64,000 nt of DNA from positions 4,338,001 to 4,402,000 of the forward strand of contig NZ_CP015318.1 in NCBI RefSeq assembly GCF_001686985.1, written 5' to 3'. The stretch is from Mesorhizobium amorphae CCNWGS0123. Its GTDB lineage: Bacteria; Pseudomonadota; Alphaproteobacteria; Rhizobiales; Rhizobiaceae. The notes beneath the pieces are model-generated. The model saw only the letters and a program-made list of their open reading frames with translations, was not told where the DNA came from and did no database searches. Positions 1 through 64,000 of the stretch are shown one piece after another. A program made the translations under genes and the position numbers. Position 1 is the stretch's first letter. Every line of letters begins with the position of its first letter.

Positions 1-160
1 CACCCGCCGCTATGCTGCCGGTGGTGTTTCGATCGACAGACCTCGTGTCCTCATTGCCGAATAGCCAATTGTGATGACTGCCGGACGTTGACTCGGCTGA
101 CTGGGCCAGTGCCGATGTGGCGAGGCCGATGGTCAAGGCCGAGGCAGCAAGAATTTTCAT
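1..160 (-). CDS. Small secreted protein, C-terminus outside window
   Basis: The ATG at 160 opens a reading frame that runs off the left edge after 53 codons without a stop. The first 20 residues form a clear Sec signal peptide (Lys at 2, a hydrophobic run, then a cleavage-type ALA-Q). The mature part seen so far is polar and low in complexity (His-His-Asn-Trp, then Asp-Arg-Asn-Thr-Thr-Gly-Ser-Ile). I do not recognise a family. Export to the periplasm or outside is inferred from the signal alone. Confidence 0.6.
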   Translation of the reverse strand, partial: MKILAASALTIGLATSALAQSAESTSGSHHNWLFGNEDTRSVDRNTTGSIAAG

Positions 161-220
161 GATCATTGATGTTGACTCCGTGTCTCTGCCGCAAAGGTGC
201 GGCGCGGGTACAACCGGTAG

Positions 221-1234
221 TCAGCCCAAAGGTTCAGTGAAATTGTTGTGAGCCTGTGTTGATGTTCGGCCCGTGAACGCCCGCTCGGCAATGCGCTTGA
301 TGAAAGCGATAACGCGTTCTGGCTCGACGAATTGCGGCATATGTCCAAGCCCGTCGACAGCCTCGAAATCGAGCCCTTTGATCCTGTCCGGCATCGGCTC
401 GCCATGGACAGCGATGCCAATGACGCGGTCGGCCGTGCCGAACAGGATGCCGGCCGGCATGGCGATCTCGCCATAGCGCTGCTCGATGCGGCCGAGGTCC
501 TGTTCCACCGCCACGACATCGGTCGAAGTCGCATGATAGTGGGTGGGCCGCAGTCCGAGCCAGCCGCCGCCCACGATCATGTAGTCGCCGGCAACTGGCT
601 GCGGCGCGAAGATGAATTTCATCGTCGGCTCCGCGTATTTCAAGCTTACCGGTATCGCCACCGTATAGGCCATGATCCAGCGCAACAGGCGTGAAGGAAC
701 ATAGAGCAGGTCAAATTTTTGGCGCGCCCTGGTTTCCGGATGCGTCAACGGCGCGAGCAAGGCGATGCCCGAAATCGTCTCGGGATGTTCCACCGCCAAG
801 GTCAGCACGATAGCGCCGCCAAGCGAATGGCCGACGACCAAAGGACGTTCCAGCCCAAGCGCCTCGATGAAGCGCCGCACCAGTTGCGCCTGCTCCGGCA
901 GCCGGCCAGTCGCTCCGCTGGCCCGTAGCGAATGGCCCGAGCCCGGGCGGTCGAGCGCGATCAGATGGTAGCCGGGGCCGAAACGGTCGAACAGCGTATG
1001 CCGGAAATGGTGAAGCTGCGCGCCAAGCCCATGCAGGAACACGATCGGCCTGCCCTCGCCGGTCTCGACGTAGTGGATGCGGTTGCCGTCGATTTCGATG
1101 AACTTGCCGTTCGCCGGCACCAGCCTTTCGGCCTTCGCGGCGATCCACCATGTCGCCAGAACCAGGCCGGCGACCACGATCACCACCAGCAGCAGCAGGC
1201 CGCCGAACAGCCACGACAAAACAGACAGAAGCAT
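221..1234 (-). CDS. Membrane-anchored alpha/beta hydrolase
   Basis: This 337-residue alpha/beta-fold hydrolase starts with one hydrophobic segment (about residues 4-28), so the catalytic domain is probably tethered to the inner membrane facing the periplasm. An HG motif (FLHGLG, near 67) precedes the nucleophile elbow GHSLGG at 135-140 with Ser137. The likely acid lies in GTADRV and the His in GLGHMPQ near the C-terminus, so the triad is complete. Substrate is unknown; esterase, lipase and epoxide-hydrolase-type activities are all possible. It is transcribed alone, divergent from the next gene. Confidence 0.8.
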   Translation of the reverse strand: MLLSVLSWLFGGLLLLVVIVVAGLVLATWWIAAKAERLVPANGKFIEIDGNRIHYVETGEGRPIVFLHGLGAQLHHFRHTLFDRFGPGYHLIALDRPGSGHSLRASGATGRLPEQAQLVRRFIEALGLERPLVVGHSLGGAIVLTLAVEHPETISGIALLAPLTHPETRARQKFDLLYVPSRLLRWIMAYTVAIPVSLKYAEPTMKFIFAPQPVAGDYMIVGGGWLGLRPTHYHATSTDVVAVEQDLGRIEQRYGEIAMPAGILFGTADRVIGIAVHGEPMPDRIKGLDFEAVDGLGHMPQFVEPERVIAFIKRIAERAFTGRTSTQAHNNFTEPLG

Positions 1235-1387
1235 TTTTCACCCGAAGCGAACGCCCCGCACCATACCTGCCGCCGGTGCCACCGCAAGGCCATCGACGCG
1301 CGATCCGTGGCGCATTGCCGCCGGCCGCCCGCCGCGCTATCTCAGGCGACCCAGTCTTCCCAAGGCGACATCTTGCCGGAGCCTCTC

Positions 1388-2137
1388 ATGCCTGAAATCG
1401 TCACCGCCGCCATGCTTGTCATCGGCGACGAGATCCTGTCCGGCCGCACCAAGGACAGGAACATCGGCCACCTCGCCGACATCATGACGGCGATCGGCAT
1501 CGACCTGAAGGAAGTGCGCATCGTTCCCGACGAGGAGGACGAGATCGTCGCCGCGGTGAATGCCGTGCGTGCCCGCTACACCTACGTCTTCACCACCGGC
1601 GGCATCGGCCCGACGCATGACGACATAACGGCGGATTCGATCTCCAAGGCCTTCGGCGTGCCGTGCGAATACGACGCCAAGGCCTATGCCATGCTCGAAG
1701 CGAGCTACGCCGCGCGCGGCATCGAATACACCGAAGCACGCAAGCGCATGGCGCGCATGCCGCGCGGCGCCGACCATATCGACAATCCCGTCTCGATCGC
1801 GCCCGGCTTTCGCATCGGCAACGTCCATGTCATGGCCGGTGTGCCGTCGATCTTCCAGGCCATGCTCGACAATGTCGTGCCGACGCTGAAGGCGGGCACC
1901 AAAATGCTCTCGGCGACCGTGCATTGCCCGTTCGGCGAAGGCTTGGTCGGCGGGCCGCTGGGCGACATCCAGAAAGCCCATCCGGATACGATCATCGGCT
2001 CCTATCCGAAATATGGCGACGGCAAATTCTGGACCGAGCTCGTCGTCCGCGCCCGCAGCGAAGAAGCGTTGGAGGCGGCGCGCAAGGATGTCGAAGCCAT
2101 GGTGGCCGGCACCGCCGCCAGCGCAACTGATCCGTGA
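1388..2137 (+). CDS. Competence/damage-inducible CinA N-terminal-like, molybdopterin-binding domain protein
   Basis: The protein has 249 residues with a MoaB/Mog/CinA-N (MoCF_biosynth) fold: an N-terminal strand with VIGDEIL, then TTGGIGPTHDDIT, the typical pterin/nucleotide-binding loop. It lacks the C-terminal nicotinamide-nucleotide amidase domain of full CinA, so it is the short form common in rhizobia. The frame is open far upstream, but the start at 1388 is where family similarity begins. A perfect 8-bp inverted repeat follows the stop. Role in cofactor or nucleotide metabolism is inferred from family only. Confidence 0.8.
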   Translation: MPEIVTAAMLVIGDEILSGRTKDRNIGHLADIMTAIGIDLKEVRIVPDEEDEIVAAVNAVRARYTYVFTTGGIGPTHDDITADSISKAFGVPCEYDAKAYAMLEASYAARGIEYTEARKRMARMPRGADHIDNPVSIAPGFRIGNVHVMAGVPSIFQAMLDNVVPTLKAGTKMLSATVHCPFGEGLVGGPLGDIQKAHPDTIIGSYPKYGDGKFWTELVVRARSEEALEAARKDVEAMVAGTAASATDP

Positions 2138-2140
2138 TCC

Positions 2141-2160
2141 CCGGGCCGTGAGCGGCCCGG
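2141..2160 (+). terminator. Strong hairpin after the MoCF-domain gene
   Basis: Perfect inverted repeat CCGGGCCG / CGGCCCGG with a 4-base loop, beginning three bases after the stop codon. There is no T-tract, so it may act as a terminator or as an RNA-end stabiliser. Confidence 0.4.
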
Positions 2161-2227
2161 AACCAAGCATGGCGTTCTGACGTTTCCCCGGGGCGCACCC
2201 AGCGCCAGCAGATTTTGAGGGATTCCC

Positions 2228-3061
2228 ATGCGCTTCAGGACCATCGTCGCGATATTGCAGAACGAACAGGATGCCGAGCGCGTGCTCGACTGCGCCATCC
2301 CGCTCGCTGAGCGCTTCCAGAGCCACCTCGTCGGCATCCATGCCGAGGCGCTTCCCGTCCCCTACACCTCCGCGACGGGCTTTCCCGACACAGAGTTCCT
2401 GCAGGTCTCCGCCGAAATGAACAAGGAGCGGGCCGAGAAATTGCAGGCGCTCTTCCTCAAGCGCATCGAGGAGTCCGGCCTGTCATTCGAATGGCGCAGC
2501 CTCGAGAGTTTTTCCGGCGACAGCGCGTTGACCGGCATCTCCAACGTCCGCGCCGCCGATCTGGTCATAGCCGCGCAGCGCGACACCGGCGGCGACCCGA
2601 GCGCCGATGTCGACACGCTGGTCTACGACGCCGGGCGGCCAGTGCTCGTCGTGCCGCATGCCGGCCCTCTTGTCACCACCTTCAAGCACGTGCTGCTGGC
2701 CTGGAACGGCAGCAAGGAGGCAGCCCGCGCGGCCTTCGACGCCCTGCCCTTCATCATAGAGGCCGAGAAGACGGACATACTGGTCATCGATCCGCCGGAG
2801 ACGCTGGACGAGAGCCCGGACGCCGCCGGCGCCGAAATCGCCGCCGCACTTTCCAGGCATGGCGCGACCGTCAGCGTCTCGGTGCAGCAGTCGGGCGGCA
2901 TCTCTGTCGATGACCTCATCCAGATCAGGATCACTGAGACCGGCGCCGACCTTTTGGTGCTCGGCGCCTACAGCCACTCCTGGCTGCGCCAGCTTCTGTT
3001 CGGCGGCGTGACGCGCACGGTGCTGCGCTCAGTGCAGGTTGCGGCCTTCCTCTCAAGGTAA
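2228..3061 (+). CDS. Universal stress protein, tandem-domain length
   Basis: The 277-residue protein matches the UspA family in double-length form. The N-terminal half begins FRTIVAILQNEQDAERVLDCA. The C-terminal half starts near residue 150 with VLLAWNGSKEAARA and ends with LLVLGAYSHS followed by LFGGVTRTVL, which corresponds to the ATP-binding G-x2-G-x9-G(S/T) signature region. The C-terminal domain therefore probably binds ATP and the N-terminal one looks degenerate. A cytoplasmic stress role is family knowledge. The ATG at 2228 follows a TGAGGGATT ribosome-binding site. Confidence 0.85.
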   Translation: MRFRTIVAILQNEQDAERVLDCAIPLAERFQSHLVGIHAEALPVPYTSATGFPDTEFLQVSAEMNKERAEKLQALFLKRIEESGLSFEWRSLESFSGDSALTGISNVRAADLVIAAQRDTGGDPSADVDTLVYDAGRPVLVVPHAGPLVTTFKHVLLAWNGSKEAARAAFDALPFIIEAEKTDILVIDPPETLDESPDAAGAEIAAALSRHGATVSVSVQQSGGISVDDLIQIRITETGADLLVLGAYSHSWLRQLLFGGVTRTVLRSVQVAAFLSR

Positions 3062-3083
3062 TGCATGTCGCCCAAAAGTGTGC
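3061..3083. repeat. Partial copy of a dispersed intergenic repeat
   Basis: Begins at the last base of the stress-protein stop codon with ATGCATGTCGCCCAAAAG. I recognise this as one end of a dispersed Mesorhizobium-type intergenic element. A related arm in the opposite sense, GACGACATGCAT, ends the longer element near 35041. Confidence 0.45.
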
Positions 3084-3206
3084 GAAGCGCTTCAAGTCCA
3101 CAGGCATCGCTTGCCGCCACCTTGCCAAGACCAGCGCTTTCCGGCTAATTCCGCCCGCATTCCATCGTGACTGCGCGCGGCCAGCGCGCCTGCGGAGTGC
3201 GCGACC

Positions 3207-3707
3207 ATGTCTCTTCCCGAAAAAGCCTTCCCGGTCTCCTGGGACCAGTTCCACCGCGACGCCCGCGCGCTTGCCTGGCGGCTTGCCGGCGCCAATAAGG
3301 GACAATGGAAGGCGATCGTCTGCATCACGCGCGGCGGTCTGGTTCCGGCCGCCATCATCTCGCGCGAACTCGGTATCCGGGTCATCGAGACAGTCTGCGT
3401 CGCCTCCTATCATGACTACACCTCGCAGGGGCAGTTGCAGGTGCTGAAGGAGATCACGCCGGCGCTGCTCGCCGACGACGGCGCCGGCGTGCTGATCATC
3501 GACGACCTCACTGACACCGGCAAGACGGCGGGCATCGTGCGCGCGATGATGCCGAAGGCGCATTTCGCCACAGTCTACGCCAAGCCGAAAGGCCGCCCGC
3601 TGGTCGACACCTTCGTCACCGAGGTCAGCCAGGACACCTGGATCTATTTTCCGTGGGACATGGGTTTTACCTATCAGAAGCCGATCGCCGACGACCACGC
3701 CGGCTGA
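3207..3707 (+). CDS. gpt: Xanthine phosphoribosyltransferase
   Basis: The 166-residue type I phosphoribosyltransferase salvages xanthine (and guanine) with PRPP to XMP/GMP in the cytoplasm. The PRPP-binding motif [13 protein letters not shown] spans about residues 95-107, and ITRGGLVPA near 40-48 is the early PRTase loop. The C-terminal aromatic section WIYFPWDMG is characteristic of bacterial Gpt, and length matches the family. The upstream gap holds a partial dispersed repeat and no other gene. Confidence 0.9.
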
Positions 3708-3886
3708 TTCGCCAGAAAGCCATTTTTCTGTCTAGCCTGCCTCGGCGAGCAGCCTTTGCTTCACAAGGAGGATTGCCGGGCACGATATTTCGTGGAATCG
3801 GCCCGCCTTGGTGGAATTTAACCAATCCGAGTGAAGTTTTTTACTTTTAATGCCCAAGATACGCCGTAAGATTCATCAGGCGGCAT

Positions 3887-4405
3887 ATGATTCTGGAGGC
3901 TGGGGCAGCTTCTCCGATGTTGACGAGGCCAACGACGCACAATCACCTGGTCGAAAGAGTCCGGCGACTCTTCGGCACCGTGCCGTGCCGCCTGCAGGTT
4001 GCCGCCCTGCCCTGGCGAGAGGCCGAGAATGGCGTCGAAATCATGCTGATCACCAGCCGCGACACCGGCCGCTGGGTGCTGCCCAAGGGCTGGCCAGAGG
4101 CCAGGGAGCCGCTTTGCGAGGCGGCGGCGCGTGAGGCCGGCGAGGAAGCCGGATTGCGCGGCACGGTCTCGCATTTCGAGGCCGGTCGCTATTTCTACGC
4201 CAAGGCGCTGGCTTCCGGCGAGGAAGTGCCGTGCGAGGTGCTGGTCTTTCCGCTGCAGGTCGACCGCGTCGCCGAGCGCTGGAAGGAAAAGCGCGCGCGG
4301 ACCCGCAAATGGGTAAGCTCGGCAGAGGCCGTGCGCATGATCAACGAGCCGGACCTCTGCCAGATCATCGCCCATTTCTGCGCCGATCCGCACGGATACG
4401 CCTGA
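3887..4405 (+). CDS. Nudix hydrolase
   Basis: This 172-residue protein carries a complete Nudix box G-x5-E-x7-REUxEExGU: Gly of GWPEARE, then REAGEEAGL. Nudix enzymes cleave nucleoside diphosphates linked to another moiety; the C-terminal layout resembles the MutT/diphosphoinositol-polyphosphate-type group, so substrate is open. The ATG at 3887 has a short-spaced AGGCGG; the in-frame ATG at 3917 is an alternative. The gene stands alone and ends just before a strong hairpin. Confidence 0.85.
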   Translation: MILEAGAASPMLTRPTTHNHLVERVRRLFGTVPCRLQVAALPWREAENGVEIMLITSRDTGRWVLPKGWPEAREPLCEAAAREAGEEAGLRGTVSHFEAGRYFYAKALASGEEVPCEVLVFPLQVDRVAERWKEKRARTRKWVSSAEAVRMINEPDLCQIIAHFCADPHGYA

Positions 4406-4444
4406 TCTGGAGCTGACCGGCCGAGGGGCGCCAGCCCGGCCAGA

Positions 4445-4465
4445 CGTCGCCGGGTGCCGGCGACG
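4445..4465 (+). terminator. Perfect 9-bp hairpin after the Nudix gene
   Basis: CGTCGCCGG and CCGGCGACG flank a 3-base loop, about 40 bases past the stop. A T-tract is weak or absent, so terminator function is probable rather than certain. Confidence 0.4.
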
Positions 4466-4526
4466 AATGCTTTGCTATTGCGGCTGTTGCGTCTAGAGTC
4501 GATTCGACTGCTCTGGCGTTTTACCG

Positions 4527-4838
4527 ATGACGAACACTGCACGACCACTCGAAGAGAATTCCGGCGAGCACAAGCGCGAGCATCGCCAGCGTGTGCTCAA
4601 GGGCGGCACGATCATCACCGGCATCCAGAATTCCGAGGTCAGTTGCACCCTGCGCAATCAGCATGCTGGCGGCGCCGAGTTGAAGGTTGCTCCCGACTCG
4701 CGGGTTCCCGATAATTTCCTGCTCTATGTGCCGGTCGATGGAATTGCCTATCGCGCGGAAGTCCGCTGGCGCCGCACTGACCGCGTCGGCGTCCGCTTCA
4801 CCGGCACCGCCCCGAAGCCGAAGCTGCATTACGGCTGA
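4527..4838 (+). CDS. PilZ domain protein
   Basis: The product is a 103-residue single-domain protein of PilZ type. An arginine-containing N-terminal switch (KREHRQRVLKGG) is followed by a beta-barrel with the D/N-x-S-x-x-G-like stretch SCTLRNQHAGGAEL and ends at AEVRWRRTDRVGVRF, the usual PilZ closing strands. PilZ domains bind cyclic-di-GMP. The arginines match the binding switch only loosely, so binding is likely but not assured. Three GGDEF proteins occur in the same window. A T-tailed terminator follows. Confidence 0.8.
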   Translation: MTNTARPLEENSGEHKREHRQRVLKGGTIITGIQNSEVSCTLRNQHAGGAELKVAPDSRVPDNFLLYVPVDGIAYRAEVRWRRTDRVGVRFTGTAPKPKLHYG

Positions 4839-4854
4839 CGCCATTCCATCGAAC

Positions 4855-4886
4855 GCACCCGGACCATTTCGATCTGGGTGCTTTTT
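4855..4886 (+). terminator. Intrinsic terminator of the PilZ gene
   Basis: GCACCCGGA pairs with TCTGGGTGC (one G-U) around a 9-nt loop and is followed by TTTTT, 16 bases past the PilZ stop. It separates the PilZ gene from the convergent exporter gene. Confidence 0.75.
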
Positions 4887-4892
4887 GCGCGA

Positions 4893-6698
4893 TCAGACCA
4901 CCAATCCCTTGGTCAGCTCGAGCGCCTGACGCTCGAACAGCCGGCGGTAGATGCCGCCGTTCAGCCGGATCAGCTCGTCATGCGAGCCCTCTTCGGTGAT
5001 GCGGCCGCGATCGAACACCAGCAGCCTGTCCAGCGCCCGCACCGTCGACAGCCGGTGCGCGATGACCAGCGTCGTGCGGCCGACCATCAGCCGCTCCATC
5101 GCCTGCTGGATGAGCACCTCCGATTCCGAGTCGAGGCTCGACGTCGCCTCGTCGAGGATCAGGATGCGCGCATCGGCAAGGAACGCACGCGCGATCGCCA
5201 CCCGCTGGCGCTCGCCGCCCGACAGCTTCACGCCGCGCTCGCCGACCAGCGTGCCGTAGCCCTTCGGCAAATTGGCGATGAAGTCGTGCGCGCTGGCCAG
5301 CTTCGCGGCATGCTCGATCTCCGCCTGGCTGGCGTTCGGGCGGGCATAGGCGATGTTTTCCGCCAGCGACCGGTGGAACAGGATCGGCTCCTGCTGGACG
5401 ATGGCGATCTGCCCGCGCAGCGACGCCTGCGCAACCTCGGAAATATCCTAGCCGTCGATCAGGATCCTTCCGGCGCTGACGTCATAGAGGCGCTGGATCA
5501 GCTTGACGAAGGTCGTCTTGCCCGAGCCGGAATGGCCGACCAGGCCGACGCGTTCGCCGGGTGCGATTTCCACCGAGAAGTCGCGATAGAGCGGCAGCCG
5601 GTGGTTGCCATAGTGGAAGGTGACCTTGTCGAAGGTGATGCCGCCGTCGCCGATGTAGATTGGCCCGGCGCCGGGCCTGTCCTCGATGCCGAGCGGTTCG
5701 GACTGGAAGTCGACCAGTTCCTCCATGTCGTTGATCGAGCGCTGCAGATTGCGGATATGCGTGCCGATGTCGCGCAGATAACCCTGCAGCACGAAGAACG
5801 AGGTCAGCACGAAGGCGACATCGCCGGCGCTGGCCTCACCCCACGCCCACAGCATCAGCGCCAGCCCGATCACCGCCGTCCTGAGCAGCAGAAGCATCGT
5901 GCCTTGCGTCGTGCCGTTGACGGTGCCGCGCACCCAGGTGCGGCGCGTGCGCGCGCGCCACTTGGCGACCACCCTCGCCAGCCGCGTTTCCTCGCGCGCC
6001 TCGGCGCCAAATCCCTTGACCACGGCATTGCAGCTCACCGCGTCGGCCAGCGAGCCGCCGAGGCGCGTGTCCCATGTGTTGGCGAGCCTTGCCGCCGGCG
6101 CGACATAGCCGAGCGACAGCATCGCCGTGACCGCGATGAACAGCACCGATCCGGCGGCGACCACCGCGCCCATCAGCGGCCAGAACCAGCCGAGCAGCAG
6201 CGTCGAGCCGACGAGCATGACGACCGACGGCAGCAACGCAATCAGGATCGTGTCGTTGAGCAGGTCGAGCGCCCACATGCCGCGCGTGACCTTGCGCACC
6301 GTCGATCCGGCAAAGCTGTTGGCGTGCCAGTCGGTGGAAAAGCGCTGGACGCGGTGGAAGGCGTCGGCGGCGATATCCGCCATCATCTTCAGCGTCAGCT
6401 CGACGATGGCCATGAAGGCGGCGTTGCGCAGCACGACGCCGGCCAGCGCCAGCGCCACCAGCATCGAAAAGGCCGCGATCGCGGCATTCCAGGCGACCTC
6501 GTCCGCCGCGGCGCTGCTGGCAACCGCGTCGACCAGCCGTCCCGAATAGAGCGGCGTCAGCACGTCGGCCAGCGTCGACAAAAGGAAGGCGCCCATGATC
6601 AGCGAAAGCCGCCACGGCTGGCGCCGCCAATGGATGAGCGTGAAGCCGAGAACGCTGCGGAAGGCGTCGGCGCGCAGGTCGAGTCGAAAACGAGCCAT
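4893..6698 (-). pseudogene. ABC exporter (fused permease-ATPase) interrupted by an amber codon
   Basis: A type IV half-exporter of about 601 codons: transmembrane region about residues 1-330, then an ATP-binding domain with Walker A GHSGSGKTT. A TAG at 5448-5450 falls directly after ILIDG, where the family usually has Gln or Glu before DIS. The same frame continues without further damage through the Q-loop (QQEP), signature LSGGE, Walker [13 protein letters not shown] and H-loop AHRLS to the stop at 4893. A CAG-to-TAG change explains it. The truncated product lacks the parts needed for ATP hydrolysis. An in-frame ATG at 6716 is an alternative start. Substrate unknown; multidrug export is inferred from family. 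Confidence 0.85.
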
Positions 6699-6746
6699 GA
6701 TGTCATCCGGGCGCAAACGAGCCCGGTCCCGGTAAGGTCAAAATTG

Positions 6747-6777
6747 AAAAAACCGCGCTGGCGCCATTGGCGCCCGG
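6747..6777 (-). terminator. Terminator-like hairpin in the exporter leader
   Basis: On the minus strand, CCG-GGCGCC pairs with GGCGCC-(AGCG bulge)-CGG around an AAT loop and is followed by six Ts. It lies between the leader ORF and the exporter start, the position expected of an attenuator. Confidence 0.55.
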
Positions 6778-6904
6778 AAAATGCGGAGGTTCGGCTTATT
6801 TGGCGGCTCGCCCGTACAAGGGGCGGCGACCTGCAGCGGCAAATGCCTGTTCTCGGATCAGCTCTCGTCGCGAAGGCGAACCCTCGCGGCATGCTGACCA
6901 GGAC

Positions 6905-6946
6905 CTAGGCTTCGCGGCCTCGCATAGCGATGTCAAATCGTGGCAT
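6905..6946 (-). CDS. Putative 13-residue leader peptide of the ABC exporter
   Basis: A 13-codon ORF (MPRFDIAMRGREA, stop TAG) with a very strong Shine-Dalgarno (CAGGAGGAACCG) ending just before its ATG. It begins about 36-41 nt after a good -10 box and lies about 200 nt upstream of the exporter, with a terminator-like hairpin between. This is the arrangement of ribosome-mediated attenuation. Arg9-Gly10-Arg11 fits the Arg/Lys-x-Arg/Lys pattern known from macrolide-dependent stalling in leaders such as ErmDL. Any link to a drug is inference; the ORF could also be a chance short frame. Confidence 0.5.
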   Translation of the reverse strand: MPRFDIAMRGREA

Positions 6947-6981
6947 TCGGTTCCTCCTGAAGGGGAAGCGCGGAGGAGTTC

Positions 6982-7010
6982 TTATAGAGATGCCGCAGCG
7001 CATCGCCAAG
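6982..7010 (-). promoter_or_regulatory. Sigma-70-type promoter for exporter leader
   Basis: CTTGGC (7010-7005), a 17-nt spacer and CTATAA (6987-6982) match the rhizobial housekeeping consensus CTTGAC-N17-CTATAT at five of six bases in each box. Transcription would start near 6975, about 30 nt before the leader ORF. Confidence 0.6.
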
Positions 7011-7119
7011 GCAGGCCGTGACCGAAAACGCAACTGGTCCAAGCAGTGCGACGATTTTGCAACAACCGGGCGGTTGCGCGCCGCTGCTGTTCGGGCTGCA
7101 CCCAAGCCGGGACGGTGAT

Positions 7120-8796
7120 CTATCCGCGATCCCTGAATCTGTTGGTGATCGGATAGCGGCGGTCGCGGCCAAAGTTCTTCCGGGTGATCTTCACGCCAGG
7201 TGCTGCCTGCCGGCGCTTGTACTCGGCAATGTAGAGCAGGTGCTCGATCCGCGTCACTGTCGCCCGGTCATGGCCGCGCGCGACGATCTCGTCGACGCCC
7301 ATCTCGTGCTCGACCAGGCATTCCAGAATGTCGTCCAGCACCGGATAGGGCGGCAGCGAATCCTGGTCGGTCTGGTTCTCGCGCAGTTCCGCCGACGGCG
7401 CCTTGTCGATGATGTTCTTCGGGATCACCTCGCCGGAAGGTCCGAGCGCGCCCGGCGGCACATGGCTGTTGCGCCAGCGCGACAGCGCATAGACCTGCAT
7501 CTTGTAGAGGTCCTTGATCGGATTGAAGCCGCCATTCATGTCGCCATAAAGCGTGGCGTAGCCGACCGACATCTCGCTTTTGTTGCCGGTCGTGACCACC
7601 ATCGAGCCGAACTTGTTGGAGATCGCCATCAGGATCGTGCCGCGGGCGCGGCTCTGCAAATTCTCCTCGGTAATGCCTTCCTTGGTGCCTTCGAACATCT
7701 GCGTCAGCGCGTGCAGAAAACCTTCGACCGGCTCGAAGATCGGCACGATGTCATAGCGGCAGCCGAGCGCGCGGGCACAGTCCTCGGCGTCCTTCAGCGA
7801 ATCCTTCGAGGTGTAGCGATAGGGCATCATCACCGCGCGCAGCCGTTCCTCGCCGAGCGCATCGACGGCAAGTGCCGCACAGATCGCCGAATCGATGCCG
7901 CCGGAAAGACCGAGCACGACGTTCTTGAAGCCGTTCTTGTTGACGTAGTCGCGCAGGCCGAGCATGCAGGCGCGGTAATCCGCTTCCTCCCGCTCGGGGA
8001 TCTTCGACATCGGCCCTTCGGAGCAGATCCAGCCGTCCGAAGTCCTCTTCCAGGTGCTGACGTCGACCGCCTCCTCGAACTGGCTCATCTGGAAGGCAAG
8101 CCGCTTGTCCGCGCCGATGGCGAAGGATGCGCCGTCGAAGATCAGCTCGTCCTGGCCGCCAAGCTGGTTGGCATAGATCATAGGCAGGCCGCATTCGATG
8201 ACCTGGCGTATGACGACCTGGTGCCGGACGTCCATCTTGGCGCGATAGTAGGGCGAGCCGTTCGGCACCAGCAGGATTTCCGCCCCGCTCTCAGCCAGCG
8301 TCTCGCAGACGGCGACCTCGCCCCAGATGTCCTCGCAAATCGGGATTCCGATGCGCACGCCGCGGAAATTCACCGGTCCCTGCAGTTCCGGACCAGCCTG
8401 GAAGACGCGCTTCTCGTCGAACTCGCCGTAGTTGGGCAAATCGAGCTTGTAGCGTTCGGCCAGGATCTTGCCGCCGTCGGCGACGATGACCGAATTGTGG
8501 GTGCCGCTCTTGCGCTTCAGCGGCGTGCCGATGATGACGCCCGGCCCGCCATCGGCGGTGTCCTTGGCGAACTCTTCCGCCGCCCGTTCGCAGGACCTCA
8601 GGAACGCCGGCTTCAGCACCAGATCCTCCGGCGGATAACCGGCGAGGAACAGCTCCGTGAAGAGCACGATGTCGGCGCCTTGGCGGGCGGCGTCCGCCCT
8701 CGCCTCGCGCGCCTTCGCAAGATTGCCAGCGACGTCGCCGACAGTCGGGTTGAGCTGGGCAACGGCGATGCGCAGTATATCGGGCTTCTTGGTCAT
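7120..8796 (-). CDS. nadE: Glutamine-dependent NAD+ synthetase
   Basis: The last step of NAD synthesis: ATP-dependent amidation of nicotinate adenine dinucleotide using glutamine. The N-terminal nitrilase-like glutaminase domain has the Glu48-Lys117-Cys154 triad (TELFLAG, RYKLDL, PICEDIWG). The C-terminal synthetase domain has the PP-loop SGGIDS at about 298-303. At 558 residues it has the usual length of the two-domain form. The ATG at 8796 was chosen over an upstream in-frame ATG at 8832 because similarity starts at MTKKPDILRIAVAQLNP. Transcribed alone. Confidence 0.95.
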   Translation of the reverse strand: MTKKPDILRIAVAQLNPTVGDVAGNLAKAREARADAARQGADIVLFTELFLAGYPPEDLVLKPAFLRSCERAAEEFAKDTADGGPGVIIGTPLKRKSGTHNSVIVADGGKILAERYKLDLPNYGEFDEKRVFQAGPELQGPVNFRGVRIGIPICEDIWGEVAVCETLAESGAEILLVPNGSPYYRAKMDVRHQVVIRQVIECGLPMIYANQLGGQDELIFDGASFAIGADKRLAFQMSQFEEAVDVSTWKRTSDGWICSEGPMSKIPEREEADYRACMLGLRDYVNKNGFKNVVLGLSGGIDSAICAALAVDALGEERLRAVMMPYRYTSKDSLKDAEDCARALGCRYDIVPIFEPVEGFLHALTQMFEGTKEGITEENLQSRARGTILMAISNKFGSMVVTTGNKSEMSVGYATLYGDMNGGFNPIKDLYKMQVYALSRWRNSHVPPGALGPSGEVIPKNIIDKAPSAELRENQTDQDSLPPYPVLDDILECLVEHEMGVDEIVARGHDRATVTRIEHLLYIAEYKRRQAAPGVKITRKNFGRDRRYPITNRFRDRG

Positions 8797-8881
8797 GACT
8801 GTGGGTTTAGCGTGGCGGAATTCGCCCCGCAATGGCGTTTGCTTGTACCAATGTACTCGTGTGACGGGTATCGATCAGGAG

Positions 8882-9595
8882 CTACTCGCCCATATATTCG
8901 CGCAGTGCGTCCGGTGAATGGTTCTCGCCGATCGACATCGCCAAGATGCGCGAAATGTGCCGGCGCGGCAGGCCGGTTTGCGCGGCCCACGTATTGATCT
9001 GCGCCTGGATCTTGTCGAGGTCTCGCTTCGAGGTCGGGCTTTCGGCGATGTCGAGCCCGGCGTCGCGAAGTGCGGCCGCCATGTCGGCCGAGACGATGAA
9101 GGCATCCCATTCCAGCCAACGCAGGAAGTACTGGCCGGTATTGCCGCCGAGCCGGCTGCCATGCTTGCCGAGATAGGCCATCAGCCCGACCTGATCGTCG
9201 GCCGGCCAGGCGGCGAGGAACTTGCCGAAGCCGCCATGTTCCTTCGACACCCGCTCGACGAATGCGGCGTTGTCGCGCACGGATTTGATCTTCTGCGGAT
9301 TGCGCACGATGCGTTTGTCGGACGCCAGCTCGTGCCAGAAATCGTCGGGCTGGAACAACAGCCGCTTCGGCTCGAAGCCGAGGAACGCTTCCTCGAAACC
9401 AGGCCATTTCTGCTCGATGACGCGCCAGACGAAGCCGGCGGCAAAGACGCGCTCGGCCATGGTCGACAGGATGCGATCGTCTGTGATCTTCGCCACGGCA
9501 GCATTGTCGGGCATGGGCCCAAGCAACGACGCCAAAGGTGCCTCGCCGCCTTTGCGTTTTACCGCACGGGCGCGGATTTTCTGGAAATCGGCCAT
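8882..9595 (-). CDS. DNA-3-methyladenine glycosylase I family protein
   Basis: The 237-residue protein resembles Tag-type base-excision glycosylases: an MAERVFAAGFVWRVIEQKWPGFEEAF core, the later VRNPQKIKSVRDNAAF helix and a C-terminal W-D-AFIVS helix. It would remove alkylated adenine from DNA. It is longer than E. coli Tag (187 residues) and the zinc-binding Cys/His ends of classical Tag are not evident, so it belongs to a divergent branch. Start 9595 (MADFQKIRARA) is preferred over the in-frame ATG at 9619. Confidence 0.75.
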   Translation of the reverse strand: MADFQKIRARAVKRKGGEAPLASLLGPMPDNAAVAKITDDRILSTMAERVFAAGFVWRVIEQKWPGFEEAFLGFEPKRLLFQPDDFWHELASDKRIVRNPQKIKSVRDNAAFVERVSKEHGGFGKFLAAWPADDQVGLMAYLGKHGSRLGGNTGQYFLRWLEWDAFIVSADMAAALRDAGLDIAESPTSKRDLDKIQAQINTWAAQTGLPRRHISRILAMSIGENHSPDALREYMGE

Positions 9596-9685
9596 TTGGT
9601 CCCTCACAGGTCGCGTCAATCTACCACTTCCCGTTCGAACCGGCAGCCTCTACGTCTATCGCACACGCTGACGGAGACGAAACAC

Positions 9686-10246
9686 ATGAACAAGACCGTC
9701 GAAGATCTGGCAAACCGCTGGCTGAAGCGAAGGCCGGATGCCTTGAGCAAACTTGAAAGCCGGGTCCTGCAAGCGACGCTCGAACGCACCACCATATCGA
9801 AGGACACAAACAAGGCCGTCGCCTTCCATCAGACGCTCGGCGATCGCGTCGCCGACACCATCGCCCGCATCGGCGGCTCGTGGTCCTTCATACTCAGCTT
9901 CATCGCCTTTCTGATCCTGTGGACCGCAGGCAATGTCTGGCTGCTGACGCGCGATGCCTTCGACCCCTACCCGTTCATCTTCCTCAACCTGGTGCTGTCC
10001 ATGGTCGCGGCGCTGCAGGCGCCGGTCATCATGATGTCGCAGAACCGCCAGACCGAGCGCGACCGTATAGACGCCGCCCACGACTACGAGGTCAATCTCA
10101 AGGCCGAAATCGAGATCATGGCGCTGCACGAGAAATTGGACGAGCTGCGCCACAGCGAGATCATCGGCTTGCGCGACGAGATCCTGCGCCTGGCCGAACA
10201 GGTCAAACGGATCGACGAGAAACTGTCGGCGCGGCAAGCCTCCTGA
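9686..10246 (+). CDS. DUF1003 membrane protein
   Basis: A 186-residue protein of the DUF1003 family, with two transmembrane helices (about residues 67-87 and 97-117) after an amphipathic N-terminus, ending in a charged coiled-coil-like tail. The ATSK-type block QNRQTERDRIDAAHDYEVNLKAE is the recognisable DUF1003 signature. Function is unknown. Its stop overlaps the start of the DedA gene by one base (TGATG), which implies translational coupling. The frame is open far upstream, but only the ATG at 9686 fits the family. Confidence 0.8.
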   Translation: MNKTVEDLANRWLKRRPDALSKLESRVLQATLERTTISKDTNKAVAFHQTLGDRVADTIARIGGSWSFILSFIAFLILWTAGNVWLLTRDAFDPYPFIFLNLVLSMVAALQAPVIMMSQNRQTERDRIDAAHDYEVNLKAEIEIMALHEKLDELRHSEIIGLRDEILRLAEQVKRIDEKLSARQAS

Positions 10247-10842
10247 TGACAGAGGCGATTCATCATCTCATCGAGCAGTATGGGCTGATCGCGGTTTTCC
10301 TGGGCTGCGTCGCGGAAGGCGAAAGTGCCGCCATCCTCGGCGGCTTCTTCGCCCATCAGCACGTTTTTGTGTTGTGGCAGGCCTTCCTGGCGGCCGCCTT
10401 CGGCGCTTTCGTCGGCGACACCTTCTTCTTCATCCTCGGCCGCAGCTTTTCCGATCATCCCTATGTCCTCAAGCTGAAGGCGAGGCCGGGGTTCAGCCAC
10501 GCCTTCCGTCTCGTCTCCTCGCACCCCAACATCTTCGTGCTGTCGAACCGCTACATCTACGGCATGCGCCTGGTCGGCGGCATCGCCGCCGGTTTCGCCA
10601 GCATCACTGCAACGCGTTTCGTCATCCTCAACGCCGTCTCGTCGCTGGTCTGGGCGGCATTGTTCGGCACTGTCGGCTATGTCTTCGGGCTTGGCGCCGA
10701 GCGCATCGTCGGCCAGGCACTGCATCGCCACGAGCGGTTGCTGATCGCGTTGGCTATCGGCCTTGCCGTGGCCGGTCTTGCCTGGTTCCTTGCCCACCAT
10801 GTTGCAGGCAAGGAACGCGCCAAGGATGCCGGGGAAACGTGA
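10246..10842 (+). CDS. DedA family membrane protein
   Basis: The 198-residue DedA/VTT-type protein has the re-entrant loop motif typical of undecaprenyl-phosphate or phospholipid flippases: GCVAEGESAAILGGFFA near 17-33, then FGAFVGDTFFFILGR and NRYIYGMRLVGGIAAG. Several hydrophobic segments place it in the inner membrane. DedA members act in lipid-carrier recycling and membrane homeostasis; which substrate this one moves is unknown. It is coupled to the DUF1003 gene by a one-base overlap. Confidence 0.8.
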   Translation: MTEAIHHLIEQYGLIAVFLGCVAEGESAAILGGFFAHQHVFVLWQAFLAAAFGAFVGDTFFFILGRSFSDHPYVLKLKARPGFSHAFRLVSSHPNIFVLSNRYIYGMRLVGGIAAGFASITATRFVILNAVSSLVWAALFGTVGYVFGLGAERIVGQALHRHERLLIALAIGLAVAGLAWFLAHHVAGKERAKDAGET

Positions 10843-10845
10843 ACG

Positions 10846-10926
10846 TCAGTCGGGGTCCAGCGCGCAGTCGCCGCGGTCGAGGATCAGCGGAATGATCAGG
10901 TCCTCTTCATCGGCCAGATGCCTTGT
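10846..10926 (-). pseudogene. Remnant of a hemerythrin (HHE) domain gene
   Basis: The minus strand reads LTRHLADEEDLIIPLILDRGD plus six residues to a stop. This is the conserved C-terminal helix of hemerythrin-like HHE proteins (His, then DEEDLIIPLIL, with metal-ligand type acidic residues). No start codon, ribosome-binding site or upstream domain precedes it; the dgkA gene ends eight bases upstream. I read it as the 3' stump of a deleted gene. It rests on motif recognition over about 27 codons. Confidence 0.5.
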
Positions 10927-10933
10927 GAGTATC

Positions 10934-11293
10934 CTAGATCGGTAGCCCCGTGATGCGCTCGATGATGGCGATGCCCCAGACGCCGGCGACGATCACCACC
11001 GAAATCAGCACCGCCAGCGAGCCGCAATCCTTGGCGAGCTGGATGTCGACGTTGAATTCGCGGCTGAAGGCGTCGCACGCCGCCTCGATGCCGGTGTTGA
11101 GCACTTCGACCATGATCAGCAGCAGCACAGCGCCGATCAGCAGCGCGTAGCCACGCCACGACGTCGACACGAACCAGCCGAGCGGCAAGGCAAGCACCAG
11201 CAGCATCAGCTCCTGCTGGAAGGCCTTCTCGCTGGCGGCCAGCTTTCGAAAGGCCCGCACTGAATTGTAGAAAGCATCGATCAGCCGCTGCAT
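10934..11293 (-). CDS. dgkA: Diacylglycerol kinase
   Basis: A 119-residue integral membrane kinase that phosphorylates diacylglycerol to phosphatidate. The signature EVLNTGIEAACDAF near residues 63-76 and the following D-x3-LAKDCGSLAVLI match prokaryotic DgkA, and three transmembrane helices are visible. The start is the ATG at 11293 (MQRLIDAFYNSVRAFRKL); the longer open frame upstream is not conserved in character. Directly downstream lies a hemerythrin remnant, so its 3' flank appears rearranged. Confidence 0.92.
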   Translation of the reverse strand: MQRLIDAFYNSVRAFRKLAASEKAFQQELMLLVLALPLGWFVSTSWRGYALLIGAVLLLIMVEVLNTGIEAACDAFSREFNVDIQLAKDCGSLAVLISVVIVAGVWGIAIIERITGLPI

Positions 11294-11372
11294 GCCCAAC
11301 GTCCCTTTCCGAGTCACCGGCAGGGGATATCGCAACCGCTGGATCAAGGGAATAAGGCAGACCCCGCAAAAA

Positions 11373-11792
11373 TCATTCGTCCGCGACCCTGAGCGTCGGC
11401 GTCGATTTCTCGAATTGCGGCAGTCCGTCGTCGATCGAGTAGTAGTCGCCCTTGTCGCCGACGAAGATGTGACTCTCACCTTGAAGCCCGGTCGGCGCAT
11501 CGAACAATCCGGCCATGACCGAAACATAGGCATCCTGGTGAGGCTTCCAGAACAGCACCGAGCCGCAGGTCTTGCAGAAGCCGCGCCTGGCAAACGACGA
11601 CGCTTCGTACCAGCTGATGTTCTCGGCACCCGCGATTGTGATGTTGTCATCGGGGACGTTGGTTGCGGCGTAGTAGTGGCCACTCTGCTTGCGGCACTGC
11701 GAACAATGGCAGTAGATCACGCCGCGCAAGGCCCCCCGCGTCCTGAAGCGCACCGCCCCGCACAGGCATGATCCGCTGTGATCGTCGCTCAT
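11373..11792 (-). CDS. GFA domain (CENP-V/GFA) protein
   Basis: This 139-residue zinc-binding protein is of the glutathione-dependent formaldehyde-activating family fold: SCLCGAVRF, then CHCSQCRKQSG and FCKTCGSVLFWK provide the conserved Cys ligands. It lies far from the true formaldehyde genes at 53.3-55.1 kb and is shorter than that Gfa, so a role in formaldehyde chemistry should not be assumed. It shares a divergent intergenic region with the diguanylate cyclase gene. Confidence 0.85.
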   Translation of the reverse strand: MSDDHSGSCLCGAVRFRTRGALRGVIYCHCSQCRKQSGHYYAATNVPDDNITIAGAENISWYEASSFARRGFCKTCGSVLFWKPHQDAYVSVMAGLFDAPTGLQGESHIFVGDKGDYYSIDDGLPQFEKSTPTLRVADE

Positions 11793-12135
11793 CTCGGCCT
11801 CCGTTTGATTTCGCTGCCAGAGTCAGTTTCGCCGGCAGGATTCCAGTTTTGCGGCGGCCAGGCACAGACAAAAGCGACACCGCAAGGACGCGTTCTGAAA
11901 TCCTCGCCGCCTGGCCACCAAAAGGCCCCTTGCATCCTGAGGTAGAAGAAAATGCGTTGCAATGCAGCGCATTAAGGAAACTTTAGCGCGCTCGCATCTA
12001 TTGTTCCTGCAAGCGGAGGTCGTGATTTGGGGACGCATCTCTTCGCATGTCTGGAATTTCGGTCGCACTCCCCGCATCGGCGACGTCCGGCACTCGCAGG
12101 TCCGCGGTGGCTCTTAGGGGTAGAGTGAACAGAAC
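11793..12135. other. Divergent intergenic region between GFA and GGDEF genes
   Basis: Carries no convincing gene. It holds the start sites of two divergent genes and, near its middle, a 23-bp imperfect palindrome listed separately. I see no T-tailed hairpin and no clear CTTGAC-type promoter. Confidence 0.5.
11951..11973. promoter_or_regulatory. 23-bp near-perfect palindrome, candidate operator
   Basis: AATGCG / CGCATT outer arms and TGCA / TGCA inner arms are symmetric about a central A at 11962; ten of eleven positions are self-complementary. The length and symmetry fit a dimeric repressor site. It lies in a divergent promoter region; its regulator is unknown. Confidence 0.45.
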
Positions 12136-13206
12136 ATGCAGCCGGCAGCCGCCCCGACCGACAGGAACACCGACATTGCAAGCACCGTGGTGGCAACCAT
12201 GCGCCAGCTTGGCGTGCTGGGCCTGCCGCGCAACTACGAGATCTTCTACGAGGCGCTGAGCGGCAGCAACCATGAACTCAGCCTCGCTGTGGTGTCGCTG
12301 AGCAACCGGCCGACGCAGGAAGATCTTGATCGCATCGGGCGCACCTTCTTTGCCCAGCATCACGGCCCAGGCATCGTCGAGCATGCCCGGGACGTCATCG
12401 CCAAGGAACTCGAGGACATCGCCTCGTTGCTCAGAAGCGAACGCACCCATATCGAAAAATACGGCAGGATCCTCGACGAGACATCGAGCGGACTGAGCAA
12501 CCGCAGCCTGCTGTCGCAGGATCTGCTGCAGAAGATCGTCGGCGCCATGTCGGCCGCCACCAATTCGACGATCGACCATGGCAGGCAGGTAGCGAGCACA
12601 CTCAGCGACAAGACCGCCGAACTCGAGAGCGTCAAGTCGAAGCTCGAGGAATACAAGCGCCTCGCCGACACCGATCCCCTGACCCATATCTGGAACCGCC
12701 GCGCCTTCGACAAGGAAATCACCAAGATCTACAACAGCAACAAGGGCATCCTGTTCAACGCCCTGATCCTTGCCGATATCGACCGCTTCAAGGACATCAA
12801 CGACCGTTACGGCCACCCGGTCGGCGACAGGATCATCCAGATCATCGCCGAGATCCTCCAGACCAGCATCCGCGGCGACATGTTCGTTGCCCGCACCGGC
12901 GGCGAGGAATTCGCGCTGATCGTCGAAGGCGCCAGCGAGGACACCACCTACGAGATCGCCGAGCGCATCCGCATGCTGATCGAGCAGACGCCGTTCACCA
13001 GCAGCCAGACCGGCACCAATTATGGCACCGTGACGGTGTCGATGGGCATCTGCATGGCATCCGAGGCTGAAAGCCCCGAGGATCTCTATACCAAAGCCGA
13101 CCGGGCGCTCTATCGCTCGAAAGTAGGCGGGCGCAACCGCGTGACCCGCCATTCGGCGATGGCCGGCCGCGCCGGCAAAAGCTGGCTGCTCTACAAGAAG
13201 GACTGA
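12136..13206 (+). CDS. Diguanylate cyclase (GGDEF)
   Basis: The 356-residue protein makes cyclic-di-GMP from two GTP. The C-terminal GGDEF domain (about 174-345) has DTDPLTHIWNRRAF, the metal-binding LADIDRFKDINDRYGHPVGD and an active GGEEF at 255-259. The product-inhibition RxxD motif is not intact (RGDM in its place). Residues 1-170 are a helical, non-membrane region without a sensor I can name, ending in a coiled-coil linker. Cytoplasmic. Start at 12136 (MQPAAAPTDR). Confidence 0.9.
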   Translation: MQPAAAPTDRNTDIASTVVATMRQLGVLGLPRNYEIFYEALSGSNHELSLAVVSLSNRPTQEDLDRIGRTFFAQHHGPGIVEHARDVIAKELEDIASLLRSERTHIEKYGRILDETSSGLSNRSLLSQDLLQKIVGAMSAATNSTIDHGRQVASTLSDKTAELESVKSKLEEYKRLADTDPLTHIWNRRAFDKEITKIYNSNKGILFNALILADIDRFKDINDRYGHPVGDRIIQIIAEILQTSIRGDMFVARTGGEEFALIVEGASEDTTYEIAERIRMLIEQTPFTSSQTGTNYGTVTVSMGICMASEAESPEDLYTKADRALYRSKVGGRNRVTRHSAMAGRAGKSWLLYKKD

Positions 13207-13275
13207 GCCGTCACGGGCGGCCCTCCTGCGATGGGCGAATGCCCGCCAGAGTTCAGAAAAAAGTGTTGCCGCCAT

Positions 13276-13316
13276 CTTTCCATATGAATTTTCGTGACCT
13301 ATATTTTCCATGGAAA
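13276..13316 (+). promoter_or_regulatory. Promoter with flanking TTTCCAT operators for RES-Xre operon
   Basis: CTTTCC (13276-13281), 17-nt spacer and a perfect CTATAT (13299-13304) form a good promoter. TTTCCAT at 13277-13283 overlaps the -35 box, and the palindrome TTTCCATGGAAA at 13305-13316 follows the -10 box at the expected transcription start. Paired repeats across a promoter fit autorepression by the antitoxin. Confidence 0.55.
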
Positions 13317-13330
13317 TGGAAGATAGGCCC

Positions 13331-13708
13331 ATGACACAGCCTCAAATCGCTGCTGGCGCAGCCGAGAACGCGGTCCTGACCAAGGCGACGCTGCGCGCCG
13401 CTGAACTGCTCGACGTCACCGCCAGGATACTGGCATCGATCATCGGCGTCTCGGAAGCCACGGTTTCGCGCATGCGCAAACAGGAATTCCTGCTGGAGCG
13501 CGGCACCAAGCCATTCGAGCTTGCGGTGCTGTTCGTCCGATTGTTCCGTTCGCTCGACGCCATTGTCGGCGGTGACGAGACGATCGCCCGGGCATGGCTG
13601 AAGAATGCCAACACAGCCTTCGACGGCGCGCCGGTCGAGAAAATCCAGACAATATCAGGGCTCGTCGATGTCATCGCCTACCTGGACTCCCGCCGCGCTC
13701 TCGTCTGA
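13331..13708 (+). CDS. Xre/MbcA/ParS family antitoxin
   Basis: A 125-residue antitoxin with an N-terminal helix-turn-helix (VTARILASIIGVSEATVSRMRKQ) and a C-terminal DUF2384-type domain (LFVRLFRSLDAIVGGDETIARAWLKNANTAFDG) which binds and blocks the partner RES toxin. The ATG at 13331 has GGAAGA eight bases upstream; the in-frame ATG at 13310 lies inside the operator palindrome and is less likely. The gene overlaps the toxin gene by 41 bases, so the two are translated as a unit. Confidence 0.88.
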   Translation: MTQPQIAAGAAENAVLTKATLRAAELLDVTARILASIIGVSEATVSRMRKQEFLLERGTKPFELAVLFVRLFRSLDAIVGGDETIARAWLKNANTAFDGAPVEKIQTISGLVDVIAYLDSRRALV

Positions 13709-14438
13709 GGCCGTTCCGCTCGACGGCAAGTACTGGCGCATGGTCGAGGCGCAGCATCGCGTCTCGACCTTGAAGGTCGTCGATACGCTCGACGAACAGG
13801 CCCTGCTCGAGGACCTGATCGAGGAGACCAAGCCGCAGATCCCCTTGGAATGCCGGCATCTTCACTATCTGCTGGCAACGCCTTTCCGCTATGGATCGAT
13901 CTATCCGCACGGCTCACGCTTCCGCCGCGCCGGCAGGACCCTGGGCGTCTATTATGCCGCCGAGACGATGCTGACGGCGGTCGCCGAAATGGCCTTCTAC
14001 CGTCTGCTGTTCTTCGCGGAATCCCCTGTTACGCCATGGCCGCGCGACGCCGCCGACTACACCGCCTTCGCCGCCGCCATCAAATGTGCCAACGCCATCG
14101 ACCTGACACGATCGCCGCTCGATCGCGACCAGGCCGCATGGACGCATCCGACCGACTACAGCGCTTGCCAGTCCATTGCCGATGTCGCGCGCGCGGCCGG
14201 GCTGCAGGCGATCCGATATCGCTCGGCGCGCGACTCCAAAGGCGCCAACATCGCGCTTTTGACCTGCAAGGGTTTTGCCAAGCCAAAGCCGCTGGAGCCG
14301 CAGACCTGGCGCATCCGCCTCGGCGCCTTCGGCGTGCAGGCGATCTGCGAATTCCCGGAAAAGCGGATCGAGTTCTCCAGGACTGCTTTTTCCGACCCGA
14401 GGCTTGCCGGCCTGCGCTGGGAACGTGGAAGGCGCTAA
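13668..14438 (+). CDS. RES domain toxin
   Basis: The 256-residue RES-family protein pairs with the upstream Xre-type antitoxin. Characterised RES toxins degrade NAD+ in the cell. Conserved features include YWRMVEA with Arg, the YYAAETMLTAVAEM stretch with catalytic-type Glu, and a later Ser in ACQSIADVARAAG. The ATG at 13668 lies inside the antitoxin gene. The 3' end overlaps the convergent membrane-protein gene by four bases. RES-Xre cassettes are often mobile, but base composition here matches the flanks. Confidence 0.85.
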   Translation: MSSPTWTPAALSSEAVPLDGKYWRMVEAQHRVSTLKVVDTLDEQALLEDLIEETKPQIPLECRHLHYLLATPFRYGSIYPHGSRFRRAGRTLGVYYAAETMLTAVAEMAFYRLLFFAESPVTPWPRDAADYTAFAAAIKCANAIDLTRSPLDRDQAAWTHPTDYSACQSIADVARAAGLQAIRYRSARDSKGANIALLTCKGFAKPKPLEPQTWRIRLGAFGVQAICEFPEKRIEFSRTAFSDPRLAGLRWERGRR

Positions 14439-15139
14439 GCCAGTATGTTGACGGCGCGTGCCGCCACCAGCGCGATGGTCAGCAGCGAGATCATCGCCTC
14501 CGCCATCATCAACAGCTTGGCGCGCTGGGACAGCGGCAAAGTGTCGGTCGGCGAGAACGCCGTCGCATTGGTGAATGCCAGGAACACATAGTCGACGAAG
14601 CCGGGCAGCCAGCCACGGATTTCACGATCGGGCAGCGTCATTTGTGGGAAGAGGAAGTCGGCCTGCGCGCGCTTGACCAGCCCGCAGGTCGGCGGCCCGC
14701 CCCGGTCGGTGCTCCAAAACCAAAGCGCAAAGACGATGACGTTGGTGACCCAGATGTTCAGTGCATCGACGAGAAGCGTCGTTCCGGGGCCGGCATGGCC
14801 TGCCAGCAGCGCGCGCACCAGGAAGGCCAGCGCACCGCAATTCATGATGCTGATGACGCCGGTCATCACCAGCGCCATCCGACGGATGAACACTCGAAAC
14901 CGGCCGATCGTGTACCAGTGATCGTGCTCGACAGCTCTCTGTGTTGCCATTTGCGTCCAGGCTGTCGCGATCGAGAGAGGCATGAGGAGCGCTGCCTCGA
15001 TCGCGGGAGCCAGCCACCGCGGCCCGAACGACAGATCGTTGATGACGAGAAGCTGCAGGCAAATGATGACGAGGACCGCGGCGCGCGCCGACCAGAAATC
15101 AAGCCCGCGGTGGTGGATGATGGCATGCTCGTGACGCAT
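14435..15139 (-). CDS. Integral membrane protein, DUF1345-like
   Basis: The 234-residue protein has about six hydrophobic segments (near 18-37, 44-60, 90-112, 125-145, 180-198 and 206-232). Its last section, GFVDYVFLAFTNATAFSPTDT and a closing helix, resembles the C-terminal pattern of DUF1345 proteins such as the one encoded at 55.6 kb. That architecture is loosely pore-like, but no potassium selectivity signature is present. Function is unknown. It converges on the RES gene with a 4-base overlap. Confidence 0.65.
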   Translation of the reverse strand: MRHEHAIIHHRGLDFWSARAAVLVIICLQLLVINDLSFGPRWLAPAIEAALLMPLSIATAWTQMATQRAVEHDHWYTIGRFRVFIRRMALVMTGVISIMNCGALAFLVRALLAGHAGPGTTLLVDALNIWVTNVIVFALWFWSTDRGGPPTCGLVKRAQADFLFPQMTLPDREIRGWLPGFVDYVFLAFTNATAFSPTDTLPLSQRAKLLMMAEAMISLLTIALVAARAVNILA

Positions 15140-15276
15140 GGTGCTGGCGATCGCATCGAGAGGGCACTAAGTCGGCTGTGCGTTCCACCTCAATCTTGGT
15201 TTTGCGATGGTCGTGTGAGAACACATTTTCGTAAGCGCTGATGTGATCGCGGCCCGTCATGCGTCTCCGCGAAACG

Positions 15277-15309
15277 AAAAAAGCGCCGGATTTCTCCAGC
15301 GCTTTTGTT
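15277..15309 (-). terminator. Intrinsic terminator after DAHP synthase
   Basis: On the minus strand AAAAGCGCTGGA pairs with TCCGGCGCTTTT (one mismatch/wobble) around a short loop and ends in a T run. It sits about 26 bases past the stop. Confidence 0.75.
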
Positions 15310-15334
15310 CAATCCATTCTGGCTGCAGATAGGC

Positions 15335-16708
15335 TCAGCCGTTGGCGGCCTGCTTGTGCTGGACCGGATGGCTCTTCTTCAAGAGGTCCGAGACCAGGAA
15401 GGCCAGCTCGATCGCCTGGTCGGCGTTGAGGCGCGGGTCGCAATGCGTGTGGTAGCGATCCTGCAATTCCTCGGCGGTGATGGCGCGGGCGCCACCGGTG
15501 CATTCGGTGACGTTCTTTCCGGTCATCTCGACATGGATGCCGCCCGGGTGCGTACCCTCGGCGCGGTGCACCTCGAAGAAGGTCTGCACTTCCTTGAGAA
15601 TGCGGTCGAACGGTCGCGTCTTGTAGCCGGCGGCCTCGATCGTGTTGCCGTGCATCGGGTCGGACGACCACACCACGCTGCGGCCTTCCTTCTGCACCGC
15701 CCGTACCAGCTTCGGCAGGTGGTCGGCAACCTTGTCCGAGCCGAAGCGCGCGATCAGCGTCAGCCGGCCCGGCTCGTTCTCCGGATTGAGCAGGTCGATC
15801 AGTTCCAGCAATCCGTCCGGCGTCAACGACGGGCCGCATTTGAGGCCGAGCGGGTTCTTGATGCCGCGGCAGTACTCGACATGCGCATGGTCGGGCTGGC
15901 GGGTGCGGTCACCGATCCAGATCATGTGGCCCGACGTGGCGTACCAGTCGCCCGAGGTCGAATCGACGCGGGTCAGCGCCTCCTCATAGCCGAGCAGCAG
16001 CGCCTCGTGGCTGGTGTAGAAATCCGTCTCGCGCAGCGCGAAATTGGTTTCGGAGGTGATGCCGACCGCGCGCATGAAATCCATCGTCTCGGTGATGCGA
16101 TTGGCGAGCGACTCGTACTTTTCGCCTTGCGGGCTGTCGGACACGAAGCCGAGCATCCAGCTATGCACGTTCTCCAGGCTGGCATAGCCGCCCTGCGCGA
16201 AGGCGCGCAAAAGGTTGAGCGTTGCCGCCGACTGGCGGTACGCCATCTCCTGGCGAGCGGGATCGGGAATGCGCGACTTGGCGTCGAACTCGATGCCGTT
16301 GATGATGTCGCCGCGGTAGCTCGGCAGCGTCACCTCGCCCTTGGTCTCGTTGTCGGACGAGCGCGGCTTGGCGAACTGGCCGGCGACGCGGCCGACCTTC
16401 ACCACCGGCTGCGCGCCGGCGAAGGTCAGCACCACCGACATCTGCAGGAAGACGCGGAAAAAGTCGCGGATATTGTCCGCGCCATGCTCGGCAAAACTCT
16501 CGGCGCAGTCGCCGCCCTGGAGAAGGAATGCGTCACCGGCTGCGACAGCTGCAAGCTGCTTCTTCAGCTTGCGCGCCTCACCGGCAAAAACCAGCGGCGG
16601 AAAGGTGGCGAGCTGGGCTTCCGTGTTCTTCAGCGCGGCAAGGTCCGGATAAGCAGGAACCTGCTTGATCGGCTTTGCCCTCCACGAATTCGGCGACCAT
16701 TTCGTCAT
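15335..16708 (-). CDS. Class II 3-deoxy-7-phosphoheptulonate (DAHP) synthase
   Basis: Condenses phosphoenolpyruvate and erythrose 4-phosphate, the entry to the shikimate pathway. The plant-type (class II) enzyme is recognised by [12 protein letters not shown] near 85-97, [26 protein letters not shown] and DPMHGNT, and by its 457-residue length. The start is ATG 16708 ([10 protein letters not shown]); an upstream in-frame ATG at 16786 adds only a basic tail. It follows mfd on the same strand with a 148-base gap and ends at a terminator. Confidence 0.95.
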
Positions 16709-16856
16709 CGTTGCACCCAAACGCTCTTTCCAGCGAGCATCCTCGCCCGCCATTCCGCCCCTATATGGGGTGGCGGCTCCATACACGAAGCCGATTTCCT
16801 ATTCTAGACTGGAATTTCAGCGCTGGCGAATGCACCAGACGCCGCGAGCAGCCTCG

Positions 16857-19800
16857 CTACGCAGCCACCAGCCGTGCCAGCTGCGTCATCACCATTGCCG
16901 ATCCGGCCAGCCGCTTTTCGGCACTCGGCCAGTCGCGGCTGAAGACGACGCTGTGGTCGGGCCGGATCTTGGCCAGCGAGCCCTGCTCGCCGATGAACTT
17001 GACCAGCCCGACCGGGTTGGGGAACTCGCGCTTGCGGAAGTGGATGACGACGCCCTTGGGGCCCGCATCGAGCTTCTCGACATTGGCCTTGCGGCAGAGC
17101 GCCTTGATGAAGACGATCTTCAGGAGATGCTTCACCTCTTCCGGCAGCGGTCCGAAGCGGTCGATCAGTTCGGCGCCGAATGCGTCGATCTCTTCGGTGT
17201 TTTCGAGGTCGCCGAGGCGGCGATAGAGCGCCAGCCTGAGCTGCAGGTCCGGCACATAGCCCTCCGGGATCATCACCGCCGTGCCGACGGCGATCTGCGG
17301 CGACCAGCCGCCATCCTGCACCTCGCCGGAGTCCTTCACCTCGGCCACCGCCTCTTCCAGCATCTGCTGGTAGAGCTCGAAGCCGACCTCCTTGATGTGA
17401 CCGGACTGCTCTTCGCCGAGCAGATTGCCGGCGCCCCGGATGTCGAGATCGTGGCTGGCGAGCTGGAAGCCGGCGCCCAGCGTATCCAGCGACTGCAGCA
17501 CCTTCAGCCGGCGCTCGGCGGTGTCGGTCAGCTTGCGGTTGGCCGGCAGCGTGAACAGCGCGTATGCGCGCACCTTGGAGCGGCCGACGCGGCCGCGCAG
17601 CTGGTAGAGCTGCGACAGGCCGAACATGTCGGCGCGATGGATGATCAGCGTGTTCGCGGTCGGGATGTCCAGACCGGACTCGACGATGGTGGTCGACAGG
17701 AGCACGTCGTACTGACCATCGTAGAAGGCATTCATGATGTCGTCGAGCTCACCGGGCGGCATCTGGCCATGGGCCACCGCCACTTTCAGCTCCGGCACGG
17801 ATTCTTTGAGAAAATCATGGATTTCGGCGAGATCGCTGATGCGCGGCACGACATAGAAGGAGTGTCCGCCCCGGTAGCGCTCGCGCAGCAGAGTCTCGCG
17901 GATGACCAGCGAATCGAAAGGCGAGATGAAGGTGCGCACCGCCATGCGGTCGACCGGCGGCGTGGCGATCAGCGACAGTTCGCGCACGCCGGTCAAGGCT
18001 AGCTGCAAGGTGCGCGGGATCGGCGTCGCCGACAGCGTCAGGACGTGCACATCGGTCTTGAGATCCTTCAGCCGTTCCTTGTGCTTGACGCCGAAGTGCT
18101 GCTCCTCGTCGATGATCAAAAGGCCGAGATTCTTGAACGAGATCGCGGATCCGAGCAGCGCATGCGTGCCGACGACGATGTCGACCGTGCCTTCGGCAAT
18201 GCCCTTCTTGGTTTCGGCCAGGTCCTTGGCACCGACCAGCCGCGAGGCCTGGGCGACGCGGATCGGCAGGCCGGAGAAACGCTGCGAAAAAGTCTTGAAA
18301 TGCTGACGCGACAACAGCGTCGTCGGCACCACCACGGCGACCTGAAAACCCTCCATCGCCGCGATGAAGGCGGCGCGAAGCGCCACTTCCGTCTTGCCGA
18401 AGCCGACATCGCCGCAGATCAGCCGATCCATCGGTTTGCCGGCGCCGAGATCGTCCATGACGGAATCGATCGCCGTCTGCTGGTCGTCGGTCTCTTCGTA
18501 AGGAAAGCGCGCGGAGAACTCGCCATAGAGGCCATCCGCCGGCACCAGCGCCGGCGCCGAGCGCATCTGCCGCTCGGCGGCGATGCGGATCAACTGCCCG
18601 GCCATGTCGAGCAGCCGCCGCTTCAGCCGCGCCTTGCGCGACTGCCAGGCGCCGCCGCCAAGCTTGTCCAGCGTCGCTTCGGCCGAATCCGAGCCATAGC
18701 GCGACAGAAGCTCGATGTTCTCCACTGGCAGGAACAGCCGGTCGTCGCCGGCATAGTGGATTTCCAGGCAGTCATGCGGCGCGCCGACCGCCTCGATGGT
18801 GCGCAGGCCGATGAAGCGGCCAATGCCGTGATCGGTATGGACGACGATGTCGCCAGCCGACAAGGACGAAGCCTCGGCGATGAAGTCGGAAGCACGCTTC
18901 TTGCGCTTCGAGCGCCGGATGAGGCGATCGCCGAGAATGTCCTGCTCGGCTACGACGACCAGTTTTTCCGTCTCGAAGCCGGATTCCAGCGGCAGCACGG
19001 CAAGTGCCGCCTGGCCCGGCTCGAGCTTGTCCGCTTCGGCAAGCGTCGCCACCGGCACGAGATTGCCGAGATGATGTTCGGCCAGAATCTGGCCGAGCCG
19101 GTCGAGCGAGCCTTCGGTCCAGCCGGCTATGACGACGCGGCGGCGTGCGGCGCGCTCGTCGGCGATATGCTTCACGACAACGTCGAAGACGTTGATGTTG
19201 GGGTCGGCGCGTTCTTCGACGAAGGCGCGGCCATGGCGCGAGCCGGCGTGGAAGACCTTTTTCGCGCCTGCATCCGGCGCGTCGAAGGCGGTGAAGTCGA
19301 TGGCTTCGCGCGGACCCAGCGACGCGACGAGGTTTTCCGGCGAAAGATAGAGCAGGTCCGGCGCCACCGGCTTGTAGGGCACGGCGTCCTTCAGCGCTCC
19401 ATCGGCCTGTTTGCGGCGCGCCTCGTAATGGTCGAGGATCAGCGTATGCCGTTCGGCCAGCGCCTCATGCGCCAGATGGTCGAAGACGACGGGGATGTCC
19501 GGCAGATAGTCGAACACCGTCTCCAGCCGCTCATAGAACAACGGCAGCCAATGTTCCATGCCGGCGAAACGTCGCCCTTCGCTGACCGCCGCATAAAGCC
19601 CGTCATCGCGCTGCGGCGCGCCAAAGGCCTCGATATAGGCGCGGCGGAAACGGCTGATGGTCTCGGGCGTCAGCGCCACTTCGCTCATCGCCTGCAGCGC
19701 CATCGACTTGCGCTGGCCGGTGGTGCGCTGCGTGGCGGCGTCGAAGACCCTGATCGATTCCAGCGTATCGCCGAAGAAATCGAGCCGCAGCGCTTCCGTC

Positions 19801-20348
19801 CAACCGGGCGCGAAAAGGTCGAGAATGCCGCCGCGCACCGCGAACTCGCCGACGCCGCGCACCGTCGGCACCCGCTCGAAACCCGATGTCTCCAGTCGCG
19901 ACACCAGCGCATTCATATCGATCTGGTTGCCGGGCTTGGCGTGAAAAGTCTGCGCCTCGACCAGATCGGCCGGCGGAATGCGCTGCAAGAGCGCATTGGC
20001 CGTGGTGAGGATGACAGCGCGGTGCGGTTTTCTGGCCAGCGCTATCATTGCCGTCAGCGCGTCGAGCCGCTTGGCGGCGGCATCGGAACCCGGCGAGACG
20101 CGGTCGTAAGGCAAACAATCCCAGGCCGGAAGTTCCAGCACCGGCAGGCCGGGCGCGGCAAAAGCCAGCGCCTCGATGATTGCCGGCAGGCGCTGGCCGT
20201 CGCGCGCCACGAACAGCACCGGTCTGTCGGGTGCGATTTCATGCGCCGTCTGCACCAGCGCGAAGGCCTCGTACCCGTCGGCGACGCCGTCGACGATGAA
20301 TTGGCCGGCGCGGCCTTTCGGCAGGCCGATTGTGGGAATGAGGCTCAT
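16857..20348 (-). CDS. mfd: Transcription-repair coupling factor
   Basis: Mfd removes RNA polymerase stalled at DNA lesions and recruits UvrA. The 1163-residue product has the UvrB-like N-terminal homology region, a CarD-like RNA-polymerase-interacting domain (DIVVHTDHGIGRF), a RecG-like helicase core with Walker A GDVGFGKTE, DEEQ in LLIIDEEQHFG, and SATPIPRTL, and a C-terminal TRCF domain. Start at 20348 (MSLIPTIGLPKG). It lies 71 bases downstream of sdhE on the same strand; recG is divergent, a neighbourhood common in alphaproteobacteria. Confidence 0.97.
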   Translation of the reverse strand: MSLIPTIGLPKGRAGQFIVDGVADGYEAFALVQTAHEIAPDRPVLFVARDGQRLPAIIEALAFAAPGLPVLELPAWDCLPYDRVSPGSDAAAKRLDALTAMIALARKPHRAVILTTANALLQRIPPADLVEAQTFHAKPGNQIDMNALVSRLETSGFERVPTVRGVGEFAVRGGILDLFAPGWTEALRLDFFGDTLESIRVFDAATQRTTGQRKSMALQAMSEVALTPETISRFRRAYIEAFGAPQRDDGLYAAVSEGRRFAGMEHWLPLFYERLETVFDYLPDIPVVFDHLAHEALAERHTLILDHYEARRKQADGALKDAVPYKPVAPDLLYLSPENLVASLGPREAIDFTAFDAPDAGAKKVFHAGSRHGRAFVEERADPNINVFDVVVKHIADERAARRRVVIAGWTEGSLDRLGQILAEHHLGNLVPVATLAEADKLEPGQAALAVLPLESGFETEKLVVVAEQDILGDRLIRRSKRKKRASDFIAEASSLSAGDIVVHTDHGIGRFIGLRTIEAVGAPHDCLEIHYAGDDRLFLPVENIELLSRYGSDSAEATLDKLGGGAWQSRKARLKRRLLDMAGQLIRIAAERQMRSAPALVPADGLYGEFSARFPYEETDDQQTAIDSVMDDLGAGKPMDRLICGDVGFGKTEVALRAAFIAAMEGFQVAVVVPTTLLSRQHFKTFSQRFSGLPIRVAQASRLVGAKDLAETKKGIAEGTVDIVVGTHALLGSAISFKNLGLLIIDEEQHFGVKHKERLKDLKTDVHVLTLSATPIPRTLQLALTGVRELSLIATPPVDRMAVRTFISPFDSLVIRETLLRERYRGGHSFYVVPRISDLAEIHDFLKESVPELKVAVAHGQMPPGELDDIMNAFYDGQYDVLLSTTIVESGLDIPTANTLIIHRADMFGLSQLYQLRGRVGRSKVRAYALFTLPANRKLTDTAERRLKVLQSLDTLGAGFQLASHDLDIRGAGNLLGEEQSGHIKEVGFELYQQMLEEAVAEVKDSGEVQDGGWSPQIAVGTAVMIPEGYVPDLQLRLALYRRLGDLENTEEIDAFGAELIDRFGPLPEEVKHLLKIVFIKALCRKANVEKLDAGPKGVVIHFRKREFPNPVGLVKFIGEQGSLAKIRPDHSVVFSRDWPSAEKRLAGSAMVMTQLARLVAA

Positions 20349-20419
20349 GAAATCACGGTCTTGTTTGTCGCAATTCCGGATGGAAAACCGCTTCGCACTT
20401 TTCCTGGAATTGCTTGTGT

Positions 20420-20707
20420 TCAGAATGTCATGGTCCGGCGCGACGCCAGGATCTTTTGCAGGACGGCGCAATCGATGTCAGGCGGAACCGCGCGCTCGCC
20501 GGTGATCAAAGGCAGGAATTCGGTATCGGGAATATCGAGGAGCCTCTCATATTGGTCGATCTCGTCGCCGGTCAAGGCGCCGATCTCGGCATCGGCGAAG
20601 CTGCCGAGGATGAGGTCCATTTCCCGCATGCCGCGATGCCAGGAGCGGAACAGAAGCTTGCGGCGGCGGGCATCGAGCCCCTCGCTTGATCGTTTCGTTC
20701 CGGTCAT
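20420..20707 (-). CDS. sdhE: Succinate dehydrogenase FAD assembly factor SdhE
   Basis: A 95-residue protein of the Sdh5/SdhE (DUF339) family, which promotes covalent flavinylation of SdhA. The signature SWHRGMREMDLILG (RGxxE at about 25-29) and the later YERLLDIPD are diagnostic, and length matches the family. Start is ATG 20707 (MTGTKRSSEG); the longer frame upstream is not needed. It precedes mfd and diverges from recG. Confidence 0.93.
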   Translation of the reverse strand: MTGTKRSSEGLDARRRKLLFRSWHRGMREMDLILGSFADAEIGALTGDEIDQYERLLDIPDTEFLPLITGERAVPPDIDCAVLQKILASRRTMTF

Positions 20708-20799
20708 CGTGCCGCATCCCTGTCTGAAGCGGCGCATATAGCGTGGATAGAGGGCGGTGTCAGCCTTGCGCAATGACCGTCGCGACATAAGCTGACATC

Positions 20800-22908
20800 A
20801 TGCGTCCTTCCCTCCTCGATCCGCTGTTCGTCCCGATCACCTCGCTTGCCGGCGTTGGGCCGAAAGTCGGCACACTGATCGAGAAGGTGGTCACTGCCGA
20901 TCTCGGCGACCGCGCCGCCCGCGCCGGCGACCTCTTGTTCGTCTTGCCCCACACGGTGATCGACCGCCGCAACCGGCCGGGCATTGCGCTCGCACCGGAA
21001 GGCGCCATCGTCACGCTCGAAGTGCGCATCGACCGCCACCAGCCGCCGCCGCGCGGCAACAGGTCGGTGCCCTACCGGGTCTATGCCCATGACGAGACCG
21101 GCGAAATCGGCCTGACTTTCTTCCATGCCCATGCCGCCTATCTCGAAAAGGCCATGCCCGTGGGCGAGCATGTCGTCGTCTCTGGCCGCATGGAATGGTT
21201 CAACGGCCGCCCGACCATGGTCCACCCCGATCATATCGCGCTCGCCAGTGACCCCGAAGCCCTGCCCCTGGTCGAGCCGGTCTATCCGCTGACCGCCGGC
21301 CTGTCGGGAAAGGTGCTGCGCCGCGCGATCGGCCAGGCGCTCGGCCGGCTGCCGGACCTGCCGGAATGGCAGGACGACGCCTTCATGCGCCGCCAGACCT
21401 TTCCGACCTTCGGCGATGCGCTCACCCGCATCCACAACCCGGCCGACCCGATCGATGTCGCCATCGAGGGGGCGGCATGGCGGCGGCTTGCCTATGATGA
21501 ACTGCTGGCCGGCCAGGTATCGCTGGCGCTGGTGCGGGCAAAGGTGCGCCGCCTGTCCGGCCGGCCGCTGATTGGCGACGGCCGCATCGTCGAAAAACTG
21601 CGTGCGGCCCTGCCCTATTCACTGACTGGCAGCCAGGAATTCGCGCTCGCCGAAATCAACGCCGATCTCGCCGACCCGGAACGCATGCTGCGCCTGCTGC
21701 AAGGCGATGTCGGCTCCGGCAAGACGGTGGTCGCGCTGCTCGCCATGGCGCGGGCCGTCGAGGCAGGCGGCCAGGCGGCGCTGATGGCGCCGACCGAAAT
21801 TCTCGCGCGGCAGCACCTGGCGACGATCACGCCTCTGGCGGAAAAGGCCGGCTTGCGCATCGCCATTCTCACCGGCCGCGAAAAGGGCCGCGAGCGCACC
21901 GACACGCTCGCCGGTCTTGCAAACGGAGAAATCGACATCGTTGTCGGCACCCACGCGCTGTTCCAGGAAACAGTGACATTCCATGACCTCGTCTTCGCCG
22001 TGGTCGACGAGCAGCACCGCTTCGGCGTCCATCAGCGGCTTGCCATCACCGCCAAGGGCGATGCGCCCGACATGCTGGTGATGACGGCGACGCCGATCCC
22101 GCGCACTTTGGTGCTGACCGCCTTCGGCGACATGGATGTCTCGAAGCTGACCGAAAAGCCAGTCGGCCGCCAGCCGATCCGCACCGTCACCCTGCCGCTC
22201 GAGCGTCTGGACGAACTGGTCGGCCGCATGCTCGATGCCGTCGCCGACGGCCAGAAAATCTACTGGATCTGTCCGCTGGTCGAGGAATCCGAAGAGATCA
22301 AGCTGATGTCGGCCGAGGATCGTTTCGCTTCGCTGAAGCCGCTGTTCGGCGACCGGATCGGGCTGGTGCACGGACGTATGAAGGGCACAGAGAAGGACGA
22401 GGCGATGCGCGCCTTCAAGCAGGGCGAGACCCGCATCCTGATCGCCACCACGGTTATCGAGGTCGGCGTCGACGTCCCCGACGCGACCATCATGGTGATC
22501 GAACACGCCGAGCGCTTCGGCCTTGCGCAACTGCACCAGCTGCGCGGCCGGGTCGGGCGCGGCGACAAGCCGTCCTCCTGCGTGCTGCTCTACAAGGACC
22601 CGCTCGGCGAGACGGCAAAGCGCCGGCTGTCGGTGATGCGCGAGACCGAGGACGGGTTCCGCATCGCAGAGGAGGATCTGAAGCTGCGCGGCGAAGGCGA
22701 GTTGTTGGGCACCCGCCAGTCCGGCACGCCGGGCTTCCAGGTGGCGCGCATCGAGGCGCATGCCGATCTGCTCGAAGCCGCACGCGACGACGCAAGGCTG
22801 GTCCTGTCGCGCGATCCGGAATTGCAGTCCGAGCGCGGTTCGGCGCTTCGGCTATTGCTCTATCTGTTCGGCCGCGACGAGGCCGTGCGCTTGCTGCGCG
22901 CCGGCTGA
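20800..22908 (+). CDS. recG: ATP-dependent DNA helicase RecG
   Basis: RecG remodels stalled replication forks and Holliday junctions. The 702-residue protein starts with the wedge/OB domain (residues about 60-170), followed by the SF2 helicase with Walker A LQGDVGSGKT, DEQHRFG, TATPIPRTL and the C-terminal LRGRVGRG. Length matches the family. Its last 49 bases overlap the 3' end of the convergent DUF502 gene on the other strand. Confidence 0.97.
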   Translation: MRPSLLDPLFVPITSLAGVGPKVGTLIEKVVTADLGDRAARAGDLLFVLPHTVIDRRNRPGIALAPEGAIVTLEVRIDRHQPPPRGNRSVPYRVYAHDETGEIGLTFFHAHAAYLEKAMPVGEHVVVSGRMEWFNGRPTMVHPDHIALASDPEALPLVEPVYPLTAGLSGKVLRRAIGQALGRLPDLPEWQDDAFMRRQTFPTFGDALTRIHNPADPIDVAIEGAAWRRLAYDELLAGQVSLALVRAKVRRLSGRPLIGDGRIVEKLRAALPYSLTGSQEFALAEINADLADPERMLRLLQGDVGSGKTVVALLAMARAVEAGGQAALMAPTEILARQHLATITPLAEKAGLRIAILTGREKGRERTDTLAGLANGEIDIVVGTHALFQETVTFHDLVFAVVDEQHRFGVHQRLAITAKGDAPDMLVMTATPIPRTLVLTAFGDMDVSKLTEKPVGRQPIRTVTLPLERLDELVGRMLDAVADGQKIYWICPLVEESEEIKLMSAEDRFASLKPLFGDRIGLVHGRMKGTEKDEAMRAFKQGETRILIATTVIEVGVDVPDATIMVIEHAERFGLAQLHQLRGRVGRGDKPSSCVLLYKDPLGETAKRRLSVMRETEDGFRIAEEDLKLRGEGELLGTRQSGTPGFQVARIEAHADLLEAARDDARLVLSRDPELQSERGSALRLLLYLFGRDEAVRLLRAG

Positions 22909-23618
22909 GGCCCGGCGCCGAGCGGCGGATTGGCAAGCGGGCCATCGATCCGCTCGCCATTGACGGTCACGATCTTGGCCTTCACCTCAGGCGCCACCAG
23001 CCCGGCCGAGACGATCAGCTTGGCGCCGTCCTCGATCGTCATGTCGAGCAGCACAATGTCGGATTTCAGCACATACATCAGGAAGCCGGTGGTCGGGTTC
23101 GGCGTGCAGGGCATGAACACCGCGATCAGCGGATCGCCTTCCTGGTCGAGCTTCTGGTTGATCTCGGTTTCCTTCTCGCTGGCGACGAACACCAGCGACC
23201 AGACCCCCTTGCGCGGATATTCGACCAGCCCGACCTGGTGGAACATGTCGCCCTTGTTCGACAGCACCGTTTGGAAAATCTGCTTCAGCGAACCGTAGAT
23301 GCCGCGCACCAGGGGCATGCGACCGAGCAAGCGCTCGCCGAAGTTGACGATGGCGCGGCCGACGATGTTGGCCGTCATGAAACCGATCAGCGTGATCAGG
23401 ATCAAGGCAACGATCAGGCCAAAACCCGGAACCGGGACCGGCAGATAGGTGTCGGGGCTGTAGCGTGCCGGAATATAGGGTTTCACCCAGGAATCGACCC
23501 AGCCGATGAACGACCAGGCGATATAGGCGGTGATGGCCAGAGGTGCGCAGACGATGAAGCCGGTCAGGAAGTAATTCCGCAGCCGGGTCATGCCTGAGGT
23601 CTTGGGAGCGTCGGACAT
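22860..23618 (-). CDS. DUF502 family membrane protein
   Basis: The 252-residue protein carries two N-terminal transmembrane helices (LRNYFLTGFIVCAPLAIT and PVPGFGLIVALILITLIGFM) and the DUF502 core with RMPLVRGIYGSLKQ and FMPCTPNPTTGFLMYV. Homologues are widespread and uncharacterised; plant relatives are LIKE-COV proteins linked to trafficking. Start at 23618 (MSDAPKTSGM). It sits 82 bases upstream of the glmS stop and converges on recG with overlap. Confidence 0.88.
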   Translation of the reverse strand: MSDAPKTSGMTRLRNYFLTGFIVCAPLAITAYIAWSFIGWVDSWVKPYIPARYSPDTYLPVPVPGFGLIVALILITLIGFMTANIVGRAIVNFGERLLGRMPLVRGIYGSLKQIFQTVLSNKGDMFHQVGLVEYPRKGVWSLVFVASEKETEINQKLDQEGDPLIAVFMPCTPNPTTGFLMYVLKSDIVLLDMTIEDGAKLIVSAGLVAPEVKAKIVTVNGERIDGPLANPPLGAGPQPARSKRTASSRPNR

Positions 23619-23658
23619 GGGTTCACCGCAGCGCGCTGATTGCAACGCGACATTAGTG

Positions 23659-23673
23659 AACCGCAAGGCGGTT
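23659..23673. repeat. Short inverted repeat between DUF502 and glmS
   Basis: AACCGC-AAG-GCGGTT, a perfect 6-bp stem, lies between the DUF502 start and the glmS stop. It has no T-tract. It may end glmS transcripts or be chance. Confidence 0.25.
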
Positions 23674-23700
23674 TGGAATTGCGAAGTTTTTAAACGCTGC

Positions 23701-25524
23701 CTATTCCACCGTCACCGACTTTGCCAGGTTGCGCGGCTGGTCGACGTCCGTGCCCATGAACACGGCGGTGAAGTAGGCGAGCATCTGGATCGGCAGCGCG
23801 TAGATGATCGGCGAGATGATTTCCGGCACGTTGGGCAGGATGATCGTCTCCATCGTCTTGACGCTCGCCTGCGCCGCGCCCTTGCTGTCGGTGATCAGGA
23901 TGATCTTGCCGCCGCGCGCCGCCACTTCCTGCATGTTCGACACGGTCTTTTCGAAGATGCGGTCATGCGGCGCGATGACGATCACCGGCATGTTCTCGTC
24001 GATCAGCGCGATCGGCCCATGCTTCAGCTCGCCGGCGGCATAGCCCTCGGCGTGGATATAGGAGATTTCCTTGAGCTTCAGCGCGCCTTCCATGGCCAGC
24101 GGAAAATTGGTGTCGCGGCCGAGATAGAGCACGTCCTTGTAGCGCGAGAGTTCGCGCGCGATTCGTTCGATCTGCCCGTCGAGCTTCAGCACCTGATTGG
24201 CGTAGCGCGGCGCTTCCGACAACTCGCGCACCAGCGTCTTTTCCTGCTCAGGCGAAATCGTTCCGCGCGCGACGCCGGCGCGCACCGCAAGCGAGGCCAG
24301 CACCGATAGCTGGCAAGTGAATGCCTTCGTCGAGGCGACGCCGATCTCCGGGCCGGCCAGCGTCGGCAGCACCACGTCGGACTCGCGCGCCATGGTCGAT
24401 TCGCGCACATTGACGACAGCGCCGATCTTCATGCCGGCCTTGCGGCAGTAGCGCAGCGACGCCAGCGTGTCGGCGGTCTCGCCGGACTGCGAGATGAAGA
24501 AAGCAGCGTCGTTCGCCGACAGCGGCATTTCGCGGTAGCGGAATTCCGAGGCGACATCGATGTCGACCGGCAGCCGCGCATAGCGCTCGAACCAGTATTT
24601 GCTGATCAGCCCGGCGAGATAGGCGGTGCCGCAGGCCGAGATCGCCAGCCGGCCGATCTTGGCGAAATCGAAGGGCAGCTCGAGCGGCTTCGAGACGCCG
24701 GAGACGAAATCCACATAATGCGCCAGCGTGTGCGAGATCACTTCGGGCTGCTCATGGATTTCCTTTTCCATGAAGTGCCGGCGGTTGCCCTTGTCGACCA
24801 TGAAGCTGGTCGACAGCGACTGCTGGCGCTTGCGGTCGACCTTGTTGCCGTCCATGTCGAAAATGGCGACATCGTTTCGGCGCACGACAGCCCAGTCGCC
24901 GTCTTCCAGATAGGTGATCGAATTGGTGAAGGGCGCCAGCGCGATGGCGTCGGAGCCCAAAAACATCTCGCCGTCGCCATGGCCGACGGCCAAGGGCGGA
25001 CCGTTGCGGGCGCCGACGATGAGGTCCTCGTCACCCCTGAACATGATCGCCAGCGCGAAGGCGCCTTCCAGCCGCTTCAGCGCCTGGTGCGCGGCCTCGA
25101 CCGGCTTCAGCCCCTTGGCCAGTTCGCGCGCCACCAGGTGCGCGACGACCTCGGTGTCGGTCTGCGACGAGAAAGAATAGCCGTCGCGGATCAGTTCGTC
25201 GCGCAATTCGGCGAAATTCTCGATGATGCCGTTGTGGACGATGGCGACGCCGTCGGAAAAATGCGGATGCGCGTTGGTTTCGTTCGGCACGCCATGCGTC
25301 GCCCAGCGCGTGTGGCCGATGCCGATCGTACCGTCGAGCGGCTCGTTCTTCAGCAGGCGTTCGAGATTGACCAGCTTGCCTTCGGCGCGCCTGCGGCCAA
25401 GCTCGCCATGTTCGATGGTGGCGACGCCGGCCGAATCATAGCCGCGGTACTCGAGCCGCTTCAGCGCATCGACGATGAGCGGCGCGACTTGGCTTTGGCC
25501 GACAATTCCGACGATACCGCACAT
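23701..25524 (-). CDS. glmS: Glucosamine-6-phosphate synthase (isomerizing)
   Basis: Converts fructose 6-phosphate and glutamine to glucosamine 6-phosphate, the first step of the hexosamine pathway. The N-terminal class II amidotransferase uses Cys2 (MCGIVGIVGQ) as nucleophile; two SIS domains follow (SACGTAYLAGLISK, SQSGETADTLA). The 607-residue length and the C-terminal DQPRNLAKSVTVE are typical. glmU lies 187 bases upstream on the same strand, so the two probably share control. No glmS ribozyme is visible in that gap. Confidence 0.97.
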   Translation of the reverse strand: MCGIVGIVGQSQVAPLIVDALKRLEYRGYDSAGVATIEHGELGRRRAEGKLVNLERLLKNEPLDGTIGIGHTRWATHGVPNETNAHPHFSDGVAIVHNGIIENFAELRDELIRDGYSFSSQTDTEVVAHLVARELAKGLKPVEAAHQALKRLEGAFALAIMFRGDEDLIVGARNGPPLAVGHGDGEMFLGSDAIALAPFTNSITYLEDGDWAVVRRNDVAIFDMDGNKVDRKRQQSLSTSFMVDKGNRRHFMEKEIHEQPEVISHTLAHYVDFVSGVSKPLELPFDFAKIGRLAISACGTAYLAGLISKYWFERYARLPVDIDVASEFRYREMPLSANDAAFFISQSGETADTLASLRYCRKAGMKIGAVVNVRESTMARESDVVLPTLAGPEIGVASTKAFTCQLSVLASLAVRAGVARGTISPEQEKTLVRELSEAPRYANQVLKLDGQIERIARELSRYKDVLYLGRDTNFPLAMEGALKLKEISYIHAEGYAAGELKHGPIALIDENMPVIVIAPHDRIFEKTVSNMQEVAARGGKIILITDSKGAAQASVKTMETIILPNVPEIISPIIYALPIQMLAYFTAVFMGTDVDQPRNLAKSVTVE

Positions 25525-25711
25525 GGCGCTTGCCCCCGATTCCTTGCAGAAACCCAGCGCTATCTAGGGATTGCCGGCCTGCCGTAAAAGTCACTTTGCG
25601 TTTCGCTCCGTGTCAGCGGAACGGTCCTGCTCGCAATGCACCATGCCAGACCGCTCTTGCAATCCGGTTACTGCAATCGTTCGGTTTTTCAGGCGTTTGG
25701 CCTGCCAATAT

Positions 25712-27070
25712 TCACTTTTTCTTCGCCGCCGCCGCCGAAGCAAAACGATCGCGCAATTCCTTGCCCTTGCCTGGTATCGTTTTCTGGCGGGCGCGGCCGA
25801 AGGCCAGCGCGTCATCCGGCACGCTTTCGGTGATCACGCTGCCGGAGGCGATGTAGCCGCCCTTGCCGATCGTGACCGGCGCCACCAGCGAGGAGTTCGA
25901 GCCGATGAAGGCGCCCTCGCCTATGTCGGTGAAGAACTTGGAGTAGCCATCATAGTTGCAGGTGATGGTGCCGGCGCCGATATTGGCGCCTGCTCCAACC
26001 CTCGCATCGCCGATATAGGTCAGATGGTTGACCTTGGCGCCTTCCTCGATGACAGCCTGCTTGACCTCGCAGAAATTGCCGACCTTGGCCTTCTGCTTGA
26101 GATCGGCACCCGGCCGTAGCCGCGCGAACGGCCCGACATCGCAGTTCGAGGCGACGGTGGCGCCCTCGATATGGCTGAAGGCATGGATCTTGGCGCCGGT
26201 GGCGATCTTCACGCCCGGGCCGAACCAGACATTGGGTTCAACGACAGTGTCGGCGCCGATCTCGGTGTCGTGCGAGAAGAATACGGTGTCGGGTGCGATC
26301 AGCGTCACGCCGGAAAGCATGGCTTCGCGCCGCCGGCGCCGCTGCCAGATGCCCTCGGCTTCGGCAAGTTCGGCGCGGTTGTTGATGCCGAGCGCGTTCT
26401 CGAAACTGGCCTCGGTGGCGATCACTTCGAGCCCTTGGCCGCTGGCGATCTCGACGATATCGGTCAGGTAATACTCGCCCTTGGCGTTCTTGTTGCCGAC
26501 CCGGTCGAGCAGCTTCAGCGCCTGGCTGCCGGCCACCGCCATCAGCCCGCCATTGCAGAAGGTGATCTTTTTCTCCTCGTCGGAGCAGTCCTTCTCCTCG
26601 CGGATTGCGACCAGTCTGCCGCCCTTTTCGATCAGACGGCCATAGCCGGTCGGGTTGGCCGTGCGGAAACCGATCACAACGACGCCAGCACCTTCGGCCA
26701 GTTTCAACCTTGCCACGGTGAGCGCGTCCGGATCAATCAACGGCGTGTCGCCGAACATGACGAGGACATCGTCGTAACCCCTTGATATCGCGTCGCGCGC
26801 AGCCAACACGGCATGCGCGGTGCCCAAGCGCTTTTCCTGCACAAAAGTCTCTGCCTTCAGCGCAAACTTGGTCGCCGCCTTGCGCATCTCGTCCGCGCCA
26901 TGGCCGATCACCAGCGCCTGGTCGCCGGCGCCGGCAGCCTCGGCCGCCTTCACCACATGGGCAACCATCGGCAGGCCGGCGATCTGGTGCAGCACCTTCG
27001 GCAGCGCACTCTTCATGCGCGTGCCTTCGCCGGCAGCGAGGATGACGGACAGGCAGGATCTCTGGCTCAT
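25712..27070 (-). CDS. glmU: Bifunctional GlmU: GlcN-1-P acetyltransferase / GlcNAc-1-P uridylyltransferase
   Basis: Makes UDP-GlcNAc for peptidoglycan and lipopolysaccharide. The N-terminal pyrophosphorylase domain has [20 protein letters not shown]; the C-terminal half (from about residue 250) is a left-handed beta-helix of hexapeptide repeats with the acetyltransferase stretch [26 protein letters not shown]. 452 residues is normal. The upstream flank is a divergent region towards an AT-richer orphan gene. Confidence 0.97.
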
Positions 27071-27196
27071 GGAAGGGCAACCGTATGAAAGGGATCAGGA
27101 ATCGAAACTATCTAGCATTGGCGCCATGCTGCACCAATGCGGTTAAATTCCGGTGGCGTCACCGACGATCCGTCGATACTTTTCTGGAGGGTTCTC

Positions 27197-27211
27197 CCTC
27201 ATCAAATGAGG
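27197..27211 (+). repeat. Small hairpin over the ribosome-binding site of the orphan gene
   Basis: CCTCAT-CAA-ATGAGG, a perfect 6-bp stem whose right arm contains the GAGG ribosome-binding sequence just before the ATG at 27217. It could lower translation of the gene; no trigger is evident. Confidence 0.3.
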
Positions 27212-27216
27212 ACTAA

Positions 27217-27798
27217 ATGGCCATTTTCGCATGTCTAGGTTGGGGCTCGCTTATTTGGAACCTGGATGGGCTGCCCATCCAACGGCACTGGTTTGAAGAT
27301 GGACCATTGATCAGGGTCGAGTTTGTCCGCCAATCAAGAAATGGACGGGTTACGCTCGTATTGGACGAAAATGCGACACCAATTCGCTCCATGTGGGCGA
27401 TCATGAATGCGTCTAGCCTAGTTGAGGCCAGAGAGTTTCTTCGCGTTCGAGAGGGCATTGGCGAGAAAAAAGCGCAAACCGATATAGCTGACTGGTCAAC
27501 CGGAGATGCTGACCCCGCCGAAATTCTAGGCCTTTCAGATTGGGCCGCCAGTCATAAAATACAAAGCGTTGTGTGGACCAATCTTCCAGGCACCTTTGCA
27601 GTTAACGGCGGGATTTCAGTAGAAAACCAGGTTGTTGCTTATTTTAGGGGCCTAACGGGTCCAGCGCGCGAGGCGGCAGAAAAGTACATCCGCTATGCCC
27701 CACGGCAGACTGATACAGTCTATCGTCGACGGATCGAAGCCGAACTCGGCTGGACACCTATCGACTATCCAGGTCTTGAGATGGGTGAGAAGCAATAG
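27217..27798 (+). CDS. Orphan protein, gamma-glutamylcyclotransferase-like N-terminus
   Basis: The 193-residue protein begins FACLGWGSLIWNL, similar to the substrate-binding YGSLIW loop of gamma-glutamylcyclotransferase/ChaC-type folds, and continues with a long beta-rich region and no signal or membrane segment. I do not recognise a named family. The gene is clearly AT-richer than its flanks and uses many A/T-ending codons, so it looks recently acquired. It lies between glmU and ccdA, both on the other strand. Stop is 39 bases from the ccdA stop. Confidence 0.65.
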   Translation: MAIFACLGWGSLIWNLDGLPIQRHWFEDGPLIRVEFVRQSRNGRVTLVLDENATPIRSMWAIMNASSLVEAREFLRVREGIGEKKAQTDIADWSTGDADPAEILGLSDWAASHKIQSVVWTNLPGTFAVNGGISVENQVVAYFRGLTGPAREAAEKYIRYAPRQTDTVYRRRIEAELGWTPIDYPGLEMGEKQ

Positions 27799-27837
27799 CG
27801 AACCCCACAATCTTGTGAGTTGGCTAGCGAGCACGGC

Positions 27838-28584
27838 CTACCCCAATTGCCCCAGGGCCGGGAAGTTCTCCAGCAGCCAGTACGACGCGCTCTGCACGCC
27901 GCCGGTCAGGAAAAACACTCCCGCGACGACCAGCAGCGCCCCAATCGCCTTTTCGACGCGGCCGAGATGGACGCGGAATTTGCCGAGGAAGCGCATGAAG
28001 GCGCCGGAAAACAGGGCTGCGATCAGGAACGGGATGCCCAGTCCGAGCGAATAGGCAGCGAGCAGCAGCGCGCCCTCACCGACCGTCTCGCGGCCACCGG
28101 CCAGCGTCAGGATCGGTCCCAGCACCGGACCGATGCAGGGTGTCCAGCCGAAAGCGAAGGCCAATCCCATGACATAGGCGGCGATCAGGCTGGCCGGTTT
28201 GCCTTGCGACTGGAACCGCGCCTCGCGCGACAGAAGCGGGATGCGCAATATGCCGAGGAAATTCAGCCCCATCAGGATGATCAGCACGCCGGCCGCCATC
28301 GCCAGCTGCTCCTGCCAGACGCGCAGCCAATGACCGATGGTCGACGCGCCGGCGCCCAGCGCGACGAACACGGTGGAGAAGCCGAGCACGAAGGCGATCG
28401 AGGACGCAATCAGCGCGCCACGCGCGCCTGCCTTTGCCGTGGCGCCGGCATCGCCGCGAAAGTCGTCGACCGACACGCCGGCCATGTAGCAGAGATAGGG
28501 CGGCACCAGCGGCAGCACGCAAGGCGACAGGAACGAGATCGCCCCCGCCCCGACCGCGCTGACATAGCCGATGTCCAATGCCAT
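27838..28584 (-). CDS. ccdA: Cytochrome c biogenesis protein CcdA
   Basis: A 248-residue, six-helix inner-membrane protein that passes electrons from cytoplasmic thioredoxin to periplasmic thiol proteins. The two redox cysteines sit in SFLSPCVLPLVPPY (Cys22) and FGWTPCIGPVLGP (Cys150), matching CcdA. The ATG at 28584 (MALDIGYVSAVGAGA) is the family start; the longer frame adds a non-homologous tail. It diverges from a small secreted-protein gene. Confidence 0.93.
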   Translation of the reverse strand: MALDIGYVSAVGAGAISFLSPCVLPLVPPYLCYMAGVSVDDFRGDAGATAKAGARGALIASSIAFVLGFSTVFVALGAGASTIGHWLRVWQEQLAMAAGVLIILMGLNFLGILRIPLLSREARFQSQGKPASLIAAYVMGLAFAFGWTPCIGPVLGPILTLAGGRETVGEGALLLAAYSLGLGIPFLIAALFSGAFMRFLGKFRVHLGRVEKAIGALLVVAGVFFLTGGVQSASYWLLENFPALGQLG

Positions 28585-28768
28585 TCCCAAGCTCCAACAA
28601 TGCTGGCGCGCATATAGCGACGCACCGCCTTGTCCACCAATCACCATTTTGTGGCAAGCCGCCGGCCCTGGAGCGACAGACAAGGGAAGAAAAGAACGGC
28701 TGGACGCGTTGATGGAAAAAGAGGCCGCGATTTCCCGCGCGCTTCTCCGGATACCCAGGGAGATTTCC

Positions 28769-29146
28769 ATGAAAACGATCACAGCCGGGTTGGCCGCGCT
28801 TTTGCTCAGCACCGCCGCATCCTTCGCTGCCGAGGCGTGGAAGGAAGCCGATGTCGGTGGCACCAAGATCTACACCGATGCCAACGGCATGACGCTTTAT
28901 ACCTACGACAAGGACGAGAAGGGCAAGACCAACTGCTACGACAAATGCGCCACCAACTGGCCGCCGCTGAAGGCCGAGGCCGACGCGAAAGCCGACGGTG
29001 AATGGACAGTCGTCGACCGCACCGACGGCACCAAGATGTGGGCCTATGAGGGCAAGCCGGTCTACACCTTCATCAAGGACAAGAAAGCCGGCGACATGAC
29101 CGGTGACGGCGTCGGCGAAGTCTGGCACGTCGTCAAGGCCGACTGA
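28769..29146 (+). CDS. Secreted small protein with PF03640-type repeat
   Basis: The 125-residue exported protein has a Sec signal (KTITAGLAALLLSTAASFA) and the secreted repeat found in COG4315 proteins: GMTLYTYDKDEKGKTNCYDKCATNWPP near 45-71 and GKPVYTFIKDKKAGDMTGDG near 90-110. Paired cysteines suggest a disulfide in the periplasm. Function is unknown. Start ATG 28769 has a good GGGAGA ribosome-binding site. It diverges from ccdA, which supplies thiol reducing power. Confidence 0.8.
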   Translation: MKTITAGLAALLLSTAASFAAEAWKEADVGGTKIYTDANGMTLYTYDKDEKGKTNCYDKCATNWPPLKAEADAKADGEWTVVDRTDGTKMWAYEGKPVYTFIKDKKAGDMTGDGVGEVWHVVKAD

Positions 29147-29366
29147 CGTTCCCAATGCAGCGTCCTGCCTGCTGGCGGACTGCGTGCTGCCGCTAGCGGG
29201 ACGTCGACTGGTCGCCGGGCACCTCCATGCGCCTGGCGGCCGGTTTCATTATGCAGGCTATTGCGCCACCCGGCCGTTTTTGCATGGTCGCCGGCGACGT
29301 ATCTCTGAGTCGTTTCGGGTCGCTCGAACCATGAACGGCCTTCCCCGAAATTCTGTGATGTTCCCC

Positions 29367-29385
29367 ATACACTCTAAGAGTGTAT
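29367..29385. promoter_or_regulatory. Perfect 19-bp palindrome, candidate operator
   Basis: ATACACTCT and AGAGTGTAT flank a single A, giving 9 of 9 matching positions. It lies about 35 bases upstream of the probable topA -35 box, which fits a dimeric regulator site. The protein that binds it is not identifiable here. Confidence 0.5.
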
Positions 29386-29419
29386 TGCTGCGGACGTCCC
29401 CGCAATTTGGCCACTTCCC

Positions 29420-29448
29420 CTTGACCGATTGCAAAAGCGCGGCCATGT
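29420..29448 (+). promoter_or_regulatory. Probable topA promoter
   Basis: A perfect CTTGAC (29420-29425), a 17-nt spacer and CCATGT (29443-29448) resemble the rhizobial housekeeping consensus. Transcription would start near 29455, about 60 nt before topA. Confidence 0.45.
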
Positions 29449-29513
29449 GAGCGACGAAAAGAACGCGTCGCGCAGCGGAATTCTTCTGCCGCCCACAGCT
29501 GATATGAGACCTC

Positions 29514-32120
29514 ATGGACGTCGTCGTCGTCGAATCGCCGGCCAAGGCAAAGACAATCAACAAATACCTCGGCAAGAACTACAAGGTTCTGGCCTCGTTC
29601 GGCCATGTCCGCGATCTGCCGGCCAAGGATGGCTCTGTGCGCCCCGACGAGGACTTTGCGATGTCCTGGGCCGTCGACACCGCGTCCGGCAAGCGGCTGG
29701 CCGACATCGCCAAGGCGGTCAAGGACGCCGACGGCCTCATCCTCGCCACCGACCCGGACCGCGAGGGCGAAGCGATCTCCTGGCATGTGCTGGAAGTGCT
29801 GAAGCAGAAGCGCGCGCTGAAGGACAAGCCGGTCAGCCGCGTCGTCTTCAACGCCATCACCAAGTCCTCGGTGCTGGAAGCCATGGCCAATCCGCGCCAG
29901 ATCGACGCGCCGCTGGTCGATGCCTATCTCGCCCGCCGGGCGCTGGACTATCTCGTCGGCTTCACGCTGTCGCCGGTGCTGTGGCGCAAGTTGCCCGGCG
30001 CCCGCTCGGCCGGCCGCGTCCAGTCGGTGGCGCTGCGCCTGGTCTGCGACCGCGAATCCGAGATCGAGCGCTTCATCCGCGAGGAATACTGGCAGATCGC
30101 CGCCATTCTCGGCACGCCGCGCAACGAGAATTTCGAAGCACGGCTGACCGCCTTCGAGCGCAAGAAGCTGCAAAAACTCGACATCGCCAACAAGGCGCAG
30201 GCCGACGACATCAAGGCGATGCTCGAAGGCGCCGCTTTCAAGGCGCTTTCGGTCGAAGCCAAGCCGACCAAGCGCAATCCCGGCCCGCCCTTCACCACCT
30301 CGACCCTGCAGCAGGCGGCCTCGTCGGGCCTCGGCTTTTCCGCCAGCCGCACCATGCAGGTGGCGCAGCGCCTCTATGAAGGCATGGACATCGGCGGCGA
30401 GACCGCCGGCCTGATCACCTATATGCGAACCGACGGCGTGCAGATGGCGCCGGAGGCGATCGACGCCGCGCGCGACGCGATCACCAAGGAGTTCGGTGCG
30501 AAATACCTGCCGGAAAAGCCGCGTTTCTACACGACCAAGGCCAAGAACGCCCAGGAAGCGCACGAGGCGATCCGCCCGACCGATTTCATGCGCACGCCGG
30601 CTTCGGTCAGGCAGTATCTCGATGCCGACCAGGCGCGGCTCTACGAGCTGATCTGGAAGCGCGCCATCTCCAGCCAGATGCAGCCGGCCGAGATCGAGCG
30701 CACCACGGTCGAGATCGAGGCGGTCAACGGCGCCCGCACCGCCGAGCTTCGCGCCGTCGGTTCGGTCGTTCGCTTCGACGGTTTCATCGCCGCCTACACC
30801 GACCAGAAGGACGAGGACGCGGAGGACGAGGAAAGCCGCCGCCTGCCCGAGATCCGCGCCGGCGAACAGCTTGCGCGCCAGGCGATCAACGCCACCCAGC
30901 ATACCACCGAGCCGCCGCCGCGCTATTCCGAGGCCTCGCTGATCAAGAAGCTGGAAGAGCTCGGCATTGGCCGCCCGTCCACCTACACGGCGATCCTGAA
31001 GACACTCGAGGACCGCGACTATGTCGAGATCGACAAGCGCAAGCTGGTGCCGCAGGCCAAGGGCCGGCTGTTGTCGGCCTTCCTCGAAAGCTTCTTCGAG
31101 CGCTATGTCGAATATGATTTCACCGCCTCGCTGGAGGAAAAGCTCGACGAGATCTCCGACGGCAAGCTCGCCTGGAAGGACGTGCTGCGCGACTTCTGGA
31201 AGGATTTTTCCGGCGCCGTCGCCGACATCAAGGAACTGCGCGTCACCGACGTGCTCGATGCGCTGAACGAAGAGCTGGCGCCGCTGGTGTTCCCGGCGCG
31301 GGAAGACGGCTCGAACCCCCGCATCTGCCCGAAATGTGGCACCGGCAATCTGTCGCTCAAGCTCGGCAAATTCGGCGCCTTCGTCGGCTGCTCGAACTAT
31401 CCGGAATGCTCGTTCACCCGCCAGCTCGGCGACGCCGCCAACCCCAATGGCGAGAACGGCAATGGCGACGACGGCACCAAGATGCTGGGCAAGGACCCCT
31501 ACACAGCCGAGGAAATCACGCTGCGCAGCGGCCGCTTCGGCCCCTACATCCAGCGCGGCGACGGCAAGGAAGCCAAGCGCTCCAGCCTGCCCAAGGGCTG
31601 GACGGCCGAAACGATCGACCACGAGAAGGCGCTCGCCCTCTTGGCGCTGCCGCGCGACGTCGGCAAGCATCCGGAGAGCGGCAAGATGATTTCGGCCGGG
31701 CTGGGCCGCTACGGACCGTTCGTGCTGCATGACGGCACCTACGCCAACCTCGAAAGTATCGAGGACGTGTTCTCGATCGGCCTCAACCGCGCCGTGTCGG
31801 TGATCGCCGAGAAACAGCTGAAGGGCAAGAACGGCCGCAATGGCGGCACCCCCGCCGCGCTGAAGGAGCTTGGCGATCACCCCGATGGCGGCGGCAAGAT
31901 CGTCGTGCGCGACGGCAAATACGGGCCCTACGTCAACTTCGGCAAGGTCAATGCGACGCTGCCCAAGGGCAAGGACCCTCAGGCGGTGACCATCGAGGAT
32001 GCACTGGCCCTGATTGCCGAGAAGGAAGCCAAGGGCGGCGACGGCAAGAAGCCGTTCCGCAAGGCGGCGGGGGCGAAGCCCGCGGCCGCCAAAAAGCCGG
32101 CGGCGAAGAAAAAGGGATAG
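29514..32120 (+). CDS. topA: DNA topoisomerase I
   Basis: Type IA topoisomerase that relaxes negative supercoils. The Toprim domain opens VVVESPAKAKTINKYLG; the catalytic Tyr lies in GLITYMRTDGVQM (near residue 305). One C4 zinc finger (CPKCGTGNLSLKLGKFGAFVGC) near 602-630 is followed by repeated G-R/K-F/Y-G-P-Y/F motifs (GRFGPYIQ, GRYGPFVL, GKYGPYVN) and a Lys/Ala-rich basic tail (KKPAAKKKG). 868 residues. rnr starts six bases after its stop, so the two are cotranscribed. Confidence 0.97.
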   Translation: MDVVVVESPAKAKTINKYLGKNYKVLASFGHVRDLPAKDGSVRPDEDFAMSWAVDTASGKRLADIAKAVKDADGLILATDPDREGEAISWHVLEVLKQKRALKDKPVSRVVFNAITKSSVLEAMANPRQIDAPLVDAYLARRALDYLVGFTLSPVLWRKLPGARSAGRVQSVALRLVCDRESEIERFIREEYWQIAAILGTPRNENFEARLTAFERKKLQKLDIANKAQADDIKAMLEGAAFKALSVEAKPTKRNPGPPFTTSTLQQAASSGLGFSASRTMQVAQRLYEGMDIGGETAGLITYMRTDGVQMAPEAIDAARDAITKEFGAKYLPEKPRFYTTKAKNAQEAHEAIRPTDFMRTPASVRQYLDADQARLYELIWKRAISSQMQPAEIERTTVEIEAVNGARTAELRAVGSVVRFDGFIAAYTDQKDEDAEDEESRRLPEIRAGEQLARQAINATQHTTEPPPRYSEASLIKKLEELGIGRPSTYTAILKTLEDRDYVEIDKRKLVPQAKGRLLSAFLESFFERYVEYDFTASLEEKLDEISDGKLAWKDVLRDFWKDFSGAVADIKELRVTDVLDALNEELAPLVFPAREDGSNPRICPKCGTGNLSLKLGKFGAFVGCSNYPECSFTRQLGDAANPNGENGNGDDGTKMLGKDPYTAEEITLRSGRFGPYIQRGDGKEAKRSSLPKGWTAETIDHEKALALLALPRDVGKHPESGKMISAGLGRYGPFVLHDGTYANLESIEDVFSIGLNRAVSVIAEKQLKGKNGRNGGTPAALKELGDHPDGGGKIVVRDGKYGPYVNFGKVNATLPKGKDPQAVTIEDALALIAEKEAKGGDGKKPFRKAAGAKPAAAKKPAAKKKG

Positions 32121-32126
32121 CAGGCC

Positions 32127-34433
32127 GTGGCGCGCAGGATCTCCGGACGAAGCCACGGCGATCCGCGCACCGCCGATACCCGCGCCAAGGTGAAGGACGA
32201 CTACCGCCCCTCGCGCGACGAGATCCTGCGCTACATCGCCGAAAACCCGGACCGCGCGGGAAAACGCGACATCGCCAAGGCGTTCGCGCTGCGCGGCGAG
32301 GACCGCATCTGGCTGAAGGACATGCTGCGCGACCTGCAGGACGAAGGTATCCTGACCAAGGAGCGCAAGCGGCTCGCCCGCGTCGGCGCCCTGCCACATG
32401 TCGCGGTGCTCGACATCTTCGGCCGCGACGGCGACGGCGTGCTCCTGGCGCACCCGGCCGAGACCGTCGGCAGCGGCGAGCCGCCCGTCGTCTCGATCCG
32501 CGTGTCGCGCGGCGGCAACGGCCCGGCGCCCGGCATAGGCGACCGCGTGCTGGCCAAGACCTTCCCCACAGACGATGCGACAGGCCCTGCCTATACCGGC
32601 CGGGTGATGAAGATCTTCGAGAAGCGCACGGATGCCGTGCTCGGCGTCTTTCGTGTGCTGAAGGACGGCACATTCCGGATCGAGCCGGTGGAACGGCGCC
32701 AACCCGAACTGGTCGTCGACAAGGAATTCCAGAACGGCGCCAAGAACGGCGACCTGGTCGAGGTCGAACCGGCACGGGCCTCCCGCTACGGACTGCCGCG
32801 CGCGAAAGTGCTGACGGTGCTGGGCTCGCTGACCAGCGAGAAGGCGGTTTCGATGATTGCCATCCACGCGCACGATATTCCGCATATCTTTCCGGCTGAC
32901 GTCATCGCCGAATCCGAGGCCGTGAAGCCGGCGACGCTTGATCAGCGCGAGGACTGGCGCGACCTGGCGCTGGTCACCATCGACCCGGCCGACGCCAAGG
33001 ACCATGACGATGCGGTGTTCGCCACGCCCGACACCGACGAAAAGAACCCTGGCGGCGTGGTCGTCACCGTGGCGATCGCCGATGTCGCGGCCTACGTCCG
33101 CTATGGCACCGCGCTCGACCGCGAGGCGCTGAAGCGCGGCAATTCGGTCTATTTCCCCGACCGCGTCGTGCCGATGCTGCCCGAACGCATCTCCAACGAC
33201 CTTTGCTCGCTCCGCGAGGGCCAGGATCGTCCTGCGCTTGCGGTGCGCATGACCTTTTCCGCCGACGGCCGCAAAGTCAGGCATTCCTTCCACCGTGTCA
33301 TGATGAAGTCGGCGGCGAAACTCGCCTACCCGCAGGCGCAGGCGGCCATCGACGGCATGCCTGACGACAAGACCGGCCCGATCCTCGACACGGTGCTGAA
33401 GCCGCTATGGGACGCTTATGCCATCCTCAAGCGCGGTCGCGATTCGCGCCAGCCGTTGGAACTCGACCTGCCGGAGCGCAAGATCCTGCTGAAGGAGGAC
33501 GGCACCGTCGACCGCGTCGTCGTGCCGGAGCGGCTCGACGCTCACAAGCTCATCGAAGAGTTCATGATCCAGGCCAATGTCGCGGCCGCCGAAACGCTGG
33601 AAGCCAAGCGCCAGGCGCTGGTCTACCGCATCCACGATGCACCTTCGCTGGCCAAGCAGGAATCGCTGCGCGAATTCCTGCAGACGCTCGGCCTGTCGCT
33701 GGCGCGCGGCGCCCAGATGCGCCCGGCCCAGTTCAACGGCATCCTCGAGCGTGTCAGCGGCGCCGATAATGAGGGTCTCGTCAACGAAGTGGTGCTGCGC
33801 TCGCAGAGCCAGGCCGAATATTCGCCGAAGAATATCGGCCATTTCGGCCTCAACCTGAAACGCTACGCGCATTTCACCTCGCCGATCCGCCGCTATGCCG
33901 ACCTGATCGTGCATCGCGGGCTGATTGCCGCACTCGACCTCGGCGCGGGCGGCCTGACGCAGAATGAGGCAGACCGGCTGGAAGATGTTTCCGTGCTGAT
34001 CTCCGGCACCGAGCGCCGCGCCATGGCGGCCGAACGCGACACGGTCGACCGGCTGGTCGCCGCCTATCTCGCCGAGCGCATCGACGACCGCTTCGACGCG
34101 CGCATCTCCGGCGTCACCAAATCGGGACTATTTGTCCAATTGCCGCAGTACGGCGCGGATGGCTTTATCCCGGTGTCAAGTCTGGACGGCGATTACTATA
34201 TCTACGACGAGACCGCTCGATCGCTGTTCGGAGAGCGCACCGGCAAGGGTTATCAGCTTGCCGACCGCGTCGAGGTTCGCCTGGTCGAGGTGGCGCCGAT
34301 GGCCGGCGCGATGCGTTTCGAGATGCTGACCGACCCGAAGCCGCTGCCCGGTTCCAAACGGTCGTTCCACAAGGCCAAGGGCCGCGCCCGCGCGTCGCAA
34401 TCGCGTCCGGGCACGCGCGGCAGGAGACGATGA
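32127..34433 (+). CDS. rnr: Ribonuclease R
   Basis: A 3'-5' exoribonuclease that degrades structured RNA. The 768-residue protein has N-terminal winged-helix and cold-shock-like domains, the catalytic RNB domain with IDPADAKDHDDAVF (metal-binding Asp residues near 288-296), and a C-terminal S1 domain (RISGVTKSGLFVQLPQYGADGFIPVSSL) ending in a basic tail. The start at 32127 is GTG (MARRISGRS as translated). It is coupled to topA upstream and overlaps the DUF983 gene by four bases. Confidence 0.96.
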   Translation: MARRISGRSHGDPRTADTRAKVKDDYRPSRDEILRYIAENPDRAGKRDIAKAFALRGEDRIWLKDMLRDLQDEGILTKERKRLARVGALPHVAVLDIFGRDGDGVLLAHPAETVGSGEPPVVSIRVSRGGNGPAPGIGDRVLAKTFPTDDATGPAYTGRVMKIFEKRTDAVLGVFRVLKDGTFRIEPVERRQPELVVDKEFQNGAKNGDLVEVEPARASRYGLPRAKVLTVLGSLTSEKAVSMIAIHAHDIPHIFPADVIAESEAVKPATLDQREDWRDLALVTIDPADAKDHDDAVFATPDTDEKNPGGVVVTVAIADVAAYVRYGTALDREALKRGNSVYFPDRVVPMLPERISNDLCSLREGQDRPALAVRMTFSADGRKVRHSFHRVMMKSAAKLAYPQAQAAIDGMPDDKTGPILDTVLKPLWDAYAILKRGRDSRQPLELDLPERKILLKEDGTVDRVVVPERLDAHKLIEEFMIQANVAAAETLEAKRQALVYRIHDAPSLAKQESLREFLQTLGLSLARGAQMRPAQFNGILERVSGADNEGLVNEVVLRSQSQAEYSPKNIGHFGLNLKRYAHFTSPIRRYADLIVHRGLIAALDLGAGGLTQNEADRLEDVSVLISGTERRAMAAERDTVDRLVAAYLAERIDDRFDARISGVTKSGLFVQLPQYGADGFIPVSSLDGDYYIYDETARSLFGERTGKGYQLADRVEVRLVEVAPMAGAMRFEMLTDPKPLPGSKRSFHKAKGRARASQSRPGTRGRRR

Positions 34434-34885
34434 TGGTAAGACAGTTGCAGATGGAAGACCAGGTTTTCGGCGGCGAACTTCATTCGGGCCGGGTCGCACG
34501 ACCGCTGTGGACGGCGATGAAGCGCGGCCTGCTCGGCCGCTGCCCGCATTGCGGCGAAGGCAAGCTGTTTCGCGGCTTCACCAAGTCCGTCGACAAATGC
34601 GACCATTGCGGCGAGGAACTGCATCACCATCGCGCCGACGACCTGCCAGCCTATCTGGTGATCGTCATTGTTGGCCACATCGTGCTCGGTGCCTTCATGG
34701 GCGTCGAGGCTACTTCCACCCTCTCCACCTGGCAGCACATCGCCATCTGGGTGCCGCTGACCATCCTGCTCGCGGTGGTGCTCTTACAGCCGGTCAAAGG
34801 CGCCGTCATCGGCCTGCAATGGGCGCTCTATATGCACGGCTTCGGCGGCGAAAAGGATGTCATCGAGTCTCACCCCGAGGCTTGA
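34430..34885 (+). CDS. DUF983 membrane protein with zinc-binding Cys pairs
   Basis: The 151-residue protein has CPHCGEGKLFRGF and CDHCGEELHHHRADDLPAY, which are the paired Cys motifs and conserved tail of DUF983, followed by two transmembrane helices (about 80-97 and 105-125). The family is uncharacterised, common in alphaproteobacteria. ATGA overlap with rnr indicates translational coupling and a shared transcript. Confidence 0.88.
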   Translation: MMVRQLQMEDQVFGGELHSGRVARPLWTAMKRGLLGRCPHCGEGKLFRGFTKSVDKCDHCGEELHHHRADDLPAYLVIVIVGHIVLGAFMGVEATSTLSTWQHIAIWVPLTILLAVVLLQPVKGAVIGLQWALYMHGFGGEKDVIESHPEA

Positions 34886-34949
34886 AGTCGCGGCTGGTGC
34901 AATCGGCGATGGCTGAACGCCACTTTCGCACAAGACAAGTTTCCGCTAA

Positions 34950-35042
34950 AGCGCGTCGCGTATGAACGGGTTCACGCGACACGCTTCAGATCTTTTTTCC
35001 ATGCAGGTCGTTGGTCCCCGAACCTTCTGGACGACATGCATC
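34950..35042. repeat. Dispersed intergenic palindromic element
   Basis: GCGTCGCGT and ACGCGACACGC form a stem early in the element, followed by a T run (ATCTTTTTT) and ending with GACGACATGCAT. I recognise this order as a repeated intergenic element of Mesorhizobium-type genomes. It lies between two co-directional genes and its T-tailed stem could end the topA-rnr-DUF983 transcript. The partial copy at 3061 shares its terminal arm. Confidence 0.55.
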
Positions 35043-35053
35043 AGGTCGAGCGT

Positions 35054-35794
35054 ATGGACGGGATGACCAAGGCCGGCATCGACAAGGTTGCGCGGAGCGT
35101 TGCACCGCCACGGGCTCGGGCGCTGCGTCCGCGCGACGCCGCGACGCTGATTCTGCTCGACCGCAAAGGCGATGACATCCTGGTGCTGATGGGCCGGCGC
35201 CATGCCGGTCATGCCTTCATGCCCGGGAAATTCGTCTTTCCCGGCGGCCGTACCGATCCAGCCGATAGCCGCATTCCCGTCGCAGCAGGGCTCCACTCGG
35301 AGGTGCAAGCCAATTTGACCGCCGGCCTTGGCCGCACGAGCGTAGCGCGCGCCCGCGCCATTGCGCTGTCGGCGATACGCGAGACCTACGAGGAAGCCGG
35401 TCTGCTCATCGGCCGCAAAGGCGCCTTCGCGACGACCAGGCGTGATTGGCAGGGCTTTGCCGAACACGGTGTGATGCCATCGCTGGAGCCGCTGCGTTTC
35501 ATCGCGCGGGCGATCACACCGCCAAACCGGGTACGCCGTTTCGACACCCGCTTCTTCAGCGCCTGGCGTGGCGACGTGGCGGTTGAGCTTCCGGGCGGCG
35601 GTCCGACCAATGAACTGGAGGAGCTGGTCTGGCTGCCGCTGGCCAAAGCCAGGGAGGCAGACATTCCCGACATTACCCGCATGATCCTGGAGGAGCTGGA
35701 AAGGCGCCTCGCCGACGATCCGCTGCTGCGTCCGGGCGGCTCGGTGCCACTCTACCGGCTTGTCCGCAATCGCTTCATCCGCGAAATTCTATAG
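35054..35794 (+). CDS. Nudix hydrolase, NUDT19-like
   Basis: A 246-residue protein with FVFPGGRTDPAD followed by RETYEEAGLLIG, the second half of the Nudix box. The Gly and first Glu of the canonical box are not in place, so the active site is somewhat divergent. Length and the early PGG resemble CoA- or ADP-ribose-type Nudix enzymes. The ATG at 35036 lies within a repeat and is unlikely; 35054 and 35063 are possible starts. The MFS gene begins 16 bases after its stop, which suggests an operon. Confidence 0.75.
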   Translation: MDGMTKAGIDKVARSVAPPRARALRPRDAATLILLDRKGDDILVLMGRRHAGHAFMPGKFVFPGGRTDPADSRIPVAAGLHSEVQANLTAGLGRTSVARARAIALSAIRETYEEAGLLIGRKGAFATTRRDWQGFAEHGVMPSLEPLRFIARAITPPNRVRRFDTRFFSAWRGDVAVELPGGGPTNELEELVWLPLAKAREADIPDITRMILEELERRLADDPLLRPGGSVPLYRLVRNRFIREIL

Positions 35795-35810
35795 GTAATT
35801 CAGGCATCAC

Positions 35811-36986
35811 ATGACGGTCGATACCCAACAACAGGGCGACGAACGCGTACACTGGCTGCCGATGGTCGCTGCGATCTCCTCGATCAGCGTCGTCGGCATC
35901 GCCATCGGCCTCGGCATGCCGCTGCTCAGCGTCATCCTGGAGACGCGCGGCCACTCGGCCTCGATGATCGGTCTCAACACGGCCGTCGCCGGCCTGGCCT
36001 CGATCGCCGGCGCGCCGCTCGCCACGCCGCTTGCCATGCGCTTCGGTGTCGCCTGGACCATGCTGGCCATGATTGCCGCCGGCGCGCTCGCCTTCGTCGG
36101 CTTCCATTTCGCGCCGGCCTTCTGGATGTGGTTCCCGCTGCGCGTCGTGCTGCATATCGCGCTGACAGTGCTGTTCATCCTGTCGGAATTCTGGATCAGC
36201 ACCTCGGCACCGCCGCACCGGCGCGGCCTGGTGCTGGGCATCTATGCCACCGTGCTGTCGCTCGGATTCGCCGCCGGGCCGTGGCTGTTTTCTCATCTCG
36301 GCAGCTCCGGCTTCCGGCCCTTCGGCGTCATCATCGGGTTGGTGACACTGGCCGCAATACCGGTGCTGGCGGCACGCAACGAGAGCCCGACGATCGTTGC
36401 CGACAGCGAGACCAGCCACTTCCTGCGCTACATCTGGCTGGTGCCGACCGCCACCTTCGCGGTGCTGGTGTTCGGCGCCGTCGAGACCGGCGGCTTCGCC
36501 CTGTTCCCTATCTATGGCAGCCGCATCGGCTACTCCGAGGCCGACGCCGCCCTGCTGCTGACCATGATCGGCCTCGGCAACGTGCTTTTGCAGATCCCGA
36601 TCGGCATGATCAGCGACCGCGTCTCGGACCGCCGCCATCTGCTCCTGGCTTGCGCCACCGTCGGCCTCGCCGGCACCGTCTTCATGCCGCACTTCGCCGC
36701 GAATTGGCACCTGATGGCAGCGCTTCTGTTCGTCTGGGGTGGCGTGGTCGCCGCGCTCTATACGATCGGCCTTGCCCATCTCGGCTCGCAACTCTCCGGC
36801 CATGAGTTGGCCTCCGCCAACGCCGCCTTCGTGCTTTGCTATGGTGTCGGCATGGTGCTCGGGCCGCAGGCGATCGGTATCGGTATGGACATCTTCGGCC
36901 CCTCCGGCTTCGGCTGGTCGCTCGGTGTTTTCTTCGCCGCCTATATCGCTTTGGTCGGCATCAGGCTCGTCCGGAAAATCCTGTAG
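35811..36986 (+). CDS. Major facilitator superfamily transporter
   Basis: The 391-residue inner-membrane protein has about 12 hydrophobic segments in two six-helix halves, with RFGVAWTM after helix 2 and IPIGMISDRVSDRRH in the second-half loop, which matches the MFS G-x-L-a-D-r-x-g-r-k pattern. A YcaD-like relation is plausible; substrate is unknown. It probably shares a transcript with the preceding Nudix gene. A 10-bp inverted repeat lies 31 bases after its stop. Confidence 0.85.
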   Translation: MTVDTQQQGDERVHWLPMVAAISSISVVGIAIGLGMPLLSVILETRGHSASMIGLNTAVAGLASIAGAPLATPLAMRFGVAWTMLAMIAAGALAFVGFHFAPAFWMWFPLRVVLHIALTVLFILSEFWISTSAPPHRRGLVLGIYATVLSLGFAAGPWLFSHLGSSGFRPFGVIIGLVTLAAIPVLAARNESPTIVADSETSHFLRYIWLVPTATFAVLVFGAVETGGFALFPIYGSRIGYSEADAALLLTMIGLGNVLLQIPIGMISDRVSDRRHLLLACATVGLAGTVFMPHFAANWHLMAALLFVWGGVVAALYTIGLAHLGSQLSGHELASANAAFVLCYGVGMVLGPQAIGIGMDIFGPSGFGWSLGVFFAAYIALVGIRLVRKIL

Positions 36987-37017
36987 GGCGGCTCGATCAG
37001 GCGCCTCGGTGCACGAG

Positions 37018-37043
37018 GCTGCTGACATCACCGTGTCAGCAGC
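37018..37043. repeat. 10-bp perfect inverted repeat after MFS gene
   Basis: GCTGCTGACA and TGTCAGCAGC flank a 6-base loop, between the MFS stop and the NIF3/PII-like gene start. No T-tract follows, so it may stabilise RNA or act as an operator for the next gene. Confidence 0.35.
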
Positions 37044-37084
37044 ACCCCTGCTATATCGGCGTTCCACAAGCAGGGAGATATCAG

Positions 37085-37543
37085 ATGATCGACAGTGGAT
37101 TTGAAACCAGATCGGTGCGGATGGAGTTGCTGCTGCTTGTCAGCTTCCAGGCACCGCCCGCCGATGTCGACCGCATCATGGAAGCGGTGGTGGCGATCAA
37201 CCCGCTCGGCATGGGCAATTATGACAGCAACGCCTTCCAGTCGGCTGGCGGCGTCGAGCGCTACCGCCCGCTCGAAGGTGCTGCCGCCGGCGCCGAGACG
37301 ATCTTGCGTGAGCGGCCAGGCACGGTCGAGGTGTCGTTCGAACTGCCCGACGACCAGACGCTCGCCGCCCGAATCGTTGAGGCGATCTACCAGGCGCATT
37401 CCTATCAGGAGCCGGTGATCCGCATCCAGCCGCTGCTCGCCAGCCGCTCGAAAGGTCTCGACGACCGCGCCAACCCCAATCGCTGGTGGAACACCACGGG
37501 CGACTGGAAGAAGGCCGCTTCACCGGTCAGGGAGGACGCCTGA
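37085..37543 (+). CDS. NIF3/PII-like domain protein
   Basis: The 152-residue protein resembles the PII-like insert of NIF3/YqfO family proteins standing alone: ELLLLVSFQAPPADVDRIMEAV, then GMGNYDSNAFQSAGGVERYRPLEGA and VEVSFELPDDQTLAARIVEAIYQAHSYQEPVI. The larger NIF3 metal-binding halves are absent. Free-standing versions have no established role. The ATG at 37085 follows a CAGGGAGATATCAG ribosome-binding site. Confidence 0.7.
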   Translation: MIDSGFETRSVRMELLLLVSFQAPPADVDRIMEAVVAINPLGMGNYDSNAFQSAGGVERYRPLEGAAAGAETILRERPGTVEVSFELPDDQTLAARIVEAIYQAHSYQEPVIRIQPLLASRSKGLDDRANPNRWWNTTGDWKKAASPVREDA

Positions 37544-37620
37544 AGCTGCCGACGTCGCTGCCGTCGGCACGCTCCTTGCCTGCGGCAACGGGCATTGGGC
37601 GCGGCAGAGGCCCGGCCGGG

Positions 37621-37649
37621 CTTGACTTTCCGGGCACGTTCTTTATGTG
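37621..37649 (+). promoter_or_regulatory. Probable rpmG promoter
   Basis: A perfect CTTGAC (37621-37626), 17-nt spacer and TATGTG (37644-37649) fit the rhizobial housekeeping consensus about 80 bases before the ribosomal protein gene. Confidence 0.5.
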
Positions 37650-37729
37650 TCGCGCCAAGTTTCCCGCGTCCGGGTGTTTTCCCCGTGCTCCAGCGGCCAA
37701 AACTCCACGAACATTAACGGACGAACATC

Positions 37730-37897
37730 ATGGCCAAAGCCGCAAACATCAAGATCAAGCTTCTGTCGACCGCCGACACCGGTTTCTTCTACGTGACCAG
37801 CAAGAACAGCCGTACCAAGACCGACAAGCTGTCGTTCCGCAAGTACGATCCGGTCGCCAAGAAGCACGTCGAATTCAAGGAAACCAAGATCAAGTAA
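37730..37897 (+). CDS. rpmG: 50S ribosomal protein L33
   Basis: A 55-residue ribosomal protein, [18 protein letters not shown] at the start, then [33 protein letters not shown], the L33 core. The cysteine zinc ribbon of some L33 forms is absent (C-minus type). Own promoter and terminator, so it is monocistronic. Confidence 0.95.
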
Positions 37898-37922
37898 TCG
37901 GTTTCCTCCGAGCATGCCGAAG

Positions 37923-37946
37923 CGCCGCCCACCGGGCGGCGTTTTT
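37923..37946 (+). terminator. Intrinsic terminator of rpmG
   Basis: CGCCGCCC and GGGCGGCG form an 8-bp stem with a 3-base loop, followed by TTTTT, about 25 bases past the rpmG stop. Confidence 0.85.
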
Positions 37947-38319
37947 CGTTTGGTGGACTGATCGCCAGCCCGCGCCGAAAACGCAGATCTTCCGCTGCTC
38001 GGCGCGGAATCCTGATGTCGTTTTTTGGGAGAAAGGGGGCCGGTCGGCGTTTGGCAGCGGTACGAGGAGGCCACTATGTGCCAGCGCCGGCCGGCCGACC
38101 CCACGGACCCAGGAGATGCGGCGGACCTGAGCATCATGGGGTATTTTTCGGATCGAACCGGCAAATCCACCCTCGTGCCGGTCGTCTTGGTCTATGGCTT
38201 CACATTTGCGCAAGACCTTATAAAAATCAACAGTTTCTTAACCAAGCCTCGCGAATCGCTTGGATTAAGGTAAATTCCTAACCTTGTTGGCTTGACCGGG
38301 AAATCGGGCGCCGGCGCCT
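37947..38319. other. Intergenic stretch between rpmG terminator and repeat
   Basis: No convincing gene. One inverted repeat at 38237-38269 (CCAAGC / GCTTGG, flanked by TTAA on each side with a 10-base loop) stands out; its function is unknown. Confidence 0.4.
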
Positions 38320-38372
38320 GAGCATGATCCCCCAAAAGTGGTATCCGGCTTCGGAAAAGATCATGCTCGAAC
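38320..38372. repeat. Rhizobial intergenic palindrome (GAGCATGATC type)
   Basis: GAGCATGATC (38320-38329) pairs with GATCATGCTC (38359-38368) around AAAAGTGG...CCGG...TCGGAAAA. I recognise this as the repeated intergenic palindrome of Rhizobium and Mesorhizobium genomes. It abuts the pleD terminator. Confidence 0.65.
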
Positions 38373-38422
38373 AAAAAAGATAGAGCCCCATCCCGGCTCC
38401 ATCGGGAGGGAACAGGCTCTAT
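38373..38422 (-). terminator. Intrinsic terminator of divK-pleD
   Basis: On the minus strand ATAGAGCC pairs with GGCTCTAT, with a smaller TCCCG/CGGGA stem inside, and is followed by CTTTTTT. The first arm includes the pleD stop codon. Confidence 0.75.
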
Positions 38423-39792
38423 GCGGCCTTGGCGACGACGCGGTTGCGGCCACCGCTCTTGGCCTCGTAAAGCGCAAGGTCAGCGCGTTTCATCAGCGCC
38501 GCGACCGTATCCGTCCCCTTCAGCACAGACGATACGCCGACGCTTACGGTGACCTCGATCGTCTTGCCCTCATGGCCGATGGCAAAGGGCATCTGGGCGA
38601 TCTCGGCACGGATGCGTTCGGCGACCTTTTCGGCCACAGCGCCGTCAGTATCGGGCATGACCACGACGAACTCCTCGCCGCCGAAGCGGCAGGCAAGGTC
38701 GATGCCGCGCACGTTCTTGCGCAACCGCCGCGCGAATTCGCGCAGCACGTCATCGCCGCCATCGTGGCCGTGCAGATCGTTGATGGCCTTGAAGCGATCG
38801 AGGTCGCTGATCATCACCGATAGCGGCCGCCGCCGCGCCACGGCACGGTCGAACAGCGTTTGCAGATGGCTGTCGAGGTAACGGCGGTTGTGCAGCCCGG
38901 TCAGCCCGTCGGTCACCGCCATCTCGATGGTCTGGGTCACACTGGCGCGGAGTTGGTCGTTGTAGCGCTTGCGGCGCACCTGCGTGCGCAGCCGCGCGGT
39001 CAGCTCCTGCTGGTCGATCGGCCGCATCAGGAAATCGTTGATGCCGAGTTCGAGGCCGCGGATGATGCGCCCCTCCTCGCCCTCGTCGGCCAGAAGGATG
39101 ATCGGCAGGAAGCGCGTGCGATCGAGCGAGCGCAGCTGCGAGCACAACCGCAGCGGATCGAAATCGGCGAACGCCGTCGAGATCAGCACGCATTCATAGG
39201 CTGTCTCGGCTGCCTGGAAGAAACCGGCATGCGGATCGCTGGCGATGTCGAGATCGGCCCTGCCGCGCAGCATCTTCTGGATACGCTCATAGGACGATTT
39301 GCGCTCGTCGATCAAAAGAACCTTCGGCGTGGTGTCGGCCGCGGTGAAGTTGCGGCTCAAAAGCTCCTCGATGCCGATGTTGCGGGTTGTCGAGGCGCGC
39401 AGCCGCAACTCGTCGGTCAGCGACTTCAGCCTGACCAGGCTCTTGACGCGCGTCATCAGCTGCAGGTCGTTGACCGGCTTGGTCAGGAAATCGTCGGCGC
39501 CGGCCTCCAGCCCGCGCACCCGGTCCGAAACCTGGTCGAGCGCGGTGATCATGACGACTGGGATGTGCGCGGTCGCCGGATCGCTTTTCAGCCGCTTGCA
39601 GACCTCGAAGCCGTCCATGTCGGGCATCATCACGTCGAGCAGCACGACATCGACCTTGCCGTTCTCGCAGGTCTCGATGGCGTCCGGCCCGTTGGACGCA
39701 GTCAGCACCTCGAAATATTCGGCAAGCAGCCGAACCTCGAGCAGCCTCACATTGGCAGGGACGTCGTCGACGACGAGGATCCGCGCGGTCAT
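38419..39792 (-). CDS. pleD: Response regulator diguanylate cyclase PleD
   Basis: The 457-residue protein has two receiver domains and a GGDEF domain, the PleD architecture that links the alphaproteobacterial cell cycle to cyclic-di-GMP. The phosphoacceptor is Asp53 in VVLLDVMMPDMDG, with DD at 9-10. The second receiver is adapted for dimerisation. The cyclase has GGEEF and an intact inhibitory RxxD (RGID) nine residues before it. The gene lies 27 bases after divK on the same strand. Confidence 0.96.
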   Translation of the reverse strand: MTARILVVDDVPANVRLLEVRLLAEYFEVLTASNGPDAIETCENGKVDVVLLDVMMPDMDGFEVCKRLKSDPATAHIPVVMITALDQVSDRVRGLEAGADDFLTKPVNDLQLMTRVKSLVRLKSLTDELRLRASTTRNIGIEELLSRNFTAADTTPKVLLIDERKSSYERIQKMLRGRADLDIASDPHAGFFQAAETAYECVLISTAFADFDPLRLCSQLRSLDRTRFLPIILLADEGEEGRIIRGLELGINDFLMRPIDQQELTARLRTQVRRKRYNDQLRASVTQTIEMAVTDGLTGLHNRRYLDSHLQTLFDRAVARRRPLSVMISDLDRFKAINDLHGHDGGDDVLREFARRLRKNVRGIDLACRFGGEEFVVVMPDTDGAVAEKVAERIRAEIAQMPFAIGHEGKTIEVTVSVGVSSVLKGTDTVAALMKRADLALYEAKSGGRNRVVAKAA

Positions 39793-39819
39793 GTCACAAG
39801 GCTCCGGCTTGGCTGGACA

Positions 39820-40191
39820 TCAGGCATCGCCCAGATAGGATTTGATGGTCTCGATGAAGCGCGGCACCGAGATCGGCTTGGAAATATAGGCCTCGCAGCC
39901 GCCCTGGCGGATGCGTTCCTCGTCGCCTTTCATGGCGAAGGCGGTGACGGCAATGACCGGAATCGAGTGGAGGTCGTCATCCTCCTTCAGCCATTTGGTC
40001 ACTTCCAGCCCCGAAACCTCCGGCAGCTGGATGTCCATCAGGATCAGGTCCGGCCGGTGGCGGCGCGCCAGATCCAGCGCTTCCAGGCCATTGCGCGTGC
40101 GAACCGTCTCGTAACCGCTGGCTTCGATGAGGTCCCGAAAGAGCTTCATATTGAGCTCGTTGTCCTCGACGATCATGACCTTCTTAGGCAT
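39820..40191 (-). CDS. divK: Cell-cycle response regulator DivK
   Basis: A 123-residue single-domain receiver with Asp53 in [12 protein letters not shown] as phosphoacceptor, acidic pocket ED9-10, and Lys near 105 (YISKPI). DivK controls polarity and CtrA activity through DivJ/PleC and DivL. It is followed by pleD, the order seen across alphaproteobacteria. Confidence 0.96.
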
Positions 40192-40412
40192 CGATTTCCC
40201 GTCCCGACGGCCTCCTGCGTGAAGACCATCGTTATGCGTCCTTGCCGGATCGCACCCAACCCTTCGCCACTCTACGCCAATTTGATTGACGAAACGGAAA
40301 CCGGCCGCCGCAAAAGCTGTCCGGATTCCAACGCGGAGACGGTGATGGCTTGCCGCAAGCGACGCTTGCCATTACTGCGGAAAGAGACTCATTCCGCAAC
40401 CAGAAGGTAATG

Positions 40413-40712
40413 ATGGCAAACGCAGCGTCAATGCGCGAGGAAGCGGAGACCATTGCCGTCAAGGCATTGGGCTTCGTCGCGGCCGATCCGGAGCTTCTGC
40501 CGCGCTTCCTGGCGATCACCGGCATCGAGGCGCAGTCGATCCGGCGCGCGGCAGGCGAGCCGGGTTTCCTGGCCGGCGTGCTGCAGTTCATCCTGGCCCA
40601 CGAACCGACCTTGCTTCGCTTCGCCGAGGAGACCGGAACCCCGCCAGCTGCCGTCGGCAAGGCCCTGCGGGCGCTGCCGCTCGGCGACGACGATCATGAG
40701 CGCTCGATATGA
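40413..40712 (+). CDS. DUF3572 protein
   Basis: A 99-residue small protein of DUF3572: AETIAVKALGFVAADPELLPRFLAITGIEAQSIRRAAGEPGFLAGVLQFILAHEP is the family core (helical, no membrane segment). Function is unknown. ATGATG at 40410/40413 gives two adjacent starts. It overlaps the HAD-like gene by four bases (ATGA), so the two are coupled, and it diverges from divK. Confidence 0.8.
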   Translation: MANAASMREEAETIAVKALGFVAADPELLPRFLAITGIEAQSIRRAAGEPGFLAGVLQFILAHEPTLLRFAEETGTPPAAVGKALRALPLGDDDHERSI

Positions 40713-41362
40713 GCGACGATCCCGAGACAGCACGGCAGATCGAAGAGCTTGCCGCGGACGACCGGCCGCTGCTGGTGCTCGACGTCGACGATGTCGTGCT
40801 GGAGTTCATCCGGCCCTTCCCGCATTTTCTCAAATCGCGCGGCTTCGGCCTGACGCTGGCCTCCTTCCGCCTCACCGGCAACATCGCAGAGACCGCCAGC
40901 GGCCGCCTGATCGAACAGGAAGAGGTGACGGTGCTTCTGGGTGAATTCTTCGACGCCCAGGCCGACTGGCAAAGCATCACCGACGGCGCGGCGGAAGCCC
41001 TAGGCACGCTCGGCGGCCGCGCCGAGATCGTCCTGCTGACCGCCATGCCGCACAGGCACCGTGCCGTGCGCCGCTCCCATCTCGACGCGCTCGGGCTGCC
41101 CTACCCGCTTCTGACCACCGAAATGGCCAAGGGACCTGCGGTGGCCAAATTGCGCGGCAAGAAAGGCCGGCCGGTGGTTTTCGTCGACGACCAGCCGTCC
41201 AATCTGGCGTCGGTGAAAAGTTCGGTTGCCGACGCGCATCTATTCCATCTGATGGCCGACAACTCGCTGCGCGCCTTCCTGCCGCCGACGCCGGACGGCG
41301 TCATCGTCGTCGACAATTGGCACGACGCCGCGCCGAAGATCGCGGCGGCGCTCGGGCTTTAG
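40709..41362 (+). CDS. HAD-superfamily-like protein
   Basis: The 217-residue protein has the first HAD motif LLVLDVDDVV with Asp25 and Asp27, and a late VVFVDDQPSNL that serves as the metal-binding acidic motif; a Ser/Thr motif II occurs as VLLTAMPHR. It is likely a phosphatase or a regulatory HAD relative; substrate unknown. It is translationally coupled to the DUF3572 gene. Confidence 0.75.
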   Translation: MSDDPETARQIEELAADDRPLLVLDVDDVVLEFIRPFPHFLKSRGFGLTLASFRLTGNIAETASGRLIEQEEVTVLLGEFFDAQADWQSITDGAAEALGTLGGRAEIVLLTAMPHRHRAVRRSHLDALGLPYPLLTTEMAKGPAVAKLRGKKGRPVVFVDDQPSNLASVKSSVADAHLFHLMADNSLRAFLPPTPDGVIVVDNWHDAAPKIAAALGL

Positions 41363-41373
41363 CTCCCGAACAT

Positions 41374-42900
41374 TCAGGGTTTCAGCTTCGCTCCTGCTCC
41401 GCCGCTGTTGCCCTCGCCAGGACTCGCATCCTGATCGGTGCTGTCATCCGTGACCGGATCGGCCTGCTTCAGCATGGCGCCGTTGACGGTGACCGAACCA
41501 TCCGGCTTGGCGTTGATGGCCCATTCGATGCGGCCGTCCGGCAGCGTCTTGCCAAATCCCTTGATGGCCAATGCGATCGGAAAATACTGCGCCGCCTCGG
41601 GCTCGGTCTTGGCCGCCTCCTGCAGGCTCGCCACGATCTTGTCATAGCCCGCAACATCGATTGTCACATTTGCATCGGGCTTCTTGCCGGGGAAGGTCAT
41701 CTCGCCTTCCAGGGCTACCTCGATATTGCCGTTCTTCACCGTGCTATGCCCGATGACGAACTTGGGCGTCTTGGCCAGGAAATCGGCGGAAATCTGATCG
41801 CCGAAATCAGCCGGCAGCGGCGGATTCTTGTTGAGATCAAAGGTTTCGATGGCTTTCTTCGTCATGCTGTCGAGATCAATGTTGGCGCCACCGAAGTTCA
41901 GATCGATATCGGTGGGCAGCAATGCCACGCTCCAGCTGGGCAGGAGTTGCGCGGGTATCGTCAGCCCCGATGCCTTGATCGCATAGTTGATCTTTCCGTC
42001 CTGGGCGATGCCGTCCATTCCGAACGCCGTGCTTAGCTGCGCGGCGCCGAAATTACCGACCGGACTTTCGACCGCGAAATCCTTGAACCCATAGGTTCCG
42101 TCGAGCCTCTCCCACAAGGGCAGAGCCGCCAGAAGAAGCGATTTGAGCTGAGCCTGGTTTGCCTTCAGCGCAGCCTCGTCTTCATTGGCCACGGCGAATG
42201 CCAGCAGATCGAGCAGCGGCTTTGTCCGCACCCCCTTGCCGTTTGCATCCACCGACAGTTCCGGCGACTTCACGGTGACCGGAAATTTCATCCCACTCTC
42301 AGGATCGTCGAACTTGATCGCTTCCACGAAGCTCGACATCTTCTGCGTCATTGTCACGTCGACGCCGCCATTTGCGGACTTGGTCGCGGCAAAGTTTGCC
42401 GTGCTGGCGCCGGCGCTGACGTCCATGTGCTGCTTGGCATCTTTGGACGTCATCGTCATGCCGGCCATTGTGCTGGCGCCGCTGGTGAACGCGGCCAGAT
42501 CAGGATTGTAGACGCCGTTGCCTTTGCCGTCCTTGATCGTGAACTGCGTGCTTTGCAAACCTTCCGGCCCGTTGACCTCGAAGGACCCGGTCTGCGAGAA
42601 CTCCATCGAGACATCCCAGGATCCGTCACTGCGCGGCTTCACCATCATCGCGTAGGGCGCAAAGTCCAGCTTCACGAGCTTCTGTTCCGGCAATGCGTTG
42701 ACCAGCGCCTTGAAATCAAACGTGATCCTGTAAGCGTCGCCTTCAATCGAGACCTTGAGCACGCCTTTCTCGATCGCCTGTTTGCCGACATAGCGGGACA
42801 GATCTTCGGAAAGCTGCTTCGCGCCCTGGCTGTCGACGGTCTGGGCGAAGGCAGGCGCGCCGAGCGCGAGAACGAAAACAAATGGCAAAATACGCTTCAC
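41374..42900 (-). CDS. Large exported protein of unknown function
   Basis: The 508-residue protein has a Sec signal (KRILPFVFVLALGAPAFA) and a long beta-rich periplasmic body with no catalytic motif I can name. The tail (GEGNSGGAGAKLKP) is low in complexity. The best start is GTG at 42900, preceded by a GGGAGAAG ribosome-binding site; the frame's earlier ATG at 42930 would spoil the signal peptide. A DUF2125-type envelope protein is a weak possibility. Confidence 0.7.
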   Translation of the reverse strand: MKRILPFVFVLALGAPAFAQTVDSQGAKQLSEDLSRYVGKQAIEKGVLKVSIEGDAYRITFDFKALVNALPEQKLVKLDFAPYAMMVKPRSDGSWDVSMEFSQTGSFEVNGPEGLQSTQFTIKDGKGNGVYNPDLAAFTSGASTMAGMTMTSKDAKQHMDVSAGASTANFAATKSANGGVDVTMTQKMSSFVEAIKFDDPESGMKFPVTVKSPELSVDANGKGVRTKPLLDLLAFAVANEDEAALKANQAQLKSLLLAALPLWERLDGTYGFKDFAVESPVGNFGAAQLSTAFGMDGIAQDGKINYAIKASGLTIPAQLLPSWSVALLPTDIDLNFGGANIDLDSMTKKAIETFDLNKNPPLPADFGDQISADFLAKTPKFVIGHSTVKNGNIEVALEGEMTFPGKKPDANVTIDVAGYDKIVASLQEAAKTEPEAAQYFPIALAIKGFGKTLPDGRIEWAINAKPDGSVTVNGAMLKQADPVTDDSTDQDASPGEGNSGGAGAKLKP

Positions 42901-43011
42901 GTCGCTTCTCCCTTTGGCCTTTGCAGGCAAAAATCACTGCTTGCTTCTGTTAGGGAAATACCATCACAGCCGCAAGACGAAGACCAGTACACGAGGCCGT
43001 CGCTTTCCTAG

Positions 43012-43587
43012 CTATAGCACCAACCGCATCAGCGGGCGGCCCGGCTTGCGTTCGACAAGTCGCTCGAAGCCGGCCTTCTCGAACACCCGCGACGAGCCGA
43101 CGAAGAGACCGATCGAACGCGAATCGCGCGACAGATCGATCGGGCAGGCCTCGACCAGCCGCGCGCCGTTTTCCCGGGCAAACGCGATGCCGCCTTCGAC
43201 AAGGCGATGGCTGATCCCCCTGCCGCGCGCCTTGACGCGGATGAAGAAGCACGAGATCGCCCAGACGCCCGGGTCGGCGGCGTCGGCCGGATCGACGGGA
43301 GCGGAGCCCCTGCCCTGATTGTTCCATTCGGGCACGTCGCCGCGCGGGCCGATCTGCATCCAGCCGACCGCTTTGCCGTCCTCGAAGGCCAGCAGCCCGG
43401 GCGGCGGCCCGGCTTCGATCCGCGCCCTGATATGGTCCTTGTTGCGCTCCCGGTCACTCGCGCGGCGCACCGCCGGCGCCAACCGGAAATGCGTGCACCA
43501 GCAGCCGTAACAGGCGCCCTGTTTGCCGAAGAGATCCTCGAAATCCGCCCACAGTTCGGGCGCCAGCGGCGCGATGGTCATGCTCAT
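43012..43587 (-). CDS. GNAT-family N-acetyltransferase
   Basis: The 191-residue protein resembles GNAT acetyltransferases: a Cys-rich front (GKQGACYGCWCTHFRL), a central beta-strand AVGWMQIGP and the acetyl-CoA-binding turn VKARGRGISHRLVEGG. Substrate is unknown. The ATG at 43587 was chosen over the in-frame ATG at 43605. It diverges from dinB across a 77-base region that contains a LexA-type box, so SOS control of this gene is possible too. Confidence 0.75.
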   Translation of the reverse strand: MSMTIAPLAPELWADFEDLFGKQGACYGCWCTHFRLAPAVRRASDRERNKDHIRARIEAGPPPGLLAFEDGKAVGWMQIGPRGDVPEWNNQGRGSAPVDPADAADPGVWAISCFFIRVKARGRGISHRLVEGGIAFARENGARLVEACPIDLSRDSRSIGLFVGSSRVFEKAGFERLVERKPGRPLMRLVL

Positions 43588-43643
43588 GACTTCTCCCCAG
43601 GCCAAGCTTGTTGCCGGCCCTGCGCTGTCGTACCATTGCGTTT

Positions 43644-43658
43644 GTTCTCTTTATGTTC
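43644..43658. promoter_or_regulatory. LexA (SOS) box, GTTC-N7-GTTC
   Basis: GTTC, TCTTTAT, GTTC matches the alphaproteobacterial LexA consensus exactly. It ends six bases before the preferred dinB start and 57 bases from the GNAT start. Confidence 0.75.
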
Positions 43659-43664
43659 GCAGCA

Positions 43665-44981
43665 ATGGCAGCCCCTGTCAACAATCCCGATCACGGTTTT
43701 TGCCGCGACTGCCTGACCTTTCAGCGCGGCGAGACGCGCCGCTGCGAGCGCTGCGGCAGTCCACGGCTTGCCCGCCATCCCGAGCTTTACCGGCTGCACC
43801 TTGCCCATATCGATTGCGATGCGTTCTACGCGGCCATCGAAAAGCGCGACAACCCGGCGCTGAAGGACCGGCCGGTGATCGTCGGCGGCGGCAAGCGCGG
43901 CGTCGTCTCCACCGCCTGCTACATCGCCCGCATCCACGGCGTGCGCTCGGCGATGCCGATGTTCAAGGCACTCGAGGCCTGCCCGGAAGCGGTCGTCATC
44001 CCGCCCGACATGGAAAAATATGTCCGCGTCGGCCGCGAGGTGCGTGCGCTGATGCAGGCGCTGACGCCACTGGTCGAACCGCTCTCCATCGACGAGGCGT
44101 TTCTCGACCTTTCCGGCACCGAGCGCCTGCATGGCATGCCGCCTGCCGTCGTTTTGGCGCGCTTCGCGCTGACGGTGGAAAAGGAACTCGGCATCACGGT
44201 TTCGGCAGGCCTCTCCTATTGCAAGTTCCTCGCCAAGGTGGCGTCCGATTTCCGCAAGCCGCGCGGCCTGTCGGTGATCGGCGAGGCCGAGGCGCTCGGC
44301 TTCCTGGCCGAACAGCCGGTGACGCTGATCTGGGGTGTCGGCAAAGCCTTCGCCGCAAGCCTGGAGTGTGACGGCATCCGCACCATCGGCCAGCTGCAGC
44401 GCATGGAGCGTGGCGACCTGATGCGCCGCTACGGCGTGATGGGCGACCGGCTCTACCACCTGTCGCGCGGCGAGGACGACCGCCGCGTCCATCCCGACAG
44501 CGACGCCAAGAGCGTGTCGGCGGAAACCACCTTCGACACCGACATTTCAGCCATGGCCGAGCTTGTCCCGGTGCTGAGGGCGCTGTCGGAAAAAGTCTCG
44601 GCGCGGCTGAAGAAGTCGGGCATCGCCGGCCGTACCGTGGTGCTGAAGCTGAAAACGCAGGATTTCAAGCTCCGCACCCGCAACCGCCAGCTCGGCGATC
44701 CCACCCGGCTGGCCGACCGCATCTTCCAGACCGGGCTCGACCTGCTGCGTCGGCAAGCGGACGGGACGAAGTACCGGTTGCTCGGCATCGGCGTCAGCGA
44801 TCTCTCGGACGACGAAAAGGCCGATCCGCCCGATCTGGTCGACATCCAGTCGCGCAAGCGCGCGCTTGCAGAAGGCGCCATTGACACGCTGCGCGGCAAG
44901 TTCGGCAAGAAGGCCGTGGAAACCGGCTACACCTTCGGCAAGGGCCGCAGTGCCAACCCGCCCGAACCGATCGAGGACTGA
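43665..44981 (+). CDS. dinB: DNA polymerase IV with N-terminal zinc ribbon
   Basis: Y-family translesion polymerase, 438 residues. Catalytic Asp50 lies in [11 protein letters not shown], and the second acidic motif is [13 protein letters not shown]. Helix-hairpin-helix and little-finger regions follow ([27 protein letters not shown]). Residues 13-30 form a C-x2-C-x10-C-x2-C zinc ribbon not present in E. coli DinB. The start at 43665 is preferred because the ATG at 43653 lies inside the LexA box. Convergent with a secreted-protein gene. Confidence 0.93.
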
Positions 44982-44989
44982 CTCGCCGG

Positions 44990-45493
44990 TCAGGTGCGGC
45001 TGAGATCGATCCGGCTGGTCACCACGGTCTTGCCGGTCTTGGGATCGACGTCGGTCACCGTCAGCCGCATGCCGTTGCCGCCGGTTTTCTCGACCGTCAG
45101 CCGCGCCTTGCGGTCGCCATTGACCTCCTTCGCCCAGCGGATGCCGAGATTGATCGCATTGCCGGACCGTTTGCCGGCGAGCTGCGCCGGCCCGGTGCGG
45201 GACCCGACATAGACGCCCGTGTAGCCTGCGCCGCTCGATTTCAGATCGGCGCTGATGGCACGCGTCACCACGACAAGGCCGCGGCATTTGCCGTCGAGCG
45301 ACAGCGAGGTCGCGGTCGCGCCGGAGCTGAAGGTGCAGGAAACATTCACGGTCGGCGCCTCGGTTGTCACCTTGACGGTCCCTTTGCCGGCGAAGCTGCC
45401 CTGGAACGAACGCAGGAAGTCGGCATCGTCGGCACGGGCGTCTGCCGCGGCCATCAGGCTGCCGGCAAGGACAAGGCATGCAAGTGATTTCAT
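44990..45493 (-). CDS. Small secreted protein
   Basis: A 167-residue protein with a Sec signal (KSLACLVLAGSLMAAADARA) and a beta-rich mature region containing two cysteines (VSCTFSSG and LDGKCRGL) that could form a disulfide. The ending (TGKTVVTSRIDLSRT) is polar. No family recognised. Start ATG 45493 follows a strong GGGGGAGAG site. It lies tail to tail with dinB, nine bases apart. Confidence 0.7.
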   Translation of the reverse strand: MKSLACLVLAGSLMAAADARADDADFLRSFQGSFAGKGTVKVTTEAPTVNVSCTFSSGATATSLSLDGKCRGLVVVTRAISADLKSSGAGYTGVYVGSRTGPAQLAGKRSGNAINLGIRWAKEVNGDRKARLTVEKTGGNGMRLTVTDVDPKTGKTVVTSRIDLSRT

Positions 45494-45695
45494 CGAACTC
45501 TCCCCCGAGAAGTTTATCGGAAACGCGGGTGCGACCAGGCGAGCTGGCAATACGCAGACTCAAGGAACGCCTGCCAAGACGGCAGGTTCCGCCTTCAACA
45601 TGACTGTTTTTTAACGCCCGGATTCCTACGGCTGGCCCAGTCGAATGCAGTTGCTAGCGGTTGCGATGGAAGGCGGAGCTTGCGACATAGCGCGC

Positions 45696-46577
45696 ATGGC
45701 ACCCGCTCCCTCGATCCCCAAGGCCGCGTTCTGGATGGCGCTGTCGATCGCGTCGTTCCTGGCGATGTCGGTCGCCGGCCGCGCCACGACCGCCGAGCTC
45801 AACGTCTTTCAGGTGGTTGAGCTGCGCTCGGTGATCGGCTTCTTCATCCTGCTGCCGCTGGTGATGACGAATGGCGGCTTTGCCGCGATGCGCACCGGGC
45901 GGCCGCTGGCCCATCTTGCCCGCAACGTGGTCCACTATGCCGGCCAGGCCGCGTGGCTCTATGCGCTGACGCTGATCCCGCTGGCTGTCCTGATTTCGAT
46001 CGAATTCACCACGCCGATCTGGACAGCGATCCTGGCCGTCAGCTTCCTGGGCGAAAAACTGTCGCGGCCAAGGCTCGCGGCAATCGTGCTGGGGCTGGTC
46101 GGCGTGGTGATCATCGTTCGCCCGGGCGTCGGTTCCGTCGACCCCGGACATCTTGTCGTGCTGGGCGCGGCGGTCTGCTTCGGCATCTCGGTGGTCATGG
46201 TCAAGTCGCTGACGCGCACGGACAGCGTCGTGCGCATCATCTTCTGGATGCTGATCATCCAGTCGGTGCTCGGCCTCATCCCGGCGCTCTATGTGTGGCG
46301 CAACCCGCCGGTCGAGCTCTGGCCATGGATCCTGCTCGTCGCCTTCACCGGCATGTCGTCGCATTTCTGCATGGCCCGCGCGCTTGCCCATGCCGATGCC
46401 ACCGTCATCTCGCCGATGGATTTCCTGCGCGTGCCGCTGTCGGCGCTGATCGGCTGGCTGCTCTACCAAGAGCAGATCGACGCCTTCACCGCCGGCGGCG
46501 CCTTGCTGATCCTGTTGGGCAATCTGCTCAATCTGCAGCGCAAGGCGCCGCAACCGGCCGAGGTCGCCACCTCGTAG
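45696..46577 (+). CDS. EamA/DMT-family transporter
   Basis: The 293-residue protein has ten hydrophobic segments in two EamA repeats (about 8-140 and 150-285), for example LIPLAVLISIEFTTPIWTAI and its counterpart ADATVISPMDFLRVPLSALI. These are inner-membrane metabolite exporters; substrate unknown. The start at 45696 (MAPAPSIPKAAFWMA) is preferred; an in-frame ATG at 45645 lacks a ribosome-binding site. It faces the ion channel gene with a nine-base gap. Confidence 0.8.
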   Translation: MAPAPSIPKAAFWMALSIASFLAMSVAGRATTAELNVFQVVELRSVIGFFILLPLVMTNGGFAAMRTGRPLAHLARNVVHYAGQAAWLYALTLIPLAVLISIEFTTPIWTAILAVSFLGEKLSRPRLAAIVLGLVGVVIIVRPGVGSVDPGHLVVLGAAVCFGISVVMVKSLTRTDSVVRIIFWMLIIQSVLGLIPALYVWRNPPVELWPWILLVAFTGMSSHFCMARALAHADATVISPMDFLRVPLSALIGWLLYQEQIDAFTAGGALLILLGNLLNLQRKAPQPAEVATS

Positions 46578-46586
46578 CCACCTGGG

Positions 46587-47381
46587 TTAGTTCCCCTCGT
46601 CCGGTATGTTCAGCACATGGCCGCAGGCCTTGCAGTGGACGGCATCCGGCTCGTGCCGCTGCAGTCCGCATTGTGGGCAGGGAAAGAACACCTTGGTTGG
46701 GCGGAAGATCGCCTGTGCCAGCTTCACGAACAGCGATATGCCGATGATCATGGTGGCGATCGCCGTCAGCTTGCCGGCTATCCCCGGCAGCACGATGTCG
46801 CCGAAGCCGGTCGTCGTCACCGTCGCGACGGTGAAATAGAGCGCGTCGATATAGCCTTCGAGACCTGCCTGCGTGCGGAAGAAGAAGGTGTAGACGAAGC
46901 CGGTAACGACGAAGAGAAAGGTCAAAAGGTTGATCACTGCCTGGCTTGCCTCGCGCCACGGCTTCAGCCCACGCATCTCGAAATGCCGCCAGAGCGAGCC
47001 GCTGCGCGACAGAGACCACAGCCTCAGGATGCGCAGGAAGGCGAGATTGGCAAAGGCCGTGGGCATCAGCAGCGTCAGAAGAATGAAGCCATCGACCCAG
47101 GAGGTCGGCTGCCTGATCAGCCGCAGCATGTCGTTGGAGGCAAGCAGCCGGGCGATCATGTCGGCCGCGACAAGGGCTGCCACCGAATAGTCGAGCCAGA
47201 GGAACGACGGTTTGTCCTGCAGGACCGGCGTGGCGATGAAAAAGGCGATAATGGCAAGATCGATGATCACCGCCACCAGTTGGAACCGGAACGCCGCCGG
47301 TGTCCGCCCGTGATAGAGCCTGCGCAGAACATCGCGAAGCCGCGCCAAGGCAGAAATGTCCCGCGATCCATCCGCCGTCAT
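46587..47381 (-). CDS. Potassium channel with C-terminal zinc ribbon
   Basis: The 264-residue protein has six membrane segments with an Arg-rich S4-like helix (LRILRLWSLSRSG) and a pore whose filter is TTTGFGD (189-195), the potassium signature. A C-x2-C-x11-C-x2-C zinc ribbon closes the protein (Cys235, 238, 250, 253). It is therefore a voltage-type or ligand-modulated K+ channel. Alternative start at 47390. It lies 38-47 bases downstream of dnaE on the same strand and may share its transcript. Confidence 0.85.
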   Translation of the reverse strand: MTADGSRDISALARLRDVLRRLYHGRTPAAFRFQLVAVIIDLAIIAFFIATPVLQDKPSFLWLDYSVAALVAADMIARLLASNDMLRLIRQPTSWVDGFILLTLLMPTAFANLAFLRILRLWSLSRSGSLWRHFEMRGLKPWREASQAVINLLTFLFVVTGFVYTFFFRTQAGLEGYIDALYFTVATVTTTGFGDIVLPGIAGKLTAIATMIIGISLFVKLAQAIFRPTKVFFPCPQCGLQRHEPDAVHCKACGHVLNIPDEGN

Positions 47382-47427
47382 GGCGGACATGGCCGAAATC
47401 GGCAGGGCGCGCGACCAGCGGGAGCGA

Positions 47428-50400
47428 TCACACCAACTCCACTTCCACCACGCCCTGCACCGCGCGCATGGCCGAGGCGATTTGTGGCGAGACGCGATAG
47501 CCGCCCGGCAGAGCGATCTCAACCTCGCCCTGCGCCTCTCCCTTGAGGACAATGATGCTGACCTGGCTGTCGCCACGCTGTTTGAGCTGCGATTGAATGA
47601 TCGACGCTGGCCCGTCGTCCCGGACAAAGACGCGCAGCGCCTTCTGGATGCGGCTGGCCTCATCTTCCAGCGATTGCACCGAGTTGATGCGCAGGTTGAC
47701 GCCTTCCGGCCTGTCTTCGGCCGAAACGGTGATCACCACCGAACGGCCGGGCTCCAGGAGGTCGCGATACTGCGCCAGCCCTTCGGAGAACAACACCGCC
47801 TCGTACTGGCCGGACGTGTCGGAAAACTGCACGACGCCCATCTTGTTGCCGGTGCGCGTCTTGCGCTCCTGCTTGGTGGTGACGGTGCCGGCGAGCCGGC
47901 CGGCAGCGGCACCGCGTTTGACGGCGGCCGAGAACTCGCCCCAGTTCTGCACCCGCATCTTCTGCAGCGCCGCCTTGTATTCATCGAGCGGATGGGCCGA
48001 GAGATAGAAACCGACAACCTGGAATTCGCGGTGCAGCCGGTCGGCGGCCAGCCATGGCTCGGTCGCCGGCAGGTTGAGTGCCTGCGACTGCGCGCCGAGC
48101 GAAGCGCCGAAAATGTCGGCCTGGCCGGAAACCGCATTCTGCTGCGCCAGCGACGCCAGCCCCATCATCCGCTCTACGCCGGCCATCATCGCGGCACGGT
48201 CGTGGCCGAAGCAATCGAGCGCGCCGGCGGTGATCAGGCTTTCGAAAACGCGCTTGCCGACGATCTTCGGATCGACCCGTTCGCAGAAATCGGCAAGGTT
48301 CTTGAACGGCTTTTCGCCGCGCATGGCGACGATGTGCTCGACCGCCGCATCGCCGACACCTTTCAGTGCCGCCAGCGAATAGAAGATCCTGTTCTCGCCG
48401 ACCTCGAAGTCGCGGAAACTGCTCATCACCGACGGCGCCAGCACCTGGATGCCGAGGCGCAGCGCATCCTGGCGGAAATCCGCGAGCTTGTCGGTGTTGC
48501 CCATGTCGAGCGTCATCGACGCTGCCAGGAACTCGACCGGGTAATGCGCTTTCAGATAGGCAGTCTGATAGGACACCACGGCATAGGCCGCGGCGTGCGA
48601 CTTGTTGAAACCATAGTCGGCGAACTTTGCCAGCAGGTCGAAAATGAAGTCGGCCTGCGGCTTGCCGACGCCGCGCTCTACGGCGCCCGAGACGAACCGC
48701 TCGCGCTGCTTGTCCATCTCGGCGCGGATCTTCTTGCCCATGGCGCGGCGCAAAAGGTCGGCTTCGCCGAGCGAATAGCCGGACAGTTCCTGCGCGATCT
48801 GCATGACCTGTTCCTGGTAGACGATGACGCCTTGCGTCTCCTTCACCAGATGGTCGATCTTGGGATGGATCGAGGCCATCTCCTCCTCGCCATGCTTTCT
48901 GGCATTGTAGGTCGGGATGTTCTCCATCGGGCCCGGACGGTAGAGCGCGACCAGCGCGATGATGTCCTCGATGCAGTCGGGTCGCATGCCGATCAGCGCC
49001 TTGCGCATGCCGGCACTTTCCACCTGGAACACGCCGACCACTTCGCCGCGCGACAGCATGGCATAGGTGTCGGGATCGTCGAGCGGAATGCGGGCGAGAT
49101 CGATCTCGATGCCGCGGCGGCGGATCAGCTTGACCGCCGTCTCCAGCACCGTCAGCGTCTTCAGGCCGAGGAAGTCGAACTTCACCAGCCCGGCCTGCTC
49201 GACATATTTCATGTTGAACTGGGTGACCGGCATGTCCGAGCGCGGATCGCGGTACATCGGCACCAGTTCAGACAAGGGTCTATCGCCGATGACGATGCCG
49301 GCGGCATGCGTCGAGGCGTGGCGGTAGAGCCCTTCCAGCTTCTGTGCGGTGTCGAGCAGCGTCTGGACGATCGGCTCCTTCTCCGCCTCCTCGGCAAAGC
49401 GCGGCTCGTTGGCGATGGCATCGGCGAGCTTGACCGGATTGGCCGGGTTCTGCGGCACCATCTTGGAAAGCTTGTCGACCTGGCCGTAAGGCATCTGCAG
49501 CACGCGGCCGACGTCGCGCAGCACGGCGCGCGCCTGCAGCGTACCGAAGGTGATGATCTGGCCGACCTGGTCGCGGCCATATTTCTGCTGGACGTAGCGT
49601 ATCACCTCCTCGCGCCGGTCCTGGCAGAAGTCGATGTCGAAGTCGGGCATCGAGACGCGATCCGGGTTGAGGAAGCGCTCGAAAAGCAGCGAGAAGCGCA
49701 GCGGGTCGATGTCGGTGATGGTCGTCGAATAGGCTACCAGCGAGCCTGCACCCGAACCGCGGCCCGGCCCGACCGGAATGCCTTGCGACTTCGCCCATTT
49801 GATGAAGTCGGCGACGATCAGGAAATAGCCGGGGAACTTCATCTTCTCGATGATGCCGAGTTCGAAATCCAGCCGTTCGCGATATTGTTCGTCAGTATAG
49901 CCGGCGGTGGGTCCATGCGCGGCCAGCCGCGCATCGAGCCCTTCATGGGCCTGGCGGCGCAGTTCGTCGGCTTCTGCTTTCAGCGCCGTTTCATTGTCGG
50001 CGCCATCGCCACCGGTAAAGCGCGGCAGGATCGGGTTGCGGTTCTTCGGGTAGTAGGAGCAGCGCAACGCGATCTCGACGGTGTTGTCGATCGCTTCCGG
50101 CAGGTCCGAAAACAACCTGGCCATATCGGCCTGGCTGCGCAGGAAATTGTCAGGCGACAGCCGGCGGCGGTTGTCGGCCGCGACCACGGAGCCCTCGGCA
50201 ATGGCGATCAGCGCGTCATGCGCCTCGTAGTCGTCGCGGGCGGAGAAGAACGCCTCATTGGTGGCGACCAGCGGCAGGTCGTGGCTGTAGGCAAGATCGA
50301 CCGTCGACTTCTCGATTGTCCGGTCATAGCCGGAAACCCGATCCAGCTCGACATAGAGCCGGTCGCCGAACAGCGCTTTGAGGGTCAGCAGCCGTACCTC

Positions 50401-50955
50401 GGCGAGATCGCGGCGATCTTCCTTCAAAGCATTGCCGATCGGACCGCGTGGCCCGCCGGTCAGGCAGATCAGGCCATCGCATTGCCCCTGCAGCATGTCG
50501 CTCGTCAGGTGCACAGGCTCGCCGGGCGGCGTGTGGAGATAAACCCGGCTGACGAGCCGGACCAGATTAGCATAGCCGGCCTCGGTCGCGGCAATCAGCA
50601 CCACGGCGCGCATCTCCGGTCCCTGCCGCCGGCGGTCGCGCTGGCCGTCGCTGTTCTCACCGGAAAAGGCAAGATCGATCTGGCAACCGATGATCGGTTG
50701 GATGCCGTCCTTGACCGCCTTTTGCGCGAACTCCAGCGCCCCGAACAAATTGTTGGTGTCGGTGACGGCGATCGCCGGACATTCGTCCTTGACCGCGTGG
50801 CCGACGATCTTGCCGATCTGCAAGGCGCCTTCAAGCAGCGAATAAGCCGAGTGCACGCGCAGATGGATGAAGGGCCGCGCCGGCGCCTCCGGACGCGCGG
50901 CTGCAATCGCGGCTTCGCGCTTCAGGGGATCGCGTGGAAGTTTTTCGTCGGCCAT
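47428..50955 (-). CDS. dnaE: DNA polymerase III alpha subunit
   Basis: The main replicative polymerase, 1175 residues. An N-terminal PHP domain (FIHLRVHSAYSLLEGA) is followed by the C-family palm with catalytic acidic motif PDFDIDFCQDRR, then the fingers and helix-hairpin-helix region (AALKGVGDAAVEHIV) and a C-terminal OB domain. Length matches DnaE1, not the shorter ImuC/DnaE2. Start at 50955 (MADEKLPRDPLKREAAI). Confidence 0.97.
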   Translation of the reverse strand: MADEKLPRDPLKREAAIAAARPEAPARPFIHLRVHSAYSLLEGALQIGKIVGHAVKDECPAIAVTDTNNLFGALEFAQKAVKDGIQPIIGCQIDLAFSGENSDGQRDRRRQGPEMRAVVLIAATEAGYANLVRLVSRVYLHTPPGEPVHLTSDMLQGQCDGLICLTGGPRGPIGNALKEDRRDLAEVRLLTLKALFGDRLYVELDRVSGYDRTIEKSTVDLAYSHDLPLVATNEAFFSARDDYEAHDALIAIAEGSVVAADNRRRLSPDNFLRSQADMARLFSDLPEAIDNTVEIALRCSYYPKNRNPILPRFTGGDGADNETALKAEADELRRQAHEGLDARLAAHGPTAGYTDEQYRERLDFELGIIEKMKFPGYFLIVADFIKWAKSQGIPVGPGRGSGAGSLVAYSTTITDIDPLRFSLLFERFLNPDRVSMPDFDIDFCQDRREEVIRYVQQKYGRDQVGQIITFGTLQARAVLRDVGRVLQMPYGQVDKLSKMVPQNPANPVKLADAIANEPRFAEEAEKEPIVQTLLDTAQKLEGLYRHASTHAAGIVIGDRPLSELVPMYRDPRSDMPVTQFNMKYVEQAGLVKFDFLGLKTLTVLETAVKLIRRRGIEIDLARIPLDDPDTYAMLSRGEVVGVFQVESAGMRKALIGMRPDCIEDIIALVALYRPGPMENIPTYNARKHGEEEMASIHPKIDHLVKETQGVIVYQEQVMQIAQELSGYSLGEADLLRRAMGKKIRAEMDKQRERFVSGAVERGVGKPQADFIFDLLAKFADYGFNKSHAAAYAVVSYQTAYLKAHYPVEFLAASMTLDMGNTDKLADFRQDALRLGIQVLAPSVMSSFRDFEVGENRIFYSLAALKGVGDAAVEHIVAMRGEKPFKNLADFCERVDPKIVGKRVFESLITAGALDCFGHDRAAMMAGVERMMGLASLAQQNAVSGQADIFGASLGAQSQALNLPATEPWLAADRLHREFQVVGFYLSAHPLDEYKAALQKMRVQNWGEFSAAVKRGAAAGRLAGTVTTKQERKTRTGNKMGVVQFSDTSGQYEAVLFSEGLAQYRDLLEPGRSVVITVSAEDRPEGVNLRINSVQSLEDEASRIQKALRVFVRDDGPASIIQSQLKQRGDSQVSIIVLKGEAQGEVEIALPGGYRVSPQIASAMRAVQGVVEVELV

Positions 50956-51055
50956 GGTGTCCGTGCCGCCTAAGGAGACTCAATCGCCTAGATGTATTGT
51001 CCGGAAGCGGACGATGCGAGTCCAGCAGTGGCGTGTTAACAGCTAAGCGGCTTCG

Positions 51056-53068
51056 TCATGCGAATTCCATGATCACCGCATCGACGGCGAGACTGTCGCC
51101 GGGCCTGGCGTTGAGCTTCGACACGGTGAGATCGCGCTCGGCGCGCAGCACATTTTCCATCTTCATCGCCTCGACCACGGCCAGCGTCTCGCCGGCCTTG
51201 ACCTCCTGCCCCTCAGCGACGGCGATCGACACGACAAGGCCGGGCATCGGGCAAAGCAGCATCCTGGAGGTATCCGGCGGCACTTTTTCCGGCATCAGCC
51301 TTTCAAGCTCTGCGATGCGCGGCAGCATGGCTTGAGCCGTCACCGACATGCCCTTCCAGGCGATGCGCAGACCATTCGGCACCGGCCTGATCTGTGCCGC
51401 AATCCTGCGGCCGTCCACCGTACCGCGCCAGATCAGATCGCCGGGCCGCCAGTCGGAGGCAACGGTCAGCGCCTTGCCGCCGTCGATCGACAGGTCGAGT
51501 TCCATCGGGATCGAGATCATGCCCTCGATGATGGCGGCCGAAAGATAGTCGGCGCCGATCTTGACCACCCAGTCCCGCTTCAGGATGCCGGAATGCGGTG
51601 CCAGCCGCCCGCCCAGCCGGTCGAGCCGGTCGCGGCGCAGCAATTCGACGGCGGTCGCGATCGACGCCAGGACCGCCTTCTCGTCCTTGTCCGGCACGAT
51701 CGGTGCAAAGCCATCGGGATATTCTTCGGCGATGAAGCCGGTCGACAACCGCCCTTCCCGCCAGCGCGGATGCTGCATGAGTGCGGCCAGGAACGGAATG
51801 TTGTGCTCGATGCCGTCGACGACAAAGCTGTCCAGCGCCTCCGACATGGCGTCGATGGCCTTGAGCCGCGTTGGCGCCCAGGTGCAGAGCTTTGCCACCA
51901 TCGGGTCATAGAACATCGAAATCTCCGATCCTTCGGTGACGCCGGTGTCGTTGCGAATGACGATATCGCCGAACGTTCCCTCCTCCGGCGGCCGGTATCG
52001 CGTCAGCCGACCGATCGACGGCAGGAAATTTCGGTACGGGTCCTCGGCATAGAGCCGGCTTTCCACCGCCCAGCCGTTCAGCTTCACGTCGCCCTGCCTG
52101 ATCGCGAGCGTCTCGCCGGCCGCCACGCGGATCATCTGTTCGACCAGATCGATGCCGGTGACAAGCTCGGTCACCGGGTGCTCGACCTGCAATCTTGTAT
52201 TCATTTCAAGGAAATAGAAGTTCTTGTCCTTGTCGACGATGAACTCGACCGTGCCGGCACTCTGGTAGTCGACCGCCTTGGCCAGAGCCACCGACTGCTC
52301 GCCCATGGCTTTCCTGGTCTTGGCGTCGAGAAACGGCGACGGCGCCTCCTCGGCCACCTTCTGGTTGCGGCGCTGAATCGAGCATTCGCGCTCGCCGAGA
52401 TAGAGCGCGTTGCCATGCCCGTCGGCCAGCACCTGGATTTCGATATGGCGAGGATCCACCACGAATTTTTCGATGAAGACGCGGTCGTCGCCGAACGAGC
52501 TTTTCGCCTCGGAACGTGCCCGGTCGAAGCCGTCGCGCACTTCCGATTGGTTCCAGGCGATGCGCATGCCCTTGCCGCCACCACCGGCCGAGGCCTTGAT
52601 CATCACCGGATAACCGATCTCGCCGGCGATCTGTTCGGCATGATCGGCATTTTCGATGACGCCGAGCCAGCCAGGCACGGTCGACACCTTGGCGGCATTG
52701 GCGAACTTCTTCGATTCGATCTTGTCGCCCATCGCCTTGATGGCTTTCGGCTTCGGCCCGATGAAGACGATGCCTTCCTTCTCCAGCGCCTCGCAGAAAG
52801 ACGCACGCTCCGACAGGAAGCCGTAGCCGGGATGGACAGCCTGTGCGCCGGTTTCTTTGCAGGCGGCGATGATCTTTTCGGCCACCAGATAGCTCTGCGC
52901 GGCCGGCGCAGGCCCGATATGCACCGCTTCGTCGGCCATCTCGACATGCACGGCATCGCGATCGGCATCGGAATAGACGGCGACCGTGGCGATGCCCATC
53001 TTGCGCGCCGTCTTGATGACACGGCAGGCGATCTCGCCGCGATTGGCGATCAGGATCTTCTTGAACAT
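51056..53068 (-). CDS. pccA: Acetyl/propionyl-CoA carboxylase alpha subunit
   Basis: A 670-residue biotin-dependent enzyme: the biotin carboxylase core (MFKKILIANRGEIACRVIKTAR, ATP-grasp with GGGGKGMRI) is fused to a C-terminal biotinyl domain with EAMKMENVL (biotin Lys about 636). It carboxylates biotin for a separate beta subunit, likely propionyl-CoA carboxylase; other acyl-CoA substrates remain possible. The beta subunit is not next to it. ATG 53068 is the family start; GGAGG lies 13 bases upstream. Confidence 0.9.
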   Translation of the reverse strand: MFKKILIANRGEIACRVIKTARKMGIATVAVYSDADRDAVHVEMADEAVHIGPAPAAQSYLVAEKIIAACKETGAQAVHPGYGFLSERASFCEALEKEGIVFIGPKPKAIKAMGDKIESKKFANAAKVSTVPGWLGVIENADHAEQIAGEIGYPVMIKASAGGGGKGMRIAWNQSEVRDGFDRARSEAKSSFGDDRVFIEKFVVDPRHIEIQVLADGHGNALYLGERECSIQRRNQKVAEEAPSPFLDAKTRKAMGEQSVALAKAVDYQSAGTVEFIVDKDKNFYFLEMNTRLQVEHPVTELVTGIDLVEQMIRVAAGETLAIRQGDVKLNGWAVESRLYAEDPYRNFLPSIGRLTRYRPPEEGTFGDIVIRNDTGVTEGSEISMFYDPMVAKLCTWAPTRLKAIDAMSEALDSFVVDGIEHNIPFLAALMQHPRWREGRLSTGFIAEEYPDGFAPIVPDKDEKAVLASIATAVELLRRDRLDRLGGRLAPHSGILKRDWVVKIGADYLSAAIIEGMISIPMELDLSIDGGKALTVASDWRPGDLIWRGTVDGRRIAAQIRPVPNGLRIAWKGMSVTAQAMLPRIAELERLMPEKVPPDTSRMLLCPMPGLVVSIAVAEGQEVKAGETLAVVEAMKMENVLRAERDLTVSKLNARPGDSLAVDAVIMEFA

Positions 53069-53323
53069 ACTGAATTCATGTCCTCCGGAGGAACCAGTTC
53101 TATGGACTCTCCAGCCATGTCTCAAGTGCCCCGGCGGTCCGCGCTGGGCCTTATGGCCGGTGCGTCGAAAAACGTCGCAAGGGAAGTTGGCCACTATCGC
53201 CGAAGCCTATAAGGTGGTGTGGGGTCGCTGCGGAGGGCTGGCGGGCATTTCACCTCGCCGGGCAGGCTCAACAAGTCGGCCACCACCTGAAATTCTGTCG
53301 ATTGCCTTGGGAGGAACTGCCTG

Positions 53324-54451
<1,128 letters not shown>

Positions 54452-54513
54452 GGAAAGCCGCCGACCGAAGGGCCAACGACTGAAGTTGCACAGGTTCAAC
54501 AAGGGAGGAATAA

Positions 54514-55083
54514 ATGCCGGAAAAACTGCATCCGAAAATCGACAATGGCCTGCCCAGGGAAAGCGCGAGCTTTGCCGGCGGCACGCTGGTCTGCGCCTGC
54601 ACCAGCAAGCCGGTGAAGGTAAAGGTGAAGGGCCAGATCGCCCATAACCACGCCTGCGGCTGCACCAAGTGCTGGAAGCCTGATGGCGCGATCTTCTCGG
54701 TCGTGGCCGTGGCTGGCACCGGCGACGTCACCGTCGTCGAGAATGGCGACAAGCTGAAAGTGGTCGATCCGAGCGCGCTGATCCAGCGTCACGCCTGCAC
54801 CGGCTGCGGCGTCCACATGCACGGTCCGGTCGAACGCGATCATCCGTTCAAGGGGCTGAGCTTCATCCATCCCGAACGCTTCGAGGAGGACGGCTGGTCG
54901 CCGCCGGGCTTCACCGCCTTCGTCTCATCGATCATCGAATCCGGTGTCGATCCAAGCCGCATGGACGGCATCCGCGCCCAGTTGAAGTCAATCGGCCTCG
55001 AGCCCTATGACTGCCTCAACCCCGGCCTGATGGACTACATCGCCACCTGGACCGCGAAGAAGTCGGGCGCGCTGCCGGCCTGA
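54514..55083 (+). CDS. gfa: S-(hydroxymethyl)glutathione synthase
   Basis: The 189-residue glutathione-dependent formaldehyde-activating enzyme speeds formation of the adduct used by AdhC. Zinc ligands appear as [25 protein letters not shown] and [12 protein letters not shown], and length matches Gfa of Paracoccus type. A GGGAGGAATAA ribosome-binding site precedes its ATG. A T-tailed terminator follows. Confidence 0.95.
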
Positions 55084-55100
55084 CAATTGTTCGATTTCAG

Positions 55101-55138
55101 GCATGGGGCCGGGCAAGTCTCGGCCCCATGCTCGTTTT
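55101..55138 (+). terminator. Intrinsic terminator of adhC-gfa
   Basis: GCATGGGGCCG and CGGCCCCATGC form a perfect 11-bp stem with a 9-base loop, followed by TCGTTTT. It ends 10 bases before the next gene. Confidence 0.85.
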
Positions 55139-55147
55139 GGAGAGACA

Positions 55148-55615
55148 ATGCCCGCACCCGCCATCTATGTCGACGCCGACGCCTGCCCGGTGAAAGCCGA
55201 GGTCGAAAAGGTCGCCGAGCGCCATGGCGTCGTCACCACCTTCGTTTCCAATGGCGGCTTGCGCCCGTCGCGCGATCCGATGGTCCGCAATGTCGTCGTC
55301 TCCAAGGGCGCAGACGCAGCCGACGACTGGATCGTCGACAATGCCAGGCCCAACGATGTCGTGGTAACCGCCGACATCCCGCTCGCCGCCCGCGCGGTGG
55401 CGCTCGGCGCCCATGTGCTCGGCCCGACCGGACGCCCGTTCACCCCCGAGACGATCGGCATGGCGGTGGCGATGCGCGATTTGAAGCAGCATCTGCGCGA
55501 GACCGGCGAAAGCAAGGGCTACAATGCCGGCTTCATGCCGCAGGACCGCTCGCGTTTCCTCGGCGAGCTCGACCGCATCTTGCGGCGGGCGCTCAAATCC
55601 GCCACACCGGATTGA
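55148..55615 (+). CDS. YaiI/YqxD (DUF188) family protein
   Basis: A 155-residue protein starting IYVDADACPVKAEVEKVAERHG, with DDWIVDNARPNDVVVTADIPLA, the DUF188 signature. The acidic residues and PIN-like fold suggest a nuclease-type activity, but no function is proven for the family. A strong GGAGAGACA site precedes the ATG. The preceding terminator separates it from gfa. Confidence 0.9.
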   Translation: MPAPAIYVDADACPVKAEVEKVAERHGVVTTFVSNGGLRPSRDPMVRNVVVSKGADAADDWIVDNARPNDVVVTADIPLAARAVALGAHVLGPTGRPFTPETIGMAVAMRDLKQHLRETGESKGYNAGFMPQDRSRFLGELDRILRRALKSATPD

Positions 55616-55642
55616 CTTCAGGCGCCCTTCAGAGGCCCGGCC

Positions 55643-56320
55643 ATGGTTGACGACACATCCGCCAAGTTGCCGATGCCCCGGCATAAGCAGTTCGCCGTGT
55701 CCGCTGTCATCGGCGTCGTCGCACTCGTCGTTGCACTGCTGCTCGATGCGCCGCTCCCCTATTCGATCGGCGCCAACGCGTTCTTTGCCGCTTACGTCGT
55801 TCTCGTGCTCGCCCTGATGCCACGGCTTACCGGCCCCTATCTCAGCAAGAACGCGCGCGCCACGGACCTGCCAGTGCTGGTGATCTTTGCCGTCACGCTG
55901 TTCGTCGTCGGTATCGCCATCGGTTCGCTTTTTCAGCTCATCAACCAGAAGGACAGCGCGCACCCGTTGGAGCTCGTCTTCGCAATGATGTCCATTCCGC
56001 TGGGCTGGTTTGCCATCCATGCCATGGCGGCCCTTCACTACGCGCATGTCTACTGGATGGATGGCGACGAGATCGACGCCACGACCAAGAAGAAGATACC
56101 GGTCGGCGGCCTCGAGTTCCCCGGCGGCAAACGGCCGGAAGGCTGGGATTTCCTCTATTTCGCGACGGTCATCGGCATGACGGCGCAGACCGCCGACACC
56201 GGCATCACGACCTCGCATATGCGCCGGGTCGTGCTTGTCCATTCGATCCTGGCGTTCTTCTTCAACACGGTCATCGTCGCCGCCGCGGTCAACCTGGCGG
56301 TCAGCCTCGGCAGCCCGTAA
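55643..56320 (+). CDS. DUF1345 membrane protein
   Basis: The 225-residue protein fits DUF1345: about five transmembrane segments, an amphipathic loop HYAHVYWMDGDE near 132-143 and the closing pattern GWDFLYFATVIGMTAQTADTG, then a last helix. Function is unknown. Its position before the cytochrome b and molybdenum oxidoreductase genes may be chance; a 106-base gap separates them. Confidence 0.85.
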   Translation: MVDDTSAKLPMPRHKQFAVSAVIGVVALVVALLLDAPLPYSIGANAFFAAYVVLVLALMPRLTGPYLSKNARATDLPVLVIFAVTLFVVGIAIGSLFQLINQKDSAHPLELVFAMMSIPLGWFAIHAMAALHYAHVYWMDGDEIDATTKKKIPVGGLEFPGGKRPEGWDFLYFATVIGMTAQTADTGITTSHMRRVVLVHSILAFFFNTVIVAAAVNLAVSLGSP

Positions 56321-56426
56321 TAAAAACGTGATCGTGTGAAACATCGCTTGGGTCGGCGACGTATTGAGAGGAGAACGAACAGCAGAGAGGCCGCGACGGG
56401 ACGCGCGGCCGGGAGTACAAAAGACG

Positions 56427-57305
56427 ATGGAAACCGTTGCCAGGAGCCAACCAACCGCCGGAGCGGATGCCGCGCCGAAGGATGCGACGCTGATCTACCG
56501 GCAGTCGCGCTGGACGCGGCTGACGCACTGGCTGTGGGCGATCTCGCTGTTCTTCATGCTGCTTTCCGGCCTGCAGATCTTCAACGCCCGCCCCCAGCTC
56601 TACATCGGCAAGGAATCCGGGTTCGACTACAACAACACCGTCTTCGCCATTGGCGCCGAAAACACCGCCACCGGCACGCGCGGCTATACGGAGATCTTCG
56701 GCAAACGTTTCGACACCACGGGCGTGCTTGGCTGGTCAGGACCGGCCGGCCAGGAAACAGCGCGCGGCTTCCCGTCCTGGGCCACGATCCCGTCCTACTA
56801 CGACCTCGGCACCGCCCGCGTGGTGCATTTCTTCTTCGCCTGGATTTTGAGCACCACCCTTGTCGTCTGGCTCGTCGCCAGCGTGATCAACGGCCATCTG
56901 CGCCGCGATCTCGCCCCGCGCATCGATGACCTGAAGCGGTTGCCGCGCGACATCGTCAACCACGCCAAACTGAAATTCCACCACACCCGCGAATACAACA
57001 CTTTGCAGAAGACGGCCTATGGCGGCGTGCTGTTCGTGCTGCTGCCGCTGATGATCATCACCGGCCTTGCCATGTCGCCGAGCATGAATTCGGTGCTGCC
57101 TTTCCTCAACGACCTGCTCGGCGGCCGGCAGACGGCGCGCACCATCCATTTCGTGGTCATGGTGCTGCTGGTCGGCTTCTTCATCATCCATATGCTGATG
57201 ATCCTCGCCGCCGGCCCGATCAACGAATTGCGCTCGATCATCACCGGCTGGTACCGCACCGATCCGCCGGCGCATAGCGACAACACGCCCGAGAGGAGCG
57301 CCTGA
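56427..57305 (+). CDS. Cytochrome b561-like membrane subunit of a molybdenum oxidoreductase
   Basis: The 292-residue protein has four hydrophobic helices with His residues placed to hold heme b (RLTHWLWAISLF, ARVVHFFFAWIL, ARTIHFVVMVLL and FFIIHMLMIL). It probably carries electrons between the quinone pool and the periplasmic molybdenum protein encoded one base downstream. It is unlike the six-helix MsrQ of the MsrPQ system. Start at 56427 (METVARSQPTAG); an earlier in-frame ATG at 56364 adds an Arg-rich tail. Confidence 0.8.
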   Translation: METVARSQPTAGADAAPKDATLIYRQSRWTRLTHWLWAISLFFMLLSGLQIFNARPQLYIGKESGFDYNNTVFAIGAENTATGTRGYTEIFGKRFDTTGVLGWSGPAGQETARGFPSWATIPSYYDLGTARVVHFFFAWILSTTLVVWLVASVINGHLRRDLAPRIDDLKRLPRDIVNHAKLKFHHTREYNTLQKTAYGGVLFVLLPLMIITGLAMSPSMNSVLPFLNDLLGGRQTARTIHFVVMVLLVGFFIIHMLMILAAGPINELRSIITGWYRTDPPAHSDNTPERSA

Positions 57306-57306
57306 C

Positions 57307-58098
57307 ATGGCGAAGTTCGAGATCAGTCGCCGAAAATTCCTGACCTCCGCCAGCCTCGGCGTTTCCGGCATCATGCTGTCGGGTTGCGATGCTTTCGACA
57401 GTGGGCTCGGCGTCGGCGACGGCTTGCGCAGTTTTCTCGAAGGCGCCAACGGCCTGACATATCGCGCGCAACGCTGGCTCGCAGGCCGCGACGCGCTGGC
57501 CCAGGAATTCACCGAGGCCGACATCCGCCAGCCGCAGCGGCCGAACGGCGTCACCGCGCCCGACGACGACACCTACAAGGGCCTGCTCGCCAACAATTTC
57601 GCCGACTGGCGGCTGGAAGTCTCAGGCCTCGTCGAAAAGCCGCTGTCGCTGACCCGCGAGCAGCTTCAGAACATGCCGAGCCGCACCCAGATCACCCGCC
57701 ACGACTGCGTCGAAGGCTGGAGCTGCATCGCCAAATGGACCGGCACGCCGCTGTCGCTGGTGCTCGACCAGGCCGTGGTCAAGCCGCAGGCGCGTTACGT
57801 CATGTTCCATTGCCTGGACACGATCGACCGCAGTCTCGCCGGCGATATCAAATATTACGGCACCATCGACCTGATCGATGCCCGCCATCCGCAGACGATC
57901 CTGGCCTATGGTCTGAACGGCAAGCCGCTGCCGGTCGAGAACGGTGCGCCGCTGCGCGTCCGCGTCGAACGACAGCTCGGCTACAAGATGCCGAAATACC
58001 TCTACAGGATCGAGCTGGTCGACAGCTTCGCCGCGATCGGCGGCGGCCGCGGTGGCTATTGGGAGGACAATGGCTACGACTGGTACGCCGGGATTTGA
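57307..58098 (+). CDS. Tat-exported sulfite-oxidase-family molybdopterin oxidoreductase
   Basis: The 263-residue periplasmic enzyme has a twin-arginine signal (ISRRKFLTS, Arg8-Arg9) that ends in a lipobox (LSGC, Cys27), so it is likely folded before export and lipid-anchored. The molybdenum ligand is Cys134 in RHDCVEGWSCIAKW, the sulfite oxidase-fold motif. The substrate is unknown. It starts one base after the cytochrome b stop, so the two form one electron-transfer unit. Confidence 0.88.
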   Translation: MAKFEISRRKFLTSASLGVSGIMLSGCDAFDSGLGVGDGLRSFLEGANGLTYRAQRWLAGRDALAQEFTEADIRQPQRPNGVTAPDDDTYKGLLANNFADWRLEVSGLVEKPLSLTREQLQNMPSRTQITRHDCVEGWSCIAKWTGTPLSLVLDQAVVKPQARYVMFHCLDTIDRSLAGDIKYYGTIDLIDARHPQTILAYGLNGKPLPVENGAPLRVRVERQLGYKMPKYLYRIELVDSFAAIGGGRGGYWEDNGYDWYAGI

Positions 58099-58132
58099 AG
58101 CCGTCGACCGTTTCCGATCAATGATTTGACGT

Positions 58133-59119
58133 CTAAGCCACTTTGTCGAGCAGCGGCTTCAGCGCCGGGTGGATTTCCGGCGAGGCGTGCTTGATCAGCG
58201 TCAACAGCGCGCGCTCGTTGTCGCGTAGCGGCCGGTCCCCGCCGATTCGCTCGGCCAGCCATTTCGCTTCGCCGGCGTCGATCGTCTCGGCGCGGCGGGC
58301 GAGTGCCTCGGACGCCCGGTTCCTTGCTTCCCACTCGGTCTCGATATCATCCGGCGCGCGATAGGCTTCCATGATGGCGGCAAGACCGCCTGACACCATG
58401 CGGGCGAAGAAGCCGCCGATTTCGGCATCCGCCTGTTCGAAGAAGCTATCGCGGCGCAGCGCCACCTCGCGCGTCGGCGCCTCGTAACCGGCCGAGCACA
58501 TGACAAAATTGGCGATCGCCTTGACGAACAGATCGTTCCAGGTCGGGTCGTTGCTGGCCGCCGCGGTCCGCTCGTTGATCTTGAACAGCACCTCGGCCTC
58601 GGCGCGGGTGATGGCGATGTTGCCGTCGCCGCCATAGGCATAAAGGATGCGGCGCAACAGATCGACCTCGGCCTTGGCGATAAGGCCGGGGACCAGATCA
58701 CCGCCGAGCATCAGCGGACCCTTGCCGTCGATCACCGCATGGCTGACCTGTTCCAGCGCGTAGGCGCAAAGCTTGCTCGGCGACGATTTCGCCGTCTCCA
58801 GCACATGCACCAGCAATTCGAGCTCGGTGCGGCTGTCGACCATGCCGTCGCGCGAGATCGTCTGGACCAGCCAGTCGGCATTGTCCTCGGAAATGTAGCC
58901 CGCCGGCTTTTCCTGGTGGACGATGTAGTCGGTGATCGCCTCGACGAAGAATTCAGGCCATTCCTGGCACTTGTCGCGAGCCGTCGCGTCGAGCGCGAAC
59001 AGCGCCTCGGCCTCGCCGCGGCTCACCACGCCGTCGCCGAACACCTCGCGGCGCAGCATCGTTACATCCTCGGCCGTGATGCGGTTCTTCGAGGTCAGTC
59101 CCGCCACCGGTGCGCTCAT
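58133..59119 (-). CDS. Uncharacterised protein with tandem internal duplication
   Basis: A 328-residue soluble protein without a signal or membrane segment. Residues about 20-125 and 153-325 are two copies of one module: MLRREVFGDGVVSRGEAEAL aligns with LLRRILYAYGGDG...TRAEAEVLF, WPEFFVEAITDYIV with WNDLFVKAIANFVM, and NADWLVQTI with EAKWLAERI near the ends. The GDG turns look EF-hand- or TerB-like. Function unknown. ATG 59119 is preferred to an in-frame ATG at 59221. Confidence 0.7.
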   Translation of the reverse strand: MSAPVAGLTSKNRITAEDVTMLRREVFGDGVVSRGEAEALFALDATARDKCQEWPEFFVEAITDYIVHQEKPAGYISEDNADWLVQTISRDGMVDSRTELELLVHVLETAKSSPSKLCAYALEQVSHAVIDGKGPLMLGGDLVPGLIAKAEVDLLRRILYAYGGDGNIAITRAEAEVLFKINERTAAASNDPTWNDLFVKAIANFVMCSAGYEAPTREVALRRDSFFEQADAEIGGFFARMVSGGLAAIMEAYRAPDDIETEWEARNRASEALARRAETIDAGEAKWLAERIGGDRPLRDNERALLTLIKHASPEIHPALKPLLDKVA

Positions 59120-59330
59120 GATCAGCTTCGCCCATTTTCTTGTCCCCGTCCGCGCCGGCAGCCGCCGGTCGCAAGCCACCATGTCGACCAGCATATCAGC
59201 AGTGTCTTGAGAATCCGGCAAACGGCGTGGTTAGCGAAGACTTGTCAGGAACATGTCGCTGGCAGGTGACAAGGTGTCGTTCACGGGCTATGGATGACGA
59301 GTCGAGGGCTCACGGTTTGAGTCCTACCTG
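59120..59330. other. Divergent upstream region of gcvT
   Basis: No gene seen. It should hold the promoter of the riboswitch transcript and that of the duplicated-protein gene; I could not pick either with confidence. Confidence 0.4.
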
Positions 59331-59412
59331 TTTGCGGGAGAGAGCAGCGAGAGCTGCCGCCGAAGGGGAAATCGCCCGAAATCTCTCAGGCAAAAGAACC
59401 GTAGACGGGAAA
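59331..59412 (+). ncRNA. Glycine riboswitch, aptamer 1
   Basis: GGGAGAGAGC, the hairpin with GCCGCCGAAGGGG, then CCCGAAATCTCTCAGGCAAAAGAACCG carry the conserved core of the gcvT (glycine) riboswitch. It binds glycine together with the second aptamer. The ligand and role come from the family. Confidence 0.93.
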
Positions 59413-59516
59413 GACACTCTGGAAAGTCGGGGCTTGCCCCCGCGCCGAAGGTGTAAGCGCTGCCGACAGAGTTACGGGGCGCGAGTCTCTCAGGCTTCAG
59501 ACAGAGGGGCACGGAC
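59413..59516 (+). ncRNA. Glycine riboswitch, aptamer 2
   Basis: The second core begins GACACTCTGGAAAG, has CGCCGAAGGTGTAAGCGC and closes with GAGTCTCTCAGGCTTCAGACAGAGGGG. The short linker between the cores is the usual tandem arrangement. It lies about 45-50 bases before gcvT. No clear T-tailed terminator lies between it and the ATG, so translation-level control is more likely. Confidence 0.92.
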
Positions 59517-59559
59517 TGGTCGCCATCAGCGGCCGATTGCGTGCGACTCTGGAGAAGAC

Positions 59560-60660
59560 ATGACGGGCGAAGACACCAAACACCTCCCTCTCGAGGATCT
59601 GCACACGGCCGCAGGCGCGCGCTTTGGCGCGTTCGCCGGCTGGTCGATGCCGCTCACCTATCCGGCCGGCGTCATGAAGGAGCATCTCCACACCCGCGAG
59701 CATGCCGGACTGTTCGACATCTCGCACATGAAGCTGTTCGAGGTCAGCGGTTCCGCTGCCGCGGCACTTCTCAACCGCGCCTGCCCGCTGGATGCCGGTG
59801 CGCTTGAGATCTCCCAGTCCAAATACACCTTCTTCCTCAATGAGGCCGCCGGCATCATCGACGACCTGATCGTCACCCGCCTCGGCGACGAGCGCTTCAT
59901 GGTCGTCGCCAATGCCGGCAACGCCGTCACCGACGAAAAACACCTGCGCGCGCTGGCCGAGGATTTCGACGCAAAGGTGGACGCGCTCGACCGCGTCTTC
60001 CTGGCCATCCAGGGTCCAGAAGCCTGGGCAGCCCTTGCCCGCGCCGGCATCGAGACCGGTTCGCTCCTGTTCATGCACGGCATCGAGCCCAGGCAGAACT
60101 GGTTCATGAGCCGCTCCGGCTATACTGGCGAAGACGGCTTCGAGATCGGCCTGCCCGAAGCGGACGCGCGGAATCTGGTCGCGAAGCTGCTCGAAGACGA
60201 GCGCGTGCTGTGGATCGGCCTTGCCGCCCGCGACAGCCTGCGGCTGGAGGCCGGGCTCTGCCTGCACGGCCAGGACATCACGCCGGAGATCGATCCGGCC
60301 AGCGCCGGGCTGATGTGGGCAATCCCCAAGGATGTTCGCGCCGCGGGCCATTTCATCGGCGCCGACGCGCTGCGCGCAATCGTTGAGCGCGGCGCGGCGC
60401 AAAAACGCGTCGGCCTGAAGCCGGAAGGCCGCCAGCCGGTGCGCGCGGGAGCGGCCCTGTTCGACGCCGACGGCAATCCGGCCGGCCACGTCACCTCGGG
60501 CGGCTTCGGCCCCTCCGCCGGCCATCCGGTCGCCATCGGCTATATCCACACTGCGCTGGCCAAGCCCGGCACAAGACTTTTCGCCGACGTGCGCGGGACG
60601 AAAATCCCGATCGAAATCAATTCGCTCCCCTTCACACCTCATCGCTACCGCAAAGGATAA
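59560..60660 (+). CDS. gcvT: Glycine cleavage system T protein (aminomethyltransferase)
   Basis: A 366-residue folate-dependent enzyme that moves the methylene group from the aminomethyl-lipoyl H protein to tetrahydrofolate, releasing ammonia. FDISHMKLFEVSG, GIIDDLIVTRLGDERFMVVANAGN and the C-terminal GHVTSGGFGPSAGHPVAIGY match GcvT. The ATG at 59560 follows CTGGAGAAGAC. gcvH starts six bases after its stop, all under the glycine riboswitch. Confidence 0.96.
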   Translation: MTGEDTKHLPLEDLHTAAGARFGAFAGWSMPLTYPAGVMKEHLHTREHAGLFDISHMKLFEVSGSAAAALLNRACPLDAGALEISQSKYTFFLNEAAGIIDDLIVTRLGDERFMVVANAGNAVTDEKHLRALAEDFDAKVDALDRVFLAIQGPEAWAALARAGIETGSLLFMHGIEPRQNWFMSRSGYTGEDGFEIGLPEADARNLVAKLLEDERVLWIGLAARDSLRLEAGLCLHGQDITPEIDPASAGLMWAIPKDVRAAGHFIGADALRAIVERGAAQKRVGLKPEGRQPVRAGAALFDADGNPAGHVTSGGFGPSAGHPVAIGYIHTALAKPGTRLFADVRGTKIPIEINSLPFTPHRYRKG

Positions 60661-60666
60661 GTCCCG

Positions 60667-61035
60667 ATGGCAAAGACCTATTTCACCGAAGACCACGAAT
60701 GGCTCCGCGTCGAAGGCGGCATCGCCACGGTCGGCATCACCGACTACGCGCAGGAGCAGCTCGGCGATCTCGTCTTCGTCGAACTGCCCGAAATCGGCAA
60801 GAAACTGAGCAAGGGCGATACGGCGGTCGTGGTCGAATCCGTCAAGGCGGCCTCGGACGTCTACGCGCCCGTCGATGGCGAAATCACCGACGCCAACGCT
60901 TCGTTGTCATCGGACCCGTCGCTGGTCAACTCGGCCGCAACCGGCGACGGCTGGCTGTGGAAGATGAGGCTCGCCAATGAAGGTCAGCTCGAGGGCCTTC
61001 TGGATGAGGCGGGCTACAAGGCCCATATCGGCTGA
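60667..61035 (+). CDS. gcvH: Glycine cleavage system H protein
   Basis: The 122-residue lipoyl carrier shuttles the aminomethyl group between P, T and L proteins. The lipoylated Lys lies in [19 protein letters not shown] (near residue 62). It is the middle gene of gcvTHP and is 16 bases from gcvP. Confidence 0.97.
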
Positions 61036-61051
61036 CAGCAGGATCATGACA

Positions 61052-63862
61052 ATGAGCGCAGCACCCTACCCCTTCTCCGCCCGCCATATTGGCCCCGGTC
61101 TCAATGATGTCCGAGCCATGCTGGCCACGATCGGCGTTCCCTCAGTCGAGACGCTGATCAGCCAGGCCGTGCCGAGATCGATCCGCCTCGACTTGCCGCT
61201 GACCCTGCCCGCGCCGGCCAGCGAAGCTGAAGCGCTGGCCGAACTGTCGGCGACCATGGCAAAGAACACGGTGCTGAAGAGCTTCATCGGCGCCGGCTAT
61301 CACGGCGTCCACGTGCCGCCGGTCATCCAGCGCAATTTGTTCGAGAATCCGGCCTGGTACACGGCCTACACACCCTACCAGGCCGAGATCAGCCAGGGCC
61401 GGCTGGAAATGCTGTTCAACTTCCAGACCCTCGTCGCCGAACTGACCGGCCTGCCGGTGGCGTCGGCCTCGCTGCTCGATGAGGCAACCGCCGTCGCCGA
61501 GGCCGTCGGCATTGCGCTGCGCCATCATCGCGACAAGCGCACCAAGGTGGCGCTCGCCGGCACGCCGCATCCGCAGACGCTGGACGTCGTGCGCACCCGT
61601 GCCGAGCCGCTTGGCACCGAAGTCGACGGCGAGACCATCGACGACAATACCGCTGCCCTGCTCGTCTCCTGGCCGGATACTTTCGGCGTCTATGGCGACC
61701 ACAAGGCAGCGATCGAAAAAGCCCGCGCCCTTGGTGCGCTGGTCATCTTCATCGCCGATCCGCTCGGCCTGACGCTCACCGACGCGCCGGCCAAGCTTGG
61801 CGCCGATATCGCCGTCGGCCCGATGCAGCGTTTTGGCGTCCCGATGGGCTTTGGCGGCCCGCACGCCGCCTACTGCGCCGTCTCAGACAAATTGACCCGG
61901 CTGATGCCCGGCCGCCTCGTTGGCCAGTCGACCGACAGCAAAGGCCGCCCCGGCTACCGGCTCGCCTTGCAGACGCGCGAGCAGCATATCCGCCGCGACA
62001 AGGCGACCTCCAACATCTGCACGGCGCAGGCGCTGCTCGCCAATATGGCGACGGCCTATGCCATCTGGCACGGCCCCGCCGGCCTGCAGGCGATTGCTGA
62101 ACGCGTCCATACGCTCGCCAGCCGCCTGGCTGCCGGCCTAGAGGCATCAGGCGTTTCGGTGCTTGGCGCCAGCCGCTTCGATACCGTTACAGTTGCAGTG
62201 AAAGGCAAGGCCAGGGCGATTGCCGCCGCCGCCGAAAAAACCGGTCGGCTGCTGCGCCCCATCGATGCCGACCATGTCGGCATCAGCTTCGACGAGACCT
62301 CGACCGAGGCCGATCTGGAAGCGATTGCCGCGCTGTTCGGCGCCAAGGCCGGCGCGGCCGATGCCGGCACCCTGCCCGGAAAGCCGCGCGGCAAGGAGTT
62401 TCTCAGCCAGCCGGTCTTCCACGACAACCACTCTGAAACCGAGATGATGCGCTTCCTGCGCCGGTTGGCCGACAAGGACCTGGCGCTCGACCGCGCCATG
62501 ATCCCGCTGGGATCCTGCACCATGAAGCTCAATGCCGCGGCCGAGATGATGCCGGTGAGTTGGCCGAGCGTCGCCAATCTGCATCCGTTCGCACCTAGCA
62601 GCCATTCGGCCGGCTACCGTGCCATGGTCGGCGAGTTGGAGGGCTGGCTGTCGGAGATCACCGGTTTCGACGCGGTCAGCATGCAGCCCAATGCCGGCAG
62701 CCAGGGCGAATATGCTGGGCTGCTTGCCATCCGCGCCTATCACCGCTCGCGCGGAGAGGGCCATCGCACCGTCTGCCTGATCCCGTCCTCCGCGCATGGC
62801 ACCAATCCGGCCAGTGCGGCAATGGCGGGCATGAGCGTCGTCGTGGTGCGCTGCTCGGAGGACGGCAATATCGACATGGACGATATGCGGGCCAAGGCCA
62901 ATGAGCATTCCAAGAATCTCGCGGCGCTGATGTTCACCTATCCCTCGACGCATGGCGTCTACGAGGAAGGCGCGCGCCACCTCTGCGCCCTCATTCACGA
63001 GCATGGCGCCCAGGTCTATTTCGACGGCGCCAATCTCAACGCCCTGGTCGGCCTCGCCCGCCCTGGCGACATCGGCGCCGATGTCTGCCACATGAACCTG
63101 CACAAGACCTTCTGCATCCCGCATGGCGGCGGCGGTCCGGGCGTCGGCCCGATCGGCGTCAAGGCCCACCTCAAGCCCTATCTGCCCGGTCATGTCACCG
63201 AGGGCTCGGCGCATGCCGTGGCGGCCGCACCGTTCGGCAGCGCTTCGATCCTGCCGATCACCTGGATGTACATCCGCATGATGGGCGCTTCCGGCCTGAA
63301 GCAGGCGACGGAAACCGCCATCATCTCGGCCAACTACGTGGCGACGCGGCTCGCACCGCACTTCCCGCTCCTCTACAAGGGCAGGCACGATCGCATCGCT
63401 CATGAATGCATCCTCGACACCCGCGTGCTCAAGGAGAGCGCCGGTATCAGCGTCGACGATATCGCCAAGCGGCTGATCGACTATGGCTTCCATGCGCCGA
63501 CCATGTCGTTCCCGGTTGCCGGCACGCTGATGGTCGAGCCGACCGAATCCGAGCCGAAGCGCGAGCTCGACCGCTTCTGCGAGGCGATGATCGCGATTGC
63601 TGGTGAGGCAGCCAAGGTGGCGAAGGGCGAATGGCCGCTTGCGGACAATCCGCTGGTCAATGCACCGCACACCGCGGCCGAGACGCTCGCCGCCGAATGG
63701 TCGCATCCCTATTCGCGCCTGGAGGCGGCCTATCCGGCGGGCGATGCCGACAGCGCGGCAAAATACTGGCCGCCGGTATCGCGCATCGACAATGTCGCCG
63801 GCGACCGCAACCTCGTCTGCTCCTGCCCGCCGTTGTCGGAATATCTGGGCGCCGCCGAGTAA
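61052..63862 (+). CDS. gcvP: Glycine dehydrogenase (decarboxylating), P protein
   Basis: The 936-residue single-chain P protein decarboxylates glycine with pyridoxal phosphate. The cofactor Lys is in [19 protein letters not shown] near residue 690, and [14 protein letters not shown] marks the N-terminal half. Start at 61052 ([16 protein letters not shown]) has AGGA eight bases upstream; ATG 61046 is too close to it. It ends 13 bases from the partial GGDEF gene on the other strand. Confidence 0.96.
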
Positions 63863-63875
63863 TTCGGGCGACGGG

Positions 63876-64000
63876 TCAGGCCGAACGCAAAGCCGGCGCG
63901 TCGGCCTTGCTCGCCCTGTCCAGGACAAGCACGCGGTTTCGCCCGGCGTTCTTGGCCGCGTAGAGCGCTCTGTCGGCCTCGGCCAGCACGTCCTCGAGGC
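63876..64000 (-). CDS. Diguanylate cyclase C-terminus (partial)
   Basis: The minus strand ends a GGDEF domain: DVLAEADRALYAAKNAGRNRVLVL, then a short tail to the stop at 63876. This is the closing helix and strand of GGDEF proteins; the catalytic motif and N-terminus lie outside the window. Confidence 0.8.
   Translation of the reverse strand, partial: LEDVLAEADRALYAAKNAGRNRVLVLDRASKADAPALRSA

Follow-up and report, generated by a model that had tools for sequence, protein, structure and literature searches.

A conserved uORF leader with the layout of a transcription attenuator precedes a type I ABC exporter gene in Mesorhizobium and other Rhizobiales

Among Gram-positive bacteria, the antibiotic-inducible attenuators of bmrB-bmrCD, ermK and lmo0919 combine an upstream open reading frame (uORF), a choice between terminator and antiterminator, and a downstream resistance or transport gene. 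The same components recur in the vmlR attenuator (PMC9226507) and, with a putative choice between terminator and antiterminator, at the locus described here, which differs from such systems in lying in another phylum and in that its candidate antiterminator is the Shine-Dalgarno sequence (SD) of the uORF itself. Macrolide arrest peptides of the ErmDL/MsrDL class (PMC8298421, PMC10314930) resemble it in that their short leader peptide contains a basic-x-basic motif, although here the motif varies between genera and the downstream gene encodes a type I ABC exporter rather than a methylase or an ABC-F protein. The trpL/rnTrpL attenuator of Sinorhizobium meliloti (PMC10117765) likewise has a short leader peptide and belongs to the Rhizobiaceae, whereas the present uORF contains no Trp run and is preceded by a strong SD, trpL being leaderless.

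The closest published case is the uORF of S. meliloti duf1127-1 (Kothe et al. 2025, PMC12218461). Its ribosome-binding site can pair with C-rich early codons of the uORF, and reporter experiments indicate that attenuation requires uORF translation and is relieved by tetracycline or, in the authors' model, by missing ribosome loading; the uORF is proposed to monitor ribosome availability, and termination is thought to be Rho dependent via two elements. The present leader resembles this system in its uORF, in its occurrence in the Rhizobiaceae and in an order-wide anti-SD within the early uORF that fits the duf1127-1 anatomy. It differs in the gene concerned, in its intrinsic-type terminator and, in the Mesorhizobium group, in the location of the candidate anti-SD in a terminator arm and not in the uORF. 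The Mesorhizobium layout, in which an intrinsic terminator is coupled to a distal candidate anti-SD, would thus be a variant of the duf1127-1 type. In a search covering mainly open-access papers, none was seen to describe this leader in its title or the opening of its abstract.

The window, by which we mean the whole 64,000-nucleotide stretch of Mesorhizobium amorphae CCNWGS0123 DNA that was analysed (source genome, 7.34 Mb), carries the leader on its minus strand, on which all of the following features lie. A -35 hexamer, CTTGGC (7005 to 7010), and a -10 hexamer, CTATAA (6982 to 6987), are separated by 17 nucleotides and followed by the uORF SD, AGGAGG (6953 to 6958), and by the uORF MPRFDIAMRGREA, which comprises 13 codons and a TAG stop (6905 to 6946). 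The end of the uORF contains the 5' arm of a helix here termed P1 (GGCCGCGAAGCCT, 6907 to 6919), the 3' arm of which (AGGCATTTGCCGCTGC) lies at 6833 to 6848, while a second hairpin, P3 (6802 to 6831), occupies the spacer. The T segment, GAACCTCCGCAT (6781 to 6792), represents both the 5' arm of the terminator and a candidate anti-SD (CCTCC) for the uORF SD. The bulged terminator hairpin (6753 to 6786; local fold, -15.2 kcal/mol) is found 118 nucleotides from the uORF and ends in a U6 tract (6747 to 6752), and the exporter initiation region (6696 to 6730) harbors an SD-like GGGA, a hairpin with arms CCGGGC and GCCCGG (6707 to 6726) and the ATG at 6698. Promoter, strong SD, 13-codon uORF, spacer, bulged terminator and exporter are all present at the positions given in the initial annotation, which had read them as the layout of ribosome-mediated attenuation; the layout is indeed of the uORF type and is conserved far beyond Mesorhizobium. 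Neither the promoter nor the terminator was among the entries of a rule-based feature scan of the window, because the rules of that scan require a closer consensus and an unbulged stem. The 420-nucleotide intergenic stretch occurs once in this genome, the next match having an E value of 0.41, and the fold of the whole leader is mildly better than that of its shuffles (z -1.73). No Rfam family exceeded its gathering score at the leader, either in a scan of the whole window or at 13 loci, and a search of nine loci at E values of up to 1 returned two weak matches, both at L189 and far under the gathering score. Elsewhere in the window, Rfam matches were obtained to the EcpR1 sRNA (RF02500; 38033 to 38144, minus strand) and to the glycine riboswitch (RF00504; 59325 to 59411, plus strand).

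Orthologues of the exporter were detected in 134 of 146 genomes of the genus (E <= 1e-60), in 76 of 297 genomes and 33 of 109 genera of the family, and in 87 of 397 genomes and 22 of 141 genera of the order (both at E <= 1e-100). From the 134 exporter-bearing genomes of the genus, 80 upstream regions, among them that of the window, were read, and a uORF was present in 79, three of these (L016, L085 and L099) having escaped the first pattern and been included manually. Under a strict rule (an ATG 150 to 290 nucleotides before the exporter, 8 to 27 codons and a 5-base SD match), uORF and SD were recovered in 78 of 79 Mesorhizobium leaders, in 54 of 60 loci from other Rhizobiaceae genera and in 23 of 31 loci from other families, the remaining eight lacking them; mononucleotide-shuffled sequences gave means of 1.4, 1.2 and 0.4, respectively. 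The ORF, the conservation of which the initial annotation had proposed as a check, is thus widely kept. Many Mesorhizobium genomes encode a second exporter of approximately 68% identity, and none of the 10 copies read (L054 to L063) is preceded by a strict uORF with SD; the same was true of seven other ABC exporters of this genome, a rough control since gene starts were approximated by match starts. A promoter-like match was found upstream of the uORF in 69 of the 79 Mesorhizobium leaders (mean of 0.1 in mononucleotide shuffles), at a distance from the uORF of 63 nucleotides in 45 and of 64 nucleotides in 12. The leader arrangement is real and far from chance.

The single exception among the 80 upstream regions is L101 of genome G012, in which a covariance model of the leader placed it approximately 4 kb upstream of the exporter. 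The intervening DNA (L323; G012:C46:211400-215900) contains other reading frames, one of which we take to be transposase-like. With this model, no genome yielded more than a single copy at E <= 0.01. Strong matches (E <= 1.1e-13) occurred in 52 of 61 genomes of the genus, 51 of them directly before the exporter and the other being that of G012; G092 gave a weak match (E 0.005), and eight genomes gave none. Five of these eight (G061, G062, G072, G102 and G130) have no exporter at E <= 1e-60, and the other three (G010, G027 and G042) encode divergent exporters before which uORFs were found by pattern. Across the 297 family genomes, the exact motif of the uORF end matched six times, always before this exporter; three one-mismatch matches (G209, G248 and G319) also precede it, at a stringency at which a reversed control pattern gives many matches too.

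The structural comparisons employed an alignment of 50 of 56 leaders (A1; left out were L048, L050, L051, L191, L194 and L197) and a subset of 32 of these 50 (A2). A set of 54 representatives takes in 20 of the 31 loci of other families, those omitted being L293, L295, L296, L297, L303, L306 and L307, which contain no uORF by a looser rule, and the near-duplicates L300, L301, L302 and L310. Representatives and groups were picked by hand, groups being assigned from locus handles; 80 named loci served as a source of titles and identities only, and several statistics derive from custom scripts. In L017, L018 and L027, a palindromic repeat of the GCATCGGCCCGAAAATCGG type lies between the promoter and the uORF SD, while L016 and L037 have the inserted flank in common; the uORF is kept in all of these, with a weak SD in L037. 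Inspection by eye shows different genes upstream of the leader in different species, with the end of nadE in some and an acetyltransferase-like end in others (L021, L022 and L024 compared with L010 and L011), and the leader, therefore, seems to travel with the exporter.

The exporter gene itself (4893 to 6698, minus strand; 602 codons with stops) encodes a type I ABC exporter, and its frame is interrupted by an in-frame TAG at 5448 to 5450 (codon 417), a feature absent from the initial annotation. This codon precedes the ABC signature, the reading frame is open again beyond it, and all 29 orthologues inspected read through at this position. The exporter is truncated in this strain, by either a nonsense mutation or an assembly error, and the leader in this strain may, therefore, regulate a dead gene. 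The exporter portion of the window is 99% identical to M. amorphae CCBAU 01570 and 98% identical to M. waimense. While 107 NCBIfam models match it, none of the best 25 of the 107 reaches its cut-off (best match, 102.7 bits against a cut-off of 602 bits), and the PDB relatives are general, comprising ABCB6 and Atm1-type exporters, so that these matches point to no particular substrate.

Conservation of the uORF differs between its two halves. In an own pairwise count of 32 distinct uORFs, made without a tree, pN/pS was 1.22 for codons 2 to 7 and 0.35 for codons 8 to 13, as compared with 0.16 for the first exporter codons. Codons 2 to 7 are free of amino acid constraint and codons 8 to 13 are moderately constrained, a constraint part of which P1 pairing could explain. 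Mesorhizobium uORFs end in an almost unvarying DNA sequence (CGA GGC CGC GAA GCC TAG), the stop being TAG in 74 of 76 uORFs, and length variants stay in frame (MAVFEMRGREA in L085 and L099; MAVFNSVVTRGREA in L186). TAG is also the stop in 27 of the 54 representatives, often as TAGGTC and across families (for example, L199, L224, L298, L314 and L322). The peptide differs between genera. Since codons 2 to 7 are unconstrained, it is the act of translation, and not the whole peptide, that seems to be conserved; and given that conservation extends to the SD, the start and the length class but not to the peptide, translation of the uORF is likely to be the control input. We favor, with moderate confidence drawn from sequence comparison, a role for the leader as a transcription attenuator that would report translation status through its uORF.

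A drug-specific sensor of the nascent chain is considered unlikely. This reading, an erm/msr-type logic acting via transcription attenuation, supposes that a macrolide- or ketolide-bound ribosome stalls at a C-terminal Arg/Lys-x-Arg/Lys, opens P1 and allows transcription to enter a drug exporter, and it corresponds to the macrolide sensing suggested initially from Arg-Gly-Arg in the peptide. Of 79 Mesorhizobium uORFs, 74 retain R-x-R (the five losses being GGRKA twice, RGSEA twice and RGNEA once), a basic C-terminus recurs across the representatives, and the fraction of Arg and Lys rises from 0.048 in the N-terminal half to 0.179 in the C-terminal half (0.104/0.129 and 0.139/0.196 in the other frames). 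Among the representatives, [RK]x[RK] occurs within the last eight residues in 15 of 54, which exceeds both residue shuffles (8.1 +/- 2.1; p 0.002) and nucleotide shuffles (6.3 +/- 2.4). However, the other 39 representatives, close relatives included, do not contain the motif (RGSEA, RGLEA and MPGREA in genera near Mesorhizobium); because the peptide changes between genera, R-x-R is no general feature. Moreover, frame +2 of the same GC-rich DNA yields the motif in 12 of 54 cases (3 of 54 in frame +1), so that base composition may account for part of the excess, and the conserved nucleotides serve P1 too. Drug sensing as read from Arg-Gly-Arg is thus supported only in part.

RNA structure was compared across A1. 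The named helices (P1, P3, the outer stem of the terminator and the pre-start hairpin) are paired in 91.5% of 1585 cells, as opposed to 34 to 47% in slid versions, with a covariation score of 0.121 (shuffled, 0.107 +/- 0.004) and 18 cells changed on both sides (shuffled, 8.0 +/- 2.3), the structure used being partly derived from the tested sequences. Seven pairs were changed on both sides, no excess over the slid versions (4 to 9); in P3, both sides had changed in 4 of 11 pairs. P1, in addition to its A1 pair counts, was assessed by swapping: a uORF end paired with its own spacer outperformed swapped combinations, with z 0.65 +/- 0.20 (33 groups), P1 having been chosen among 22 scanned pairs of segments, a few more of which attain z 0.4 to 0.5. 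P1 coevolves across genera. Within Mesorhizobium representatives the corresponding values were -0.4 to 0.5, and -0.20 for the window sequence. Partition-function folding of 30 sequences assigned the outer stem of the terminator a low probability (means of 0.06 to 0.22), and folding with modelled ribosome positions produced little change and no clear switch.

Two further pairings were considered and not retained. An antiterminator formed by ATGCGAGG of the uORF and CCTCCGCAT of the terminator was apparent by eye in Mesorhizobium and, again by eye, is not kept in near genera. RNAalifold applied to A1 returned a small hairpin at the uORF end together with four pairs involving the 3' arm of the terminator, in near-invariant columns and with no double changes.

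The structured region could, in principle, act without attenuation, as a 5' untranslated region whose uORF and hairpins adjust the stability of the mRNA or the translation of the exporter, a reading that we regard as quite unlikely. At normal spacing the exporter lacks an SD; its SD-like GGGA or GGAG is followed by a conserved hairpin, which stops a few nucleotides short of the ATG (98% of cells paired in A1, in which it is helix 5), as if this hairpin were bridging SD and start. The same arrangement is seen in Mesorhizobium (A1) and, by eye, in other families (L292 to L322). Consistent with the absence of attenuation, the U-tract is poor in several genera, being broken, by eye, in many leaders outside Mesorhizobium, and termination there may, therefore, be Rho dependent or absent; yet hairpin and U-rich tail are conserved within Mesorhizobium.

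Outside the Mesorhizobium group, an anti-SD C-run (CTCC, TCCC or CCCC) starts at +11 to +27 from the uORF ATG in 33 of 45 representatives, whereas codon-order shuffles gave 16.7 +/- 3.0 with a maximum of 25 in 2000, and this run could base-pair with the SD, GGGAGG. A local SD:uORF swap test returned z -0.10; as the C-run is common to many genera, swapping cannot detect it, and codon-order shuffling was used instead. In the near-Mesorhizobium group the run was found in none of nine representatives, a count that does not establish its loss since shuffles expect 0.5.

In several near-Mesorhizobium lineages it is the T segment that is complementary to the SD and start, as in L191 (GGUACGAAUG:CAUUCGUACC, 10 bp), L082 (GCGGGAGG:CCUCCCGC, 8 bp) and L051 (GGAUACGA:UCGUAUCC, 8 bp), the complementarity in the window being limited to 5 bp (GGAGG:CCUCC) and no better than with the T segments of other genera. 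SD swap tests by segment peaked at -105 to -65 before the exporter (z 0.68 +/- 0.21; 22 groups), with values of 0.43 to 0.59 in overlapping segments and slightly under zero elsewhere. Of the 87 cells of an unbiased map, SD x T ranked first (t 3.6) and P1 second (2.9), the noise of the map being large given that negative cells reach -3.4 and -3.0. No SD:T covariation was found within A1, held-out genera gave z 0.07 +/- 0.21 (11 groups), and an unrestricted SD-to-spacer duplex test with swaps gave no signal (mean rank 0.50; 65 leaders). When the test was limited to the 44 nucleotides before the terminator, an average of 0.23 of shuffled T segments matched or beat the leader's own (36 leaders; no terminator was called by the rule in L088 and L197), and in swaps with other species the own segment fell near the middle, with 0.47 and 0.41 at least as good. 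An anti-SD in the 5' arm of the terminator is, on this comparative evidence, put forward tentatively and for the near-Mesorhizobium group only.

The favored attenuator, reporting translation status, would operate as follows. Prompt loading and clearing of the uORF by ribosomes would allow the terminator to fold, or a termination site to be exposed, and the exporter would be off. Impaired loading or elongation, whether through ribosome shortage or translation inhibitors, would leave the SD bare and free to pair with an anti-SD. Throughout the order, the uORF SD could be masked by a C-rich anti-SD. In Mesorhizobium this part would fall to the 5' arm of the terminator as the candidate anti-SD: SD:T pairing and termination would be mutually exclusive, and SD:T pairing would permit RNA polymerase to continue into the exporter. 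Ribosome stalling at the end of the uORF would be expected to have the same outcome, with the SD free, re-initiation blocked and P1 opened. Extending this scheme, one may speculate, at a confidence well short of that attached to the attenuator itself, that the leaders represent an order-wide attenuator class sensing ribosome loading, in which the uORF SD serves as the antiterminator or masks a termination element, and in which the anti-SD has moved from the uORF body, its location in most Rhizobiales sampled, to the 5' arm of an intrinsic terminator in Mesorhizobium and near genera.

The terminated leader might instead be the product, as a small RNA or as a dual-function transcript and peptide acting in trans, with the exporter expressed through basal read-through. 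Its own promoter, structure and U6 terminator would suit such a role, and S. meliloti rnTrpL and peTrpL are described as acting in trans (PMC10117765, PMC7298713), but the leader accompanies this exporter alone in Mesorhizobium and its peptide is unconserved between genera, which renders this explanation very unlikely. An amino acid-specific attenuator of the trp or his kind would use the same parts (leader ORF, alternative stems and terminator) but is barely credible, as the 54 peptides contain no single regulatory codon run and no common residue after Met and the downstream gene is an exporter rather than a biosynthetic operon.

An attenuator governed by uORF translation leads to defined predictions: translation inhibitors should induce the exporter, loss of the uORF start codon should derepress it, and mutants of SD and anti-SD should rescue one another. 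Should the order-wide class sensing ribosome loading prove to be true, a vacant SD would directly disarm the terminator of a stress exporter. The leader itself is a second candidate, and one of wider conservation, next to the single S. meliloti gene with a reported uORF sensor of translation efficiency, and it would link a widely conserved type I ABC exporter of the Rhizobiales to the state of translation.
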